Shown in pieces: positions 1 to 64,000 of a stretch of DNA of 64,000 nucleotides (positions within the stretch are counted from its first letter, which is position 1; each line of letters starts with the position of its first letter). The position numbers and the translations under genes are program-made. A model generated the notes under the pieces. That model did not search any database. It saw only the letters and a program-made list of their open reading frames with translations, and was not told where the DNA came from. Location of the stretch: assembly GCA_025455005.1 (NCBI GenBank), contig JALONH010000014.1:1-64000 (forward strand), given 5' to 3'. Source of the stretch: Cytophagaceae bacterium. Lineage in GTDB: Bacteria; Bacteroidota; Bacteroidia; Cytophagales; Cytophagaceae.

Positions 1-101
1 ATACTGGTTCCGGATGTGTGCTCAAAGGGTGCTACTCCCGCATAACAAGCAAATTTCTTAGGACAAGTAAAGTTTTTAAACTCGTTAGTAGTAACAATCC
101 C
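1..101 (-). pseudogene. IS110-family transposase fragment, cut by the window edge
   Basis: Read on the minus strand, the first ~100 bases encode a stretch ending in FACYAGVAPFEHTSGTS, which is the characteristic Transposase_20 region of IS110/IS1111-family transposases, preceded by TTNEFKNFTCPKK. The frame is closed upstream by a TGA at 126-128, and nothing resembling the N-terminal DEDD catalytic domain of the family is visible further upstream, so this is a 5'-truncated remnant rather than a whole gene. It continues beyond base 1, so I cannot say whether the C-terminus is intact. Family assignment rests on remembered motif resemblance only. Confidence 0.65.
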
Positions 102-159
102 CGCCTTGGTCGGTGTTCCCAAGGTTCAGTGAGGTAAAAAAGAAGGAAGGCATTAATTC

Positions 160-236
160 CCCCGCCCTTGTCGGAGTTTAGCGGCTCACCAACCAATACA
201 TTATCATAGAAAAATAATTGCCGCGTCTCCGACAAG
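160..236. repeat. GC-rich palindrome next to the IS110 fragment
   Basis: CTTGTCGGAG at 167-176 and CTCCGACAAG at 227-236 are exact reverse complements, and inside them GCGGC (181-185) pairs with GCCGC (220-224), giving a long interrupted hairpin. The left arm overlaps a 15-base GC-rich block (160-174) that also occurs, with two differences, as a direct repeat at 99-113. The element is richer in G+C than its surroundings. IS110-group elements are known to target REP-like palindromes, so a mobile or extragenic repeat is plausible, but that is inference. Confidence 0.5.
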
Positions 237-491
237 TATTTAATTTACTCCTCAGTTGGCGTTCATACCTTGGTTTACCGACCAATGTTATAATATGGTA
301 TAAAATTGTTTGTGACGCGGTAACAATTAGTAGAGAAAGTTGTAAGAGTATTTTACCGCTAAACACAAACAATGGCGTGGGAACGGAATGCGGTTCACGG
401 TTCGGATTCCGATGCCAATGCTGCGATTGAAACGTCGTTTTTCTTTAGCCAGCAAGAGATTTACGCATCGCATTAATTTCAGTTCACCAGT
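237..491. other. Spacer without a recognisable gene
   Basis: Between the palindrome and the hairpin at 492-525 only short open frames occur in several frames on both strands, none with a recognisable motif or plausible start context. Given the transposase remnant to the left it may be degraded mobile-element DNA. I see no tRNA-like or other structured RNA in it. Confidence 0.4.
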
Positions 492-540
492 CGAGAATTG
501 GATTTTCAATTGAATCCGATTCTCGATTGGTTCTTTTTTA
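492..540 (+). terminator. Hairpin with downstream T-rich tract
   Basis: CGAGAATTGGATT (492-504) pairs with AATCCGATTCTCG (513-525) with one wobble position over an 8-base loop, followed on the plus strand by a T-rich run (531-540 and on). It could stop rightward transcription coming out of the mobile-element remnant before it enters the leftward SDR gene. On the minus strand no T-run follows the stem. Confidence 0.5.
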
Positions 541-566
541 TTTTTATATGATTAAACTTTTGCTGA

Positions 567-1346
567 TTACGTTTTACTACTAGCTAAATTCTTTTTAATC
601 TTCATCATAATAGTGCGTGGTGTAATCCTTGGAAGGAAACTCAAGATCGTATTCAATGTGCCCACAACTTTAATCCCTTTACCATTCAAAAAAAGATCTG
701 CTCCTGCTTTTGCCACTACATCCGCTGACATAGGTGTATTGGCATACATTGCGTTTGTTTTTCGCATAGCCGGTGTATGAAACGGAGTCTCTACTGTGCC
801 CGGACACAAAGCCTTTACCATCACTCCGGTTCCCTCCCATTCTGCCGCTAACGTCTCGGAAAAAGCCAGCACAAAACACTTTGTTGCTGAATAAATAGTA
901 TAATAAGGGAAAGGTAAAAAGGATACAAGAGAGGCGACATTCATCACTCTCCCTTTGCCGTTTGCTATCATATCCGCCCCAAATACTTTAGTAAGACCAA
1001 TAAGTGCCGTTATATTAACCGCAATCATGGCTTCATCATTCTTTAAGGACATTTCAGTAAAGTTTCCATAATCACCAAACCCTGCGTTATTGATTAAGCC
1101 CGTAACGTTATATTGTTTTTCTTTTACTTGATTATAAATTTCTTGGGCTGCATTCGGTTCAGATAAGTCAAACAATAAATAGTCCACCTCTACTTTATAT
1201 AGTTTTTTAATTTCTTGTTGAATGCTTTGCAATTTTTCTTCGCTGCGGGCGAGTAAAAGTAAAGGTTGTTGTTTAGCCGCTAATTGTTTAGCCATTTCAT
1301 AGCCAATACCGGAGCTTGCTCCAGTAATTAAAATATATTCTTTCAT
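567..1346 (-). CDS. SDR-family NAD(P)-dependent oxidoreductase
   Basis: This 259-residue protein is a classical short-chain dehydrogenase/reductase. The cofactor motif TGASSGIG is at residues 8-15, the structural NNAG at 86-89, the catalytic Ser near 139 and the Tyr-x-x-x-Lys pair at Y152/K156 in YSATK. The active-site set is complete. Length is normal for a single-domain SDR. The R34-S35 pair after the second strand hints at NADP(H) preference, but this is weak. The substrate cannot be read from the sequence; the family includes acyl-reductase-like members with a similar C-terminus. It lies 88 bases downstream of the Crp/Fnr gene on the same strand. Confidence 0.88.
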   Translation of the reverse strand: MKEYILITGASSGIGYEMAKQLAAKQQPLLLLARSEEKLQSIQQEIKKLYKVEVDYLLFDLSEPNAAQEIYNQVKEKQYNVTGLINNAGFGDYGNFTEMSLKNDEAMIAVNITALIGLTKVFGADMIANGKGRVMNVASLVSFLPFPYYTIYSATKCFVLAFSETLAAEWEGTGVMVKALCPGTVETPFHTPAMRKTNAMYANTPMSADVVAKAGADLFLNGKGIKVVGTLNTILSFLPRITPRTIMMKIKKNLASSKT

Positions 1347-1434
1347 ATTAGATGGGTTTATGCTTTACACAATAGGTATATGCAAAGGTGTATCCATTAA
1401 AAATGAAATACGATAACAAATGTTAATAGATTTT

Positions 1435-2001
1435 CTATACCTGTTTTTTTAATCGGCTTAAATGAATGGGCGTAATACCTAAATAGGATGCAATCATATG
1501 TTGTGGTACTCTATTATGAATATTAGGAAAAATTTCTGTAATGCTGTCGTATCGTTCTTTTGGTGTTCTTATATAACTGTTTTTTATTCTATTATCTTGA
1601 TAGATGAAATAAAATTCAGCGACTAGTCGGCCCATTTTCTGACCTTCTTTTAAGTTTCGATAGCCCCATTCAATTGTAGTACGGGGTAGTACGATAACTT
1701 CTGAATCTTCTATGGCTTGTAAGGTATAACAAGAAGGTTGTTGTAGAATGAAATTAGAATAGTCGGCAATAAATTGACGCTCCAAAGCAAAATGAACGGT
1801 ATGTTCTACCCCTTCTCTATCTGTAATAAATACCCGTATAATCCCTTTGTTGATGAAAAAAATTTCATTAGGAATGCGCTCTGCCGTACTCAATGTTTCT
1901 TGTCGCTTAAACGATTTGACCTCTACTCCTTTCAAAAATTGACCTACTTCCTCTTCTGAGATGTCAATCATTTCTTGCATAACTGCTTGAATAGCTTTCA
2001 T
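1435..2001 (-). CDS. Crp/Fnr-family transcriptional regulator
   Basis: About 188 residues: an N-terminal cyclic-nucleotide-binding-like beta-roll (roughly 15-120) followed by a short helical region and a C-terminal helix-turn-helix ending YLGITPIHLSRLKK, the compact form common in Bacteroidota. I see no Fnr-type N-terminal cysteine cluster, so oxygen sensing by an iron-sulfur cluster is not indicated, and the residues of a cAMP pocket are not obvious. I chose the ATG at 2001 rather than an upstream start at 2058, because residues before it do not match the family and because this ATG overlaps the stop of the preceding chlorite-dismutase-like frame (ATGA), a typical translational-coupling arrangement. 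Confidence 0.85.
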   Translation of the reverse strand: MKAIQAVMQEMIDISEEEVGQFLKGVEVKSFKRQETLSTAERIPNEIFFINKGIIRVFITDREGVEHTVHFALERQFIADYSNFILQQPSCYTLQAIEDSEVIVLPRTTIEWGYRNLKEGQKMGRLVAEFYFIYQDNRIKNSYIRTPKERYDSITEIFPNIHNRVPQHMIASYLGITPIHLSRLKKQV

Positions 2002-2558
2002 GGATTCGTTTCTTGTTTGATCAGTCGAATATCTATTTCTCTTTCCACATAAGACCATTCTTCCGTCGCTCTAAGTGCGTGTAACAATGCATCGAATGCG
2101 GCTGTGTCCTCCGGTGCAAATTCAAACCATGTAATAAAGTCAAAGGGCTGTCCAATATCCTTAGCATGATAAAGCCGACGAGCTATAGCCGGGAGGTATT
2201 TCAATCCTATTTCTGTATGATGGGTCTTTTGTTCAAATATTTTACGTCGCTCATCTTAAGCCAACGCCCACCACTCGTTTGATTTTTTAATCGGTATCAT
2301 AGCTGCATGTGTAGCGCTCGGCCTACCTAAATCCGCTTGAATGGCTACTAATTTTTCTCGTTCCTCCTTTTCCGTACATCGAATGTTACTGGTAAAACCG
2401 GTTAAATTCCAAGCACCTTGTGCTGCAGGTTGGGCGTCAAACGGAAGTTGATGAATAAATGGAACGGGATCGAGGGGCGCACCACAAAGCGTATTCATTT
2501 GAATAACTTTCCATAGTCTGGTATCCCCACCAATAAAGTTAAACGTGTTGGGTGACAT
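1998..2558 (-). pseudogene. Chlorite-dismutase-family gene interrupted by one in-frame stop
   Basis: Read from the ATG at 2558, the frame encodes 100 residues ending ...IPIKKSNEWWALA, hits a TAA at 2256-2258, and continues in exactly the same frame for 85 residues (DERRKIFEQKTHHTEIG..., then KYLPAIARRLYH and FDFITWFEFAPED) to a stop at 1998. Together they make an uninterrupted match to the short (~185-residue) chlorite dismutase/HemQ-superfamily architecture. The usual residue at the stop is Gln in remembered homologues, so a CAA to TAA change explains it. The likely proximal haem His (in THH) and distal Arg (in ARRLYH) lie after the stop. No frameshift is needed. It is either a recent pseudogene, a sequencing error, or a read-through case. 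The second half is translationally linked to the Crp/Fnr gene. Confidence 0.85.
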
Positions 2559-2766
2559 AGTTCTAGTGTTTTAATACGTATACTAATTATAGAGCAGTGC
2601 ACCATCTCTTGTTGAGATAGGACTAATAAAAGGTGTGTCAACGAAGTTACTTATTAATCTTACGAATAACTAGTTTGTATAACAACTTTATTTCTTTTCT
2701 AAAAAAGAACGGCTTTAGGAAGCGTAATTAAAAAAAGTATATCCTTTTAGTTATACCCATTAGGCC
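2559..2766. other. Intergenic spacer upstream of the Cld-like gene
   Basis: This 208-base AT-rich spacer holds a TACGTATACTA palindrome-centred site at 2575-2585, 16 bases before the Cld-like start codon; the same 11-mer occurs upstream of the MarR gene at 41161-41171. No exact TAnnTTTG promoter element was found for the Cld-like gene. No gene is visible. Confidence 0.4.
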
Positions 2767-3552
2767 TTACTCTGCAGCATACTCATTGACGGTTACTTCT
2801 CTTCCGTCATGTGGTTCTATCCAAAAGTTATTAAACCCCTCGCCAACATAAATCAATAGCTTTTGTAATGCCAATAATTCAAGAATAGAAAGGAAATTAT
2901 AAATCAAGGCTATTTTAGTTGGAAAGTCTTTCACTACATCCCAAAACGATACACGTTGTCCGCGGCTTACTTTATCTAAAATATATTCTTTTTGTTTTTC
3001 TATAGTATATGGATATTGAACTACTTCATGGATGGGCTTGTTGGCTTCCTCTTTCCAGCGGTTCATTACTTTTTCAAATACTTTAAGTAATTTATATAAA
3101 TCAATGTCTTGCAGCTCTGCTTCTACATTGTTGACTTCAGATAATTGTTTTAACTCGCGGGCTATGTTTCCTCTTTTCTCCCGTTGTAACGAGTCTTCTT
3201 CCAATTTCGCAAAATCTGCGATAACCGATTTGTACTTTTTGTACTCTAATAAGTGTGCTACTAATTCTTCTCTCGGGTCTACTTCATTTCCTTGCTCATC
3301 TATTTCCGGACGCGGTAATAATGTTTTCGCTTTGATGCGCATTAACGTCGCAGCCACCAAAATAAATTCAGAAGCAATCTCAATATTCATCTTTTCTAAT
3401 CGATGGATATATTCTAAAAAATCATTGGTGATTTTGGAAATAGGAATATCATAGATATCTAATTCATCGCGTTCTATAAAAAACAACAATAAATCAAATG
3501 GACCATCAAATAAGGGAAGGTGTATTTCAAACGATTCTTTTCCAGTAGCCAT
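2767..3552 (-). CDS. scpA: Segregation and condensation protein A (ScpA)
   Basis: The 261-residue protein begins with the ScpA signature FEIHLPLFDGPFDLLLFFI and continues with IPISKITNDFLEYI and a long acidic middle region, matching the kleisin-like ScpA family of normal length. ScpA bridges SMC heads with ScpB in the chromosome-condensing complex in the cytoplasm. The C-terminus contains the winged-helix-like segment (FLSILELLALQKLLIYV). No scpB or smc lies beside it, which is common in Bacteroidota. It is likely a single transcription unit: the CHAT operon ends 121 bases upstream and a TAnnTTTG element sits 20 bases before the start. Confidence 0.93.
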   Translation of the reverse strand: MATGKESFEIHLPLFDGPFDLLLFFIERDELDIYDIPISKITNDFLEYIHRLEKMNIEIASEFILVAATLMRIKAKTLLPRPEIDEQGNEVDPREELVAHLLEYKKYKSVIADFAKLEEDSLQREKRGNIARELKQLSEVNNVEAELQDIDLYKLLKVFEKVMNRWKEEANKPIHEVVQYPYTIEKQKEYILDKVSRGQRVSFWDVVKDFPTKIALIYNFLSILELLALQKLLIYVGEGFNNFWIEPHDGREVTVNEYAAE

Positions 3553-3571
3553 AGTACGTTCTCCGTGTTTC

Positions 3572-3579
3572 CAAAAATA
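3572..3579 (-). promoter_or_regulatory. Candidate -7 element for scpA
   Basis: Minus strand reads TATTTTTG, an exact match to the Bacteroidetes -7 consensus TAnnTTTG, about 20 bases before the scpA start codon. No clear -33 TTTG is seen at the expected spacing. Confidence 0.35.
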
Positions 3580-3597
3580 AGAAAATATAGGAAGGAT

Positions 3598-3621
3598 TAG
3601 TCCACGTCGATATGTAGACTA
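3598..3621 (-). terminator. Weak hairpin after the CHAT operon
   Basis: On the minus strand TAGTCTAC pairs with GTGGACTA (8 pairs, one T.G wobble) around an 8-base loop, 52 bases after the stop of the TPR-CHAT gene. The wobble is compatible with pairing only in the minus-strand transcript. No clean T-run follows, so the terminator call is tentative. Confidence 0.3.
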
Positions 3622-3673
3622 GTTTGATAAATGGTGGAAAAGTGCGAATTGTATCGTGGAAAAGATGTTGACT

Positions 3674-6600
3674 TTATTTTCCAATCAATATAAAAGCGCC
3701 CCATAACGATGGGTCTGCGTATTTATTCAAAATTTGCAATTTAGCCTGCAAAAACGCTGTATGTTTAGAAGCGCCTTTCATCCACTTTGTATAAAAAGAT
3801 AACATCAATTCTTTTGTAACCGCATCGTTTACTTTTATTAAACTAACCATGACACTCTCTGTCCCTGCTATCTGAAATGCTCTTGGCAAACCAAATAATC
3901 CTTCGCCCATGCGAATATCTCCCAGACCGGATTCACAAGCCGACAATACAACTAGCCTCGTAGCATTCAACGGTAATTGTAACGTCTCAAACGACGTCAG
4001 TACACCAGGGGCTTTGTTGATGGAGCTGACACCCTGTTCCATCAATCGTCCACCATCGTACAGTAAAATCCCCGTTCTCCAATACGGATTGTCGATTAAC
4101 GTGGCCTCACTATTCCGTGGCTGCGATGGTATATAAAATCCATGTGTTGAAAAGTGTATAATCTGATTGTAGTGTAAAGAGTCCATAGCCGTCTCTACAG
4201 CTACCGTATCCAGAAGTAATGCGGCATGCCAACCTATGGAGGTTAAATACTCATATATGCCTTTTACTTCCTCTTCTGATCCGGGCAGCTGAGGTATCTG
4301 ACTTTTATCTGTTTCTTGTGCATAATATTTAGGATTCCCCACCAATGTAATACCTAAATCCGTCGAAACCGGCACTTCTTTCCCTTGTGCGTCTAAAATA
4401 CTTCCAAGTCGAATCACCTGTTTATCCTGTATCCAAAATCGAGTGGGTGTTGTTCGGAATACTTCCGGATTTATTCGATGGTATACTCCATCTGCAATTA
4501 AATATACTGTCTTGGCAGAAGGCATAGAAGCATCTACCGCCTTCCAATAGCGTTGGTAGGACAATGTATCGGTTAAATTATTTTTCCAGGTGTTGGTATA
4601 GTATTTATACCATTTGTTTTCCAAGGTATTTCCTGTTCCCAAAGGAACGGGATGCGGGGTGGTTTCTTTACCATTTAAAACAAAAGCGGTATACCGGACA
4701 GTGTCACTCATTACATAGGAAAACTGAGGGTAGGTTACGATAACCACCAAACTCTGATTTGGTTCCAATGTTTGGTGAAAGGCTTTAGAGCTTGTATAGG
4801 AAATCTTTTGAAAGTGCTTTTTATGATCAGCTGAAAATTGACTCAAGTTTTTTTCTAAACGTTCGATTTCCGCTTCTATCTGAGGAATAGAAAGGGCTTG
4901 CTCTTTCAGTTCTTTAGTGCTGAGGGAATAAGCATAGGCCAATATTTCTCGTTGTTCTTGCCATTGTTCGTTCCAAGCAGTTACAGTTGAATCTGCTTTA
5001 ACTAAATTCGATAAACTTACTTTCTTGCTATGTTCTAATAATAGGGTGGACGTTTGTTGATGTATATCCATCACATCATACCAATCCTCTGCTTTTATTC
5101 CATGAGTTGCTCTTACATAAATATAAAAATCAATGTGTTCTTTTTGTTGATTCCAGAATCCGGATTTACTCCGTTCACTTAATACCGGGAATACCTTTTC
5201 TACATATACTTTTGTAGCTTCTATACATTCTGCACTCTTTTTGAATGCTTCCTCTTTATTACCTTTAATCCATGCTATTTGAGCTAACTTACCATTGGCC
5301 TGACAGTAGAGTGGATGTTCTTTGGAATAGGTTTGAGCCAGTATTTGTTGCGTTTTACTATAGGATTGTTGAGCAGCATCCGGCTCTTGAAGCTGTTGGT
5401 GTACTTTCCCCAGTTGATACAAAACGCGTGCCTGTGCATAATCGTCTTTGTGTCGCAAGCGCCAAATCTCTAATGCTGTAGAATAAAGTTGTTTCGCTAT
5501 CGTATATTTTTTTAACAACAACGCGATATAAGCAGCTCGCTCGATGTGGTGGACATAAAATAAGGAGCTGTCTCCCATTTCATCTCGAAGGGTTGTTACA
5601 CTCTTAATAACTACTTCTGATAAAGAATCCGCTGACATTCGATGGGTGTTCGATTGTTCTAGTCGACGTTGAATCCAAGTCCAATAGGTATCTATATATG
5701 TTAAAGAATGTTTTCCTAAATCAGTTGCAATAGCCACCGCTTCTTTACTGAAGGGTAAACATTTTTCAATATCACCTAAGTTATAATAATAAGTAGATAC
5801 TAGACGGTTGGAATAAAGTGCTATTAAACAATTCGACGGTAGGTTAGCCAATCCATCTTCTACTATTAATACATCAGCATGTACGGATGCAAAATTGCCT
5901 TCTTGAATAGCATTCTCTATAACATGTGTTCGATATTGCCAAGCAAGTGTAGGATGTAAAGGAAAGTTTTGATGAAAATTTGTGATGGCATCCTTAAGAA
6001 TATTTTCCGCTCTATTTAAACGCCCTTGGGCTTTCCATACATAATACACGCCCAGTGAAGTAGGCATATGAGCGCTTTGTATTTTTTTTAATTCTGACGT
6101 TAAGCTTACTTGTTCGTTTTTATTTCCAATGTTAAAGGCCTTAACGATTCGTTGATTAAGTGTTTCTTGATATAAGTCCGGGTGAAACATCCACCATCGT
6201 TGGGATAAAGAGGCGTTGAATTTTGTATCCTTTACTTTGTCCCATTGTCCCATATACATATACACTGTAACATATTGAGCCTTTAGCCATTCTTCTAGTA
6301 CTAATTCATCTGCACCAGTACCTATCGTATCTGCTTGTATTGAAATTTGATTAATGGGTGTCGTGTAGATTAAAAAAAAGCAAGCCTCTTTATACATTTT
6401 ATAAAGGGGGGTGTGATAGCCGATTGATTTAAAAAAAAGGGACGTTTCCTGAGGCTTGGATTGGTGTAGGTTGCCGTTGTAGAGGACCTCATAAGAAAAT
6501 TTTTCTATTTGAATCTCTTGGGTCAATAGGGAGTTCCCTTGAAGATTTTGAGCCGTCTCTAGTAATTCTTGCCAAAGGGCTGTCGTTGCTAGAGGAGCAA

Positions 6601-7684
6601 AGCGACTATTCCACCGAATTTGATAATGAATTAAATTCAGAGCGGCAGCATGATGGTTCGATATTGTTCCTGATTTTTTTATTGCATCAAGAGTTGTCCC
6701 TGCTCTTGCCCATTGTTCTGTGTGTAGGTAATAGTCTACATCTGATAATTGATTCAACCAATAATAGAAATTGTTTTTAGGGAAATAAGCATACAGTGCC
6801 GCATCAATCTCTTTATTATAGTATAAAGCTTCTTCTTTTTTAGATTGTTGTAATAATGTGTAATATAATTTTTTCCCAATTTCAGTCACCTTATAATGAT
6901 GCCCGCTGTAAAGTTGTCTGCTGTATCCTAAGGCTTTTTTATACGCGTGTTCAGCATTTGACCATTCTTTCTTTTGAGAATATAAAAGACCGGTATAATA
7001 ACTACAAATCACTTGATCTTCTGTCGTGAGCTGCACTGCAGGGTCATGATACAACTGTTCGATTCTGTTGTTGACTTCTATCCAATAGCCCATAGAAGCG
7101 TAAACCTCCATGCGTTGGATTTGGAGTTGAGTATACAATCTGGTTTTCCAAGAAGTGTGAAGGGATAAAAGCCGTTGGGACAACTCGTCGAGTTGAAGAA
7201 GCGCCGCTGCTCTGTTATGTTTGGCTTGTAGAACGTGGATGTCCAACAACACACCATACAAAAAGGCTTCCGAGTTAAGGGCATACGCTTCTTTCGAAAA
7301 TTTATGCATCCATTCTTCTATGTAGAGCAAATTTCCTTGATGAGCCAGAACCTCTTGTAAAATAGATGTAGCAATTATATATTCTTTTTCCGGAAGACTA
7401 TGCGGCGCTATTGCAGCGGCTTGTTTCCAATCAGCCGTAGCTTGTTCCATGTTCCCTAAAAAATAATGGGCCATGCCTTTATATAGTTGAAGGATATACG
7501 CCTCTTCCGTTCTCCCTTTTTTTACAACTGATTTTTGGTTCTTTGTTATGTAAAATAAAGCCGTTTTGTATTCCCCTTTATTCACGGTTTGTTGAATAAA
7601 TACAGTAGAAGGGCCTACAGCAAACGTATAGATTCCCCAAAAATGAAATACGAGTGTTGGAAACCAAAATTTAATGAAAGCCAT
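3674..7684 (-). CDS. TPR-repeat protein with C-terminal CHAT protease domain
   Basis: About 1336 residues from the start chosen here. After a hydrophobic N-terminus that looks like a signal peptide (MAFIKFWFPTLVFHFWG), most of the chain is alpha-helical with tetratricopeptide-like repeats (for example around the AYKKALGYSRQLY and LYSTALEIWRLRH segments). The last ~350 residues are a CHAT (caspase-HetF-associated-with-TPR) domain with the catalytic His in IHFSTHGFY (about H1181) and Cys in LSACESGLG (about C1250), so the peptidase dyad is intact. A longer start at 7735 exists, but the ATG at 7684 gives the better signal peptide. It overlaps the upstream PorP/SprF gene by 14 bases and is the last gene of the operon. 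Whether it is really exported, and its substrate, are unknown. Confidence 0.85.
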   Translation of the reverse strand: MAFIKFWFPTLVFHFWGIYTFAVGPSTVFIQQTVNKGEYKTALFYITKNQKSVVKKGRTEEAYILQLYKGMAHYFLGNMEQATADWKQAAAIAPHSLPEKEYIIATSILQEVLAHQGNLLYIEEWMHKFSKEAYALNSEAFLYGVLLDIHVLQAKHNRAAALLQLDELSQRLLSLHTSWKTRLYTQLQIQRMEVYASMGYWIEVNNRIEQLYHDPAVQLTTEDQVICSYYTGLLYSQKKEWSNAEHAYKKALGYSRQLYSGHHYKVTEIGKKLYYTLLQQSKKEEALYYNKEIDAALYAYFPKNNFYYWLNQLSDVDYYLHTEQWARAGTTLDAIKKSGTISNHHAAALNLIHYQIRWNSRFAPLATTALWQELLETAQNLQGNSLLTQEIQIEKFSYEVLYNGNLHQSKPQETSLFFKSIGYHTPLYKMYKEACFFLIYTTPINQISIQADTIGTGADELVLEEWLKAQYVTVYMYMGQWDKVKDTKFNASLSQRWWMFHPDLYQETLNQRIVKAFNIGNKNEQVSLTSELKKIQSAHMPTSLGVYYVWKAQGRLNRAENILKDAITNFHQNFPLHPTLAWQYRTHVIENAIQEGNFASVHADVLIVEDGLANLPSNCLIALYSNRLVSTYYYNLGDIEKCLPFSKEAVAIATDLGKHSLTYIDTYWTWIQRRLEQSNTHRMSADSLSEVVIKSVTTLRDEMGDSSLFYVHHIERAAYIALLLKKYTIAKQLYSTALEIWRLRHKDDYAQARVLYQLGKVHQQLQEPDAAQQSYSKTQQILAQTYSKEHPLYCQANGKLAQIAWIKGNKEEAFKKSAECIEATKVYVEKVFPVLSERSKSGFWNQQKEHIDFYIYVRATHGIKAEDWYDVMDIHQQTSTLLLEHSKKVSLSNLVKADSTVTAWNEQWQEQREILAYAYSLSTKELKEQALSIPQIEAEIERLEKNLSQFSADHKKHFQKISYTSSKAFHQTLEPNQSLVVIVTYPQFSYVMSDTVRYTAFVLNGKETTPHPVPLGTGNTLENKWYKYYTNTWKNNLTDTLSYQRYWKAVDASMPSAKTVYLIADGVYHRINPEVFRTTPTRFWIQDKQVIRLGSILDAQGKEVPVSTDLGITLVGNPKYYAQETDKSQIPQLPGSEEEVKGIYEYLTSIGWHAALLLDTVAVETAMDSLHYNQIIHFSTHGFYIPSQPRNSEATLIDNPYWRTGILLYDGGRLMEQGVSSINKAPGVLTSFETLQLPLNATRLVVLSACESGLGDIRMGEGLFGLPRAFQIAGTESVMVSLIKVNDAVTKELMLSFYTKWMKGASKHTAFLQAKLQILNKYADPSLWGAFILIGK

Positions 7685-8564
7685 ACGACACTTGAATTTC
7701 ATTAGTACCAAAATTAGAGCCCTGTACTGCTCCAAAAGAATATTCGTATCGGTATCCTATTTTAAATTTAGGGCTTACTGAAATCCGCGTAAATAATCCC
7801 AATGCCTCATTTGTATTACCGCCTATGCCTGCTGTAAACGTTTGATTGAATTCAAGACCTATATTTAACGCTGCATATTGAAAACCGGAAGTATAATAGG
7901 AGTATAAGACAGAAGGCAAAAGCGCCATGTATTCCGTAATGTACCATTTTGTACCGGCTAGTGCATAATAATTGCGCGACAGCGTACTACTTTGTTGTTG
8001 GCTATCATAAAAAAGTTTTGAAGGATCAAAAGAAAACAAATCGGTGCACGACAAGCCGAGAAAGGTATTGTTTTTTTTATACCAAACCCCGGCTCCAATT
8101 TTATATACATACCCGCGTTGTTTATAGCCCTGAATGGTAGGGTCTGCAGGGTCCCAAATAAAGGCATTACTTAAACCAACATCTGTGTATTTTATTGCTC
8201 CATTCAAACCAAACTGAAGGTATGCTCCATTCTTCATGGGGACGCGATAGCTTACGTTTAAAGTTGTTTGCAAATCCATATATCCTCCAATAGTATATCG
8301 TTGGACCCATCCACCGATGCCAATATTTTTTCCTAAAGGACCATCTGCTGCTATTAGTTGTTGTTGCGGAGCGCCGGGATAACTGGTCCATTGATTCCGA
8401 TATAATGCATCTGCAGTTAATCGACTTTGACTGCCTGCTGCAGCCGGATTATAGTAGCCTATTGAATGCTGGAACTGACCTATCCAAGGGGTTGGTTGAG
8501 CAACACCCCATCGGCATATCCCGATGGTTAAACAGATGCTTAGTAAATAAGTGTGGAATGACAT
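7671..8564 (-). CDS. PorP/SprF-family type IX secretion-associated outer-membrane protein
   Basis: A 297-residue protein with a signal peptide (ending near VAQPTPW) and the family hallmark start QFQHSIGYYNPAAAGSQ followed by ALYRNQW, and a C-terminal beta-rich body with alternating aromatic strands ending GFH. PorP/SprF proteins are outer-membrane proteins tied to the type IX secretion system; the founding SprF is needed for surface display of the type-B-CTD adhesin SprB. The gene directly follows (5 bases) a type-B CTD protein gene, the classic pairing, so it probably serves that substrate. It overlaps the TPR-CHAT gene. Confidence 0.88.
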   Translation of the reverse strand: MSFHTYLLSICLTIGICRWGVAQPTPWIGQFQHSIGYYNPAAAGSQSRLTADALYRNQWTSYPGAPQQQLIAADGPLGKNIGIGGWVQRYTIGGYMDLQTTLNVSYRVPMKNGAYLQFGLNGAIKYTDVGLSNAFIWDPADPTIQGYKQRGYVYKIGAGVWYKKNNTFLGLSCTDLFSFDPSKLFYDSQQQSSTLSRNYYALAGTKWYITEYMALLPSVLYSYYTSGFQYAALNIGLEFNQTFTAGIGGNTNEALGLFTRISVSPKFKIGYRYEYSFGAVQGSNFGTNEIQVSYGFH

Positions 8565-8569
8565 GAGGA

Positions 8570-10498
8570 TTAACGAACCAATTGAATGTACCCTTTTAAA
8601 CTTCTTCGAACGGATTGATCACTGTTGTATTCTTTAAAAATATAGAAATACACTCCGGTTGGTAAAGGCTTATCTGCTTTATCCGTTCCTGTCCAGTTGT
8701 TCCGATAATTTTCTTTTTGAAATAAGGTTTCGCCAAAACTATCAAATACAATGATTTCATTTCGTCGATTAAAATTTGTGTATCCAATCACTAAGGCGTC
8801 GTTTTGCTCGTCGCCATTGGGCGACATGGCTTCGTTTGCTTTTAACGGCTCTTCTTCAACAATATCGTTTGCTTGAATTATAATGTATGCAGGGGCTGAA
8901 ATCAACCCTGTTTCATCCCAGACTACGTATTCGATGGAATCTATTCCTAAAAATCCTACAAAGGGAGAAAAGGTAAGTAAGCCATCGGATGTGACAATAA
9001 AACTGCCGACACTTGGAATATTTTTTCGAACATCCAGTACCGGAGTGGAAGGATCCAAGTCTACACGGTAACTCGAATTTAACTGTAGAGAAGCCGTAAG
9101 GCCTATGTCATTACCCACAATGGCTTGATCAACACGAGAACCTACATCAAATCGAATGGTGTCTCGTAGCGCCAAAGGTTGAAGGGGTGTAGGGTAAATT
9201 CGTAAATGGATAGTGTCGGAGGCAGCAAAATAATTATTGTTTTCGAATGCACGAACCAACACGATGACCTCCCCGGCGGTTTTGGGCTGAATCCAACCGG
9301 AAGGTTGTATGGAAGCGATATTGGTATCACCGAATATTTGGTATTCTAAAGTACCGTCGTAATTCGTAACAGTGAACAAACGAAAGGGAGGCGCGCTTGC
9401 TACAGCACCTCTTCTTTCTAAACGTACTATCGGGTTCGTCTTTTGAATAAATAAAAAAGCTGTGGTAGAGTCTGCCGGGTAAGGGCCGACGGCGGCTTTC
9501 CGGGCTTTTACTTCAATAGTATCGACACAGGTATAAGTAAGAATACCTGAGGGTGACAGCGTAGCACAGGCGCTTGGTTGCACCAGTTCGTAAGTAATCG
9601 TACCGGGAACCGGCGAAGTAGCCAACATTTGAACCGGAGGACCATTATGTTGTGTAGCCTGGTTTGGGAATGTTAAGTTGGTTTTGGGGATGCAATTCCG
9701 AATATTTATCCATACAGTATCGATTCCGAGAGGGCATGCTAAAACATTCCGTTTTGATTCTACCGTAACATACGTTCGCGAAGTTAACAACTCTACAGCG
9801 CTAGGTTTGTAGGTAACTTCTATACCGGAGTTGTTTGGGAAAAAACTTCCATTAGGATGTCCCGGTCTCCAGGTAAATCCATCCGTATACCCTTTAGGAG
9901 CGCCAATTAAAAAGGATACCGAGGCTACTTGATCTTTACAAAAATTTATATCAGGGCCTGCATCCGGTAGGAAGTTATCTGTAAAAAATAATGTGACGGT
10001 ATCTGCAGAAAGTTCTCGTACGGTAGCCACTCGAATTTTAGCGTAACCACGTTCTATATCTTGAGCATCCGGTATATATTCAGAAAATAAAGTGCCCGGT
10101 GAATTAACTATACCGGAAGACTGATTGGGGATGATCGTCCAGCTTACTCGAGTATCCGGAAGAGACCGAACCAGAGTAGCGTTTAGATTTATTTTAGTAG
10201 TGCCTACATTTAACTTATTGCTACAAACGGTTTGGTCCAGTGGAGCAACCACCCATTCCGGACTTTCAAAAACGATTTTGGTGACATCCGTTGTTTTAAA
10301 TATACGACCACTGCTTTGAGTCAATTGATATACTACTTTACCGTTACCAAAATCGAGGTGTGTTAATTCGGCAAATGTTTTGACATCGTATTGAGTACTT
10401 ACAGATTCTGTATGTTCAATAATCATAGAATCTGTTTGCGCTAAAAGTGATGCACTAACTAAGCAGCCGATGAAAAGGAGAATTAATTTTTGATGCAT
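8570..10498 (-). CDS. Secreted protein with Ig/cadherin-like repeats and T9SS type-B sorting domain
   Basis: The 642-residue protein has a signal peptide (ending about SLLAQTDSM), then beta-rich modules: Ig-like/PKD-type segments around APLDQTVCSNKLNVGT and DAGPDINFCKDQ, a bacterial Ig/cadherin-like section, and a C-terminal gliding-motility-associated (CHU_C, type B) domain from SPNGDEQNDALVIGYTNF to the end (GYIQLVR). Such CTDs send proteins through the type IX secretion system to the cell surface. Its first ~70 residues carry a degenerate version of the N-terminal module seen in the two upstream secreted proteins. It overlaps the FISUMP gene by 16 bases. Confidence 0.87.
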   Translation of the reverse strand: MHQKLILLFIGCLVSASLLAQTDSMIIEHTESVSTQYDVKTFAELTHLDFGNGKVVYQLTQSSGRIFKTTDVTKIVFESPEWVVAPLDQTVCSNKLNVGTTKINLNATLVRSLPDTRVSWTIIPNQSSGIVNSPGTLFSEYIPDAQDIERGYAKIRVATVRELSADTVTLFFTDNFLPDAGPDINFCKDQVASVSFLIGAPKGYTDGFTWRPGHPNGSFFPNNSGIEVTYKPSAVELLTSRTYVTVESKRNVLACPLGIDTVWINIRNCIPKTNLTFPNQATQHNGPPVQMLATSPVPGTITYELVQPSACATLSPSGILTYTCVDTIEVKARKAAVGPYPADSTTAFLFIQKTNPIVRLERRGAVASAPPFRLFTVTNYDGTLEYQIFGDTNIASIQPSGWIQPKTAGEVIVLVRAFENNNYFAASDTIHLRIYPTPLQPLALRDTIRFDVGSRVDQAIVGNDIGLTASLQLNSSYRVDLDPSTPVLDVRKNIPSVGSFIVTSDGLLTFSPFVGFLGIDSIEYVVWDETGLISAPAYIIIQANDIVEEEPLKANEAMSPNGDEQNDALVIGYTNFNRRNEIIVFDSFGETLFQKENYRNNWTGTDKADKPLPTGVYFYIFKEYNSDQSVRRSLKGYIQLVR

Positions 10499-11229
10499 CG
10501 GATGGGTAGGTAATAGTTTCGAATTCTAAAGGTTTGGCTAAAGGTAGCCGTATTGTATTCAACAGAAAAAGTAAGGGCGCTTGGTGCCATAGCACTTGGA
10601 GTAGACGACCAAAAAGAGGCTTTGTTATTTACCCCTTCAAAGATTGCCCCATTAAAAAATCCCGAAGGTAGTGCAGCAAATCCGGATGAGTTAATAGCAC
10701 CACTGTTCGGTGGCGTCCAAAACAATAAAAGATTATCTTTTAATGCACCGCCTTCATTCCCAGGCGCTAAAGCGGCTAAAGTAGTTTGTAGCGTATTAAT
10801 ATCGGTCTGAGATGGCACTCTCCAACCAATAGGGCATACGTTTTTAGTAGTTTGAATAGCGACAAATCCGTTGTACAGCGTTCCATAATTAGGACTATAA
10901 GCTGTAGAATCTAAATTATACCAAGTGTAGGCTCCTGAGTTAAAGTATTGAGGTAACAAATCTATATCCAATTCTTTAAGAATAGGCGTTCCATCATTAT
11001 ACAAGTGGGTGCGCAGGTTCTCTGCCATCCAAGTTTGAGTACCAATAGTTACGGTCGGGTAACTATAACCGGCGATATCAGTTACTTTAGGGCCTTCGGC
11101 AAAGGTTATACTGTCGATTTCTTTAGTTGGTATTTTAACCAGTTGTCCCGATCTTTTATAAACATATAGGGTATCGGCGTAGGAATAAACAGAATAAAAC
11201 AGAACGAATAATAAAATAGAAAATTTCAT
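10483..11229 (-). CDS. Secreted FISUMP-domain protein
   Basis: 248 residues: signal peptide (first ~18), a short module TLYVYKRSGQLVKIP...EIDSITF, then a Fibrobacter succinogenes major paralogous (FISUMP) domain with the typical TIGTQTWMAENLRT, CPIGWRVPSQTDI and WSSTPS...PIRCIKN blocks, where the final block is a lectin-like/formylglycine-like fold end. FISUMP proteins are surface or secreted proteins of uncertain binding function. It lies 2 bases downstream of the DUF1566-like gene and overlaps the next by 16, so it is translationally coupled within the operon. No own sorting domain is visible. Confidence 0.85.
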   Translation of the reverse strand: MKFSILLFVLFYSVYSYADTLYVYKRSGQLVKIPTKEIDSITFAEGPKVTDIAGYSYPTVTIGTQTWMAENLRTHLYNDGTPILKELDIDLLPQYFNSGAYTWYNLDSTAYSPNYGTLYNGFVAIQTTKNVCPIGWRVPSQTDINTLQTTLAALAPGNEGGALKDNLLLFWTPPNSGAINSSGFAALPSGFFNGAIFEGVNNKASFWSSTPSAMAPSALTFSVEYNTATFSQTFRIRNYYLPIRCIKN

Positions 11230-11231
11230 AT

Positions 11232-11843
11232 TTAAAATCGGCGGATGGGGCGAACGGGATTTGTATCACTTTTTAAATTAATAAGTGGTCCAATGGATGT
11301 TCCAACTTTAGCGTTTACAGTATTGGATTCTTCAGAAGACCAAAAATCACTTGCTAAACTAATATTCAATTTCGTTCTAATATCAACTGTAGGATAAAAC
11401 AATAAAATTTCATTTGAATTGGGCAAGTACCAATCTGAATATCCTCCAAACACATAATCAAAACAGGCTTTAGCTGCGCCATTATCACTACACGAACCAA
11501 CAATAACATTTGTATTCATGAAACCATCCCCTATGGCAGAAAGTGTCGCACTAGGAAAACTGGAGCCACTACATCCCCAAGAATAGTTTCCAATGATATC
11601 CGCCGGTGCGGCTTCCAGATAGCGCCATCCATTGGTATACAAACCCTTATCATAAATGATATACCCACCGGCGGGACCTACATCCCCTACTACATAGGCT
11701 TTTCTAAATCGGATGCTGTCCACCTCTGAAGCTATAAACTTTTCTATTGATCCATTTTTCAAATGCACAATCATGGTATCTTGTGCTTGTGCCCATTTCC
11801 ACTGAAAAAGTATTAACGCACTTAATAAAAAGTATTTAAACAT
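11232..11843 (-). CDS. Secreted DUF1566-like (lectin-fold) protein
   Basis: 203 residues with a signal peptide (ending near WAQAQ), an N-terminal module (IVHLKNGSIEKFIASEVDSI) shared with downstream genes, then a domain with GPAGGYIIYDKG, GGYSDWYLPNSNEI, FWSSEES and a final VRPIRRF, which is the pattern of DUF1566/Lcl C-terminal proteins related in fold to FISUMP. The family is extracellular and often adhesive; no specific ligand can be inferred. First gene of the five-gene operon running to 3674; a promoter element lies 24 bases upstream. Confidence 0.8.
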   Translation of the reverse strand: MFKYFLLSALILFQWKWAQAQDTMIVHLKNGSIEKFIASEVDSIRFRKAYVVGDVGPAGGYIIYDKGLYTNGWRYLEAAPADIIGNYSWGCSGSSFPSATLSAIGDGFMNTNVIVGSCSDNGAAKACFDYVFGGYSDWYLPNSNEILLFYPTVDIRTKLNISLASDFWSSEESNTVNAKVGTSIGPLINLKSDTNPVRPIRRF

Positions 11844-11866
11844 ACAGTTGTATAATTCTACAGTTT

Positions 11867-11874
11867 CAAATATA
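11867..11874 (-). promoter_or_regulatory. Promoter of the five-gene secretion/CHAT operon
   Basis: The minus strand reads TATATTTG, an exact TAnnTTTG -7 element, with TTGG about 20 bases upstream as a possible -33 element (consensus TTTG). It would start transcription about 15 bases before the ATG of the DUF1566-like gene. Best promoter candidate in this part of the window. Confidence 0.5.
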
Positions 11875-11919
11875 AATTAATTCTGTACCAACCACCAAGG
11901 AGCCCTTGAAATAATTTAG

Positions 11920-13920
11920 TTGAATGTTCTAAAGGATATACTATTGATTTTAAGCAAAACGTTAAACAAAATAATTGTATATTTGTTAAGCATAGAAAGA
12001 ACTTTTCGTTTGATACCTGTAGGCCCTCTATTACAAAAGATTAATGCACCGGAAGATTTGCGTCAATTGGATGACACCCAGTTGGTTCAATTGTCCGATG
12101 AATTGCGTCAATTTATCATCGATCATGTATCGGTTTATGGAGGTCATTTTGCTGCCTCTTTAGGTGTGGTAGAACTAACCATAGCTTTACATTATGCTTT
12201 TCAAACTCCTGTAGACCAACTAGTATGGGATGTAGGACATCAGGCCTATGGTCATAAAATCCTTACCGGTCGTCGAGATGCCTTTCACACTAACCGTGTA
12301 TATAAGGGATTGTCCGGTTTCCCTAAACGAAGCGAAAGTCCTTATGATACCTTTGGTGTCGGACACTCCTCAACATCCATTTCGGCTGCTTTAGGTATGG
12401 CAGTTGGCAATCAATATTTACAAGACAATAGACACCACATAGCTGTTATTGGGGATGGAGCCATGACCGGTGGTATGGCGTTTGAAGCGATGAACCATGC
12501 AGGTGTAACCAACACTAATTTGTTAATTGTTCTGAATGACAATTGCATGGCCATTGATCCAAATGTAGGGGCGCTCAAAGACTATTTAGTTGACATCACA
12601 ACATCGCGCACGTATAATAAGTTACGAGACGATGTATGGAATTTGCTAGGAAAAATCAGCAAGTTTGGCCCTAATGCTCAAGCCATTGCCTCTAAAATTG
12701 AGAATGGTATCAAAGGCGGGTTGTTAAAGCAAAGTAATTTATTTGAGTCATTGAATTTACGTTACTTCGGCCCGGTGGATGGTCATGATGTGAACCACAT
12801 GGTTCAAGTATTAAACGATTTAAAAAATATACAGGGGCCAAAAATACTTCATGTTCTGACTACTAAAGGGAAGGGATATCCCTTCGCAGAAAAGGACCAA
12901 TTGACTTGGCATGCACCCGGAACATTTGATAAGCTAACAGGTCAAATTCACAAAAAACATTACGATACGCCACAAGCACCTAAATACCAAGATGTTTTTG
13001 GACAAACAATAGTAGAATTAGCAAGCGCAAATCCATCGATAATGGGCGTTACGCCGGCCATGCCTTCCGGATCTTCGTTAAATTTAATGATGGAAAAAAT
13101 GCCGGATAGAGCATTCGATGTGGGTATTGCGGAACAACACGCAGTCACCTTTTCTGCCGGATTAGCGACACAAGGGTTACGACCGTTTTGTAATATTTAT
13201 TCTACCTTTATGCAGCGAGCGTATGACCAAGTGATGCACGATGTATGTATTCAAAAATTACCGGTTGTTTTCTGTTTAGACAGAGCCGGCATTGTAGGAG
13301 CGGATGGCCCTACGCATCATGGCTTATACGATATAGCGTACATGCGTTGTTTGCCACATATGATTGTCGCATCTCCCATGAACGAAGTGGAATTGCGCCA
13401 CTTAATGTACAGTGCGCAATTGGAGTCACAAGTATATCCGTTTACTATTCGATATCCTAGAGGTCAAGGTGTTGTACCGAATTGGAAATTACCAATGGAA
13501 GCAATAACAGTTGGGAAAGGAAGACTCGTGAGTGAAGGAGAGGAAGTAGCCATTTTAAGTTTTGGCCCCATTGGTAATCATGTTGTAGAGGCAAAACATT
13601 TGTTAGTATCGGAAGATTTAAGACCGGCACATTATGATATGCGCTTTGTCAAACCATTAGATACAGCTTTATTAGATGACATATTCCGCCGTTTTTCTAA
13701 AATTGTTACTATAGAGGACGGATGTTTACAAGGAGGGTTTGGTTCTGCTGTTTTAGAATATATCTGTGATAAGGGGTATACTGCTTCTATTCATCGCATG
13801 GGCATACCGGATAGCATCATAGAACATGGAGAACCATCGCAGTTGTATAAAGAATGTGGTTTAGATGCCGCATCTATTGCTGACGTTGTACGCAAATTGT
13901 GTGGCGTAGTGGTCAAATAA
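11920..13920 (+). CDS. dxs: 1-deoxy-D-xylulose-5-phosphate synthase
   Basis: Condenses pyruvate and glyceraldehyde-3-phosphate to DXP, the first step of the MEP isoprenoid pathway, with thiamine diphosphate. Visible motifs: WDVGHQAYGHKILTGR, the ThDP-binding GDGAMTGG (from about residue 178) ending in NDNCMAID, the catalytic Glu in AEQHAVTFSAG (E405), and DRAGIVGADGPTHHG in the pyrimidine-binding domain; C-terminal transketolase domain complete. Start is uncertain: the frame opens with TTG at 11920, giving ~30 extra hydrophobic residues not typical of the enzyme, and the conserved part begins near LLQKINAPEDLRQL, so translation may start at an internal TTG. It supplies precursors for the carotenoid genes at 25.7 kb. 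Confidence 0.93.
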   Translation: MNVLKDILLILSKTLNKIIVYLLSIERTFRLIPVGPLLQKINAPEDLRQLDDTQLVQLSDELRQFIIDHVSVYGGHFAASLGVVELTIALHYAFQTPVDQLVWDVGHQAYGHKILTGRRDAFHTNRVYKGLSGFPKRSESPYDTFGVGHSSTSISAALGMAVGNQYLQDNRHHIAVIGDGAMTGGMAFEAMNHAGVTNTNLLIVLNDNCMAIDPNVGALKDYLVDITTSRTYNKLRDDVWNLLGKISKFGPNAQAIASKIENGIKGGLLKQSNLFESLNLRYFGPVDGHDVNHMVQVLNDLKNIQGPKILHVLTTKGKGYPFAEKDQLTWHAPGTFDKLTGQIHKKHYDTPQAPKYQDVFGQTIVELASANPSIMGVTPAMPSGSSLNLMMEKMPDRAFDVGIAEQHAVTFSAGLATQGLRPFCNIYSTFMQRAYDQVMHDVCIQKLPVVFCLDRAGIVGADGPTHHGLYDIAYMRCLPHMIVASPMNEVELRHLMYSAQLESQVYPFTIRYPRGQGVVPNWKLPMEAITVGKGRLVSEGEEVAILSFGPIGNHVVEAKHLLVSEDLRPAHYDMRFVKPLDTALLDDIFRRFSKIVTIEDGCLQGGFGSAVLEYICDKGYTASIHRMGIPDSIIEHGEPSQLYKECGLDAASIADVVRKLCGVVVK

Positions 13921-13923
13921 TTT

Positions 13924-14133
13924 TTATACTTTTTCTTCTTCCCGTAAATCAAAATCTTCCCGAAGACCATATTTAAAAAGTTCTTGAAGTTCGTACACTT
14001 CCAGAGTAAGAATATCTTTAACGACAAAGCGGTCCCCACCTAAAGCACGCATAACTTGGAAATCATGGCGCTCCCCATCATTAATTAAATAGTATTTTCT
14101 ACCAACTCGAAGGCTGGATAAAGCTAGTGGCAT
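13924..14133 (-). CDS. Small conserved Bacteroidota protein
   Basis: 69 residues, begins LSSLRVGRKYYLINDGERHDF and ends with an acidic/basic tail (LREDFDLREEEKV). It looks like a small beta-rich domain (alternating strands KYYLI, FQVMRAL, RFVVKDI) and I remember similar short proteins in Chitinophagaceae, without a known function. The stop lies 4 bases from the convergent dxs stop. A TACTTTTG promoter-like element precedes it. Confidence 0.7.
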   Translation of the reverse strand: MPLALSSLRVGRKYYLINDGERHDFQVMRALGGDRFVVKDILTLEVYELQELFKYGLREDFDLREEEKV

Positions 14134-14150
14134 AATAAAATGAATACCAA

Positions 14151-14158
14151 CAAAAGTA
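14151..14158 (-). promoter_or_regulatory. Candidate -7 element for the 69-residue protein gene
   Basis: Minus strand reads TACTTTTG, an exact TAnnTTTG match, 18 bases upstream of the start codon at 14133. No good -33 element is visible in the A-rich sequence upstream. Confidence 0.35.
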
Positions 14159-14208
14159 ATGTTTTGTTTTTAAACTGTTTTTAAAAAATATAAATTGAAA
14201 TAAAAAAC

Positions 14209-14940
14209 ATGAAACACCTCGTCTTCTTATCTTTATTCTTTTCTTCTTCTATTGTTTTCAGTCAATGCATCGACGTACAAACCGTTGCTTCTCAATATTT
14301 GAAAGACATTACCACGTTAACGGAAGATGCTTTTGTTAAAAAATATGCTTTAAGTGCTTCTGATTTTCTTTTTATTTATAATAACCTAAGAAATATAAGC
14401 GATAGGGGAAATATAAGCTTATCGGACTCTTTAAAAATAAGAACTGAAATATATACTACTGTATTTAATAGTTTTCGAAATTTTAAGGAGCAATTCGATA
14501 AGGATACTATAAATCTTTCTTCCATACGATATGAGACTTGTTTTTATGAACTAGAATACGAAAATGAAGAAGTAAGAATTCCAATTTTAGATGATTTATA
14601 TATTCACTTTAGGATTGATTCTCAATTTTTTGTTATCGAAGTAGAAAATTTATTTTTAATCAATAACAAATGGTTAGGAGGTCGGTATCAATCGTATTCA
14701 AAGACCGATTCGAACTATGAGCAAATATATTCTGAATACTCCGATAATTATAATTATGGATATGCGGTAGATTCAACTGCTGCTGTAGTAATTGATACAG
14801 TAGCAATAGCATATGATGATAGTTACTATAAACAATCACAAAAAGTTGATGCGAAGGGTTTAAAACTTCAAAAGAAAATAGATGCCTTAAATCAAAAATT
14901 AAATCTTCTTTACCGCAAACAAGAAGAGGAGATGTATTGA
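14209..14940 (+). CDS. Secreted protein of unknown function
   Basis: 243 residues with a signal peptide (cleavage likely after VFSQ, about residue 19). I do not recognise a family. The mature part is rich in acidic and aromatic residues; residues ~180-205 are Tyr/Asp/Ser rich (YSDNYNYGYAVDS), and the last ~30 residues form a predicted coiled coil (KLQKKIDALNQKLNLLYRKQ). Two cysteines, one right after the cleavage site and one mid-chain, could form a disulfide. It is likely periplasmic or exported. It is followed by the FKBP gene after 36 bases that include a promoter-like element. Confidence 0.65.
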   Translation: MKHLVFLSLFFSSSIVFSQCIDVQTVASQYLKDITTLTEDAFVKKYALSASDFLFIYNNLRNISDRGNISLSDSLKIRTEIYTTVFNSFRNFKEQFDKDTINLSSIRYETCFYELEYENEEVRIPILDDLYIHFRIDSQFFVIEVENLFLINNKWLGGRYQSYSKTDSNYEQIYSEYSDNYNYGYAVDSTAAVVIDTVAIAYDDSYYKQSQKVDAKGLKLQKKIDALNQKLNLLYRKQEEEMY

Positions 14941-14945
14941 TTTGT

Positions 14946-14953
14946 TATATTTG
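14946..14953 (+). promoter_or_regulatory. Candidate -7 element for the FKBP gene
   Basis: TATATTTG is an exact TAnnTTTG match 24 bases before the FKBP start codon, immediately after the stop of the preceding gene; no convincing -33 element is seen. Confidence 0.4.
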
Positions 14954-14976
14954 TACCCTAACATACTATTATATTC

Positions 14977-15579
14977 ATGTCCTTTACCAACGAAAAAGAT
15001 TTAATTAGCTACAGTTTAGGTATAAATGTAGCCGGCAGTTTTAAACAACAAGGTTTTGATGATATCAACTTAGAAAAGTTTGTGGAAGCGATGCAAGATG
15101 TATTCGAAAAGAAATCGCTGAAAGTAGAACTTGCCGATGCACATCAAGCGTTAAACACGTATTTTCAGGATGCAGCAAAGCGGAAAGCAGAAAAAAACAG
15201 CGCTGAAGGTGTGGCGTTTTTAGCAAAGAATAAATTAAACGAGGGTGTTACAACACTGCCTAGCGGTTTACAATACCAAATTATAATACCCGGTTCCGGT
15301 CCTATGCCTAAAGCAACGGATCAAGTGACAACACACTACCATGGCACGTTGATCGATGGGACCGTTTTTGATAGCTCAGTAGAACGTGGTCAACCGGCTA
15401 CATTTCCGGTGAATGGAGTTATTGCCGGTTGGGTAGAAGCATTGCAATTAATGAGCGTAGGTTCCAAATGGCGATTATTTATACCATCCAACTTAGCATA
15501 CGGAGCACGAGGTGCAGGAGAATCAATAGGGCCAAATGCTACTTTGATTTTTGAAGTAGAATTATTAAAAATAAATTAA
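14977..15579 (+). CDS. FKBP-type peptidyl-prolyl cis-trans isomerase
   Basis: 200 residues: an N-terminal helical dimerisation domain (SYSLGINVAGSFKQQGFD ... about residues 10-100) followed by a C-terminal FKBP domain with VTTHYHGTLIDGTVFDSS, VIAGWVEALQLMSVGSKW and IPSNLAYGARGAG, the family's active-site framework, ending in LIFEVELLKIN. This is the FklB/FkpA/Mip-like two-domain architecture. No signal peptide is present, so a cytoplasmic FklB-like folding helper is the better guess. A strong terminator follows directly. Confidence 0.92.
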   Translation: MSFTNEKDLISYSLGINVAGSFKQQGFDDINLEKFVEAMQDVFEKKSLKVELADAHQALNTYFQDAAKRKAEKNSAEGVAFLAKNKLNEGVTTLPSGLQYQIIIPGSGPMPKATDQVTTHYHGTLIDGTVFDSSVERGQPATFPVNGVIAGWVEALQLMSVGSKWRLFIPSNLAYGARGAGESIGPNATLIFEVELLKIN

Positions 15580-15580
15580 G

Positions 15581-15613
15581 AAAAAAGCCTCGATGTTCAT
15601 CGAGGCTTTTTTT
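15581..15613. terminator. Bidirectional rho-independent terminator
   Basis: GCCTCGATG (15587-15595) and CATCGAGGC (15598-15606) form a GC-rich stem flanked by an A-run on the left and a T-run on the right, so it can act on both strands. It separates the FKBP gene from the convergent small membrane-protein gene, whose stop codon overlaps the T-run. Confidence 0.9.
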
Positions 15614-15857
15614 ATGCCCACCTGCCGTGGTAGTTTTTCTTCTTATATTGTAATCGTCTAAATTTTCGAAAAGGGTGAATGAGATGTTTTATTTCACCTG
15701 CACTAAAGGATATCAACAACATAAACATGCCAATCAATATTAAAATGATGGAAAATACTTGTTGTTCTGTCATAACGTTTGGAATAAGGTTAACTTCAGT
15801 CGAGATTAAAAGTAAGGTCATAAAAGACCATATATACCATCCGTAAATAATTTTCAT
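15612..15857 (-). CDS. Small two-helix membrane protein
   Basis: 81 residues with two hydrophobic segments (about residues 5-23 and 34-52) and a strongly basic C-terminal tail (HPFRKFRRLQYKKKNYHGRW). I do not recognise a family. Positive-inside topology would place the tail in the cytoplasm. The gene is supported by its own TAACTTTG promoter-like element upstream and by ending exactly at a bidirectional terminator. Confidence 0.55.
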   Translation of the reverse strand: MKIIYGWYIWSFMTLLLISTEVNLIPNVMTEQQVFSIILILIGMFMLLISFSAGEIKHLIHPFRKFRRLQYKKKNYHGRWA

Positions 15858-15917
15858 AAGCTGTTTTTTAAAAGTGATAACTAATTTCCTTAGAGTTTTT
15901 AACGGTTAAGCTGTATC

Positions 15918-15925
15918 CAAAGTTA
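15918..15925 (-). promoter_or_regulatory. Candidate -7 element for the small membrane-protein gene
   Basis: Minus strand TAACTTTG matches TAnnTTTG exactly, ~60 bases upstream of the start at 15857; no clear -33. Confidence 0.35.
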
Positions 15926-16051
15926 TGTATTGAACTCATAAAATATTGTATAAAATGAATTAATTCAATACATTATACATTTCGTTTAATTTTTTAATAG
16001 TATTATTGATACTCCTTAAAAAAGAGTATTTTAGAATTTAATCCACAACAG

Positions 16052-17992
16052 GTGATTCAACGTATTGTATCTCTTTCTCGGGCTCTTCTAGTGCTGCTTG
16101 TTTTCGTGTTTTCTAATGGAATCACTTGGAGTTACACTCCCATCATAAATTTAACCGATTCTACTACATCCGTATTATTAAATCATACAACGGTATGGGT
16201 ATCAGAACAAGCAGAAGCCGATGTACTTCCTCCGGACACTTCCTTTCGTCCCTTAAAAACACTTTATTTAACTACTTATGATGCCTCCACTTGGTATTGG
16301 ACCAAAACAATCATTATAAATAAAAGTGGAATAGATAAAGAATGGTTTTTTATGCTTCATAATTATACGTTAAGAAATTTGGATGTATTTATAGATTATA
16401 AAAACAAAACCATTCAAAATATACACTATGAATATCCCAAAACTACGATAGGGCAAACCGATGTAAAACATTCTAGTCCAACCTATCATTTAATCCTTCC
16501 TAAAAATGATACCGTACTATTATATACTCGGGTTCAGCATAATAAAGTAAGTCAGTTCGGATTTGAGTTAGTGGAGCACAGCTATTTCTTTAATACGAAT
16601 ATTCTCCATTATATGTGGATTGGTATTTTATATGGAGGTTTAATCTTAATTGCTTTGTATCATGTTATCTTTTATTATCAACTGAAGCAATCTTTTTACA
16701 TCTGGTATGGAGTGTTTGTTCTATTTCAAACTATCTATTTATCCTTTAGGGATGGGACCTCTTTGAGTTTGCTTTTCGCTCATCAACCTTGGACCTTTGA
16801 AACGTTATACCGGTGGATAGTAGCCGGACTTAGTATATCCGTATTCTTATATGGTCAACATTTTTTAGGGTTACAAAAAAATAAATGGATTCAGCGCTCT
16901 TTACTATTGTATTGTTTTGTGAGGGTAGTATTAAACTTTGGTATGGAGGAATATACCATCGGGTTTATGTGGTTTGATTTTATGACAATACTTGTATTGC
17001 TTTTTTTAACCTTTTATTATTACCCTACTCGAAATAAAGAAAGTCGATATTTCATACTAAGTATTATCATCATATCAATCGGTTATGGAATTAATTTGTT
17101 GTGGCATTCAAACATTATCACAAATACTCCTTTTATTTATAATTCACTCTATTTTACTGTTCTGATAGAAGCCATTCTCTTCTCGATTGCTAATTCTTAT
17201 CGATTTAGAAATCTTCAACTTCAAGAAGACGAGAAGATACGACTAGCCTCTGTTGTCGAATTAAAGAGTGATTTAATTCACAAACAAAATCAAATCATTC
17301 AAGAGCGCACAGAGGAACTGGAAACCTTTTTGTATAAGGCGTCTCATGATTTACGAGGTCCTTTAAAATCCATTGACGGCTTGTGTGAATTAGGTAAAAA
17401 AGATACCGGTGATGCGAGTACGTATTATACTATGATTTTGAAAAGCTCCCAACGCCTGCAGTCTATATTAAGCTCTTTGTTAGAAATTGCGAAACGTCGT
17501 GGCAGTACTCTACAAGTCAGTCCTTTTTCATTACATCAGCTTATAGAGGATTGTGTTCAGCAAGACCTTAGAGCCTTCCCCGGAATAAATGAAATTAACG
17601 TAAGTTATCATATTCCAAAAGATGTTCTTCTACAAACAGAATACTACTCTTTCTATTCCGTAGTACAAAACGTAATTGAAAATGCTATAAAGTATAAAGA
17701 TAATGATAAGCCTATTCAAACGTTGACCATAGATTATTCCATGACCTCTTTTGGGCATAAGATATCCTTTACGGATAATGGTATAGGTATACCCAAAAAA
17801 TCCTTGGATAAAATCTTTCAAATGTTTTACCGAGCACATAGTCAGCAACCAACAGGAGTAGGCTTGGGGTTATATATGGTAAAGCAAACTCTTTTGCATC
17901 TACAAGGGAAAATTGAAGTGTATTCAGAAGAAAAAAAATATACTAGAGTAGAAATAGAGTTGCCCTTCCAACCTAATGTTCCGAATTTGTAA
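16052..17992 (+). CDS. Sensor histidine kinase with 7TMR-DISM input module
   Basis: 646 residues starting at GTG. After a signal-like segment comes an extracellular 7TMR-DISM beta domain (about residues 35-180), seven hydrophobic helices (about 190-390), a linker coiled coil, then HisKA with the phosphoacceptor in SHDLRGPLKS (H432) and a HATPase_c domain with N-box VIENAIKYKD, DNGIGIP and GVGLGLYMVK. All kinase boxes are present. 7TMR-DISM kinases sense extracellular ligands, often sugars or lipids. No response regulator lies next to it, so it is an orphan kinase here. Its 3' end overlaps the convergent Fur-family gene by 20 bases. Confidence 0.88.
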   Translation: MIQRIVSLSRALLVLLVFVFSNGITWSYTPIINLTDSTTSVLLNHTTVWVSEQAEADVLPPDTSFRPLKTLYLTTYDASTWYWTKTIIINKSGIDKEWFFMLHNYTLRNLDVFIDYKNKTIQNIHYEYPKTTIGQTDVKHSSPTYHLILPKNDTVLLYTRVQHNKVSQFGFELVEHSYFFNTNILHYMWIGILYGGLILIALYHVIFYYQLKQSFYIWYGVFVLFQTIYLSFRDGTSLSLLFAHQPWTFETLYRWIVAGLSISVFLYGQHFLGLQKNKWIQRSLLLYCFVRVVLNFGMEEYTIGFMWFDFMTILVLLFLTFYYYPTRNKESRYFILSIIIISIGYGINLLWHSNIITNTPFIYNSLYFTVLIEAILFSIANSYRFRNLQLQEDEKIRLASVVELKSDLIHKQNQIIQERTEELETFLYKASHDLRGPLKSIDGLCELGKKDTGDASTYYTMILKSSQRLQSILSSLLEIAKRRGSTLQVSPFSLHQLIEDCVQQDLRAFPGINEINVSYHIPKDVLLQTEYYSFYSVVQNVIENAIKYKDNDKPIQTLTIDYSMTSFGHKISFTDNGIGIPKKSLDKIFQMFYRAHSQQPTGVGLGLYMVKQTLLHLQGKIEVYSEEKKYTRVEIELPFQPNVPNL

Positions 17993-18380
17993 TAGGTTGC
18001 TGACAATTTTTACAAATCCCGGTTATTAAAAAATGCGCCGAATGAAACGTATAGCCGAATGGTGGTTCTACCTGAATCGTTTGCGCTAAACATTCCAAAT
18101 TTCCACAAGTTGAACATTTAAAATGAACATGATTATGAGGGTGCGAATGTTTAGAATCTTTATTCCCTTCAAAAGCATAATAATTTTTACCTTGATCTGA
18201 CACTATTTTATGAAGGATGCCATCCGATAAAAAGCGTTGCAAAATTCTATAAATAGTAGCTTTATCCATTTGTCCTGATAATGCAGCTTCTATTTTATCT
18301 TGACTAAGCGCTGATCCAGATTCTTGAAGTAAACGTAAGACCGCATCTTGTGTGGGTGTTTTACGACGTTGTTTAGCCAT
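17973..18380 (-). CDS. Fur-family metal-responsive regulator
   Basis: 135 residues: an N-terminal winged helix (TPTQDAVLRLLQESG ... MDKATIYRILQRFLSDGIL) and a C-terminal dimerisation domain with a His-rich loop (KHSHPHNHVHFKC) and two Cys-x-x-Cys pairs (CSTC and CKNC) for structural zinc. This is the Fur/Zur/PerR superfamily; the short linker and His-rich loop could suit Zur, but metal identity cannot be decided by eye. A terminator lies 12 bases upstream of the start, so its promoter must overlap that hairpin or transcription must read through from the OmpA gene. It overlaps the kinase gene tail to tail. Confidence 0.88.
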   Translation of the reverse strand: MAKQRRKTPTQDAVLRLLQESGSALSQDKIEAALSGQMDKATIYRILQRFLSDGILHKIVSDQGKNYYAFEGNKDSKHSHPHNHVHFKCSTCGNLECLAQTIQVEPPFGYTFHSAHFLITGICKNCQQPITNSEH

Positions 18381-18391
18381 AGCACGAATAT

Positions 18392-18425
18392 AAAAAAAGC
18401 ATCTGAATCATCAGATGCTTTTTTT
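18392..18425. terminator. Bidirectional terminator between the OmpA/PD40 gene and the Fur-family gene
   Basis: GCATCTGA (18399-18406) pairs with TCAGATGC (18411-18418) around a 4-base loop, with A7 on the left and T7 on the right. For the leftward OmpA gene it is a good intrinsic terminator 20 bases after the stop codon. Confidence 0.88.
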
Positions 18426-18445
18426 AACTATTGATGATGATTCGT

Positions 18446-19975
18446 TTAATACTTAGTAATTACAAACTCTACCCGTCGATTTAATTTTCTAGTTTCTTCA
18501 CTGTAATTGCTAGCAATTGGTTTCGTTCCTCCGTAACCTTTTGTTGTAATGCGTTTAGCCTCTACTCCTTTCCCAACAAGATAAGCTTTAACTGCTTCTA
18601 CCCTGTCTTCTGATAATTTTAAGTTTTGATCTTGGCTACCTTGGTTGTCGGTATGACCTTCTAAACGAATTTCAATATTAGGATTTTCTTTCATCATTGC
18701 TACCACACGATCCAATTCCGGATAAGATGAGTGTAACATTTCAGGTTTAGATTGAACAAATAAAACAGAGTTTAATTGAATGGTTTGTCCAGCTTCAATA
18801 GGTACCATTAAGATATCTTGATTTATTTCTTGGTGGGTAGAAATAGCCGATAAATCGATTTGGTTTGTTATAGCAAAATACTTAGCCGCCTCTGCATGAT
18901 AATCATAGGCCTTTCCATAAGGTAAAATAATAGTATAGGAACCAGTAACAGGGTCAGAGATCACTTCGCCTACAACTTGCGCGATACTTGTTACATTATA
19001 CAAAATATCAGCAGATACCGGTCTCTTCGTTTTAGCATCCAACACTCTTCCGGTAATTTTCACTGTAGGCTCTGGACGTAATTCTTCTTTCATGCGAACA
19101 CGTACAATATCTTCTTTACCTAATCCATCATATGCAGAAACAAAATAGGCGAACTCTGCTTTCCAATCAAACATATAATATGCATCCCAATCAGAGGTAT
19201 TCAATCCCTCGCCTAAGTTTTCCGGAACAGACCATTTTAACCACGTATCGTCCAATCTTCTCGACATATATATATCATTACTGCCATACCCTCCCGGACG
19301 ATTCGACGAGAAATAGATGGTTTTCCCGTCCGCAGCAATATAAGGAGTCCCCTCTTTGTATTTTTTGGTATTTAACGCCTTAATGTATAATGGTCTCGTC
19401 CAACTATTATCGGCTTGTTTAAATGTAACATACAAATCATTTATTTCACTTTCATCCTTTTCAGAAAATGCAATAATTGCGGTACGGCCGTCATTGGCCA
19501 TGTGTAGGTTTGTGTAAGCCCCATTCGCCATTTTAGCAAAATCTTTAATGTCTAATTTTTCAGGGTCTGTCCATCCGGAAGCTGTTTTTTTAATATAAGA
19601 AAACCCAACCCCGGCGTACACGCCTTTTTCATACGCTCCACGGATGTATAATATAGTTCCATCCGGACTAGTACACTGAATTCCGTTATAGCGGCGTTGA
19701 TTTAATGGGTATTTATCGTGTGATTTTGGAGTGAACTTTCCGTTTTCATCTAAATCACTAAACCAAATATCTTGAGCATCTGTATACGAACCGCTTTTTG
19801 TGTTTTCCGGATGACCTTCAATTACATAATACAGACGTTTTCCGTCCGGTGTTAATACCGGATTCAGTTCCGAATATTCTGTATTTACATTGCTTCCTAA
19901 ATTCTCAATAGCGCGTTGCGCTGATGTGCTATATATAATTCCCCAAGCACAAATGAGTACTAAAATTTTTTTCAT
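18446..19975 (-). CDS. OmpA-family outer-membrane protein with PD40 beta-propeller
   Basis: 509 residues: signal peptide (first ~19), then repeated PD40/TolB-like blades (NPVLTPDGKRLYYV, GTPYIAADGKTIYFSSNRPGGYGSND, about residues 30-290), a carboxypeptidase-regulatory-like beta-sandwich (VKITGRVLDAKTKRPV, about 300-390) and a C-terminal OmpA peptidoglycan-binding domain (IEIRLEGHTDNQGS ... RKLNRRVEFVI). This matches the outer-membrane PD40/OmpA proteins common in Bacteroidota, which anchor to peptidoglycan. The gene lies 87 bases downstream of the trHb gene; a near-match promoter makes it possibly a separate unit. Confidence 0.9.
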   Translation of the reverse strand: MKKILVLICAWGIIYSTSAQRAIENLGSNVNTEYSELNPVLTPDGKRLYYVIEGHPENTKSGSYTDAQDIWFSDLDENGKFTPKSHDKYPLNQRRYNGIQCTSPDGTILYIRGAYEKGVYAGVGFSYIKKTASGWTDPEKLDIKDFAKMANGAYTNLHMANDGRTAIIAFSEKDESEINDLYVTFKQADNSWTRPLYIKALNTKKYKEGTPYIAADGKTIYFSSNRPGGYGSNDIYMSRRLDDTWLKWSVPENLGEGLNTSDWDAYYMFDWKAEFAYFVSAYDGLGKEDIVRVRMKEELRPEPTVKITGRVLDAKTKRPVSADILYNVTSIAQVVGEVISDPVTGSYTIILPYGKAYDYHAEAAKYFAITNQIDLSAISTHQEINQDILMVPIEAGQTIQLNSVLFVQSKPEMLHSSYPELDRVVAMMKENPNIEIRLEGHTDNQGSQDQNLKLSEDRVEAVKAYLVGKGVEAKRITTKGYGGTKPIASNYSEETRKLNRRVEFVITKY

Positions 19976-20062
19976 ACAATAAAATGTTAAAATAAAACCC
20001 CAAGCAAAAGGTACGAGTATTTGTACGATAAATAGTTATTTAGGTTAAAATTTCGTTGAATA

Positions 20063-20452
20063 CTATGATTCTGAGGGCGAAGGTGTATTGACCATAAAAA
20101 GTGCGGTAGAGGGAAATCGACTAAACAGTTCATCTTTCAACTCTTCCGAAATAGGCAAAGTAGCAATTGCTTGAGACATACAATGTAGCCATGCTATGGC
20201 ATCGGTTTCTGTGATAGGATGCGGCATATGTCGAGCTCGCATTCGAGGATGTCCATAAACATCACTATATGCCATAGGCCCGCCTAAAAATTGGGAGAGG
20301 AACAATCGCTGTTTACTTTTAATGACCTCTTTGTCGGTGTTAAATAAGTGTTGGATTTGTTCATTGGAAAAGACCAATTCATAAAATTGTTCTACTAACA
20401 CATCGATCGTAGATTGTCCTCCTATTCGAACATACAAGCTTTGTTCTTCCAT
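20063..20452 (-). CDS. Group II truncated haemoglobin
   Basis: 129 residues with LYVRIGGQSTIDVLVEQFYE at the N-terminus, FLSQFLGGP, YGHPRMRARHMPHPI, where the His in RARH is the proximal (F8) haem ligand, and a following ITETDAIAWLHCM helix: the group II trHb pattern. Such proteins bind oxygen or NO and may act in peroxide or NO handling. I chose the ATG at 20452 over the longer frame to 20530, whose extra residues overlap the preceding gene and do not fit the family. It is 16 bases after the DUF2807 gene and probably the last gene of the ECF-sigma operon. Confidence 0.87.
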   Translation of the reverse strand: MEEQSLYVRIGGQSTIDVLVEQFYELVFSNEQIQHLFNTDKEVIKSKQRLFLSQFLGGPMAYSDVYGHPRMRARHMPHPITETDAIAWLHCMSQAIATLPISEELKDELFSRFPSTALFMVNTPSPSES

Positions 20453-20468
20453 ATTTACATCAAGGGTA

Positions 20469-21194
20469 TCACTGTGGAATAGCACTACCGGAACCATTAT
20501 CGACGATGGATACCACCGGAGGATTTCCAAAATACAAGATATTTCCCGCGCTACTGATTTCTCCCGTTAATTCCTGGGAAGCATATACAAGTACACCACC
20601 AATATTACCGGCAAATACATACGCTTTATTTGCTAAAAAGAATTGTGTATTGATTATTCCTTGGCCTCTGTTTTCAATACGAACACGATCCACCTCTCCT
20701 ATAACCTGAAGAGGTCCAATTCCGGTGGCTTGAATAAAAGCCGATCTACAAGAATCTGCTATGTCCATCTTGCCCGCGCCTCTATGAAGAATACTGATAG
20801 AGTCTCCTTTAATTCTATTCATCGTAACGATATTCCCATCGGAATCCAATTGTATATGCCGAATATCCGGTAAAGTAATTTCTATTATTATATCGGATTC
20901 TTTTTTAAAACACTTATTACCTTCCAGCGTTAGTACCAGGTTGCTGCCTTGAACATAGGTTTTAATGTAAGACAACAAATTATCGTCTGCCGTTACCTTT
21001 ACAGAAGTCGTAGTGCCCTGTGTCAGCCGAACTTGAAAATTCCCCTCTACTACAACGCCCGTAAAGGGAGAGAAGAACCGTTCTTCTGTAGCTATGTCGC
21101 CGGAGGCTTTAATACAAGAATCACAAGAAACCAGTAACCCGGCAATGATAACCATCACCAAAAGGAGATTCGGATATAAATATTTTCGTAACAT
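20469..21194 (-). CDS. DUF2807 (GIN-domain) lipoprotein
   Basis: 241 residues starting at MLRKYLYP; hydrophobic signal ending in the lipobox AGLLVSC, so likely a surface or periplasmic lipoprotein. The mature part begins with the DUF2807 signature (FFSPFTGVVVEGNFQVRLTQG) and continues as a right-handed beta-helix-like repeat typical of 'putative auto-transporter adhesin, head GIN domain' proteins. Function unknown, often in sigma/anti-sigma neighbourhoods. The upstream start at 21254 is rejected because it lies inside the preceding gene and precedes the signal peptide. Confidence 0.85.
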   Translation of the reverse strand: MLRKYLYPNLLLVMVIIAGLLVSCDSCIKASGDIATEERFFSPFTGVVVEGNFQVRLTQGTTTSVKVTADDNLLSYIKTYVQGSNLVLTLEGNKCFKKESDIIIEITLPDIRHIQLDSDGNIVTMNRIKGDSISILHRGAGKMDIADSCRSAFIQATGIGPLQVIGEVDRVRIENRGQGIINTQFFLANKAYVFAGNIGGVLVYASQELTGEISSAGNILYFGNPPVVSIVDNGSGSAIPQ

Positions 21195-21229
21195 ACTACA
21201 AAGATACAAAAGAACGGTCAAATGATAGA

Positions 21230-22960
21230 TTAGAATCGAATCCCGGCTTGCCATCCTATCCAGTAGGAATTTACAATTTCACGATTGTCTACGAAAAAAC
21301 GCTCCGTATGTACAACCCCCTTATCCGGAACAATATCCGAACCGATTGTTCCTTCTGTTGTCTTGTATTCTGAAAATAAGGTATTGAAAGAAGGACCTCC
21401 ATAGAGGTACACACGTTTCGTTAAACCAACTCCCAACAAAACATTTAACTTGAATTGCTCATTTATATTGTTAGTAAACCATTCGTTTTCATTGATGTGA
21501 AGGGCTATGGCATCAACGTTAAGTTGTCCTCTTCGTCCTATTTGGATACAAGTTCCTAATCCGTAACCAAAGGACCAACGCTGATAATTCGGGTCTTTAG
21601 CACTATATCCCATGTGTAAAATATTGTAAAAGGCTTTTACTCCGGTTTTATAGTTTAAGTTTAACCACATGGTTTCAGATGCATAGAGTTCGACTCGACC
21701 ATATCCATTTTTTACAAATGATAAAAAACCAATCGGCACACCTTTTAGAGAATCCGCTACATTTATACACCCTATTTGCACGCCGTGTAACCGTTTCGTA
21801 ACATTTATACACCCTACTTGTGCGCCTGACATAAATCGTCTATTTACATTTACTAATCCGGCAAGTTGGGTCCCCTGCATAGACTCATTGGCAACATTGA
21901 CAATTCCCGCAGCTTGTACACCACTCACGACGCCGCCGGCATAATTCACAACTCCTGAGAATTGGCCTCCCAGAACTTCCCTTCCTGTAACATTTAGCCC
22001 ACCGGCGAATTGAACGCCTAATACTTGTTGCTGTACGATATTAAAAACAGATCCTAATTGAATACCTTCTACATAATGTTTTATACAGTTTCCTACTAAA
22101 CCTACCTCCAGATAACGAACTCCTCCATTGTAACCCGGTAAAATATTAATCGAATAACCATTAACAAAATAAGGAGACGCTTTACCATGTGTGCTCCACG
22201 GATACAATCCGGTTAGTTGAAAATCGTCGTATACCAATTCGTCGGAATACGGAATAGTGTCTTTCACCCATGAGGTATCTTTCTTGCTAAACAAAATACT
22301 ATCGCGAAGATGTTTATAGGATGCCGATAGGGCTAGTTTTGCCTCTTTCCAACTTTCTTTCAATCGCAATTTCTCTATTACTTGTATGGTCTGAATACTG
22401 TCTTTTTTCTTTTTATACTTTTTCTTCATTTCTTCTTGCTCCAACACATATACCTTGTCGAGTTCTCGAAGGGCTTGTACGGTATCAGGAGTAGATGGAA
22501 CAACTAATACCGGAGCTTCGATACGGACAGGCTCTTTATATTCCAGTACCACAGAATCTTTAGCATGGCTATACTGGGGAGGAGTAATTGATTTAATAGC
22601 ACCGGAAGGTTTGACGGAATGTACCGGTGGCGTAGATAGAATCGGTACTTTTTTTAATACTACTTGATCTCCTATGATTTTATATGAGATTCCTTTATTA
22701 CGAAATAACTGATCTAATACTACGGTTAAAGGTTGCTGGGAAGCATGTACCGTCACTCGTTGTTTTACATCCACTACATCGGATGAATAGGAGAAGTGGA
22801 TACCATAATTTGTTTTTAACTGAATTAATGCTGATTCGATTGTACACGACTGGCATTGTAAAGTTACCCGTTGATTAGTGGGTTGTGCTTTTATAGAAAA
22901 AACACAAAGCAGTAGCATGAAGCAAAGTACTCCGTACTTTCTTTTCCAAATATTTTTCAT
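21230..22960 (-). CDS. STN-domain protein with LA_2272-type surface repeats
   Basis: 576 residues: signal peptide (to about residue 25), an STN domain (VTLQCQSCTIESALIQLKTN to about 105) as in TonB receptors and secretins, a proline- and lysine-rich spacer (about 105-240), then at least seven ~20-residue repeats of the form QxxGxxNV (GVQFAGGLNV, GGQFSGVVN, GTQLAGLVNV, GAQVGCINV, GVQIGCINV) as in the LA_2272 surface-repeat family, and a beta-rich C-terminus. In FecIR systems the STN domain normally belongs to a TonB receptor contacting FecR; here it is attached to a repeat protein. The FecR gene lies 18 bases upstream. Confidence 0.82.
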   Translation of the reverse strand: MKNIWKRKYGVLCFMLLLCVFSIKAQPTNQRVTLQCQSCTIESALIQLKTNYGIHFSYSSDVVDVKQRVTVHASQQPLTVVLDQLFRNKGISYKIIGDQVVLKKVPILSTPPVHSVKPSGAIKSITPPQYSHAKDSVVLEYKEPVRIEAPVLVVPSTPDTVQALRELDKVYVLEQEEMKKKYKKKKDSIQTIQVIEKLRLKESWKEAKLALSASYKHLRDSILFSKKDTSWVKDTIPYSDELVYDDFQLTGLYPWSTHGKASPYFVNGYSINILPGYNGGVRYLEVGLVGNCIKHYVEGIQLGSVFNIVQQQVLGVQFAGGLNVTGREVLGGQFSGVVNYAGGVVSGVQAAGIVNVANESMQGTQLAGLVNVNRRFMSGAQVGCINVTKRLHGVQIGCINVADSLKGVPIGFLSFVKNGYGRVELYASETMWLNLNYKTGVKAFYNILHMGYSAKDPNYQRWSFGYGLGTCIQIGRRGQLNVDAIALHINENEWFTNNINEQFKLNVLLGVGLTKRVYLYGGPSFNTLFSEYKTTEGTIGSDIVPDKGVVHTERFFVDNREIVNSYWIGWQAGIRF

Positions 22961-22978
22961 ACAATAATGAGGCTAGAT

Positions 22979-24022
22979 TTAAGGGCAGGCGTTGCCGATT
23001 AATATATAATGTGTATCGGAATGGCGCTCTATGCGTAAGGATAAAGTAGCACCTAAGATTTCCAAAACCTCCTCTAATGAATCGTCTTGAAATTCTCCGG
23101 TATATTTACAATTTCCTAATGGCGTAGTATGTGGTGCTGTTGTATGCAACTCAATATTTACTTGATATAATTCTTGTAATTGGTTAACCACTTCTGCCAA
23201 ATATTGATCTTGAAAACGAATATGTTTGGTTTTCCATAGAGGCTGGTACAGCGGTGTTGCAGTAGCCGACTGAACTTGAATACTACCTGATGAGCCGGTA
23301 AGAGCAGACATGCCGGCTGTTAAGAATACTTCTTTTGCAGATTGAGCATACTTTTCCATTACCGCTACTTTACCTTCTTCTACAGCAATATAGTCTGCTG
23401 TATCCGATTCGATGGAGCGAACACCAAATGTCGTTCCCTTCACAATCGTTCTGGAACGTCTTGCGACTACTGTAAACGTTTTTTTAGGATTTTTTTGTAC
23501 TTCGAAAAAAGCTTCTCCGTCCAACCAAATTTCCCTCTCTTCGTTGTTATAGGCATCGGAATATCGAATTTTAGCTCCATTTCGCAATGTAACGACCGAC
23601 TTATCCGGCAATTCATGTCTAAGGATACTGTCCATACCGGCGATTACATCTATGTATACAGGTCGCTTAAAGACGGTATATTGAAATATCCAAGATAATA
23701 AAGCAACTACTACAACCGCTGCCGCAGCCCGTATAATGGGCTGTTGCCACCAATTCAACGCCACCTTAGACTCTTGTGCTACTGTTTGAAGCAACACCTT
23801 ATCCCAAGCAGCTTGTACATTAAATTCAGGACTTGGATCCATTGTCCTGGATTGCTGCCAAGCTTTCGCATATCCTTGGTAAAGATGTTCATTGTCCGGG
23901 CTTTCTTGTCTCCAACGTAGAATATGCGCTTCCTCCGTAGAAGACAATTCGCCTTTCCAATAAGCAGCCAAAAGCTCCTCTATAGGTTGACTTGTTCCGG
24001 GTATTTGTGATGCATGCGCCAT
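22979..24022 (-). CDS. FecR-family anti-sigma factor
   Basis: 347 residues: a cytoplasmic N-terminal domain with a conserved helical pattern (LLAAYWKGELSSTEEAHILRW), one transmembrane helix (about residues 90-110, AAAVVVVALLSWIFQYTVF), a periplasmic FecR domain (about 120-225, with LPDKSVVTLRNGAKIRYSD and EIWLDGEAFFEV) and a DUF4974 C-terminal domain. It should hold the adjacent ECF sigma factor inactive until an outer-membrane STN partner signals. It follows the sigma gene after 26 bases. Confidence 0.92.
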   Translation of the reverse strand: MAHASQIPGTSQPIEELLAAYWKGELSSTEEAHILRWRQESPDNEHLYQGYAKAWQQSRTMDPSPEFNVQAAWDKVLLQTVAQESKVALNWWQQPIIRAAAAVVVVALLSWIFQYTVFKRPVYIDVIAGMDSILRHELPDKSVVTLRNGAKIRYSDAYNNEEREIWLDGEAFFEVQKNPKKTFTVVARRSRTIVKGTTFGVRSIESDTADYIAVEEGKVAVMEKYAQSAKEVFLTAGMSALTGSSGSIQVQSATATPLYQPLWKTKHIRFQDQYLAEVVNQLQELYQVNIELHTTAPHTTPLGNCKYTGEFQDDSLEEVLEILGATLSLRIERHSDTHYILIGNACP

Positions 24023-24048
24023 TCTACAATAAGACTTGAAAATAATTG

Positions 24049-24630
24049 TTAACCCCTATACACCGTAAAAAAAAGTATCAGTACTAAGTATTCCTTTAAA
24101 TGAATTCGTAAATGTTTCAATGCTTTACCCATTTGGTTTTCAACCGTTTTAATAGAAATTCCTAAAATCTCGCTGATTTCTTTATACGAAAGTGCTTCTT
24201 CTCTACTCATTAAAAAAATGGTTCGACAGCCATCAGTCATTTCAGCAATGGCTATAGCTATTGCTTCTTTTAATTCCTCTGCTTGAATCCACTCAACAGC
24301 CGTAACTCCTTCTGCTGCGCCGGAAGCTTCCTCTAAGTCAACCTTAATACGTTTCGTGTGTTGATGATAGGCCGTAATACTTTTGTTGTATACCGATTTA
24401 AACACATAGGATTTAATGGAAAACGAAAAAGAAATCGACCGTCGCTTTCGCCACAACGTGATAAAAACATCTTGAACAATATCTTCTGCTTTTGCTTTAT
24501 CTTTTATGATAGAAAAAGAAAATTTACATAAGTCAACATAATATGTGTGAAAAAGAGTTTGATAAAACGCTTGTTCCTCTTCTTTCTCCGGCCAATACGT
24601 AGTAGCTCCGATATCTACTTTCTTTTTCAT
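24049..24630 (-). CDS. ECF-type RNA polymerase sigma factor
   Basis: 193 residues with region 2 (KDKAKAEDIVQDVFITLWRK, about 45-65) and region 4 (LSYKEISEILGISIKTVENQ, about 145-165), the Bacteroidetes FecI-like ECF group. It directs transcription of its own operon or target surface genes when released by FecR. The start codon is 3 bases after the stop of the upstream lactonase gene, so they are co-transcribed. Confidence 0.92.
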   Translation of the reverse strand: MKKKVDIGATTYWPEKEEEQAFYQTLFHTYYVDLCKFSFSIIKDKAKAEDIVQDVFITLWRKRRSISFSFSIKSYVFKSVYNKSITAYHQHTKRIKVDLEEASGAAEGVTAVEWIQAEELKEAIAIAIAEMTDGCRTIFLMSREEALSYKEISEILGISIKTVENQMGKALKHLRIHLKEYLVLILFFTVYRG

Positions 24631-24633
24631 ACG

Positions 24634-25647
24634 TTATGGGACCAAAGAGACACGCATTAAATGCATATGAGCTGTGATAAATAAAAAATTTTCTGTATCG
24701 TCTAACGTAACATTTGAGGTCGCAACCGGTAAATGAATTTTCCCTAATAAGACCCCTTTTACATCAAAAACAAAAATGCCACCCGGACCGGTACAAAATA
24801 CGTATCCTTTCGTATGATAAGCCATACCATCCGGCAAGCCTTTGTTGGAGCCCACTAAAGCAGTGGCATCAAAAACGATTTTCCCGTTAGATAACTTCCC
24901 ATCCGGCTGCACCGTGTACTTATAGATGATAGCTTTATGAGGATCGGAATTGGAAACCCAAAGCTCCTTCGTTTCCGGAATAAATAACACTCCATTTGGC
25001 CTAGACAAAGAATCGATTAAAAGTGTAGCAATATTTTTATATAAACGGAATACCCCTTGGAACGATAAATCTTTAGTAGAATCTTCTTCTTGTTTTTCTA
25101 AACCATACGGAGGGTCTGTAAAATATAAAACACCATCATTGTCCTTTGTGATATCGTTTGGACTATTGAACCGTTTTCCGTTATATGAAGTAACTACTAC
25201 TGCCGTATTTCTGTCTTCCGGAAAAGGATAGGGCATCATTGCAATTCTGCGTTCTCCATGCTGGCAGATGAGTAGATTACCTAAGTCATCCCTTAATAAT
25301 CCATTTGCTCCCATCTCCCGATTGGTAGGTACGGTATCAAAATACCCGGAGGGCTTCATGAATACTGTAATGCTATCTTGTGCTGACCAGGAGTATATAA
25401 CGTTATTCGGTACATCGGTAAATAATAAACGTTGTTCCTCCTTAATCCAAACAGGACCTTCAGACCATTGAAACCCTGAAGCCAATGTTTGAATGGCATT
25501 CCCCTCTTTTATCAAATTGGGAACATCTGTACTGTACCATTCAACGCTTGGACCGCTTTTTATATCTACCACTTTTTCCGGAGCAGAAGGCGTACATCTG
25601 AAAAGGCAAAAGCAACTAAAAAGAGAAAATAAAAGTGTATTTTTCAT
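24634..25647 (-). CDS. SMP-30/gluconolactonase-family lipoprotein
   Basis: 337 residues with a lipoprotein signal (SLFSCFCLFRC, Cys about residue 18) and a six-bladed beta-propeller of the SMP-30/gluconolactonase/LRE type: FQWSEGPVWIKEEQRLLFTDV near the N-terminus, then GANGLLRDDLGNLLICQHGERRI, FNSPNDITKDNDGVLYFTDP and LPDGMAYHTKGYVF. The metal-binding Glu in WSEGP and the Asn/Asp positions in SPND look retained, so it may hydrolyse sugar lactones at the periplasmic face. It is the first gene of the ECF-sigma operon. Confidence 0.88.
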   Translation of the reverse strand: MKNTLLFSLFSCFCLFRCTPSAPEKVVDIKSGPSVEWYSTDVPNLIKEGNAIQTLASGFQWSEGPVWIKEEQRLLFTDVPNNVIYSWSAQDSITVFMKPSGYFDTVPTNREMGANGLLRDDLGNLLICQHGERRIAMMPYPFPEDRNTAVVVTSYNGKRFNSPNDITKDNDGVLYFTDPPYGLEKQEEDSTKDLSFQGVFRLYKNIATLLIDSLSRPNGVLFIPETKELWVSNSDPHKAIIYKYTVQPDGKLSNGKIVFDATALVGSNKGLPDGMAYHTKGYVFCTGPGGIFVFDVKGVLLGKIHLPVATSNVTLDDTENFLFITAHMHLMRVSLVP

Positions 25648-25678
25648 TTACCAAAAATAAACAAAAAGTAGCATACAG

Positions 25679-25686
25679 TAGTTTTG
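25679..25686 (+). promoter_or_regulatory. Candidate -7 element for the carotenoid operon
   Basis: TAGTTTTG matches TAnnTTTG exactly, ~42 bases before the crtD start at 25729; the -33 position carries no clear TTTG. Divergent to the SMP-30 gene. Confidence 0.4.
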
Positions 25687-25728
25687 TAAAGATAAAATTT
25701 GTTGATTTAAGATTAAAAGTGTGTCACA

Positions 25729-27216
25729 TTGAATTTAAGACATAAAGTACTAGTAATAGGGGCCGGTATCGGTGGTTTAAGTGCAGCTATTCGATTGGCA
25801 ACAAAAGGATTCGATGTTCATGTTATCGAAAAAACAGACGGCCCGGGAGGAAAACTTCGAGAACAAGTTCTTGGTGCTTACCGTTTTGATCTTGGTCCTT
25901 CTCTATTCACAATGCCGGAGTTGGTTGCTGAGCTCTTTGAATTGTGTCAATACCCTATGTCGGATAACTTTCAGTTTGAAAAGTTAAACGATATCTGTCA
26001 TTACTTTTATGAAGACGGGACACGATTTGTTAGTAAAGGGAATGTTGAAGAAATGATTCAGACTTGTTCGACTACCTTTCAAGTATCTCCTGCTGTATTG
26101 CGTCGATATTTTAACGCTACCTCTAGAATATATGACATTACAGCTCATTTGTTTTTATACAAAAGCTTACATCGAATTTCGAGTTATTTAAATTTTAAAA
26201 CACTGCTGTCGGTGTTTCGATTGCCCTTTATTCAAGCACATGAAACAATGGCTCATATGGGAAAACGCCTTTTTAAAGATCCTCGATTGGTACAATACTT
26301 TAATCGATATGCCACTTACAATGGGTCTAATCCTTATGTTGCTCCAGCTACCCTACATTTGATAGCACACTTGGAGCATTCCGGAGGGGCCTATTATCCA
26401 AAAGGCGGGATGTATTCGATAACTAAGGCTATGTTTCAATTAGCCCAAGCAAAAGGTGTTACTTTTTCTTTTGGCACATCAGCCACTAAAATTAAAGTAG
26501 ACAAGGATGTCGTAGTAGGAGTAGACACCTCTACAGGATTTATTCCTTGTTCCATTGTAGTATCTAATTTAGATATACATCCCACGTACACACGACTGTT
26601 ACCAAATACTATAGCCCCTTCCCATATTTTGTCACAAGAGAAAAGCTCTTCCGCATTGATATTCTATTGGGGGATTCGTCAGTCTTATCCTTCTTTAGGA
26701 TTGCATAATATTTTTTTTGCTAAAGATTACAAGAAAGAGTTTGATGCCATATGGCGGGATAAAACACTTTGGGATGACCCGACAGTATATATAAACATAA
26801 CGAGTAAATATACTGTAGAAGACGCGCCTAAAGGAGGAGAGAATTGGTTTGTAATGATTAATGTGCCGTCGAACGAAGGTCAGGATTGGGACAACTTAAG
26901 AGTTCGGGCGAGAGCTTCTATTCTTTCCAAGCTGGAGCGTATACTCGGACAATCAATAGAGCCGTTTATAGAAGAGGAAGATTATTTAGATCCCATTCGC
27001 ATCGAACAGCGCACCGGATCTTATAGAGGCAGTTTATATGGTAATGCATCCAACACTCCTTTAGCCGCGTTCTTTCGACAATCCAATGCGTCGAGCAGTA
27101 TTAAGGGCTTATATTTCGCCGGTGGGAGTGTGCACCCCGGTGGCGGTGTTCCTTTAGCTAATTTATCCGGTAAAATTGTCTCGGATTGTATTTTTAAAGA
27201 TTATGGCAAACGGTAA
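25729..27216 (+). CDS. crtD: Carotenoid desaturase, probably CrtD-type (1-hydroxycarotenoid 3,4-desaturase)
   Basis: 495 residues starting at TTG. FAD/NAD-binding GAGIGG at residues 11-16, then EKTDGPGGKLRE, and the CrtI-family C-terminal motif GLYFAGGSVHPGGGVPLAN. It is a phytoene-desaturase-superfamily enzyme. I call it CrtD rather than CrtI because the next gene is a carotenoid 1,2-hydratase (cruF) and the central RYATYNGSNPYVAPATL pattern is that of CrtD-type enzymes; assignment between CrtI and CrtD is inference. It would act after hydration of the acyclic end of gamma-carotene. It overlaps cruF by 14 bases. Confidence 0.85.
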   Translation: MNLRHKVLVIGAGIGGLSAAIRLATKGFDVHVIEKTDGPGGKLREQVLGAYRFDLGPSLFTMPELVAELFELCQYPMSDNFQFEKLNDICHYFYEDGTRFVSKGNVEEMIQTCSTTFQVSPAVLRRYFNATSRIYDITAHLFLYKSLHRISSYLNFKTLLSVFRLPFIQAHETMAHMGKRLFKDPRLVQYFNRYATYNGSNPYVAPATLHLIAHLEHSGGAYYPKGGMYSITKAMFQLAQAKGVTFSFGTSATKIKVDKDVVVGVDTSTGFIPCSIVVSNLDIHPTYTRLLPNTIAPSHILSQEKSSSALIFYWGIRQSYPSLGLHNIFFAKDYKKEFDAIWRDKTLWDDPTVYINITSKYTVEDAPKGGENWFVMINVPSNEGQDWDNLRVRARASILSKLERILGQSIEPFIEEEDYLDPIRIEQRTGSYRGSLYGNASNTPLAAFFRQSNASSSIKGLYFAGGSVHPGGGVPLANLSGKIVSDCIFKDYGKR

Positions 27217-27874
27217 TTTATTGTCTATCTCCGGAACCCGCACCTGGATGTCTATTATCTATACCGTAGGTAGTTTGGGTATGCTTTTTTTTCCCGAAAT
27301 ATTCATTCCTTTAACTCCTTTTACCTTAATATTGAGTATTGGACTACTCGCTTATTACGACTCTAATACTAAAGCACCCTTGATATTGTGGTGGATAGCT
27401 GTAGGCTTCCTTGGCTGGTGTATCGAATGGGTAGGAGTTCATACGGGTTTCCCTTTTGGTCGTTATTATTACGGAAACGCATTAGGATTTAAAATAGACC
27501 ATATACCGGTGATTATTGGGATTAATTGGATGATGCTTACCTACGCCTTTTCAACCAGTATTGGACAAACCTTTAGCTCTTGGCCAAATGGTATAAAAGC
27601 TGCAATGGTAGCCATCGGTATGACCTTGATGGACCGATTAATAGAATCCGTTTGTGATTATCGAGACCTTTGGTACTGGACGGGGTATGCCACTCAACAC
27701 TCGCCCCCTATACAAAATTATATATCTTGGTTTCTGGTTGCATGGGTATTTGCCTTTGCTTTTTTTACCCTTCGATTCAAAACAAAAAATTCCTTTAGCC
27801 TGTTTTTAATCGTGTTACAATTCCTGTTTTTCGTATCTTTATGGATAGGCAGGTATGTCTTACATTTATCTTAA
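27203..27874 (+). CDS. cruF: Carotenoid 1,2-hydratase, CruF-type membrane protein
   Basis: 223 residues from the ATG at 27203, with about seven hydrophobic segments and the DUF422/CruF pattern (GWCIEWVGVHTGFPFGRYYYG, split here as GWCIEWVGVH and TGFPFGRYYYG, plus DRLIESVCDYRDLWYW). CruF adds water across the 1,2 double bond of the psi end of gamma-carotene, giving 1'-hydroxylated products of the myxol/saproxanthin type. I prefer the ATG overlapping crtD to the upstream TTG at 27176. A membrane enzyme working with CrtD and CrtZ. Confidence 0.85.
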   Translation: MANGNLLSISGTRTWMSIIYTVGSLGMLFFPEIFIPLTPFTLILSIGLLAYYDSNTKAPLILWWIAVGFLGWCIEWVGVHTGFPFGRYYYGNALGFKIDHIPVIIGINWMMLTYAFSTSIGQTFSSWPNGIKAAMVAIGMTLMDRLIESVCDYRDLWYWTGYATQHSPPIQNYISWFLVAWVFAFAFFTLRFKTKNSFSLFLIVLQFLFFVSLWIGRYVLHLS

Positions 27875-27892
27875 ATTTTAATTCAATAACCG

Positions 27893-28351
27893 ATGCACCC
27901 TTTGTTAATGAATACGTTAATTGTTCTCGGAACATTTTGCTTTATGGAATTTATGGCATGGTTTACACATAAATTTGTTATGCATGGTTTCTTATGGTAT
28001 TTGCACCGCGATCACCATCAAGGGCATGAGGGTTTCTTCGAAAAAAACGATGCCTTCTTCTTAATATTTGCGGTACCCAGCGCGTATTGTTACATGACCG
28101 GACTAATCTATGACGACTTTAGATTGTACATCGGTGTGGGGATTTCGTTGTACGGCTTAGCGTACTTCTTTATACATGATATCATTATTCACCAGCGTTT
28201 TAAAGTTTTAACGCGATGGACCAATACTTATGTGCTAGGTATCCGCAGAGCACATAAAATACATCATAAATATTTAGGTAAAGAAGACGGAGAAAATTTT
28301 GGTATGTTATGGGTTCCTATGCGCTATTTTAAAAAAGCATATAAAGAATAA
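27893..28351 (+). CDS. crtZ: Beta-carotene 3-hydroxylase (CrtZ)
   Basis: 152 residues of the fatty-acid-hydroxylase superfamily. The four His clusters of CrtZ are complete: HKFVMHG, HRDHHQGHEG, HDIIIHQR and HKIHHKYLG, ligating the di-iron centre. It hydroxylates the beta-ionone ring at C3. With crtD and cruF it completes a set expected for saproxanthin or myxol; it starts 18 bases after cruF. A terminator follows. Confidence 0.92.
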   Translation: MHPLLMNTLIVLGTFCFMEFMAWFTHKFVMHGFLWYLHRDHHQGHEGFFEKNDAFFLIFAVPSAYCYMTGLIYDDFRLYIGVGISLYGLAYFFIHDIIIHQRFKVLTRWTNTYVLGIRRAHKIHHKYLGKEDGENFGMLWVPMRYFKKAYKE

Positions 28352-28374
28352 ATCGCCAATTCTAAAAAAGGATG

Positions 28375-28430
28375 TTCCCTATTCAATAGCTGAATCTTTT
28401 CGTCAGGCTAAGTTATTGAATAGGGAATTT
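28375..28430. terminator. Long-stem terminator between crtZ and a convergent gene
   Basis: TTCCCTATTCAATAGCT (28375-28391) pairs with AGTTATTGAATAGGGAA (28411-28427), 17 positions with one mismatch or wobble, around a ~19-base loop, followed by a T-rich run. Serves the end of the carotenoid operon and possibly the convergent gene. Confidence 0.8.
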
Positions 28431-28436
28431 TTAATT

Positions 28437-29369
28437 TTATTTTATTCTATTTCTAATCCAATTTACCAGTTCTCTATTTCCTTTACTTACGTGGATGTTA
28501 GAAGGGATCGGGCGAACGTACCATTGTACTTCGTAAGTTAATTGAGCCCCCGGTGCCAACGTGGTATATGGACCTTGTTGTTCAATTTCAATATAAGAGC
28601 CATCCGGATTGGCATATAATTCAATTTCTGCCTCATCCGGAGCATATTGAAGAGGTAGAATATCGGTAAATTTTTTAATGATGATTCCGGATGAACCGAT
28701 TTGAGCCATCCATCCCTCTTTTCCGGAAGCAAACAGTTTAGGTACTCCGGAAGGAATCGGAAGGGCCGTATAATCGAACCAAACGATGGAGTCCAATAAG
28801 GATATATGATTCGATAAATCCCCTTTCCAAGGTAGTTCGCCCATAGGGAAAAGTGTAAGTCCTTTAGGAGCAACCCGTGATATTTCCCAAGCCGCTACCC
28901 TACGTTCTTGAGTAGAGCTGTTCAGTATTGTATATCGGATATGAAGGGAAGTGTCTTTTGTTTCGATAGAATATCGCTTAATAAAGACGAGGCCTAATAA
29001 GGAATCTTTGCTACTTTTTAATTCAACATAACCTGTGTCCGTTAGTACTTGATAGGGCGCCTTGTCCAAAGCTATCGAGGGCGGCCAACCCCAAGCTCGT
29101 TGAGGAGACGGCCATAACGAATTCCCCCAATTATCCGGATGCGCACTGGTGTCGGACAAAAAAGAAAGACTATCCCAATAAAGTCCGGACATTTTACCTG
29201 CAGCAGTAGCATCTACTATCACCCTTAAGGGGCCATATTGTAAAGTAAACACATTATTCTGTTCGTGTACACGTGGATGGGCTGCCTGTGAAGCCTTTTC
29301 TTTTTCCCGAACATCTGTACAAGAGCAGCTTATTAAAGCCATTATAACAAAAACAAATACGTTTTTCAT
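28437..29369 (-). CDS. DUF4380-like lipoprotein
   Basis: 310 residues: lipoprotein signal with Cys in ALISCSC (about residue 17), then a beta-sandwich of the galactose-mutarotase/DUF4380-like type (FTLQYGPLRVIVDATAAGKM, SLWPSPQRAWGWPPS, then GMSELPW-like patterns). These proteins resemble sugar-epimerase folds but usually lack proven activity. Family call is from memory. It stands alone and ends in the terminator shared with crtZ. Confidence 0.65.
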   Translation of the reverse strand: MKNVFVFVIMALISCSCTDVREKEKASQAAHPRVHEQNNVFTLQYGPLRVIVDATAAGKMSGLYWDSLSFLSDTSAHPDNWGNSLWPSPQRAWGWPPSIALDKAPYQVLTDTGYVELKSSKDSLLGLVFIKRYSIETKDTSLHIRYTILNSSTQERRVAAWEISRVAPKGLTLFPMGELPWKGDLSNHISLLDSIVWFDYTALPIPSGVPKLFASGKEGWMAQIGSSGIIIKKFTDILPLQYAPDEAEIELYANPDGSYIEIEQQGPYTTLAPGAQLTYEVQWYVRPIPSNIHVSKGNRELVNWIRNRIK

Positions 29370-29505
29370 ATCTCTAAGAATCGTTTACAAACAGTTTAAT
29401 CAAAAATACAATATTATTTATAGAAACAATATGCACACCAGCCTAACATTTTAACAGGTTAAAACTTTTTTAAACACCTGTTTGTTACAAAAAAAACGAC
29501 TTCTT

Positions 29506-29967
29506 ATGGCCACTCCATCCTTAGAATTAATTGATGCTTTACGAACTACGGCACACAATTTAGCAACCGGAGCTCCCTATCAATGGGGACATATGGGCTC
29601 CTGTAATTGTGGGCATTTAGCACAAGTTTTAACCTCCTTTACACGAGCTGAAATACATGCTTGGGCATTGGAAAGTAGAGAAGGAGATTGGTCGGAACAA
29701 ACAGCTGAGTATTGCCCAAATAGTCATATTCCGATGGACAAGATGATTGATGCTTTAGTTGCAAAAGGATTAAGCATCGAAGATTTGCGACACTTAGAAT
29801 ATCTATCCGATCCGTTAGTCTTACAACACGTATCGGAAAAAGATAAACCATTAGAATATAATAGAAAAGAGGATGTAATAAAGTATATTCGTGCTTGGGC
29901 TTCTGTTTTAGAGAACCATCTGCAATACGAAAACAAACTTTTATCCAAACCGGAATACATTTTATGA
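29506..29967 (+). CDS. Conserved small protein coupled to thiol peroxidase
   Basis: About 153 residues from the ATG at 29506 (a TTG at 29482 is an alternative). I do not know a named family; similar proteins occur in Bacteroidota. A Cys-x-Cys-Gly-His motif (GSCNCGHLAQVLT, about residues 32-44) and a third Cys (YCPNSHIP) might bind metal or be redox active. It lacks a signal peptide. Its stop overlaps the tpx start by 4 bases (ATGA), so the two are translationally coupled. Confidence 0.7.
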   Translation: MATPSLELIDALRTTAHNLATGAPYQWGHMGSCNCGHLAQVLTSFTRAEIHAWALESREGDWSEQTAEYCPNSHIPMDKMIDALVAKGLSIEDLRHLEYLSDPLVLQHVSEKDKPLEYNRKEDVIKYIRAWASVLENHLQYENKLLSKPEYIL

Positions 29968-30476
29968 CTAAAGTAACTTTAAAGGGAAATCCCATAACAA
30001 TCAAAGGCACATTGCCGGGAATAGGTCAACCGGCACCTGATTTTACCTATGTTAAAACAGACTTAAGCGAAGAGACACTCTATTCCGCCGGAGCAGTTGT
30101 CAAAGTAATTATTGCTGTGCCAAGTTTAGATACTAGCGTGTGTGCGCTGGAAACTCGTCAGTTCAACCAAAAACTGGCTCAAAAAACCGGTATCAAAGGA
30201 ATTGTTGTTTCCAAAGATTTACCTTTTGCAATGAAGCGTTTTTGCGAAACAGAAGGAATTGCAAACGTAAGCAGCGGATCAGATTTTAGATATAATGAAT
30301 TCTCACAAAAATATAACACCGAGATTTTAGAAGGAGGATTGAAGGGACTGTCTGCTAGAGCAGTTGTGGTAGTAGACCAACAAAATGTAGTACGGTATAC
30401 AGAACTTGTTCCTGAAATCGCGCAAGAACCCGAGTATGATAAAGTTTTGCAAGTGGTAGATCAATTATTATCTTAA
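29964..30476 (+). CDS. tpx: Thiol peroxidase (Tpx)
   Basis: 170 residues from the ATG at 29964. The atypical 2-Cys peroxiredoxin Tpx signature is present: PAPDFTYV near the start, the peroxidatic Cys in PSLDTSVCALETRQFN and the resolving Cys in FAMKRFCETEGI. It reduces hydroperoxides using thioredoxin in the cytoplasm. The longer frame to 29895 is discarded because it lies inside the preceding gene. A terminator follows 20 bases later. Confidence 0.93.
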   Translation: MTKVTLKGNPITIKGTLPGIGQPAPDFTYVKTDLSEETLYSAGAVVKVIIAVPSLDTSVCALETRQFNQKLAQKTGIKGIVVSKDLPFAMKRFCETEGIANVSSGSDFRYNEFSQKYNTEILEGGLKGLSARAVVVVDQQNVVRYTELVPEIAQEPEYDKVLQVVDQLLS

Positions 30477-30496
30477 CGTAGCATAATTGTATATCT

Positions 30497-30527
30497 AAAA
30501 GAGCGGCTTTTTTCGCTCTTTTTTTAT
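30497..30527. terminator. Terminator after tpx
   Basis: AAAAGAGCG (30497-30505) pairs with CGCTCTTTT (30514-30522) around a loop containing a T-run, followed by more T residues. Good intrinsic terminator for tpx. Confidence 0.8.
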
Positions 30528-30574
30528 TTTTACTCAAATAATTTTCTTTGGAGTAGAGAATATACCTGAATGGT

Positions 30575-30582
30575 TAGTTTTG
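30575..30582 (+). promoter_or_regulatory. Candidate -7 element for the OmpA gene at 30.7 kb
   Basis: TAGTTTTG, an exact TAnnTTTG match; the nearest upstream TTTG is 24 bases away, longer than ideal. It supports starting the gene at 30676 (93 bases downstream) rather than at 30580. Confidence 0.4.
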
Positions 30583-30675
30583 TTTACTACAATAAGTGAT
30601 GCAAGAAAAGATGTTTCACTAAACATCAAACCGTTAGGTGTTATCCCAACCATTACGTTATATTGCTATATTAAT

Positions 30676-32181
30676 ATGATACACCGATTATTCCTTGGAT
30701 GGTTTAGTTTACTTTGTCTATATGTCCATGCGCAGAACATCAATGTTGCCGGATTGCGACAAGGCGCCCGTATGGTGCGTATGCCGGCCAGTTATTTCAC
30801 TTCGATTCCTACAACTCCAGTCATTGATTTGTGGTCAGCAAGGGCATTAATGGATGAAACTGCCCAAAAAGGATGGTGCTCTGCCTCCTCTGTAACCCAT
30901 AATAATATTTTTGTAATCGAATTTTCCGAATTGATGGACGTACGTCAAGTAATTTTTGATAATGAATGTCAAAAAGAGTATAAAGGAATCAGTACACGTA
31001 AAATTAAAGTTCGTTTTTCCGATAAATCTTCATCAGAAGGATATCAAGACTTTTATGAATGGGAATTATCTGAGAACAAAAACGATCAACTCTTTCCGGT
31101 ATCCGCTCAGCGAGTACATTGGATGGAAGTGACGATAGTGAATAATTATGGCCATCCTCAATGGACAGAGCTTATGGAATGTCGTGCATTAGGAAACTAT
31201 AGTCAACCAACAGTACCTACTATAAATCCATTAGGTACATGGAAAAGTAATTTTGATTGGGTATCGTTTAATACCTCTTCCATGGGTATGCTATATGGTT
31301 GTTATGCTTGGTCTCAAGGAGAAATTTTTAATGTAAAAATCAATCGAAGGGTGGTACGATTTGATTGGTACCAACCGGGTAACGGGCATAGAGGATGGTG
31401 CCTATTAATCGGGAATCAAGAAGGCACACAATTAAATGGCATTTGGGGGTTTTCGAATTCTACTGAATTTGGATTTTGGGAATGTGAGCGTTTCGCACTT
31501 ACATCACAAGCGTGTGCTACAGAAAATAGTCTTGGTAAAGTGGAGCAACCTGTAAAAGTTAAAAAGGGGGTGGACGTTACACTCGCCCTTGAATTAGTAG
31601 ATATACAAACTCAAAAGGGTATTCCGGTTACCGTTCGTTTCCCTTCGCTTTCTACACAGCTCGTCACAACACCGGAGGGTATTGTCTCTACGAGTTTAGA
31701 TACACTTCGTAATAAAGTAGTGATTCGAATAGAAAGTAAAGGGTACTATCCAAAAGAAGATACTATTGTGTTAACTTCTACTGAAAAGGCCGTTTTGTAT
31801 GCTTATAGGAAATTTCAATTGTATCCATTGGGGATTGGGAAGGCGATAGTATTAGACAACGTATTATTTTATCAAAGTAAATCTACTTTGTTGCCTACTT
31901 CTTTTACGGCTTTGGACCAATTAGCAGACGTGTTACAGCAAAACCCCACCTTCTGGATAGAATTATCCGGTCATACAGATAATCAAGGTGACGAAGCGAA
32001 GAATATAGATTTATCCAAAGAGCGGGCGGAAGTTGTGAAAACGTATTTAGTTTCGAAAGGGATTGCACCGGAAAGAATGGTGAGTATAGGATATGGTTCT
32101 AAATTTCCACGTGCCAGTAATTCAACAGAAAATAGTCGTCGCTTGAATCGACGGGTTGAATGTAAAATTATACGAATGTAG
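30676..32181 (+). CDS. OmpA-family protein with discoidin-like N-terminal domain
   Basis: About 501 residues. Start taken at the ATG 30676 because it gives a proper signal peptide (MIHRLFLGWFSLLCLYVHAQ). Residues ~25-165 resemble a galactose-binding/discoidin-type beta-sandwich (LWSARALMDETAQKGWCSAS, VFIEFSELMDVRQVIFDNEC), then a Trp-rich domain (LGTWKSNFDWVSF ... GHRGWCLLIGNQEGTQLNGI), a carboxypeptidase-regulatory-like segment and a C-terminal OmpA domain (FWIELSGHTDNQGD ... SRRLNRRVEC). Likely a peptidoglycan-anchored outer-membrane or surface protein. No neighbour defines its role. Confidence 0.8.
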   Translation: MIHRLFLGWFSLLCLYVHAQNINVAGLRQGARMVRMPASYFTSIPTTPVIDLWSARALMDETAQKGWCSASSVTHNNIFVIEFSELMDVRQVIFDNECQKEYKGISTRKIKVRFSDKSSSEGYQDFYEWELSENKNDQLFPVSAQRVHWMEVTIVNNYGHPQWTELMECRALGNYSQPTVPTINPLGTWKSNFDWVSFNTSSMGMLYGCYAWSQGEIFNVKINRRVVRFDWYQPGNGHRGWCLLIGNQEGTQLNGIWGFSNSTEFGFWECERFALTSQACATENSLGKVEQPVKVKKGVDVTLALELVDIQTQKGIPVTVRFPSLSTQLVTTPEGIVSTSLDTLRNKVVIRIESKGYYPKEDTIVLTSTEKAVLYAYRKFQLYPLGIGKAIVLDNVLFYQSKSTLLPTSFTALDQLADVLQQNPTFWIELSGHTDNQGDEAKNIDLSKERAEVVKTYLVSKGIAPERMVSIGYGSKFPRASNSTENSRRLNRRVECKIIRM

Positions 32182-32241
32182 CGTCGTGGTAGAGGACGTC
32201 AGTTTAAATTTTAACAGTAACGTATTATTTAAATAAAAATC

Positions 32242-33012
32242 ATGGCTATTGCTTATACAGAAAAAGGGAAAGGGCCTGTTGTGTTGTTGGTTCATGGCTT
32301 TTGTGAGAACAAACATATATGGAAACACTTTCAACATTTGCTTTCAGAAGAGTGTCGAGTGATTGCAATAGATCTGCCGGGATTTGGAGAAACACCACTA
32401 AACAAAGGGAAAACGAGCATAGAGGATGTAGGCGAAGCGGTATATGATTTTATTCGATTGCTGAAATTGGAATCCGTTATCTATATAGGTCATTCGTTAG
32501 GAGGTTATGTAGGTTTAGCATTGGCTGAAAAGCATCCGGAAGTTTTCAAGGGCTTGTGCTTGTTTCATTCCAGTGCTTATGCAGATACTGAAGAGCGTAA
32601 ATCCGGAAGGGATAAAACTATTGCGTTTATTGAAAAATTTGGTGTGCAAGTATTTGCAGACAGTTTTGTAGAACCATTGTTTTATGTTAAAAATAGAGCT
32701 GCCTTACAACATGAGATACAAGAGGTAATCGGTATAGCCGGAGGCAGTAGTTACGAAGGCGTGGTGGAAACAACTAAAGCCATGCGTGATCGAGCAGACC
32801 GAACCGATGTGTTGAAAACATTTCCACATCCAATTTTATTTATAGCCGGAAAGCAAGACCAAACCATTCCGATAGAAAAGATTATGGAACAGGTAGTACT
32901 TCCACAAAAATCGTTGATACAAATATTAGACGAGGCCGGCCATATGGGAATGATTGAAAAAGAAGAAGAAACGATAAAGATGGTTAAAAACTTTATAGTG
33001 TATTGCTCTTAA
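32242..33012 (+). CDS. Alpha/beta hydrolase
   Basis: 256 residues with the alpha/beta-hydrolase fold motifs: VLLVHGFCENKHIW (oxyanion region), nucleophile elbow GHSLGGYVGLA with Ser about residue 87, acid Asp in IAGKQDQTIPIE and catalytic His in DEAGHMGMIE. The triad is complete. No signal peptide, so cytoplasmic; substrate unknown. The 3' end overlaps the convergent glycosyltransferase gene by 20 bases. Confidence 0.88.
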   Translation: MAIAYTEKGKGPVVLLVHGFCENKHIWKHFQHLLSEECRVIAIDLPGFGETPLNKGKTSIEDVGEAVYDFIRLLKLESVIYIGHSLGGYVGLALAEKHPEVFKGLCLFHSSAYADTEERKSGRDKTIAFIEKFGVQVFADSFVEPLFYVKNRAALQHEIQEVIGIAGGSSYEGVVETTKAMRDRADRTDVLKTFPHPILFIAGKQDQTIPIEKIMEQVVLPQKSLIQILDEAGHMGMIEKEEETIKMVKNFIVYCS

Positions 33013-34141
33013 GTGATTGTAACAATAAGTTTTGATAAATTATTTTGAGTTCTTCCGCGACTATTAGATAATCATATTTTTTTATGGAATTATAACCGTT
33101 TTCTATAATGGGCTTTAATTTGTCCGGATTCTCTCGAATATATTTGAGTCCATTGTATATTTGATCAGAAGATTTATAATCTACTACTATTGCATTCGTA
33201 CAATTTTCTACAAAATCATTAGCTACACCTGAAATGGTGAATATACAAGGAATCTTTGAGGCCAGCGCTTCAATATAGACTTGACCAAAAGCTTCGTGAT
33301 ATTTGTTTGTTGGAACATGAACAAAAACATCAAATATTTCATACATTGATGAAATATTTTCCTCAAACTCAATTATTCGATAGTTCTTGGGTTCAAGACA
33401 TTTTAGTTTATTTAATATTTCTTCTTTACGATCTCCTATAGCATTTAATAAACATAAACATGCATTGTTATCGTAATAGTTGACGTATTGAATAAATGCA
33501 GCCACAATATATTCTACTCCTTTCCATTCAGTAAGTCTAGAAATAACTCCAATTATATAAGTATCTTTAGGTATTTTGTATTTAGTTTTTAAGCTTAGTT
33601 TATCTTCTTCGGTAGATTTATTAAATGTTTTTAAATTAAAAAAATTAGGTGTATAAATAATTTTCTTTGGTTGAATATTTTCTTTTTGAATTAACAATTC
33701 AGTTACAATGTTGGACACACTTCCAATGTGGGTACTCAACTGATTTATTATTCTATCGTAAATTATTCCTTTAGGGAAAAAAACATGATGAATATCTGAA
33801 TAATGCCTTGTGTAAATCCTAATTTTTATTCCGCTTATCTTTGCAGTAATTATACCAATCAAGCCTGCTTCAAGAAGATGACAATGGACTAATTTAGGTT
33901 GTGTTCTTTTAAAAATATTAAATACTTTTAATGCGTTTAGTGCCCAATTTAGTTTATTATTTGTTAAATGTAATCTATAGCATTTAATATTATGGTTTTT
34001 TAAAAATTCTTCGAAAGGTGATTTTTTATTATTATTATCTAACAAAATATACTCTATTTGAAAAAATGGTTTCATATACAAAGTCAAGTTTTCAAAATAA
34101 CTAGACTTATATACATTAGAAACTATATATACTATTTTCAT
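32993..34141 (-). CDS. Glycosyltransferase family 4
   Basis: 382 residues with a GT-B fold. N-terminal MKIVYIVSNVYKSSYFE; C-terminal donor-binding half with IGVISRLTEWKGVEYIV, the NAIGD segment, and the EX7E-type motif EAFGQVYIEALAS (E-A-F-G-Q-V-Y-I-E). Likely adds a sugar to a lipid-linked or surface polysaccharide. The gene is clearly more AT-rich than the metabolic genes beside it, and it diverges from the GT2 gene at 34212. Confidence 0.85.
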   Translation of the reverse strand: MKIVYIVSNVYKSSYFENLTLYMKPFFQIEYILLDNNNKKSPFEEFLKNHNIKCYRLHLTNNKLNWALNALKVFNIFKRTQPKLVHCHLLEAGLIGIITAKISGIKIRIYTRHYSDIHHVFFPKGIIYDRIINQLSTHIGSVSNIVTELLIQKENIQPKKIIYTPNFFNLKTFNKSTEEDKLSLKTKYKIPKDTYIIGVISRLTEWKGVEYIVAAFIQYVNYYDNNACLCLLNAIGDRKEEILNKLKCLEPKNYRIIEFEENISSMYEIFDVFVHVPTNKYHEAFGQVYIEALASKIPCIFTISGVANDFVENCTNAIVVDYKSSDQIYNGLKYIRENPDKLKPIIENGYNSIKKYDYLIVAEELKIIYQNLLLQSLKSNTL

Positions 34142-34211
34142 CTAATGATTTAATGCTCTCTGAAATTTACTTAAAAATTGGTAAATTAAAAATTGATATA
34201 TAATATACTAT

Positions 34212-35093
34212 ATGTTATCGATAATAATACCAACCTATAATGGTAAAAATAAAGTTTTAAACCTTTTGAAATCAATTGAAGACCAAATTGAAGAAGGTTT
34301 TGAAGTTATCGTTATGATAGACGGTTCAACAGATGGAACATATGAAAGTCTTAACGAATACAAGATAAATAAGCCTTGGCTAATTGTTGTTTATCAAAAA
34401 AATCAAGGTAGAGCTATAGTTAGAAACAACGGAGTGAAATTAGCTACTCATAAGCTTATTTTACTAATAGATGATGATATGATTTTAAGCCCATTTTTAT
34501 TACAACATCATATCTCATTTCATGAATCGCATATGTCTTCTTTTCTTGTTGGAGCAATATATGATAGTGTCACAGAATTAGATTTGGATTTTGTAAAATT
34601 TCGATCTTACTTAAGTTATAAGTGGGATAAACAAATAAAAATAGATGAAAATAAAAGATTAATAAGTTCTTTCATGAGTGCTGGACACTTATCTTTTTAT
34701 AAAGATCTTTTTTGGGAATTAGGTGGATTTAATGAGGCTTTAACCGATTTAGAAGACTTAGATTTAAAAATAAGGTGTTATGAAAAAGATATTCCAGTTT
34801 ACTATGATTCCAAAATCATTTGTTGGCATACAGATAAATTTACTTGTAAACGTTACATCAAACGAACACGAGAGTATAAACAATCATTTAAAAAGTTGAT
34901 GACACAGTATCCTAAAAAGTATAAAGTTGAAAGTGAAAAGCGCGTTATAAGACCATCAAAAAAATTATTTTTGTCTCTATTTAAAAACGATATATGGGTT
35001 GAACTTATAGATAAAGATAAATTTCTATTTCTACCTAAAAGGATTCGATATAAATTATATGACTGGGTTGTTACTGGTCATACACTACAATAA
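34212..35093 (+). CDS. Glycosyltransferase family 2
   Basis: 293 residues, GT-A fold: MLSIIIPTYNGKNKVLNLL, DGSTDGTYESL, and the metal-binding DDD-type motif LILLIDDDMIL (about residues 88-98), then a galactosyltransferase-like C-terminal motif GGFNEALTDLEDLDLKIRC. AT-rich like its divergent neighbour. Acceptor unknown. A weak hairpin follows. Confidence 0.85.
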   Translation: MLSIIIPTYNGKNKVLNLLKSIEDQIEEGFEVIVMIDGSTDGTYESLNEYKINKPWLIVVYQKNQGRAIVRNNGVKLATHKLILLIDDDMILSPFLLQHHISFHESHMSSFLVGAIYDSVTELDLDFVKFRSYLSYKWDKQIKIDENKRLISSFMSAGHLSFYKDLFWELGGFNEALTDLEDLDLKIRCYEKDIPVYYDSKIICWHTDKFTCKRYIKRTREYKQSFKKLMTQYPKKYKVESEKRVIRPSKKLFLSLFKNDIWVELIDKDKFLFLPKRIRYKLYDWVVTGHTLQ

Positions 35094-35097
35094 GTAC

Positions 35098-35129
35098 AGG
35101 GGCAACATGCGGTTAACATGTATACCCCT
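35098..35129. terminator. Imperfect hairpin between convergent genes
   Basis: AGGGG-ca-ACATG (35098-35109) pairs with CATGT-ata-CCCCT (35117-35129) with asymmetric bulges; no strong T-run follows. Plausible weak terminator for the GT2 gene and/or the fadE gene. Confidence 0.35.
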
Positions 35130-35160
35130 GCGATTTTCATCCGGTTAGAGATGAATGATT

Positions 35161-36951
35161 TTAAAAACTATATTGTCCCGATTCAATTAGGGTAGATGCG
35201 ACTTTTCTTCTGGCATCTCTTGTATTTATCGGTGCTACCTTAGTATAACGTTTCAGACCCATTAATAACATCCGTTGCATATCGCCATCTGCCATGCTAT
35301 TAATGGCGTTTTTGCCGGCAATGTTAATTTTATCTGCTACATCGTACAAATAGACCCTAGTCATTTCAATTTGGGCATTCGTTGACGATTCACCTCTTAA
35401 AGCTACTAATTTTTCCGTTCTTTTCAACATAGATTCAGCCACATATACCTCAATAGCGATATCAGCTAAGTTCATCAATATTTCTTGTTCAAAAGCGAGC
35501 TTATCCATATACTTTTGAGCTGCTGCTCCGGATAACATCAAAGACGCTTTTTTGAAGTTGCCTATTGCTTTCTTTTCTTCAGCAAACAAACCCTCCGGTG
35601 TGCCGCCAAAATCCGGTATGGCCATCAATTCTTTTTGAACAGCCATTGCAGGCCCCATTAAATCCAACTCTCCCTTCATAGCTTTTTTCAAAAACATATC
35701 CATTGTTAACATACGATTAATTTCGTTGGTGCCTTCAAAAATTCTGTTGATACGAGAATCTCTATACGCTCTATCCATTGGATAGTCAGCCGAAAAACCA
35801 TATCCACCGAGTACTTGAACACCTTCGTCAACGACATAATCCAATGCTTCCGATCCTGCAACTTTCAAAATAGCACATTCAATGGCAAACTCTTGTGCCG
35901 CAGCTAACAAGGCCTGTTCCATTGGTTTTCCTTGTGCTATAAATTCTTGTTCGGCTTCGTGTATCGCTTGACCTGCTCTATACATAGCAGATTCAACAGC
36001 ATAGATACGAATTGCTTGTTCTGCCAACTTATATTGTATTGCACCAAAATTAGCAATCGGTTGTTTAAACTGAATACGTTCTTTTGCATATTGAATGGCC
36101 AACGTACTCGTTCTTTTAGCTGCGCCTAAAGCTGCAGCAGCGAGTTTGATACGACCTATATTTAAGATATTAAAAGCAATCAAATGCCCTTTGCCTATTT
36201 CACCTAATACATTCTCGACCGGTACTTTACAATCATTGAAAAATACTTGACGGGTGGAAGAGCCTTTAATACCCATCTTATGCTCTTCATTTCCTAAGCT
36301 TACCCCTTCCCCTTTTTCAACGATGAAACCTGTGAATTTATCGCCATCTATTTGTGCAAACACAACAAATACGTCTGCAAATCCGCCATTTGTGATCCAC
36401 ATTTTTTGACCATTCAGAATATAGTGTTTACCATCAGCCGTTAAAACTGCTTTCGTTTTTGCTGCTAATGCGTCCGATCCTGAACCCGGTTCCGTTAAAC
36501 AATAACTCGCCTTCCATTGGCCTGTAGCTAACTTGGGTAAATATTTTTTCTTTTGTTCTTCATTTCCAAAATATAAAATAGGCAACGTTCCAATCCCCGT
36601 GTGTGCTGCTAAAGCAACCGCAAAGGAGTGGCCTGCTCCTACAATTTCTGTCATTAATAATGATGTATTGAAATCTTTTCCAAACCCTTCGTATTGTTCC
36701 GGTATAGATGTAGCCAACAAACCTAATTCCCCAGCTTTTTCCAGCAACTTCTCCATCAACCCTTCTTCCTGTTGATCTATTCGGTCTAAGTGAGGAATGA
36801 CCTCAGCTGCTAAGAAGTCTCTTGCCATATCAGCAATCATTTTTTGTTCCTCATCAAACTGTTCCGGGATAAAAATTTCATTTGCATCTTGATCCTTAAT
36901 TAAGTACTCGCCTCCTTTGAAGCGTTTTTGGGTGGTGGTGGAAGTGGACAT
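35161..36951 (-). CDS. fadE: Acyl-CoA dehydrogenase (FadE-type)
   Basis: 596 residues, longer than short-chain ACADs and like the FadE/VLCAD-type with an extra C-terminal helical domain. Visible: N-terminal FIPEQFDEEQKMIADMARDFL, FAD-binding CLTEPGSGSDALAAKT and MWITNGG, the C-terminal IFEGTNEINRML with the catalytic Glu of this class. Catalyses the first beta-oxidation step. It lies 129 bases after fadA in the same direction, a spacer holding an AAACCTA palindrome pair, so it may be partly uncoupled from the operon. Confidence 0.92.
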   Translation of the reverse strand: MSTSTTTQKRFKGGEYLIKDQDANEIFIPEQFDEEQKMIADMARDFLAAEVIPHLDRIDQQEEGLMEKLLEKAGELGLLATSIPEQYEGFGKDFNTSLLMTEIVGAGHSFAVALAAHTGIGTLPILYFGNEEQKKKYLPKLATGQWKASYCLTEPGSGSDALAAKTKAVLTADGKHYILNGQKMWITNGGFADVFVVFAQIDGDKFTGFIVEKGEGVSLGNEEHKMGIKGSSTRQVFFNDCKVPVENVLGEIGKGHLIAFNILNIGRIKLAAAALGAAKRTSTLAIQYAKERIQFKQPIANFGAIQYKLAEQAIRIYAVESAMYRAGQAIHEAEQEFIAQGKPMEQALLAAAQEFAIECAILKVAGSEALDYVVDEGVQVLGGYGFSADYPMDRAYRDSRINRIFEGTNEINRMLTMDMFLKKAMKGELDLMGPAMAVQKELMAIPDFGGTPEGLFAEEKKAIGNFKKASLMLSGAAAQKYMDKLAFEQEILMNLADIAIEVYVAESMLKRTEKLVALRGESSTNAQIEMTRVYLYDVADKINIAGKNAINSMADGDMQRMLLMGLKRYTKVAPINTRDARRKVASTLIESGQYSF

Positions 36952-37029
36952 ATGCTTAGTGTTTAATTTATTATTAATTGTAACGCTTTTTTGTTGAAAT
37001 AGTTTTTATAATTAATCTGAGTTATGTTT

Positions 37030-37062
37030 AAACCTATAAGGTTTTAAAAACCTAGTAGGTTT
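37030..37062. repeat. Paired AAACCTAnnAGGTTT palindromes
   Basis: AAACCTATAAGGTTT (37030-37044) and AAACCTAGTAGGTTT (37048-37062) are two nearly identical small palindromes separated by 3 bases, between fadA and fadE. Related AAACCTA/AGGTTT palindromes are common extragenic repeats in Bacteroidetes genomes, in my recollection; function unknown (possibly an mRNA-processing or termination signal). Confidence 0.5.
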
Positions 37063-37080
37063 ATGAACCGAGGTATAAGA

Positions 37081-38265
37081 CTATAACATCTCAAAGATTC
37101 CGGCTGCACCTTGACCTGTGCCTACACACATGGTCACCATTCCGTATTTTTGATTTCTTCTTCTTAATTCATTAAAAATTTGAACTGAAAGCTTCGCTCC
37201 GGTGCATCCTAATGGGTGTCCTAGTGCAATAGCTCCTCCATTAACATTAATCTTCTCTTGATTCAAACCTAACTCACGAATAACTGCTAACGACTGTGCT
37301 GCAAATGCTTCATTTAATTCAATAAGGTCAATATCATCTTGTTTTAAGCCGGCAAGTTTCAAAGCTTTAGGAATCGCATCTACAGGACCAATACCCATGA
37401 TTCTTGGCTCTACTCCGGCAACAGCGTAAGACACCATACGAGCAATTGGCTTTAGATTCAATTCTTTCACCATCTTTTCTGACATTAATAAAACAAACGC
37501 TGCTCCATCCGATGTTTGAGAGGAGTTACCTGCTGTCACAGAGCCTCCATTAGCAAATACAGGTTTTAATTTAGCTAACGCTTCAATCGTTGTATCTGCA
37601 CGTGGACCCTCATCTTTATTGACTACATATTCTTTTGTCTTCTTTTTTTCTTGAGCATCCAAGTAGGTTTCTTTTACTGTGATAGGAGCAACGCCATCCA
37701 TCAAAGCGCCGGATTGTAAAGCGGCGACAGCCTTTTTATGGGAGTTGAATGAAAAGAAATCTTGATCATCACGGGAAACTTTAAACTGCTCTGCTACTGC
37801 TTCAGCTGTTAAACCCATTCCCCAGTAGTAGTCTCCATGGGATTTGGCCAGTTCATAATTAGGCGCAATCTTCCATCCACCAAACGGAATCGGACTCATG
37901 GTTTCTACACCTCCGGCGATTATGCAATCTGCATAACCCGCTCTGATTTTAGCATCTGCGATAGCAATGGTCTCCAAGCCGGAGGAACAATACCGGTTTA
38001 CTGTCATTCCCGGAACTTTAATGGTATTTAATCCCATTAATGAAACCATGCGACCTATATTTAAACCTTGCTCCGCTTCCGGAGTTGCATTTCCTACTAT
38101 TACATCATCGATTTTATCTTTATCCAAAGCCGGTACGGAATCCATCAAATGTTGAATAACGGCAGCTCCTAAATCATCCGGTCTCATGAAACGAAATACT
38201 CCTCTAGGAGCTTTCCCTACGGCACTTCTGAATCCGGCTACTATATATACTTCTTGTGATTTCAT
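37081..38265 (-). CDS. fadA: 3-ketoacyl-CoA thiolase (acetyl-CoA C-acyltransferase)
   Basis: 394 residues, thiolase superfamily. Nucleophile Cys in [13 protein letters not shown] (about C90), [24 protein letters not shown] with the catalytic His, and the C-terminal [13 protein letters not shown] with the second catalytic Cys. It cleaves 3-ketoacyl-CoA in beta-oxidation. It is 8 bases downstream of the fadN-like gene, clearly one operon. Confidence 0.94.
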
Positions 38266-38273
38266 AATGATTT

Positions 38274-40679
38274 TTAGTTTCTTAGTGGTTTACCTGATGT
38301 CAAAATACTTTGAATACGCTCGAGTGTTTTCTTCTCACCTGTTAATGATAAGAACGCCTCTCGTTCCAAGTCTAGTAAATACTGCTCCGATACCAGTGTA
38401 GGTGCCGATAAGTCGCCACCACACATGATGTAAGCTAATTTCTCAGAAATTTTACGATCGTGCTCCGATATATATTTCCCTGCCACCATACTATTAGCAC
38501 CGGCGATAAACATACCCAAAGCTTGTTTGCCCAACACTTTGATATCTTTTCTAGGTGTCGGTTGTGTATATCCTGCCTCAGCTAATCGAATAGCAGCAAC
38601 TTTAGCGTCTGCTATCAATCGACTTCTGTTCAAAGAAATACCATCCCCTCTTCTCAATATATTCATTGCTTTTGCTTCCTGTGCAGATGTTGCCACTTTT
38701 GCCATAGCAATATTCATATAGGCATTTTTTAAGTTGTTTAACTGAATGTCTCCGTCTTCAAAAGAATCATTCACACGAAGGGTCAACTCTTTGGTCCCAC
38801 CTCCTGCAGGAATTAATCCTACGCCAAACTCTACCAGACCAATATAGGTTTCAGCAAAAGCTTGAACGTGATCTGCATGTAACGTTAATTCGCAACCTCC
38901 ACCTAAAGTTAAGTTATGTGGAGCGACAACTACAGGTATAGAAGAGTATCGTGCACGCATCATGGTCGATTGGAAAGCACGAATCATAAAATCAATTTCA
39001 TCATACTCTTGTTCCACCGCATACATAAGCACCAAGGCTAAGTTAGCCCCTGCAGAGAAGTTAGCTCCATCATTACCGATAACTAATCCACGAAAATCTT
39101 TCTCCGCAATACCAATCGATTTATTAATAGCATCCACCACTTCACCCCCTAACGTATTCATCTTTGTATGGAATTCTAAATTTACAATTCCGTCACCGAT
39201 GTCGTGAAGGGTAGCTCCTGCATTCTTCCATACAGGCTTGTTGGAACGTACAGCGTCTAAAATAATGAACGACTCTGTTCCAGAAATTACTTTATACAAC
39301 TTCGAAGGAATATCATAGTATAAACGCTTTCCGTTCTCTGTTTTATAAAACGATTTATTACCGGCGGCTATCATTTCTGTTACCCAAGCCGCAGGTGCTA
39401 CACCGGATTCTTGCATCCATTGCGTTACTTTCTCCACTCCTACAGCATCCCATATTTCAAATGGACCTAAATCCCAGCCGAAGCCAGTGCGCATAGCATC
39501 ATCGATTCTATACAACTCATCGGAGATTTCCGGAATACGATTCGAAACATATTTGAATAAGCCAAGAAACGTACGTTTGTAGAACTGACCGGCTTTATCG
39601 GGAGCACTCATCAATACTTTAAACCTTGGTTTTAAGTCTTCGATTGTTTTGGTCATTTCCAAGGCAGCAAATTTTACTTTCTGCTGCGGACCATATTCCA
39701 TCGTTGTTAGATTCAACGAAAGAATTTCCGTTGCTCCTTTTTCATTTTTGGTTTTCTTATAAAAACCTTGTCCCGTTTTATCGCCTAACCATTTGTTTTC
39801 TTGCATTTTTTTCAAGAGGTCCGGCAAAGCAAATAATGCTTTTGCTTCATCATTAGGTAAGCCTGCAAATAAGTTATTAGATACGTTGATTAATGTGTCA
39901 AGACCCACAACGTCCATCGTTCTGAAAGTAGCGGACTTAGGTCGCCCGATAACCGGACCCGTAAGCTTATCTACTTCTTCTACCGTTAAGCCTAATTCCA
40001 AAATGGTATGTAAAGCTTCCATGATAGAATAGATACCTATACGATTGGCAATAAAGGCAGGCGTATCTTTACATAATACGGTTGTCTTACCTAAAAACAA
40101 ATCGCCATAATGCATTAAGAAATCAATAATCTCCGGCTTCGTTTTAGGGCCGGGAATAATTTCTAATAAGCGTAAATAACGAGGAGGGTTAAAGAAGTGT
40201 GTTCCACAAAAATGTTGTTGGAAATCGTCGCTTCTTCCTTCCGCCATTAAGGCAATAGGAATTCCAGAAGTGTTGGATGAAATTAATGTTCCCGGTTTTC
40301 TGAATTGTTCTACCTTTTCGTATACTACTTTCTTTATAGCCAAATTTTCAACTACTGCTTCTATTATCCAATCGCAAGAAGACAGGTCTTTCATGTTATC
40401 TTCAAAGTTACCTGTAGTAATTTTTGAAAAGGATGTGGCATCATACAAAGGAGCAGGGGATGCTTTTAATGTATTGGATAAAGCATCATTTACGATTCTA
40501 TTTCGAACGGCAGGATGCTCAAGGGTTAAGCCTTTTGCTTTTTCAGTATCATTAACCTCTTTTGGAAGAATATCTAATAAAAGAACTTGCATTCCAATAT
40601 TGGCAAAATGACAAGCGATACGGGAGCCCATAACTCCTGAACCTAGAATGGCAACTTTTTTAATTGTGCGATGACTCAT
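38274..40679 (-). CDS. fadN: 3-hydroxyacyl-CoA dehydrogenase/enoyl-CoA hydratase fusion (FadN-type)
   Basis: 801 residues. N-terminal Rossmann motif KVAILGSGVMGSRIACHFAN, catalytic His in CGTHFFNPPRYLRL, and two HAD C-terminal helical repeats; from about residue 480 a crotonase domain (LRGLVIGNDGANFSAGANLAL, VVAPHNLTLGGGCELTL, EFGVGLIPAGGG). This dehydrogenase-first order is that of Bacillus FadN (YusL), opposite to E. coli FadB. Gives steps two and three of beta-oxidation. It starts 15 bases after the MarR gene. Confidence 0.92.
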   Translation of the reverse strand: MSHRTIKKVAILGSGVMGSRIACHFANIGMQVLLLDILPKEVNDTEKAKGLTLEHPAVRNRIVNDALSNTLKASPAPLYDATSFSKITTGNFEDNMKDLSSCDWIIEAVVENLAIKKVVYEKVEQFRKPGTLISSNTSGIPIALMAEGRSDDFQQHFCGTHFFNPPRYLRLLEIIPGPKTKPEIIDFLMHYGDLFLGKTTVLCKDTPAFIANRIGIYSIMEALHTILELGLTVEEVDKLTGPVIGRPKSATFRTMDVVGLDTLINVSNNLFAGLPNDEAKALFALPDLLKKMQENKWLGDKTGQGFYKKTKNEKGATEILSLNLTTMEYGPQQKVKFAALEMTKTIEDLKPRFKVLMSAPDKAGQFYKRTFLGLFKYVSNRIPEISDELYRIDDAMRTGFGWDLGPFEIWDAVGVEKVTQWMQESGVAPAAWVTEMIAAGNKSFYKTENGKRLYYDIPSKLYKVISGTESFIILDAVRSNKPVWKNAGATLHDIGDGIVNLEFHTKMNTLGGEVVDAINKSIGIAEKDFRGLVIGNDGANFSAGANLALVLMYAVEQEYDEIDFMIRAFQSTMMRARYSSIPVVVAPHNLTLGGGCELTLHADHVQAFAETYIGLVEFGVGLIPAGGGTKELTLRVNDSFEDGDIQLNNLKNAYMNIAMAKVATSAQEAKAMNILRRGDGISLNRSRLIADAKVAAIRLAEAGYTQPTPRKDIKVLGKQALGMFIAGANSMVAGKYISEHDRKISEKLAYIMCGGDLSAPTLVSEQYLLDLEREAFLSLTGEKKTLERIQSILTSGKPLRN

Positions 40680-40694
40680 ATGATCGAATGTCGG

Positions 40695-41138
40695 TTATAA
40701 GGTAAACGTATTGTTTTTATGTTCTACAATTTTTTTAATTTCTTGTATCACCTCAAAAAAAGGTGTTAGTTTTTCTTCCGGAATCTGTTGACGAATTTTA
40801 GTATTAAAATCTATTACGACTTCTTTGGCTTTTTTTCGCAACTCTCGCCCTTTTGGAGTTAAGAAAATTCGAGTGACGCGCTTGTCTAATGGGTCTTGTT
40901 TCTTTTCTATCCATTGATTTTCTTCCATGGATTTTAGCATACGAGAAAGGGAAGTAGGCTCTAAGCCTAAGGCCGGTCCAATTTGTGTAGCCGGTGTTCC
41001 TTCCTTTGAATCTATGTTTAACAATACAAACCCAACAGACGCAGAAGAGCCATGTTTAGAGGCTTGTTCATTGTATAAACGCGAAATGGCATGCCAAGCA
41101 GACTTTATATTATAACAAACGGTTTCTTGTTGCTTCAT
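40695..41138 (-). CDS. MarR-family transcriptional regulator
   Basis: 147 residues with a winged-helix core (LLNIDSKEGTPATQIGPALG, LEPTSLSRMLKSMEENQWIEK, DKRVTRIFLTPKGRELRKK) typical of MarR. It is the first gene of the fadN-fadA block, so it probably controls beta-oxidation, perhaps sensing acyl-CoA; that role is inference from position. A palindrome-centred site at 41161-41171 lies 22 bases upstream of the start. Confidence 0.88.
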   Translation of the reverse strand: MKQQETVCYNIKSAWHAISRLYNEQASKHGSSASVGFVLLNIDSKEGTPATQIGPALGLEPTSLSRMLKSMEENQWIEKKQDPLDKRVTRIFLTPKGRELRKKAKEVVIDFNTKIRQQIPEEKLTPFFEVIQEIKKIVEHKNNTFTL

Positions 41139-41160
41139 ACCAAAATAGTACTTTTTTTTC

Positions 41161-41171
41161 TAGTATACGTA
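41161..41171. promoter_or_regulatory. Candidate MarR operator site
   Basis: TAGTATACGTA (minus strand TACGTATACTA) centred on the palindrome GTATAC, 22 bases upstream of the MarR start. An identical 11-mer lies just upstream of the Cld-like gene at 2575-2585. Autoregulation is typical of MarR proteins; binding is inference. Confidence 0.3.
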
Positions 41172-41303
41172 CCAATTCAAAAAAATGTTATGCATACATA
41201 AGGAAAGGGCGTTCTTTTTTTAATAGACAGAACCCTCTGAATATTTGTATTGTATTCCTATTGTTATCATTTTTAGATCTTCTAATTACCAAAGTTCCCT
41301 AGT

Positions 41304-42290
41304 ATGGATAATTATTATAAGGTTTTGGGCGTTCCTACAGATGCCTCCATAGATGAAATTAAAAAAGCCTATAGGGAATTAGCTAAACAATACCATCCGG
41401 ATATAAATCCGAGTGCCGATGCAAATGCTCATTTTTTAAAAATCCAAGAAGCCTATGATGGATTAATATATTCCTTCAACTCAAAGTTGAATCGTACACC
41501 TACTCCTTCAGGTGTCAGGGCAAATCCTAACCATAATCCAAAGCCAAAAAATTATAAACGCAGCTTTCAAGAAGGAGATACAAAAGACTCCTTTGAATCT
41601 GAACAAGAATATTACCATTATCGATACGAGTACAAACAAAACGTACTGAAAAATTTAATAACCTTACTTTCAATTCCCTTGTTCTTGTCTACGTTCATCG
41701 GTATTTATTTTGGCATGCTAGGGTTTAGTATAACCTATGGAGTAGTAAACTTTTTCCTGTTATTTAGTTGGCCTTATGTAATCCCATCGATATTTAAGTT
41801 TAATAAGAGTGATGTTGTGTATTGTTTCCGACATTTCTCTTATCAGAAATGGATAAACTATTACGTGCTACCAACTATGGGGTTTTTACTCCTTCGTATG
41901 TTTTCTTTAACCTTAATCCGTTTTTATGAACTATTGTTTTTGTGTATCTGTATGTTTGGAATTATAGTTGGTATTCAATATTTCATAATAAAAAAATGGA
42001 CGTTTCGTGCTACCGTAAAATATTGTTTTATAGCTGTTGTTTGTATCTTATTTCTAAATTATTCTTTTCCTCAAAAAAAGGTTGTAATACGTGAGTATAC
42101 TAAAATTAGCAATTATTTTTATATTCGTAATGGAAGTCGTATAGAAGAAGTGATTCCATTCCAACGATATCCATTCTATTCTATTTTCTCTTCGATACAT
42201 ATTTCAGGAAATTCTTCCCTTTACCTATATGAATATAATATAGGATTATTTAAAATACCTACATTTGAAAGAAAAGAAATAGAACTATAA
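41304..42290 (+). CDS. DnaJ-domain membrane protein
   Basis: 328 residues: J-domain at the N-terminus ([20 protein letters not shown]) with the HPD motif intact at residues 31-33, a low-complexity linker ([20 protein letters not shown]), then at least five hydrophobic segments (about residues 112-265). A membrane-anchored J-protein that should stimulate Hsp70 ATPase near the membrane. Tandem paralogue with degenerate motif at 42791. Confidence 0.82.
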
Positions 42291-42323
42291 TCCAAAGCGC
42301 TGTTTAAAAAGTTCCCTTCCAAA

Positions 42324-42794
42324 ATGACCCTATATCGCCGACTAACTTTAGATGAGCTTCAACATTTAGAACAAGAGTTTATCCATTTTCTAATCGTTCA
42401 AGGAATCGATGCAACAGATTGGGTAAAAATGAAAGAAGAGCGAATGGCAGAGGCCGATCAATTAATAGACATTTTTAGTGATATAGTATTAGAGTCCAGT
42501 TTAAAAAAAATTTCATTTTTAGAAATTCGCACTCCAAAATATATTCATACCTACCAATGTTTATCTAACACATTAGTATTGATCGCATTGGAGGCTGACC
42601 CTTCCAGCGAAATAGATTTCACTTTAGTTGATCCATTACAAGAACATAGTTCTAAAAATCGTTCTGCTCTTAGCGTATTTACGTCCACTAGGCCTTATAG
42701 TGTTTCTAAAGAATATGATGTTTTTAAATTAACAGAGATGGGTTGTTTAATTTCTGATGGACTTTTATTTAAACAACTTTCTCTATTATTATGA
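42324..42794 (+). CDS. Conserved small protein, DUF6495-like
   Basis: 156 residues, starting YRRLTLDELQHLEQEFIHFL; later WVKMKEERMAEADQLIDIFSD. I remember similar Bacteroidota proteins under a DUF6495-type name but cannot verify it. Alpha-helical first half, beta second half; no signal or membrane segment. It sits between two J-domain genes; the start of the next gene overlaps its stop by 4 bases. Confidence 0.7.
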   Translation: MTLYRRLTLDELQHLEQEFIHFLIVQGIDATDWVKMKEERMAEADQLIDIFSDIVLESSLKKISFLEIRTPKYIHTYQCLSNTLVLIALEADPSSEIDFTLVDPLQEHSSKNRSALSVFTSTRPYSVSKEYDVFKLTEMGCLISDGLLFKQLSLLL

Positions 42795-43384
42795 AACATC
42801 CCATCGAACACTATTACCATATCTTAGAGTTGCCCGTCGATGCTTCCATAGAAGATATAAAAAAATCGTATAGAGAAAAAGTGAAGCGTTGTCATCGCGA
42901 TAAAAATACTTCCAGTGACCATCGAGAACAATTTTTAATTGTTCAACAAGCGTATGAAATTGTCCTTCCTTACGCATCCAACCTTCAACTTCAGTATTCT
43001 AGTTCGGGAGCTGTTCGAGGGGCTGTTCCGGATAACGTTAAACCCATCGATGGGATGAGTTATGATACCTTCAAGCATTCCAAACATTATACTACGGCAC
43101 GTTTTAATTATAAAAATGAAATTTTTGTTGAAGCTGCTACAAATTTGTTTATGCAAATTCATTTTCCGCTGATAGCCGGATGCTTTTTGGGTGTTCTGGT
43201 TTTTATAGGTTTGTTTATTTTAATGTTTTTTCTTTTGATTCCTAAATGGATTCATATTATCAAGCCTTTGATAAGATTTAATTCAACCGATTGGAAATAT
43301 TGTATGAAAAAAAATAGGCGCTTTAGTTGGTTGCTTTACGTTCCTATACCGTTATTTGTATTGATGATTTTCCTAAATGAATAA
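42791..43384 (+). CDS. J-domain-like membrane protein with HRD in place of HPD
   Basis: 197 residues: J-like domain at the N-terminus (HYYHILELPVDASIEDIKK) paralogous to the gene at 41304, but the catalytic HPD triplet is HRD (residues 35-37, CHRDKNTS). Pro to Arg in HPD would be expected to abolish Hsp70 stimulation. Two strongly hydrophobic segments follow (about residues 120-150 and 180-195). Ends 59 bases before the IS30-type remnant. A pseudo-J-protein, or one with a different role. Confidence 0.78.
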   Translation: MKHPIEHYYHILELPVDASIEDIKKSYREKVKRCHRDKNTSSDHREQFLIVQQAYEIVLPYASNLQLQYSSSGAVRGAVPDNVKPIDGMSYDTFKHSKHYTTARFNYKNEIFVEAATNLFMQIHFPLIAGCFLGVLVFIGLFILMFFLLIPKWIHIIKPLIRFNSTDWKYCMKKNRRFSWLLYVPIPLFVLMIFLNE

Positions 43385-43442
43385 GTATATATTTGGGGTT
43401 TATTGTAGATTCAAAATAGACACTTTTTATCCATAGGGTTGT

Positions 43443-44648
43443 TTAGTTTAAACTGGATGTATTACTAAAAATAAATTATTTTAACTTTTACTATACAATA
43501 CCTACAGTAGTTATAAGTGCAATTTTTCCAGTAGCACTTCATTAAGTGTTTTATAATTAAATTTTCTAATTGATCTTCTGATAAGTTTTCTTTCAACAGA
43601 TCTCATTTCACTTACTGTAATATTACGCAAATCTGTCTTATTAGTAAAATATCTTATTAAAACTCCAATTCTATATTCTACAGTTCCCTTGTCATGGCTT
43701 GTATAAAGTCTAGTAAAATAAGTTTCTATACCCATCTGTTGTTTTAATTCATAGTGATAAGAAAATGCTTTATCATTGTCAAATGTAAGTGTAAGAACTG
43801 GATACTTACTTTTTAATATTTTTTTTTAAGTGCTTTTAGTTCCCAAATAGTTTCTTTTTTAAGTAACAATGTAAGTTTAGTTGCTAAACAAGCGCTATCA
43901 GACATTACTAGAACGGTACCTTTATGGTCTTTGCCCATCATTAAATCTACTTCTATATCACTGAGTCGTTCTCTTTTATGAACTACTTTAGGCTTAGCTC
44001 TATCGGAGCACGATTTGGTATTATCCCTCTTTATTTTTTATGTTTCCCATTTTTCAACGTCTACGGCCATGCCTAAGGTGTCTATATAGCTCCTAGTATG
44101 GTTTATCTTTTAGATTATTTTACCTTTTTCACTTCCATATCCATTGATAAATCCATTCCTGGCTAATAGTAACTCATGCCAACCGTTTACTTATCAGTTC
44201 AGGACTCCATTTTTTATCAGTAAAATAAGGTTTTATCCTTTCTCTCAAGGATTCATCAAAAACTACTCTGTTGGCCTTAAAAAACATGTCTGATATGAGT
44301 ACGCCGTTGTGCATTATCAGTTATCTGCTTTATACTCTCCTGACGTTCGGCCTCTTTGGGTGGTATTTCGCTTTAATTCCCTACTCACTGTGGAGGGATG
44401 ACATCCTATATGTTGGGAGATATCCTTTTGATTTAAACCTGCTTATTTTAAAGCCTCTATTTGGTATCTTTGTTCCAAAATTGGTTATGTGTAACTATTC
44501 GAGATAAACAATCCAAAGATTGCACTACTTTGTCAAACAAATAAAGCGCTCAAAAGCTTTTTATGTTTTTTAATTGTATCAAAATATATATGTATTAATA
44601 CAATTTTTGATCAATTGTTTCCTTAGTCAGTTCATCCAGTTAAACTAA
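43443..44648 (-). mobile_element. Decayed IS30-family insertion sequence
   Basis: About 1.2 kb bounded by imperfect inverted repeats: 43443-43459 (TTAGTTTAAACTGGATG) and 44633-44648, whose reverse complement is TTAGTTTAACTGGATG (one base shorter). Inside, the minus strand carries a broken IS30-type transposase. Length fits the family. No target-site duplication could be identified. A partial direct similarity also exists between 43463-43487 and 44649-44669, which blurs the exact right boundary. Confidence 0.6.
43511..44493 (-). pseudogene. IS30-family transposase pseudogene
   Basis: Reading the minus strand in pieces recovers the N-terminal HTH (LEQRYQIEAL...AGLNQKDISQHIG, CHPSTVSRELKRN) around 44350-44480, a middle part with VDLMMGKDHKGTVLVM near 43920 and a C-terminal IS30 stretch from 43735 (ETYFTRLYTSHDKGTVEYR, ...NYKTLNEVLLEKL). 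Several in-frame stops and frameshifts separate the pieces, so no active transposase can be made. Order and strand are consistent with a single old gene. Confidence 0.75.
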
Positions 44649-44951
44649 TACTAAAAATTATTTCAACTTATTGGTAGGTTATTGTTTAAAATAATACACA
44701 ATGTATAATTGGTTTATTTAATTAATAATAATATTATCATTATGTTTATACTAATTTTAGTGTTTTTACAATCCAATTCTATCTTAAACAAAATCGTAAA
44801 TTAGGATAACTTTGTTAAAAAAAAATCGTAATATTCATTTCAATCTCAAATATTCATTATCGCTTTCGACTATTTTGTTATAAAAGCTAAAAAATATTTC
44901 TCCTATTTACCGTTAAAGTTAATATCATACTTTACACCGATTAAAACTAAA
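44649..44951. other. AT-rich spacer between the IS30 remnant and the export locus
   Basis: Over 300 bases with very high A+T and no credible open frame. It contains the promoter-like TAACTTTG at 44807-44814 and a long leader of about 137 bases before the ABC permease start. No structured element was recognised. Confidence 0.4.
44807..44814 (+). promoter_or_regulatory. Candidate -7 element for the export locus
   Basis: TAACTTTG matches TAnnTTTG exactly, 137 bases upstream of the ABC permease gene. No good -33 element. It implies a long 5' leader. Confidence 0.4.
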
Positions 44952-45773
44952 ATGGAATATCGAATTGTACCTCCTAAAAATTATCGTCTAAATCTAAAAG
45001 AACTTTGGGGCTATAGAGAATTATTTTATTTTTTTACTTGGAGGGATATTAAAGTAAAATATAAACAAACATACTTAGGTTTTTCTTGGGCGATTCTTCA
45101 ACCCTTTTTTTTAATGATTATATTTTCTTTAGTCTTTAGGCCCATATTGAAAACCGATACATTGTCTGTACCGTATCCATTATTTGTTTATATGGGATTA
45201 ATATTATGGAATATATTTTCCAATGGAGTTTTAACAGCAGGCAATAGTATGATACAAAATGCTGCTATTATTAAGAAAATCTATTTTCCTAGATTAATTA
45301 TCCCTTTCTCCTCTGTATTTATTTCTGTTTTCGATTTTATAATGACTTTAATTCCTTTAATCTTATTATTTATCTACTATAAAACTCCTATAGACATTGA
45401 TGGCTTACTTTGGAAATTACCAGTCTCTATTTTTCTCCTTTTATCAACTACACTAGGTATTGGTACATTTTTATCTGCCTTGACCGTAAAGTATAGAGAC
45501 TTTAGGTATATTATACCCTTTTTGATACAAGTGTTAATGTTTACCTCGCCAATATTATATACATCAAGTCAAATTGATAATTTAATAGTTAGATACTTTT
45601 TACAATTTAACCCTATCTCAACTGCTATTGAATTATTTAGAAGTATTATAGTCGAATCGTATCCTATTTCTATATCATACTTGACAATGAATATAGGAAT
45701 CGCTTTGACAGTACTAATTGTTGGTGTAGTTTATTTTAGAAAGACAGAACATTTTTTTGCTGATATATCCTAA
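44952..45773 (+). CDS. ABC-2 type polysaccharide export permease (Wzm-like)
   Basis: 273 residues with six predicted transmembrane helices and the ABC2-membrane family patterns (LFYFFTWRDIKVKYKQTYLG, IFSNGVLTAGNSMIQNAAII, KIYFPRLIIPFSSVF). Exports O-antigen or capsule-type polysaccharide with the following ATPase. AT-rich. First gene of a short co-directional block; 7 bases separate it from the ATPase start. Confidence 0.9.
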   Translation: MEYRIVPPKNYRLNLKELWGYRELFYFFTWRDIKVKYKQTYLGFSWAILQPFFLMIIFSLVFRPILKTDTLSVPYPLFVYMGLILWNIFSNGVLTAGNSMIQNAAIIKKIYFPRLIIPFSSVFISVFDFIMTLIPLILLFIYYKTPIDIDGLLWKLPVSIFLLLSTTLGIGTFLSALTVKYRDFRYIIPFLIQVLMFTSPILYTSSQIDNLIVRYFLQFNPISTAIELFRSIIVESYPISISYLTMNIGIALTVLIVGVVYFRKTEHFFADIS

Positions 45774-45780
45774 ATGTAAA

Positions 45781-46947
45781 ATGGAACCGATTCTAGAAGT
45801 ATCTAACTTAAGTAAAACATATTCTATATATTCTGCTGAAGAGATGAATCAAACATTTAGAGAAAGTTTGATTCGTTTTTTCCAAAAGAAAAGATTTCGA
45901 GAAAGAATCGATGTTTTAAAAAATGTAACATTTAAGATTGAAGCGGGAGAAAGTGTTGCCATTATAGGAAAAAATGGAGCAGGTAAATCAACTCTTTTAA
46001 AAATACTAAGTAAAATAACACCTCCTACAAAAGGAGAGATAATATGCAGAGGCAAAGTAGCCAGTTTACTTGAAGTTGGAACAGGATTTCATTCAGAACT
46101 TACGGGTAGAGAAAATATTTACTTAAATGGGTCTATTTTAGGACTTAGTAAATATGAAATCAATAAACATTTTGATGCGATTGTAGATTTTAGTGGAATT
46201 CATAAATTTATTGAAACACCTATTAAACATTATAGTAGCGGAATGCAATTACGACTTGCCTTTGCAGTAGCAGCTCACCTAGAACCAGAAATTTTAATAA
46301 TAGATGAAGTATTAGCAGTAGGAGATAGTGAGTTTCAGAAAAAATGTATTGGGAAAATGGATGAAGTTAGTCGAAGTGGACGAACTATTCTGTTTGTAAG
46401 TCATAATCTAGATGTAATTAGTAGTTTATGTTCTAGAGCGATCGTATTAGAAAAAGGCGAAATTAAGTATGATGGCGATATTACTTCTGCCATTGGATTT
46501 TACAATAGTAGTAATTCTGTTACTAGTGGGTATGTATCAGGATTAAAAAATAAAAGCGTTTACATCCAAAAGATTTATCTTAAACAAATAGATAAGTCTT
46601 TTTACTATACTCGAGATACCGTAGAAATTTGTTTCGAAATATTTAATGAAGTGCCAGAAATGCGGTTTGATCTATTTGTTCTTCTTTTGAACGAAAAAAA
46701 GCAACGAATATGTGCTTTTGAATATCAAAATATTCAAAGCAATGTACAATTAAATATTGAATCAGACTTTTTAGTAAGAGGAAAATATAGTGTTACCGCC
46801 TTCTTAAATATTCCTCAACAAGCAAAGTTAGATGAAGTTGAAGATACTTGTACTTTTGAAGTTATCGACAGTGGGTCTGACATGCAGAAACATGGTTCTT
46901 TTAACTATGGTAATGTTTTTGGAAAAGGAAATTGGCAATTGCTATGA
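45781..46947 (+). CDS. ABC polysaccharide export ATPase (Wzt-like)
   Basis: 388 residues from the ATG at 45781. Walker A GKNGAGKST, signature YSSGMQLRLAFAV, Walker B EILIIDEVLAVGD, H-loop LFVSHN. An extra ~130-residue C-terminal domain (from SGYVSGLKNKSVYIQKI) is the Wzt carbohydrate-binding extension that recognises the polysaccharide end. Paired with the permease upstream. It overlaps the FkbM gene by 4 bases (ATGA). Confidence 0.92.
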   Translation: MEPILEVSNLSKTYSIYSAEEMNQTFRESLIRFFQKKRFRERIDVLKNVTFKIEAGESVAIIGKNGAGKSTLLKILSKITPPTKGEIICRGKVASLLEVGTGFHSELTGRENIYLNGSILGLSKYEINKHFDAIVDFSGIHKFIETPIKHYSSGMQLRLAFAVAAHLEPEILIIDEVLAVGDSEFQKKCIGKMDEVSRSGRTILFVSHNLDVISSLCSRAIVLEKGEIKYDGDITSAIGFYNSSNSVTSGYVSGLKNKSVYIQKIYLKQIDKSFYYTRDTVEICFEIFNEVPEMRFDLFVLLLNEKKQRICAFEYQNIQSNVQLNIESDFLVRGKYSVTAFLNIPQQAKLDEVEDTCTFEVIDSGSDMQKHGSFNYGNVFGKGNWQLL

Positions 46948-47693
46948 GTAAGTTAAATTGGAAGCATTTAGGTGTAGCCATCAAGCAATTTGGTGTTATT
47001 GATGGAATCTATTTATTTTTTATTTTGTGCACTCAAAAAAAATCACATTTATATGTAAAATCGTGGAAGCAATGGTTTTATATTCGTCCCCATACAAGCG
47101 ATAGAGATGCGTTTATTAATATCTTAATTGAACAAGAATACAAATTCTTTACTCCTATTATTCCAAATAATGTTATTGACGCTGGTGCTAATGTGGGTTA
47201 TTTTACAAAATATATAAAACATTTATACCCTTCCTCTACTGTAATATGTTTAGAACCGGATAGCTCCAATTATTCTATACTTGAACAAAATACGAAAGAC
47301 TTAGATAAAGTTTTTTTAAGAAAAGCGGGACTATGGTCAAATAGTTCAATGTTGGAAGTAGTAGATCGATTACAAGTAGGTCATTGGGGGTTATCAGTTG
47401 AAGAAAACCCTTTAGGAACAATAAAAGCGGTGGGTATAAATGATATAATTAATGAATTTAATTGGACATATATTGATATATTAAAAATCGATATTGAAGG
47501 TTCAGAACATCAACTTTTTTCAAAAAATATTAATTGGTTAGTAAAAACAAGGATAATAATAATCGAAACACATGAACGTTTTTTCCCAGATTGTAATATA
47601 AATTTTGAAAATGCAATTCAAACGTATATTCCTAATCATAGAAGGGAAGTTGTTGGTGAAAACATTATAATTTTTAATCTTAGTTTAATGTAA
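46944..47693 (+). CDS. FkbM-family methyltransferase
   Basis: 249 residues from the ATG at 46944. SAM-binding motif NVIDAGANVGYFTKYI, later CLEPDSSNYSIL and YIDILKIDIEGSEHQLFS, which is the FkbM signature. It likely O-methylates a sugar, perhaps as the terminal cap recognised by the Wzt extension; that link is inference. Translational overlap with both neighbours (ATGA before, TAATG after). Confidence 0.88.
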   Translation: MSKLNWKHLGVAIKQFGVIDGIYLFFILCTQKKSHLYVKSWKQWFYIRPHTSDRDAFINILIEQEYKFFTPIIPNNVIDAGANVGYFTKYIKHLYPSSTVICLEPDSSNYSILEQNTKDLDKVFLRKAGLWSNSSMLEVVDRLQVGHWGLSVEENPLGTIKAVGINDIINEFNWTYIDILKIDIEGSEHQLFSKNINWLVKTRIIIIETHERFFPDCNINFENAIQTYIPNHRREVVGENIIIFNLSLM

Positions 47694-48646
47694 TGAAAAG
47701 CGGTGTTTCTGTTATTATCTGTTGTTATAATAGTGAAGATAGAATACTTGACACATTAAAATATTTAGAATGTCAAGTATTAAATGAAAATATAGGTATG
47801 GAGGTTATTGTTGTTGACAATAACTGTACAGATCATACTGTTTATTTGGTTGAAGAATTTCGTAAAAATGCCACTAAAGCAATTCGCGTAGTTAAAGAGT
47901 CTACACCCGGTTTGTCATATGCCAGGAATAGAGGAGTGAAAGAATCCACATTCAACTATTTAATTTTTTGTGATGATGATAATTGGTTAAATCCCTATTA
48001 CGTATTCAATGCTTATGTTTATTTAAATATGGGATATTCAATTGTAGGTGGTGAAGGAAAAGCTACATTTTCCATTACTCCTCCGGATTGGTTCAAAAAT
48101 AATGAAAAAGCATATGCTTGTGGAAAACAACAGTCCAACAAACCAGTGTATGGTGCGGGTTTGTGTATAAAAAAAACATTTATAGAACAACTCCAGCAAA
48201 TGGGTTGGAGTAATGTTATTTCCGATAGAGTAAAAGATAAATTAATTTCAGGTGGTGATACAGAGCTCTGTTACATGGCGTTATTATTAAAGCATAAGAT
48301 TTTTGTTCCTGAAAATGGTTTAGAGTTTTTTCATGCTATACCTAAAAATAGATTGAGCAAAAACTACATAGAATCCTTCCATTATTGGAATGGATATAGC
48401 TCTTTCATCCTAAGTTCTTATGAAGATCTCTTATTAGGTAATACATCCTTTATTGGTTTTTTCCCTATTTGGTGGTTAAAACGGTTTCTTTATTTATTTT
48501 TAATGAAGTGTAAAATTACAATAGGAATTACAACTGCTTTACAGCCTTTAGGATTTTCTGGGTATTTTACTTCTTTTTTAAAAAATTCTACTTCAGTTTA
48601 CAACCATACAGTTTTATTAAAAAATCAAGTTTTTAATAATTACTAA
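47693..48646 (+). CDS. Glycosyltransferase family 2
   Basis: 317 residues, GT-A fold: SVIICCYNSEDRI, VVDNNCTDHTVYLV, the DDD-type motif IFCDDDNWLNP, then a family C-terminal part with a GAGLCIKKTF segment. Start codon overlaps the FkbM stop (TAATG). Its 3' end overlaps the convergent GT2 gene by 30 bases. Confidence 0.87.
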   Translation: MKSGVSVIICCYNSEDRILDTLKYLECQVLNENIGMEVIVVDNNCTDHTVYLVEEFRKNATKAIRVVKESTPGLSYARNRGVKESTFNYLIFCDDDNWLNPYYVFNAYVYLNMGYSIVGGEGKATFSITPPDWFKNNEKAYACGKQQSNKPVYGAGLCIKKTFIEQLQQMGWSNVISDRVKDKLISGGDTELCYMALLLKHKIFVPENGLEFFHAIPKNRLSKNYIESFHYWNGYSSFILSSYEDLLLGNTSFIGFFPIWWLKRFLYLFLMKCKITIGITTALQPLGFSGYFTSFLKNSTSVYNHTVLLKNQVFNNY

Positions 48647-49483
48647 CGATCGTAAACTCAAAAAGGACAGTGGAAATTTTTTAATAGAACTCAAGTAATA
48701 TGTAAAAGCCTCTCTCTTCGATTTACTTAATAATAATTGCAGTGCAATCAAACTTTGCCAATAAGAAAATATTTTATTGTAATCTTTAGAATAAATTTCT
48801 TTCACCATTTTATCCGAGAACGCATATTTAAAAAATGAATCACGTCTAGAAAGTATTTTTTTTAGATTCAAATTCATAACACTTCTTTCGTCGTGTTGAA
48901 TTACCGTAGACGTTATAATGGGTATGTGGTGAATGGTTGTATAGGCCGATATCCTAAACCATAATTCATAATCTTCGGAAGCAGACAATGTTTTATCTTC
49001 AACGAAATGATGTTGAGCAAACAGTGACTTACTTATGACAATTCCATTACAGCTGTAGGGATTACCTACAAGTATAGAATTCGCTAGTGTAGTTCTTGAA
49101 TAAAGTAGTTTTCCGTCGTTTGTTTTTGAATCATACGCTAAGTGAAAAATGTTATAATGATATTGTTGAATAATTTGTAGCGCCGTTGATACATGGTTTG
49201 GGTACATAATATCATCCGAATCAAAAAAATTCAAGTAGTTTCCTTGAGCTATGGTAGCGCCGTAGTTACGAGCAGCTCCTCGCTCATTATTTTCCTTCCA
49301 ATAATATTTAAATCTTTTGTCTTCCAAATAAGGTTGTACTACTTCTCTTGTATTATCAGTACTACCATCGTCGATGATTAATACTTCGAAGTTTTTATTA
49401 CTTTGATTTAATATACTTGTTAAGGTAACAGGCAAAAAATTCGCTCTATTATAAGTAGGGATAATTATACTAAGTTCAGGCAT
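48617..49483 (-). CDS. Glycosyltransferase family 2
   Basis: 288 residues: PELSIIIPTYNRANFLPVTL, IIDDGSTDNTREVV, RGAARNYGATIAQG and the metal-binding FFDSDDIMYPNHV. A complete GT-A enzyme. It overlaps the upstream epimerase gene by 8 bases in the same direction, so they form a two-gene operon opposite to the ABC locus. Acceptor unknown. Confidence 0.88.
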   Translation of the reverse strand: MPELSIIIPTYNRANFLPVTLTSILNQSNKNFEVLIIDDGSTDNTREVVQPYLEDKRFKYYWKENNERGAARNYGATIAQGNYLNFFDSDDIMYPNHVSTALQIIQQYHYNIFHLAYDSKTNDGKLLYSRTTLANSILVGNPYSCNGIVISKSLFAQHHFVEDKTLSASEDYELWFRISAYTTIHHIPIITSTVIQHDERSVMNLNLKKILSRRDSFFKYAFSDKMVKEIYSKDYNKIFSYWQSLIALQLLLSKSKREAFTYYLSSIKKFPLSFLSLRSLVIIKNLIF

Positions 49484-50414
49484 AAAAATTTAATTTGTAA
49501 TTCAATACTTCTTTCAATCCTTCTTCCAAGGTAGTAAACTTTTCGTTCACTAAGTTTTTCATTTTAGAAATATCTGGATGCCTTCTCGTCATGTCTCCTT
49601 CTTTCAAAGGGGGCAAATGAATTATTTCAGATTTCGAATTAGTAATTTTATTTATCTCTAGGGCTAATTGCTTTATAGGAAGTTCTATGTCTGAACCGAT
49701 GTTTACTATATCATTTATATATAAATCATTATTTAAACACGAAAGTGTGGCTTTTAAATTATCATTGATATAACAGAACGTTCTAGTCTGTAATCCATCC
49801 CCATAAATTGTTATCGGTTCGTTTTTTAGAGAAAGATTCAAAAACTTGGAAATAACAAAATCTTCGCTTTGCTTAGGACCGTAGGTATTAAAAAATCTAA
49901 AAATCGTATAATTTAGTCCGAATTCCTGATGGTATGCTTTTAAAAAAACTTCGCCTAAATTTTTAACTACAGCATATGGTAATTTTGAATTTAACGGAGT
50001 GGTATTTTCATTTTGAGGAAATTCTACCGGTTCGCCGTACACTTCTGAAGAAGAAGAATAAAAAATACGCTTTACATTTGTGTTTTTAGCTAATTGAGCA
50101 ATGTACTCTATCCCTTTTATATCTTCTAATACTTTTACCGGATTATCTAGTGTTTTCTTTACTCCAACATATGCTGCATAATGAAAGACATAATCAAAAT
50201 TATAAGCATACATAATGGAAGAAATGTCTTGATAGTTATTGACATTGGCTTTTATAAACTTACAATTCGTATTATTTAAACAGGTTAAATTATACTTAAA
50301 TCCAGTTTCGAAATTATCTACCAAAACAATATAATTGGACTGATCTAATGATAGTTGGTCTGCTAAACTGCTTGCTATGAAACCGGCTCCACCTGTTATT
50401 AATATTTTCCGCAT
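49476..50414 (-). CDS. NAD-dependent epimerase/dehydratase
   Basis: 312 residues, extended SDR: GGAGFIASSLADQL at the N-terminus, YSSSSEVYGEPVEFPQ with the catalytic Ser region, and YAVVKNLGEVF for Tyr-x-x-x-Lys. Resembles UDP-glucose 4-epimerase/UDP-glucuronate-type enzymes that make nucleotide sugars. The exact substrate is unclear. Pairs with the downstream GT2. Confidence 0.88.
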   Translation of the reverse strand: MRKILITGGAGFIASSLADQLSLDQSNYIVLVDNFETGFKYNLTCLNNTNCKFIKANVNNYQDISSIMYAYNFDYVFHYAAYVGVKKTLDNPVKVLEDIKGIEYIAQLAKNTNVKRIFYSSSSEVYGEPVEFPQNENTTPLNSKLPYAVVKNLGEVFLKAYHQEFGLNYTIFRFFNTYGPKQSEDFVISKFLNLSLKNEPITIYGDGLQTRTFCYINDNLKATLSCLNNDLYINDIVNIGSDIELPIKQLALEINKITNSKSEIIHLPPLKEGDMTRRHPDISKMKNLVNEKFTTLEEGLKEVLNYKLNFYA

Positions 50415-50515
50415 CGCTTTTATATGAAAAATCTAATTTAAACACTTTTACGTAATCTTATTCGTATTGTTAAATAATATATTTTAATCGAATGTTTAAT
50501 ACATTTTATAAATAG

Positions 50516-50554
50516 AAAGTGGGGTATTCGAATTACTAACGAATACCCCACTTT
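50516..50554. terminator. Strong bidirectional terminator
   Basis: AAAGTGGGGTATTCG (50516-50530) pairs perfectly with CGAATACCCCACTTT (50540-50554) around a 9-base loop; the ends are A/T-rich. It lies 22 bases past the stop of the CotH gene (minus) and upstream of the epimerase gene. Confidence 0.85.
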
Positions 50555-50575
50555 TATATAATAATCGCTACTTTT

Positions 50576-53500
50576 TTATTGTTTTAATACTTTTATTACT
50601 TCTTGATGTGAACTGTTACTTACTTTAATTAAATACATTCCCTTAGAATAAGAAGTCCCCAGTTCGATGCTTTTGGATGGGTCATGTGATGAAATGTATT
50701 CTACACGTTGCCCGCTCATATCCGTTATCTCTATTGTAACAGCATCCGAAATACCCGAAATGGATAAGGTGATACCCTCTGTGAAAGGATTGGGATACGA
50801 AGTCAATAACCAGCTGTTATCAGAAAGAACAATAACATGACTTTCTTTTGTTGTCCCATCGGTATCGACCATTAGTAATCGGTAATAGGTAGTGCCTTTG
50901 AAGGGTCTACTATCCGTAAATTGATACGATTTAATCGATCCGGCTGATCCATCTGCTGATACTCGTCCTATTGACTCAAATAGTATACCATCATCTGACC
51001 GTTGTATTATATAATGAGAGAAATTGATTTCATTTGACGACTCCCAACCTAGTGTAGCCCAATCGCCCGTCTTTCTTACTCTTAACGAGAGTAAATCTAC
51101 CGGTAATACACATAAAATGGTTGCTCGAACCGGTATACGGTCGCATGGTCCGGGTCCATTCGTGAACTCCCATCTATAGATATATGGATACCAATTGTTC
51201 GTACCCCCTACCCATGACGGGGAAGTTCCTGTAATACTGATATACCCACCGGATTCTGTAAAAGGATAGAAGGCATTGTCACGATTGTAATACAAATTTC
51301 CGGTTGTTCCGATAGCATCTAAGAAATATCCATTCCCAATTGTTAATGGAAAATCAAGTGGGATTCTATGTACACCGGCACTTGAAACTGGTACTGTTCG
51401 TGTATGAATTTGTGTGCCTGCACTATTGGAAACATTGATTCGAACATTTTGAGGACCTGCAGCATACACAGTAACATATCGTAATGTACATACTCTTAAA
51501 ACATTAAATCGGAACCTATAATTGTCTGCTCCATTATTTGTATGATTGGCATCTACCCATTGCGATAAGTTACCAAATGTAGTGTCGATAGCGCCTACCG
51601 TTCCTCCATAAAAAGAGACGTCTGCTACATAATAGGTTTTAGATTCATTTAAGGACGGCGTCGTATAAGCTGTTCCCGTTGTAAGCAAATTGCCTACAAC
51701 CGGTGCATCGTACCACTGATAGGTTTTGCCGGCTATCGTATTCGTGATGCTTAAGTTTACTGGGCCTACTCCACAACGAGCACCATCAACTGGTGTAGCA
51801 GCGGCGGTTGATGAAACCACCAAGATATCTGTTCTTTGAGCGCAAGACCCTCCTGTAACTCTTAATTCATATGAACCTGGTGAGGATATTCTTAAGAAAG
51901 ACCTTGTTTCGTCTGTTAATAATGCGCCGTTACGGTACCATGTAAATATAGCATTAGAGGGCAATAATGAACGAAGTGTATCCTGGGCAGGCGAACATAG
52001 TTGCTTATCAGGGCCTAGAGAAAATGTTAAATCCGTTTGAATTAAAACTTGATCACTTTGCAAACAACCTAGAGAATCTACAACAACTGTAATAGTCCCT
52101 CCAACCATTGTGTTATACATGGGTGATGTAGCGCCCACCACTCTAACATTATTTACAAACCAAGAAAATTGACGATTGGGGTGTGACCCAATTCCAGAAT
52201 GTAAAAACTTAGAAGATCCATTCAAACACAAAACATCATCTGGCCCCAAGGCTGGTGCAGTGCAAGGACATGGAGTGTAAAAAGTACCTGGGGAACCCTT
52301 GCGACAACCATCTCTCCAACTTGATGCTGCGTTTAGATCAAATGAGGGATTTATTAAATCTAATGTCGTACCTCTACCATTAGCAAGGAAAGGCCAAGGC
52401 GCTACATCGTTATAGGTCATTTGTAAACGAAGGTTTCCAATCCGATCGTATATCGAAATAGTTTCACCATCATTACTTAAATTAAAACCCAGGGGACCAA
52501 TCATTGCGCTTACCGTGGGATGAACAGCTTTAAACTTTATCGTATCTGATACCAATACCAAATACTGGCCAACCCCCAAAGTAGTTCCATTGGGTATAAC
52601 ATAGGCGTTATACAACTTAGAATCTTTTACTACCCAACCTGAAAGATTTACTGGTGCAGAACCGTTGTTAAACAGTTCAAACCAATCCCCTGAGTTGCTG
52701 TTATTAGCAGCAACTGTATCCGACTGATAATTGATTTCAGTTATAACTAATCGAGGAACGGACGTTGTAGCCGAAAAGTTTGCAGTGAAAGAAGCGGTAG
52801 ATCCTCCAAAGGTAACCGTGTTGGAGCTGGAAGTAGACGATGGTAAGGTTACACCAGAAGAAGACCAATTTGAAAATACATAACCGGGGTTTGGGTAAGC
52901 CGTGATGGTTACCGGTACGCCTCGGTAATAACTTCCTGTCCAAGGTAAGTTACAAGGCGCTACTGTGCTAATCACTACCCTACCGGCGCCGGCGGGTAAT
53001 GCGTTAATGGTTACTGAAGTTTGACCGGACAATCCAAAATACGATTGAGCATGTGCACGCGCAGCCGGTATTCTATTGTCTACAAACGTTCTTAATGCTG
53101 AAACGTTAGAACTCCAAGAGGCATAGGATCCTCCTACCGACGAGCCCCATCGATTGGTATGACGTGTAATCTCAGCATCTATTTCCATTCTTAATTCATC
53201 TATTTTTGCTTTAACATTACTAGCTGTATAAATCGTATTTAGTAAATCTGCATACCGGTTGATAAATGCATTTCTAAATTCTGTATTACTTAACAGCTTT
53301 AATAACATTGGTGAATGAACGCTTCGGGTGTCTGTTAATACCCGATTAATTTCGTTGTGCGTTGCTCCATAAAAACTAAACATTCCCCAAGCGAAGTCCG
53401 TGTCATGATAGATAAACCTCCATTTGCTTCCTACTTTATTCGGTTGCCAGAACTTTATATTATTATGTGGCCAATCCCAGTTGGTATGCACCAACTCGGC

Positions 53501-55570
53501 AATCATATAATCAATATAGTTGTTAATATCCAACATTTCTTTGACGGCTGTATAGTTAGCAGAAATCGTCATGTCATTATTTTGTATAAAATTAATCATA
53601 CTTAAAAATTCTGCATTTGATCCTTTTTTGGGATCCCCGTCAAATTCACAATAATCTACATCTCCGTCTCCTTGGCCAAAATTGTTTTCAAAATAAGTAT
53701 CATCGATACGCTCTCGTAAAGTATGTATACCCCAATATTGCCCATTTATAAATACTACGACAGGCGTATATCCTGCAAAGTCAACGTTATTTTCAATACA
53801 ATTAACACTGTTTAATAATCGATGATTAACTGCATCCCGTAATAGTGTCCCTTCAAAATCATTCCCGGCATTTCGTAACGTAATGGTTTCAAAATTGGTG
53901 TGTGTCGATTTTTTAGGTTCATCGAAAAATGGATATTCAAATGTTTTTTTACCATATTCTTCACCTGCCCTCAATTGAATACTTTTCATATCTCGCATTC
54001 TCGACCATCCTCCTAATATTTTTACCCCTGCATCTTGTTCTATTTGAAACACTTTTCCTTTATCAAAAAACTCTACATGAATTTCTCTGGTCCAATCTTG
54101 CCAATAGTTATAACAATAATGTGGGTCATCCGGACATTGAGACGTAACAGACGTTGGGCCATCCACATAAATCCCTGTATTAGTATCAAAGAGGTTGGCC
54201 GGAGCGGTAGAAATAGAAAACACCGCTAGCGTAACATTCTGATTGATAAAGTATGTATTAGTTTCAAAACTAGATGTAATAAAGCCGGTGTTAAAGGTGG
54301 CTGCCCGTACCACAGTATTGGCAGTAATGGATATAGGACCGGTATAAGTAGGCGACGAAGCCGTTGGCTTAGAACCATCGGTAGTAAACCGAATTGTAGA
54401 AGAAGGATTAGATCTAGTTAAGGTAAGAGATTGAACACCATTATAAAAACCTGCTGGTAATGAAAACACTACCGGATCTGTCCAATACCCATTAAATGCT
54501 GTAGAGGATCCATTGGATGCATTTGGAGTAGCAGGACTTAATAAACGTAAAGTAGCGGAACCGTTAGGAAAACGACCAAAGGTATTGTCTGCTTGCAAAG
54601 CCGGAATACTTACCGAATTGATTAATGTTCCTGTATTATCATATAGTTGAACCGCTTGACCACCGGCTTTTAGTTTAAAATTTGTGTGAAGATTATTTGT
54701 CACAACCGGAGGGGTGAACCAAGATGGTAAAGACTGATAATTCATAGACGCATCCGCAATCCCTGCTATTAAAAATGGTCGCATAGATAAATCAGAAGAA
54801 GTTGCTGATCTATTATGAGTTTCAATAGCTAATACGTTGTTACCTGTAACAAGTAAAGAGGTAAATACAGAGGATGGTATACTATACATTTCAGGATTTC
54901 CACCGGAATACATTAATGCTTCTCTATCTGATTCTGCCGGAGTATTGAATGCCGGAACTGGTGTACTCATGTTTCCTCTAGCTATTTCTTGTCCATTCAG
55001 ATACGCGATAAATCCATCGTCGTAGTCCATATAAAGTGTAAGGGATTTGATTTGATTGGGGTCTACAACGGTAAAAGTACGTCGAGCATACAACGAAATA
55101 TAGGGGCCTGCTACGACTGTTCCATCATCTCCATCGGCATATCCCAGCCCACCGTTGCCTGTATTCCAAGCTCCATCATTAAAACTCAACGTTTTCCAGT
55201 TCGGGATATTTGCCGTAGGTACTAGGTACTTCCAACTATTGCTTTCTAAAACTAAACTTTCAAAATGGTCGATATAATCTACCCTGTTTTTACCGGATGC
55301 AAAGAGTGTCAAGTATCCATTCGCCGGTATAGATATAGAAGGGAAGGTCCATTTCGAAGGTAGGAGTGGATTGTCGGTTATTCTATAACCGGCTAGATTC
55401 ACCGCACTGCCGCCACTATTAAACAATTCTATCCAATCTTCATAGTCCCCATCATTATCCGGATACGTAGTATAATTATTAGTACTTACTTCATTTATGA
55501 TTACTTGATTAAATCCGGATAAAGTGGAGGAAAGGACCACTACTAAGGCAAACATCCATTTTTTCATCAT
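50576..55570 (-). CDS. CotH-kinase protein with lamin-tail domains and T9SS type-A sorting signal
   Basis: 1664 residues with a signal peptide. Order: a lamin-tail domain (INEVSTNNYTTYPDNDGDYE), a beta-sandwich region, a chitobiase/CHB_HEX_C-like domain (TIRFTTDGSKPTASSP), then the CotH kinase domain (WGIHTLRERIDDTYFENNFG, WDWPHNNIKFW with the Asn, WRFIYHDTDFAWGMF with the metal-binding Asp), an InlB-like repeat, a second lamin-tail domain (LVITEINYQSDT), Ig-like parts (LGPDKQLCSPAQ) and a type-A CTD (SYPNPFTEGITLSI ... GMYLIKVSNSS). CotH proteins are secreted protein-kinase-like enzymes. It is the last gene of a six-gene operon. Confidence 0.87.
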   Translation of the reverse strand: MMKKWMFALVVVLSSTLSGFNQVIINEVSTNNYTTYPDNDGDYEDWIELFNSGGSAVNLAGYRITDNPLLPSKWTFPSISIPANGYLTLFASGKNRVDYIDHFESLVLESNSWKYLVPTANIPNWKTLSFNDGAWNTGNGGLGYADGDDGTVVAGPYISLYARRTFTVVDPNQIKSLTLYMDYDDGFIAYLNGQEIARGNMSTPVPAFNTPAESDREALMYSGGNPEMYSIPSSVFTSLLVTGNNVLAIETHNRSATSSDLSMRPFLIAGIADASMNYQSLPSWFTPPVVTNNLHTNFKLKAGGQAVQLYDNTGTLINSVSIPALQADNTFGRFPNGSATLRLLSPATPNASNGSSTAFNGYWTDPVVFSLPAGFYNGVQSLTLTRSNPSSTIRFTTDGSKPTASSPTYTGPISITANTVVRAATFNTGFITSSFETNTYFINQNVTLAVFSISTAPANLFDTNTGIYVDGPTSVTSQCPDDPHYCYNYWQDWTREIHVEFFDKGKVFQIEQDAGVKILGGWSRMRDMKSIQLRAGEEYGKKTFEYPFFDEPKKSTHTNFETITLRNAGNDFEGTLLRDAVNHRLLNSVNCIENNVDFAGYTPVVVFINGQYWGIHTLRERIDDTYFENNFGQGDGDVDYCEFDGDPKKGSNAEFLSMINFIQNNDMTISANYTAVKEMLDINNYIDYMIAELVHTNWDWPHNNIKFWQPNKVGSKWRFIYHDTDFAWGMFSFYGATHNEINRVLTDTRSVHSPMLLKLLSNTEFRNAFINRYADLLNTIYTASNVKAKIDELRMEIDAEITRHTNRWGSSVGGSYASWSSNVSALRTFVDNRIPAARAHAQSYFGLSGQTSVTINALPAGAGRVVISTVAPCNLPWTGSYYRGVPVTITAYPNPGYVFSNWSSSGVTLPSSTSSSNTVTFGGSTASFTANFSATTSVPRLVITEINYQSDTVAANNSNSGDWFELFNNGSAPVNLSGWVVKDSKLYNAYVIPNGTTLGVGQYLVLVSDTIKFKAVHPTVSAMIGPLGFNLSNDGETISIYDRIGNLRLQMTYNDVAPWPFLANGRGTTLDLINPSFDLNAASSWRDGCRKGSPGTFYTPCPCTAPALGPDDVLCLNGSSKFLHSGIGSHPNRQFSWFVNNVRVVGATSPMYNTMVGGTITVVVDSLGCLQSDQVLIQTDLTFSLGPDKQLCSPAQDTLRSLLPSNAIFTWYRNGALLTDETRSFLRISSPGSYELRVTGGSCAQRTDILVVSSTAAATPVDGARCGVGPVNLSITNTIAGKTYQWYDAPVVGNLLTTGTAYTTPSLNESKTYYVADVSFYGGTVGAIDTTFGNLSQWVDANHTNNGADNYRFRFNVLRVCTLRYVTVYAAGPQNVRINVSNSAGTQIHTRTVPVSSAGVHRIPLDFPLTIGNGYFLDAIGTTGNLYYNRDNAFYPFTESGGYISITGTSPSWVGGTNNWYPYIYRWEFTNGPGPCDRIPVRATILCVLPVDLLSLRVRKTGDWATLGWESSNEINFSHYIIQRSDDGILFESIGRVSADGSAGSIKSYQFTDSRPFKGTTYYRLLMVDTDGTTKESHVIVLSDNSWLLTSYPNPFTEGITLSISGISDAVTIEITDMSGQRVEYISSHDPSKSIELGTSYSKGMYLIKVSNSSHQEVIKVLKQ

Positions 55571-55581
55571 AGAAACTAATT

Positions 55582-56247
55582 TTAAATACTTACTTTATAA
55601 TTTAATCCAACAATAAAGGAACGAATAGGATTGGATTCGTTGAACTCTCGTTGAAGCATATAGAACGGTTGTATTAAATGGTGTTGATTAATTTTATATT
55701 TCACACCAAATTCATACCGAACACGATTAAACTCATTTCTGTCATATTTGATTTGATAAAACAATTCTACTGCTGCATAGGGCTTCCAACGTCTATCCGT
55801 ATCATAACTTAAAGTAAATTGACCTCTTAAATAATTGCCGGGAGCCATCCAGTCTTCTGTCCGTTGTATGTCGGTATATTGTTTTTGAAATTGTAGGTAA
55901 TATTTTGTAACCCATTTCTTCCACTTGGTGTCATACGAAACTTTTATTTGAAGGCGGTGTCGCGTTTCAAACCTATCGGTAAAATCTGTTTTACTCGAGT
56001 AGCGATAATGTAATTCGCCGGACCAATGTTTATTGTAGGTATAGTTCATCCCTCCTTCTATATAAAATATTTCAAGTGCTGAAATATTTTGTCCTATTCG
56101 TGTTCCAAATAAAACTTCAGAAGACCAGTGTCTGGACCATTTTTTTTCTATCGTCACTCTATTCCACAACCGAAAATCATTGATTTGTGCTTGACCTGAG
56201 GAGGTAAGCATCCAAACGATTGTCGAAATGAATAACTGCTTTTTCAT
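55582..56247 (-). CDS. DUF2490-family outer-membrane protein
   Basis: 221 residues with a signal peptide (ending about GQAQ) followed by antiparallel beta strands with aromatic girdles (FRLWNRVTIEKKWSRHWSSE, ELHYRYSSKTDFTDRFETRH, KYYLQFQKQYT) and a C-terminal strand ending GLNYKVSI. This is the DUF2490 8-12-strand barrel pattern. Function unknown. Starts immediately before the stop-adjacent DUF4956 gene, with no intergenic gap, and 11 bases upstream of the CotH gene. Confidence 0.8.
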   Translation of the reverse strand: MKKQLFISTIVWMLTSSGQAQINDFRLWNRVTIEKKWSRHWSSEVLFGTRIGQNISALEIFYIEGGMNYTYNKHWSGELHYRYSSKTDFTDRFETRHRLQIKVSYDTKWKKWVTKYYLQFQKQYTDIQRTEDWMAPGNYLRGQFTLSYDTDRRWKPYAAVELFYQIKYDRNEFNRVRYEFGVKYKINQHHLIQPFYMLQREFNESNPIRSFIVGLNYKVSI

Positions 56248-56982
56248 TTAGGCATAATAAAAGATTTCTACTTGAGCTACATCGCGTAGAAAATCTATTT
56301 TATTAATTGAGACTTTATAGATATTTAAACCTGTTCTTGTTTTTAAATCTTCAATCAAGGCATTTTCGTTTTCCGGTTTTATCAATTGAATATTTTCATA
56401 TAAAACGATTTTTGAAAATTGTCTTTTGAAAATAACATTGCCGTCCAACAAATAGGTCATACAGATGATAGCTGCACATATTACAGCTAACATTTTTGGT
56501 TCTAGGTTAATAGCGCAAATCAGGCCCACCGCGATAACAATAAAAATATACGTCATGTCTTTTGTCGATATGCCTTCTGTCCGATAACGCAACATAGAGA
56601 ACACGGCAAACAAACCAAAAGCAGCTCCCATAGATAGCTTTACTTGATTCATCACGTAGGTGAGTATGAAAATGATAATATTGAATATAAAAAAGGTAAA
56701 TAGTATTTCACGTTTGTGATAATTTGGATAGTAGATAAGTCCAATAATAATTAATGTGGTTACAATACTTGCACCAAATCCAATTGCGAATTGAAGGTTT
56801 AATTCTGCTATGTCTTCTTTTTTATCTTTATCTTTTTTCTTTTTCTTTTTTTCTGAATACTCTTCTTCCATTTCAGAAGAAAACGACTCTTGAGCAAATA
56901 CACAAACACCTGTTCTCTCCGGAACGAATACCATGGCGCCCACCATACACATAAAAATGATCACTACTTTAGACATACACAT
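56248..56982 (-). CDS. DUF4956-family membrane protein
   Basis: 244 residues: N-terminal hydrophobic segment, a lysine-rich acidic-basic linker (EEEYSEKKKKKKDKDKKED, about residues 40-60), then five predicted membrane helices (about 65-190) and a soluble C-terminal domain (LIEDLKTRTGLNIYKVSINK). DUF4956 proteins often sit beside VTC-domain genes. They may form a membrane partner or channel for polyphosphate synthesis; that is inference. It overlaps the VTC gene by 14 bases. Confidence 0.85.
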   Translation of the reverse strand: MCMSKVVIIFMCMVGAMVFVPERTGVCVFAQESFSSEMEEEYSEKKKKKKDKDKKEDIAELNLQFAIGFGASIVTTLIIIGLIYYPNYHKREILFTFFIFNIIIFILTYVMNQVKLSMGAAFGLFAVFSMLRYRTEGISTKDMTYIFIVIAVGLICAINLEPKMLAVICAAIICMTYLLDGNVIFKRQFSKIVLYENIQLIKPENENALIEDLKTRTGLNIYKVSINKIDFLRDVAQVEIFYYA

Positions 56983-57733
56983 TCCCCTTCAGTTTGTTGA
57001 TATAATGAAATTTAGGTTTAAAATTATTTTGTTTTAACTCCGGGTAGAGAGAAGCAACTCCTATACAATATTTACTGAACCCGCCTTCTCTAATGTGGAG
57101 GGCTTTCATAATGTGAGAAAAAGTTGAACGCATAACTTTCCCTTGCTTTAACTCCGCTATAACTAAAAAGCTATAATCCACTGCCTTATTTTCCCAGTGC
57201 ATTTGCAAGCCTACATCAATCGTCAACCGTTCGCTATGGTTGTTGTTCACTAATGTAATTCGATTGTAATTAACCCAAATTACCGGTTGAATCCGCTCGG
57301 ATGTTACTCCTGTTTTATTTTCTATAAATTCTGCTTCTTTCTGGTGCGCCTCAAAGAACTGATTAATTTCAGTAGTTTTAATTCTTTCTTTAATTGTTCT
57401 GCCCTTACTGTTTTTAAACTTTATTTCTAAAAACTGAATAGCTGACTCTACGTATTTTCGTGCACGAACTTTATAGCGATTTAATTTTTTGGTTTGATGG
57501 CGGTGGTAAAATTGAAAATCCGGAGTATCAAAATATAAGGTTTCATACCGACTTTGACGATTTCCCTCCACTTCTAATACACGAAACTCCTCTTTTAATT
57601 GCTCTAAAATAGTAGGTAGTTGCGCTGCAGCAAACACGAACTTTGTATCCGTTCGGTCCATAAGCTTTACAGCATCCATTTCAGCTAAGGTGATGGGAGT
57701 GTAGTGTTGTAATATCGTATGGATGTCTACCAA
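56969..57733 (-). CDS. VTC-domain polyphosphate polymerase
   Basis: 254 residues with the VTC fold: MDRTDTKFVFAAAQL, YETLYFDTPDFQFYHRHQTK, NRYKVRARKY with the Arg/Lys tunnel residues, FLEIKFKNSKGRTIKERI and VIAELKQGK. These basic and acidic tunnel positions match the catalytic domain of eukaryotic Vtc4 polyphosphate polymerase. No membrane segment. A cytoplasmic enzyme that may make polyphosphate from ATP and, with DUF4956, act at the membrane. Gap to the preceding gene is 3 bases. Confidence 0.85.
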   Translation of the reverse strand: MVDIHTILQHYTPITLAEMDAVKLMDRTDTKFVFAAAQLPTILEQLKEEFRVLEVEGNRQSRYETLYFDTPDFQFYHRHQTKKLNRYKVRARKYVESAIQFLEIKFKNSKGRTIKERIKTTEINQFFEAHQKEAEFIENKTGVTSERIQPVIWVNYNRITLVNNNHSERLTIDVGLQMHWENKAVDYSFLVIAELKQGKVMRSTFSHIMKALHIREGGFSKYCIGVASLYPELKQNNFKPKFHYINKLKGNVYV

Positions 57734-57736
57734 GAA

Positions 57737-58297
57737 TTAATAGGTATAGGTGTATACTTTTTTTTCTATTACTTTGCCTTGAGCATCGGTCACTACTTTT
57801 TCTTTTATTAGCCCCTTTGCATCATAGGTATAAAGTGTTTTTTCTACTACTGCGCCTTTACCGTCGTATAGAATGGTGCTTTGTTTTTCTCCGAATGCAT
57901 TATAGGTAGTAGTACTTTTAGAAGTAAGTTGACCGCTACTGTTGTATGTTGCCTCTTCAATTTTTTTTCCAAAGGAATCGTATTTAAACGTTTCTTTTTT
58001 CTTTAATGTGCCATCTGCCAAATAGATGGCGTGTTCTACACAGTTTCCATTTACATATTTATAGGTTTCTTTTTTATCCAACTTTCCTTCTTTGTAAGTC
58101 TGTTCTTCAATCAGATTTCCGGAGGCATCAAAAATGGTGACTTTCTTTTTCTCTTTCATGTCTCCCTCCTCATCCCACTCTGTACTGATTACAGTCCTTG
58201 TTTTGATACGATATTTTTTTACTTCTTTATCATCTTGTGCAAATACAGATGTAAGAAGTAGACAAAGGGATAGGCTCAGAAGAATATTCTTTTTCAT
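57737..58297 (-). CDS. Secreted protein with YD/RHS-like repeats
   Basis: 186 residues, signal peptide ending about VFAQ, then a tandem array of short strands (YKYDSFGKKIEEATYNSSGQ, TTTYNAFGEKQSTILYDGKG, YTYDAKGLIKEKVVTDAQG), YD-repeat-like with period about 20, and a C-terminus ending YTYTY. Mature protein is Lys-rich. Periplasmic or surface; function unknown. Its start codon overlaps the stop of the upstream lipoprotein gene by 1 base (TAATG). Confidence 0.75.
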   Translation of the reverse strand: MKKNILLSLSLCLLLTSVFAQDDKEVKKYRIKTRTVISTEWDEEGDMKEKKKVTIFDASGNLIEEQTYKEGKLDKKETYKYVNGNCVEHAIYLADGTLKKKETFKYDSFGKKIEEATYNSSGQLTSKSTTTYNAFGEKQSTILYDGKGAVVEKTLYTYDAKGLIKEKVVTDAQGKVIEKKVYTYTY

Positions 58298-59049
58298 TAT
58301 TCAATAATATCAATTACGCCGGCATTTTGATTGGAAGAAGTAATTACTACTTGTTTTGAAATTATAGTATCTCTTGGTAAGGAAGGATTGAACACATGTA
58401 ATTGATTATTTGAAATGGAATAAACATAATACGTTCCTTCCGGTAAATTATTAAAGACAAATTGTCCTCCACTCATAGTTTTAGTCCGATCAAAATACGG
58501 TTGTGACAAGGATCTTGTGATGTAAACATCAGCATCAATAGCTGCGTAAGGACCATTACAAATAGTAAAGGTAGGATCGCAATCCAAGGCAGACACTCTT
58601 CCGGTGATAGAGTATGGCCCTATTTCTATATTTCGATTGTCTTCTCGAACAATGACAATCTCTCCTAAATCTTTATTTCCTTGAAGATCTACATCCAATA
58701 CAACCGGATATTCATTATTGGGAGATTGTAAGGTAGTATCTTGAGAAAAAACATAAATTTTGTATTTCCCTTTTTGTAAAAATTTAAATTCAAAAGCTCC
58801 ATCGTAACTACTGAAGGTTCGGTCTCCATAACCGACATTATCCCCATAAATAATAAAAACATTTTGATCAGAGGCAGGGGAAGTTCCGGTGTATCGGGCT
58901 AATGGAACATTATCCCATTCAGCATAGTATTTTGCTATGATTTTACCTTTAATGGAATATTTCCCACCTTCTCCTTCTTCCTTTTTACAAGATGTAAATA
59001 GAAGCAAAGCTCCCAGGCTGAGTCCAATTAGTATACGATATATTAACAC
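58297..59049 (-). CDS. Lipoprotein with carboxypeptidase-regulatory-like domains
   Basis: 250 residues starting at GTG (59049). Lipobox in LLLFTSCKK (Cys about residue 21). Mature part has two beta-sandwich modules (YSIKGKIIAKYYAEWDNVPL with FEFKFLQKGKYKIYVFSQDT, and YSITGRVSALDCDPTF with FVFNNLPEGTYYVYSISNN). First gene of the CotH/VTC operon. A strong Shine-Dalgarno AAGGAGG is 6 bases upstream of the GTG, which decides the start. Confidence 0.82.
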   Translation of the reverse strand: MLIYRILIGLSLGALLLFTSCKKEEGEGGKYSIKGKIIAKYYAEWDNVPLARYTGTSPASDQNVFIIYGDNVGYGDRTFSSYDGAFEFKFLQKGKYKIYVFSQDTTLQSPNNEYPVVLDVDLQGNKDLGEIVIVREDNRNIEIGPYSITGRVSALDCDPTFTICNGPYAAIDADVYITRSLSQPYFDRTKTMSGGQFVFNNLPEGTYYVYSISNNQLHVFNPSLPRDTIISKQVVITSSNQNAGVIDIIE

Positions 59050-59055
59050 GTGAAG

Positions 59056-59062
59056 CCTCCTT
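59056..59062 (-). promoter_or_regulatory. Strong Shine-Dalgarno before a GTG start
   Basis: Minus strand AAGGAGG, 6 bases upstream of the GTG at 59049. Bacteroidota genes usually lack such strong SD sites, so it is unusual here and supports the GTG start. Confidence 0.65.
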
Positions 59063-59090
59063 AAGTTACTTTATCTAAGATATAATTATA

Positions 59091-59098
59091 CAAATCTA
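59091..59098 (-). promoter_or_regulatory. Promoter of the CotH/VTC operon
   Basis: Minus strand TAGATTTG matches TAnnTTTG exactly, 42 bases upstream of the GTG of the first operon gene. No clear -33 TTTG at the usual spacing. Confidence 0.45.
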
Positions 59099-59193
59099 AG
59101 AAAAATATTAAGATTGTGTTATCTTTTTGTTACCAATGCAATGTATGGAATAGATAAATAGGAGAAATCAATGGGTGGAATTATAGATGCCGT

Positions 59194-60057
59194 TTATTGA
59201 ATAAGTGCTCCGGTCATAGAAATGGATCCCATAGTTGCCGTATCGTTAAAAAATGTTGTTGATTCGGTTGTTTGTTGAAGGCCTAAGCAATACAACAAAG
59301 GCAAAAAGTGTTCCGGCGTAGGGACTGCTAAGGTGCTGTTTTTTATGTTTTTATAATTTATAATAGAGGCATGGTCTCTTTGAATTATTTTATTTTTAAT
59401 CTCAGTATTAAATTCTGTTGCCCAATCAAACGCTTTCTCTTGCCACTGCATTAACCCCAGATTGTGTACAATATTACCAGACCCAATGATTAAGACACCC
59501 TTTTGACGTAAAAGTGCCAAGTCTTTTGCCATTTCCAAATGTTGTTGAGGTGTTTTACGAACGTCCAAACTTAGTTGATAGACCGGAATCTTGGCATCCG
59601 GATACATTGGTTTTAAAACCGACCAAGTTCCATGATCCAAGCCCCAGCTATGGTCTTCGTGTGCTTTCCATCGTTCCAATAATTGTATGGTTTCCTTCGC
59701 TTTTTCCGGAGTACCCGGTGCCGGATATTGAGCCTCTTGCAAGGCTTTGGGAAATCCACCAAAGTCATGAATGGTTCTGGGATAAGGCATGGCCGTAACT
59801 TTTGTCCCGATCGTTTCCCAATGAGCCGAGATGCATAATATGGCTTGTGGGGTTGGGAGTTGTTGACCTAATTTAGCCCAGGTGGAGGAGAACGTATTTT
59901 CTTCAATGGCATTCATTGGACTGCCATGTCCAACAAAAACTACGGGCATCCAAACGGCTTTACTAGATTCTTTATCCCATGCTTTTGTAAATGAATACAA
60001 TGAAGTCATAACTCCCGCTCCTATGCCTGCTTTTTTTATAAACTGCCGTCGGTTCAT
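59194..60057 (-). CDS. LigB-type extradiol dioxygenase, Tat-signal-bearing
   Basis: 287 residues of the 4,5-DOPA-extradiol/YgiD-like class III dioxygenases: VVFVGHGSPMNAIE, LCISAHWETIG, IHDFGGFPKALQ, DHSWGLDHGTWSVLKP, and a late LIIGSGNIVHNLGLM. The His ligands of the metal centre are present. The N-terminus MNRRQFIKKAG followed by GAGVMTSLYSF is a twin-arginine signal, so the protein is probably exported folded. Substrate unknown. Overlaps the upstream DsbA-like gene by 4 bases. Confidence 0.86.
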   Translation of the reverse strand: MNRRQFIKKAGIGAGVMTSLYSFTKAWDKESSKAVWMPVVFVGHGSPMNAIEENTFSSTWAKLGQQLPTPQAILCISAHWETIGTKVTAMPYPRTIHDFGGFPKALQEAQYPAPGTPEKAKETIQLLERWKAHEDHSWGLDHGTWSVLKPMYPDAKIPVYQLSLDVRKTPQQHLEMAKDLALLRQKGVLIIGSGNIVHNLGLMQWQEKAFDWATEFNTEIKNKIIQRDHASIINYKNIKNSTLAVPTPEHFLPLLYCLGLQQTTESTTFFNDTATMGSISMTGALIQ

Positions 60058-60782
60058 TTTGCGTGAACGCCTAACTTTGTTAAAGTACTCTCAATAGCCG
60101 CTGCGGTCGTATACCCTTCGCTTAACTTTGTCCATCGATCCCCTTGTTGTAAAAATACCTGCGGAAATCCATTTACACGCATTTGTTTTACCCAAGCGTA
60201 TTCTTTTAGATACGCTGTAGTATAACTTGGGTCTTGCCATCGACGCTTAAATTCTACCGTATCTAAACCAAAGGAAGCTGCCATTGGAATATACAGTTCT
60301 TCTTTTGTTATGTCTTTACCTTCAACAAACATCGCATGTTGAATGGCATGTGAAAAGGCTACGTCCTTGCCGGGCGCCATAGTTTTAAGAATAGTTAAGG
60401 CTAAAGCGGCAGGGTCGGAGTACAATACCATTTTGCCTTCTTGTAACAATTGAATATACGGTTGTCCAAATCGTACACCTGTAGTACGCTCCAGTCGAGG
60501 TATTGTATTTAATATATAGCCGGACATAAATCCAATAGGCTGGGCTTGTGCTTTGGGCACCATTCCTCCGCTAATGACGTCTATCTGGAATATGCCTTTA
60601 TATTTTTGCTCTAACTGTTGAATTACTGGTCCAAACCCATAACACCAGCCACACAAGGCGTCGTAAACATACACTACTTTTACAGTAGAATCCTTATTCA
60701 TTTCTTTATTGGTTACTAAGTTTGTAGAAGATGTAAGACTCAATATACATAAGACAATTGAGGCTAAATAAACTGTTTTCAT
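60054..60782 (-). CDS. DsbA-family thioredoxin-fold protein
   Basis: 242 residues with an N-terminal hydrophobic signal-like segment (SIVLCILSLTS), then VVYVYDALCGWCYGFGPVI with the CxxC motif (CGWC) of FrnE/DsbA-like proteins, an alpha-helical insertion, and a C-terminal VNGFPQVFLQQGDRW with the cis-Pro loop. Likely exported thiol oxidoreductase. Co-transcribed and coupled (ATGA) with the dioxygenase. Confidence 0.83.
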   Translation of the reverse strand: MKTVYLASIVLCILSLTSSTNLVTNKEMNKDSTVKVVYVYDALCGWCYGFGPVIQQLEQKYKGIFQIDVISGGMVPKAQAQPIGFMSGYILNTIPRLERTTGVRFGQPYIQLLQEGKMVLYSDPAALALTILKTMAPGKDVAFSHAIQHAMFVEGKDITKEELYIPMAASFGLDTVEFKRRWQDPSYTTAYLKEYAWVKQMRVNGFPQVFLQQGDRWTKLSEGYTTAAAIESTLTKLGVHAK

Positions 60783-60981
60783 TTTACAAGTATACCAACT
60801 AGAACCAAAAAAAGAAGTAATTTAGTTCCATATGTCTATTTTTAAGGAGTAAGACAAGAGGGGTTTTGCTTTATACACCAGAATCCTTTCCTGTTTTCCT
60901 TAAGCGATTAAATAATCGAACCTTAAAAATTGTATTGAACCAAAAATACCCTATTGTTGTCCTATTGAAAAAACACGCGTC

Positions 60982-62019
60982 ATGATGAAATACAGACTTT
61001 TAGGCAGAAGCGCTTTACGCGTTTCGGAATTATGTTTAGGGACTATGGGATTTGGTCCGGAGTGGGGATGGGGAGCAGACTATGAGACAAGTCGTGCTGT
61101 ATTTGATGCTTATGCACAAGCCGGTGGCAATTTTATCGATACAGCAAATCGGTATACCGAAGGCTCCAGTGAATGGTATGTAGGTGATTTTACTAAAGCC
61201 GACCGAGATCATTTTGTGTTAGCTACAAAATATACCCTGCACGACCGCATGGGTGATCCTAATTTTAGCGGTAATCATAAAAAGAATTTGCAACGTTCCG
61301 TTCGAGAAAGTTTAAAACGATTACAAACCGATTACATTGATTTGTTGTGGCTGCATGCATGGGATTTTACCGTTCGACCGGATGAATTAATGCGTGCATT
61401 AGAAGAGGAGGTGCAATCTGGGAGAGTGACACATATTGGAATATCCGATACACCCGCCTGGATAGTAGCACAATGTAATACCATTGCAGAACTTCGCGGT
61501 TGGTCTTCGTTTACGGCATTACAAGTTGAGTATAGTTTATTACAACGTACACCCGAGCGCGATTTGATTCCAATGGCAAAAGCCTTTGATATGGCTATCA
61601 CACCTTGGGCACCACTCGCTGGAGGAGCTTTAACCGGAAAATATTTACAAGCTGCAGACACGCCTCCCGGTCGATTAAAGTCAGGAAGTGCGCGCTTAAG
61701 TGATGCTGCCACTACCGTAACACGTGAGGTAGTAGCTATTGCACAAGAACTGGGTGTTTCTCCTTCACATGTTGCCCTTCAATGGACGCGTCAACGAGAT
61801 GCAATCGTTGTTCCCATCATTGGGGCTAAGAAACCCGAACAAATTATCGATTCTATTGGCGCTGTATCTGTTGTTTTATCAGAACAACACCTACAACGTT
61901 TACATCAAGTAAGTGCCCTAGAGCTTGGCTTTCCCCATGATTTTTTGAATCAAGATGGCGTACAACAAGTTACATATAGCGGTGAATTAAAAAATATACT
62001 GGACATCTCCAGAGCTTAA
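60982..62019 (+). CDS. Aldo/keto reductase
   Basis: 345 residues, TIM barrel: MKYRLLGRSALRVSELCLGT, NFIDTANRYTEGSSEWYVG with the catalytic Asp and Tyr, VLATKYTL with Lys and LLWLHAWD with His. The tetrad is complete. It resembles the YajO/Kv-beta-like family, NADPH-dependent. Substrate unknown. An 18-bp hairpin lies ~40 bases downstream. Confidence 0.9.
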   Translation: MMKYRLLGRSALRVSELCLGTMGFGPEWGWGADYETSRAVFDAYAQAGGNFIDTANRYTEGSSEWYVGDFTKADRDHFVLATKYTLHDRMGDPNFSGNHKKNLQRSVRESLKRLQTDYIDLLWLHAWDFTVRPDELMRALEEEVQSGRVTHIGISDTPAWIVAQCNTIAELRGWSSFTALQVEYSLLQRTPERDLIPMAKAFDMAITPWAPLAGGALTGKYLQAADTPPGRLKSGSARLSDAATTVTREVVAIAQELGVSPSHVALQWTRQRDAIVVPIIGAKKPEQIIDSIGAVSVVLSEQHLQRLHQVSALELGFPHDFLNQDGVQQVTYSGELKNILDISRA

Positions 62020-62060
62020 TACGGTTGTTTACCTTTGCGTTTGTTTTCCGTATACACTCT

Positions 62061-62100
62061 TATGCCGAACAGATTCAACAACTTGAATTTGTTTGGCATA
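62061..62100 (+). promoter_or_regulatory. Long hairpin between the aldo/keto reductase and lipoprotein genes
   Basis: TATGCCGAACAGATTCAA (62061-62078) pairs over all 18 positions with TTGAATTTGTTTGGCATA (62083-62100) around the 4-base loop CAAC. The two non-Watson-Crick positions are G.U in a plus-strand transcript but A.C mismatches on the other strand, so the structure probably acts in plus-strand RNA. There is no immediate U-run (a short one follows at 62114), so it may be a weak terminator or a 5'-leader structure of the lipoprotein gene. Confidence 0.5.
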
Positions 62101-62134
62101 ATGATTGTAAAATCTTTTTGAAAACTACTGACTC

Positions 62135-63160
62135 ATGAAAAAAATTGTTTTTGCACTGTGTAGTGTAGTACTCTTGTCCGCTATATCCTCCTGTAAGAAA
62201 GAAGCCACAGAAGTATCACCTATAGTACTTGAAAGGGGTGAGGCCGATGATGCCTCGTCTAGAAATGAATTTGACAAGATATATGATGTAGCAGAAGAAG
62301 TCTTCAACTCCTCCGATTATGACAACTCTACACTACGAACGGCCTTAACGCTTCCTTGTGGTAATGTAACCCTAAACACACAAAACTTTACGATTAATTA
62401 TGGTACCAGCACCACCTGCGGCAGTAGAGTATTAAGTGGAACAGTATTGGCGGAATTAGTCGAAGGTACGCGCTTTAGAGACCAAAATGCCGTTTTAAAA
62501 TTAACATTCATTAACTATAAGGTTCTTTATACCTCCACTAATCAATCCCTTACGTACAACGGTATAGCTTATGTTACCAATACTACAGGAGGCACCCTGT
62601 TAAGTCTTTTTACTACTACTCCGGTAACCGTAACACATAAAATACGCGCGGATTTAAACGTAACGTATGATTCAACCGGAACCGGGAACAACAATGTAAC
62701 ACGAGAATGGAATGTGTTTCGTAGAAAAACCTATACTTCGAATGGTTCCGCTACCGGAATAACACTTACACTTACAGGCGATACCTCCAGTACGGATAAC
62801 AGTTATATTGAAGGTACATACAGTACCATTTCAGAATATGGGTTAAATCGCGAAGGTAAAAAGTTTATTAATAATGTAACTCAAGAGTTCCGTTGGGAAA
62901 ATTGCGGATCTACGTACAATGGGCCTTACATTTTAAAACAAGGCTCTGTAACACATACTGCCGCTTTAGGAACAATTTATACCTACACGGATGCCTATGG
63001 AAGCTTTACTGCTACTGCAGGTTATTTCGGTACTTTGGGGCTACCAACCGGAACCTTAGTGAACAATTGCACCTCTAACGGTTATCTTGTTGATTACAAA
63101 ATTCGAAATGGTGTAAACGGAACACCTACTACCCTGTCTACTAATTTTATACCTTATTAA
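62135..63160 (+). CDS. Lipoprotein of unknown function
   Basis: 341 residues: signal with lipobox ending SAISSC (Cys about residue 20) followed by KKEATEVSP. The mature protein is rich in Thr, Ser, Asn and Gly with beta-strand patterns (LTFINYKVLYTSTNQSLTYNG, YVTNTTGGTLLSLF). No recognised domain; three or four cysteines (PCGNVT, TCGSRV, NCGSTY, NCTSNG) may form disulfides. Probably on the outer membrane, perhaps surface exposed. A strong terminator follows. Confidence 0.72.
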   Translation: MKKIVFALCSVVLLSAISSCKKEATEVSPIVLERGEADDASSRNEFDKIYDVAEEVFNSSDYDNSTLRTALTLPCGNVTLNTQNFTINYGTSTTCGSRVLSGTVLAELVEGTRFRDQNAVLKLTFINYKVLYTSTNQSLTYNGIAYVTNTTGGTLLSLFTTTPVTVTHKIRADLNVTYDSTGTGNNNVTREWNVFRRKTYTSNGSATGITLTLTGDTSSTDNSYIEGTYSTISEYGLNREGKKFINNVTQEFRWENCGSTYNGPYILKQGSVTHTAALGTIYTYTDAYGSFTATAGYFGTLGLPTGTLVNNCTSNGYLVDYKIRNGVNGTPTTLSTNFIPY

Positions 63161-63183
63161 CTAACAGAATAGATATAGAACAA

Positions 63184-63214
63184 AAAAAAGGCTTCTAAAT
63201 AGAAGCCTTTTTTT
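63184..63214. terminator. Bidirectional terminator after the lipoprotein gene
   Basis: GGCTTCT (63190-63196) and AGAAGCC (63201-63207) form a hairpin with A-run on the left and T-run on the right. It also overlaps the stop codon of the convergent LysR-type gene (63213-63215). Confidence 0.9.
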
Positions 63215-63494
63215 ATACAGTTTGGACCTTTTTGGGCTGTTTAAAAGGCGCAATGAGGTCTTCCACCCTGGTAATGATATCTTTTGCTTTTTCAATCAAC
63301 GCTTGTCCATCCGGAGTGACCCGAACGGGTAAGGAATTTCTGTCAAACAACTGAACTCCTAAGCGTTCTTCCATTAGTTTTACTTGTTGGCTCACCGTAC
63401 TTTGGTCGGCAGCACACACATCTGCAGCTTTTGAGAAACTTCCGGTATCAGCTACTGCAATTACATATTGCATTTGTCGTAAGGTAATCAACAT
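63213..63494 (-). CDS. Short LysR-type protein, DNA-binding domain only
   Basis: 93 residues: the LysR N-terminal winged HTH is complete (LRQMQYVIAVADTGSFSKAA, STVSQQVKLMEERLGVQLFD, VRVTPDGQALIEKAKDII) with the following linker helix, then it ends after PFKQPKKVQTV. The usual ~200-residue effector-binding domain is absent. The stop coincides with a clean terminator, so this is not an obvious frameshift. Diverges from the arginase-family gene, which it may regulate. Confidence 0.82.
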   Translation of the reverse strand: MLITLRQMQYVIAVADTGSFSKAADVCAADQSTVSQQVKLMEERLGVQLFDRNSLPVRVTPDGQALIEKAKDIITRVEDLIAPFKQPKKVQTV

Positions 63495-63630
63495 GGCGTT
63501 TTTCGTTTAATTATATTGTTAAAAACCACAAGCTTGTAGTATATGTTCTAAACTTTGTAGCTTTTTTACGTATTTATTTAAAATATCGTGTAATTGTAAC
63601 CGATTTTCTCCTATATAACAATGTTTAATT

Positions 63631-64000
63631 ATGAAAAAGAAACCTACTGTGGTTCTTCAAGTGCCTTCCGATTTAGGTGCACAACGATTAGGAACGTCCT
63701 TAGCATTAGATGCACTATGGGTTGCCGATGTAGAACGACCGCACAAAAGAAGTATTAGTCAACTAACTACTCATAGAGTAAATTATAATTTTATCCCTGA
63801 ACGAGGCCATAGTGGGCCCTATGCTCAAGGCAAGTATATCGAATGGTTAAGTCAATACAACCAGGCAACAGCTAAGCTGGTAGAAGATCATTTGGCTCAA
63901 CCTTACCCTCTCGTCATAAGTGGTGACCACAGCAATGCGGTGGGTATTATGTCCGGTATACGATCCTTTTTTGGTTCGTCCAAAAAAATAGGTGTTTTGT
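63631..64000 (+). CDS. Arginase-family ureohydrolase, 5' part (cut by window end)
   Basis: The frame from the ATG at 63631 is open to the window end (123 residues). It contains VLQVPSDLGAQRLGTSLALD and, near the end, PLVISGDHSNAVGIMSGI, matching the GGDHS-type metal-ligand motif of arginases, agmatinases and formimidoylglutamases. The first Gly of the motif is Ser here. Specificity cannot be decided from the visible part. Divergent from the LysR-type gene with a 136-base spacer. Confidence 0.75.
   Translation, partial: MKKKPTVVLQVPSDLGAQRLGTSLALDALWVADVERPHKRSISQLTTHRVNYNFIPERGHSGPYAQGKYIEWLSQYNQATAKLVEDHLAQPYPLVISGDHSNAVGIMSGIRSFFGSSKKIGVL

Follow-up and report, generated by a model that had tools for sequence, protein, structure and literature searches.

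A TPR-CHAT protein that probably takes the place of PorE in one PorP lineage of the Cytophagaceae and their relatives

Proteins of the PorP/SprF family are being studied as carriers that decide where surface proteins of the type IX secretion system (T9SS) end up, namely on the gliding track (SprF) or at the cell wall (PorE). In P. gingivalis, PorE, PorP and PG1035 form a complex in which PorE binds PorP and ties it to peptidoglycan, and the one type-B protein studied there keeps its C-terminal sorting domain (CTD) in the PorP complex (PMC9143113). Similarly, five operons of F. johnsoniae encode a PorE homologue with a type-B substrate and a SprF-like shuttle, and probably serve static anchoring (PMC12618676). 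SprF, by comparison, carries a Cys-X-Cys motif in its C-terminal tail that links it to the moving gliding track (PMC12635249).

Three further systems are relevant because they contain caspase-clan folds. Gingipains (peptidase family C25) are exported caspase-clan peptidases of Bacteroidota that have type-A T9SS signals, act outside the cell and contain no TPRs. In DdvA, a transmembrane anti-sigma factor of Myxococcus, the TPR-CHAT portion is placed in the periplasm. This single protein (PDB 8rot, 8rw5) also has a cytosolic anti-sigma part, involves no PorP or type-B substrate, and suggests by its example that CHAT folds can be used in envelope signalling. Finally, Csx29, the TPR-CHAT protein of Craspase (type III-E CRISPR), has a TPR solenoid followed by a caspase/separase-like CHAT domain with a His-Cys dyad; it is cytosolic and bound to Cas7-11 and RNA, and a bound partner activates it by way of the TPR region (PMC10028731).

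The locus described here lies in a 64,000-nucleotide stretch of DNA (the window) from a 2.9-Mb genome of the Cytophagaceae. Between positions 11843 and 3674 on the minus strand, all five ORFs of the first-pass annotation were confirmed in place and strand (Table 1). In 5′ to 3′ order they encode an Lcl_C-like protein, a FISUMP protein, a type-B T9SS substrate with a CHU_C domain, a PorP/SprF protein and a TPR-CHAT protein, and they are separated by a 2-base gap, a 16-base overlap, a 5-base gap and a 14-base overlap. The last of these values follows from the porP stop at 7671 and a CHAT start codon at 7684. The longest CHAT ORF begins with TTG at 7735, but the ATG at 7684, which yields 1336 aa, is supported by homologues with the same porP overlap that begin MALIKK or MALIKS (here MAFIKF).

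Table 1. Coordinates of the operon features within the window.
Feature	Position	Strand	Basis or remark
Promoter-like site TTG-N21-TATATTTG	11867..11898	(-)	just upstream of first gene
203-aa exported protein, weak Lcl_C (lectin-like) match below cut-off; accessory	11232..11843	(-)	profile search
248-aa FISUMP (Fib_succ_major) protein; accessory	10483..11229	(-)	E 5e-32, TIGR02145
642-aa type-B T9SS substrate, Ig-like repeats	8570..10498	(-)	PF13585 E 2e-20, Big_9, TIGR04131
CHU_C type-B sorting domain, residues 554-642	8570..8839	(-)	Pfam and NCBIfam
297-aa PorP/SprF shuttle barrel; ends right after barrel	7671..8564	(-)	PF11751, TIGR03519
1336-aa TPR-CHAT protein, ATG start	3674..7684	(-)	ORF table, Pfam
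Signal peptide-like N-terminus MAFIKFWFPTLVFHFWGIYTFAVG, weak cleavage site	7613..7684	(-)	homologues MALIKK...AHA/Q, MALIKS...ASA/Q
All-helical TPR solenoid, residues 22-660	5705..7621	(-)	AlphaFold2 model pLDDT 73, 32 helices
CHAT (caspase-clan) domain, residues 1043-1336	3677..4558	(-)	Pfam; AlphaFold2 model pLDDT 80
Catalytic-type His1181 codon (STHG)	4142..4144	(-)	His in 20/20 PorP-linked, 92/93 of all CHATs aligned
Catalytic-type Cys1250 codon (SACES)	3935..3937	(-)	Cys in all CHATs aligned

Bacteroidota promoters follow the consensus TTG-N17-23-TAnnTTTG. The sole minus-strand match to this pattern between 3600 and 12050 (8.45 kb) precedes the first gene of the cluster, and six matches occur in the whole window on both strands. 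A scan for sigma-70 promoters and terminators gave no excess of promoter sites, which were fewer than in shuffled sequences. The earlier proposal that these minus-strand genes, joined by overlaps or by gaps of 5 bases or less, form one operon is thus borne out by the measured junctions (+5 to -16 bases) and by the single promoter-like site ahead of the first gene.

The third protein is a type-B substrate by both profiles used (CHU_C, 72.9 bits against a cut-off of 27; TIGR04131, 41.9 bits against 35), and the fourth matches the PorP/SprF family strongly (PF11751, 161.8 bits against 22.3, E 3e-47; TIGR03519, 178.7 bits against 90.55). A SprA_N match in the same genome (E 5e-162, profile search) indicates that this genome therefore has a T9SS. 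The first two genes, however, were rejected as members of the module. Neither Lcl_C-like nor FISUMP genes were seen in the CHAT operons examined apart from this one, and the genome has a single FISUMP gene, so that the tie between two lectin-fold proteins and CHAT drawn in the first-pass annotation is not supported. These two proteins (window 10420-11843) have in common a short module that follows the signal peptide (D-T-hydrophobic, Gly, ...IDSITF or VDSIRF), which the start of the CHU_C protein resembles; no further ORF in the fetched CHAT loci matched the IDSITF/VDSIRF start pattern.

Of 59 relatives, 44 have a CHAT homologue and 57 a PorP homologue. Profiles derived from the proteins of the window served to annotate the neighbourhoods of about 90 CHAT genes. 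A PorP gene immediately precedes a CHAT gene (~1340-1490 aa) on the same strand at 20 loci, which belong to 15 genomes, with gaps of -77 to +238 bases that are mostly below 90, and CHU_C is found further upstream at 19 of these loci. The CHAT gene is hence conserved beside the secretion genes, an outcome on which the first-pass annotation had staked its case, and the core of the module is three genes: the type-B surface protein, the PorP/SprF shuttle-anchor and the exported TPR-CHAT protein. Its hosts represent seven of the ten genera of the Cytophagaceae and two genomes of one other family in the order. They include Cytophaga aurantiaca DSM 3654 (G007) and a genome of the same genus (G012) that is probably C. 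hutchinsonii ATCC 33406, with the CHAT gene of its module at G012:C1:604600-608826. The genome of the window holds a second copy (L031) with CHU_C, PorP and CHAT proteins of 1556, 292 and 1397 aa and gaps of 11 bases. With 6 CHAT and 13 PorP genes among ~2,700, we estimate that about 0.03 adjacent pairs would arise by chance, against two seen. Chance adjacency and assembly artefact were rejected, as the 20 loci come from independent assemblies and G012 is a single contig. In one further genome, of Sporocytophaga (L103, G018:C9:304641-308847), the CHAT gene of the module is split into ORFs of 634 and 765 aa by a stop between the TPR and CHAT halves, and is either a pseudogene or a two-part protein.

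The members of the module also share their descent. Distances correlate between PorP and CHAT (Mantel r 0.91) and between PorP and the CTD of the surface protein (r 0.90), with none of 5000 shuffles as high, and between CHAT and the substrate CTD (r 0.87). All 20 CHAT-linked PorPs form one clade (support 100/99), whose two subclades match the two groups into which PorP-linked proteins fall in the CHAT tree (5 changes against a shuffled mean of 18.5). Where a genome has two modules, identity between the copies is 0.33-0.56 for CHAT and 0.37-0.47 for PorP, and either copy usually resembles its counterpart from a different genome more closely. By the PorP and CHAT trees, the module is inherited vertically and stable across genera rather than island-like.

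To examine the position occupied by the CHAT gene, the profile of CHAT-linked PorPs was run on 395 genomes of the class, and the best 29 loci outside the Cytophagaceae were inspected. CHU_C lies upstream at all of them. The gene downstream of PorP is PorE-like at all 28 readable loci (E 1e-43 or better), and CHAT is downstream at none of the 28. In two genomes (G012 and G002), other PorP genes are followed in this slot by TPR-PD40-OmpA or TPR-PD40 genes. Conversely, the 20 CHAT loci contain no PorE-like ORF within the operon, and only two distant matches. Because relatives have PorE-like genes in this slot and the CHAT operons have no PorE, the TPR-CHAT protein takes the place of PorE in one PorP lineage, a point that the first-pass annotation missed. 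In the PorP tree, the CHAT-linked clade is nested among PorE-linked PorPs, with moderate support at the deeper node (80/89) of a midpoint-rooted tree. PorE (TPR, β-propeller and OmpA) has thus probably been exchanged once for TPR-CHAT. At two other loci (L128:7039-9747, L140:2288-5686), PorP is followed by very large PorE-like genes in which several LysM domains are added to TPR-PD40-OmpA, and these look like another variant of the PorE slot.

The likeness to the described PorE operons is one of order, with a type-B substrate, a PorP/SprF-like shuttle and an exported TPR protein, as in PorE-PorP-PG1035 and Fjoh_3952-3951-3950. The third protein differs in kind. The N-terminal TPR region of PorE has its equivalent in TPR-CHAT (TPR families, helical model), whereas PD40 β-propeller and OmpA domains, both present in the PorE-like genes of relatives, gave no Pfam match, nor did any peptidoglycan-binding domain; the CHAT domain stands in their stead. 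In addition, the CHAT proteins mostly have ordinary Sec signals, unlike the lipoprotein-like signals of PorE. The barrel belongs to the same family as SprF and is likewise the shuttle of a type-B substrate. However, the Cys-X-Cys motif is absent from the window PorP, and none of the 20 CHAT-linked PorPs, this one included, has a Cys in its last 20 residues.

The family assignment of the fifth protein is clear, since an HMM search matched both CHAT (PF12770, 144.1 bits against a cut-off of 24, E 8e-42) and TPR families in the 1336-aa protein, as had been predicted. AlphaFold2 models were built from family alignments for residues 640-1336 and 22-660. The best structural matches of the N-terminal half are TPR proteins of many kinds. 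The CHAT half is most similar to Csx29 (Z 28.8 over 443 residues, rmsd 6.4), followed by separases (Z 24), DdvA (Z 22) and gingipains (Z 17). A sequence search of solved structures with the CHAT region gave weak matches only (Csx29, E 0.4; DdvA, E 2.3); the relation is therefore one of fold. The protein nevertheless differs from Csx29 in being exported, about twice as long and tied to an outer-membrane barrel.

The catalytic-type residues noted earlier are intact exactly where they were placed, and Cys1250 falls on the Cys of the ACET motif in an alignment with Csx29. In the CHAT tree, the copy from the window sits on a long branch, with a CHAT domain 33-40% identical to its relatives. It still keeps 44 of the 49 CHAT positions that are invariant in 17 others, which implies that it is under constraint.

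Export was assessed with a rule that required a basic start, a hydrophobic core, a small-x-small cut and no Pro after the cut. This rule is passed by 16 of 20 PorP-linked CHATs, 35 of 40 other long CHATs, 24 of 29 shorter CHATs and 23 of 24 PorPs, and by 241 of 613 other ORFs of at least 250 aa, which include many exported proteins. The four PorP-linked CHATs that fail have a hydrophobic start and are signal-like by eye. One of them is the window copy, which has no clean AxA site and a Pro after the best cut; the earlier reading of its N-terminus as a signal peptide therefore stands for the family and is weak for this member. Export was also thought unusual for CHAT, which is best known from the cytosol, but all six CHAT proteins of this genome have signal-like N-termini. 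Here CHAT seems to be a family of envelope rather than cytosolic proteins. Exported CHATs are widespread in the order and are not new as sequences, so the novelty is not export but replacement in the PorE slot. No T9SS sorting domain was detected by Pfam or NCBIfam, and the protein ends with its CHAT domain, in contrast to a gingipain-like cargo. A TPR-CHAT protein with a Sec signal and no such domain should stay in the periplasm.

Taken together, we propose with moderate confidence that TPR-CHAT replaced PorE as the periplasmic partner of one PorP lineage and contributes a caspase-fold domain gated by PorP. The surface protein would leave through SprA and be taken up via its type-B CTD by PorP, which would hold it on the cell surface. 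Like PorE, the CHAT protein, once exported by Sec, would bind PorP from the periplasmic side, with its TPR solenoid. The caspase-fold domain, with its His-Cys pair intact, would be idle or switched on according to whether PorP is loaded, empty or under pull, and once active might cut a periplasmic or membrane target. Gating by a partner is made plausible by the activation of Csx29 through its TPR region. In this way, an outer-membrane carrier of an adhesin-like surface protein may hold or control a periplasmic protease. Against this model, binding of PorE to PorP could use the β-propeller and not the TPRs, and CHAT has no propeller. The weak signal peptide of the window copy, the moderate support for nesting among PorE-linked PorPs and the many related CHATs without PorP also count against it. 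A more tentative extension, possible but short of probable, is that surface receptor or adhesin, barrel and periplasmic caspase-fold protease form one signalling unit, in which the surface state, relayed by PorP, switches the protease through its TPRs. If so, the exchange of PorE for a protease would turn a cell-wall anchor into an outside-in sensor.

In the main rival reading, the TPR-CHAT protein is a purely structural partner. Placed against PorP on the periplasmic side as a scaffold or plug, it would fix the surface protein in the stead of PorE and would not use its CHAT fold as a protease. Consistent with this role, it shares an operon slot with the non-enzymatic PorE, its modelled TPR solenoid is long, and the PorPs linked to it have no tail Cys to join them to the moving track, as static anchoring would require (PMC12635249, PMC12618676). 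We nevertheless consider it rather unlikely, as the protein has no peptidoglycan-binding domain to make it an anchor, and His and Cys are kept in 20 of 20 PorP-linked CHATs, even in the divergent window copy. Conservation of the dyad favours the PorP-gated caspase-like protease over the structural partner.

The first-pass annotation had suggested that CHAT, as an exported protease, might process or control the surface substrate. In this version CHAT would process or release the surface protein of its own operon, and co-transcription, joint descent with the substrate CTD and the precedent of gingipains agree with it. Processing of the surface protein is otherwise unsupported, and we regard it as improbable. 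Without a sorting signal CHAT should be periplasmic and not reach the surface, the type-B protein would exit via SprA, and the type-B CTD studied in P. gingivalis remains intact in its PorP complex (PMC9143113). Moreover, the surface proteins of CHAT operons vary widely in their domains (FG-GAP, DUF5122 propeller, GEVED, fn3 with PA14/GLEYA, Ig), which does not suggest one recognition site and favours a common readout from PorP over cleavage of the surface protein. A defence or death module, in which surface or envelope damage such as phage adsorption unleashes CHAT against the cell's own envelope, recalls CRISPR-linked CHAT proteases (Csx29, PMC10028731) yet is very improbable for a module of vertical descent whose ORF tables reveal no adjoining defence genes. 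The locus does not belong to a Craspase (Csx29) system, as the neighbours of the TPR-CHAT gene are CHU_C and PorP genes in place of Cas7-11 and a CRISPR locus.

Each part of the module belongs to a known family, and the combination of type-B protein, PorP and CHAT appears to be new. We found no description of it, and no paper joining the CHAT domain with type IX secretion or C. hutchinsonii, which is weak evidence of absence given thin coverage of the subscription literature. CHAT is mentioned along with periplasm and signal peptide in a paper that deals with diversity-generating retroelements, and a paper on CHAT proteins in a T6SS region of Bacteroides fragilis has no bearing on this module. 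With a protease-fold protein as a third type of partner, arising by exchange within the operon slot, the role of this slot becomes testable, and exported caspase-like proteins of Bacteroidota gain a genetic context outside defence.

Related CHATs of ~1400 aa without PorP are common in the order, which indicates that the CHAT protein does not need PorP. At Cyclobacteriaceae-type loci (L168, L180, L203 and others), they are often beside a gene pair of ~370 and ~710 aa (or one gene of ~1050 aa) and a ~470-aa gene with a DnaA-like start. This stable neighbourhood may point to an ancestral role. In another class, exported CHATs of ~900 aa have an exported protein of ~315-340 aa upstream at seven of seven loci (L035:3514-7167 (G000:C20), L060, L065, L072, L082, L101, L102). 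This partner starts QGCSDAGFC and mostly has an aromatic last residue, as outer-membrane barrels do; the single representative scanned had no Pfam match. The two proteins make up a second pair of CHAT and barrel-like protein, present in three families of the order. Elsewhere in the window (50576-57733), a CotH kinase protein with LTD, chitobiase-like and type-A sorting domains adjoins genes for a DUF2490 barrel, DUF4956 and a VTC domain.
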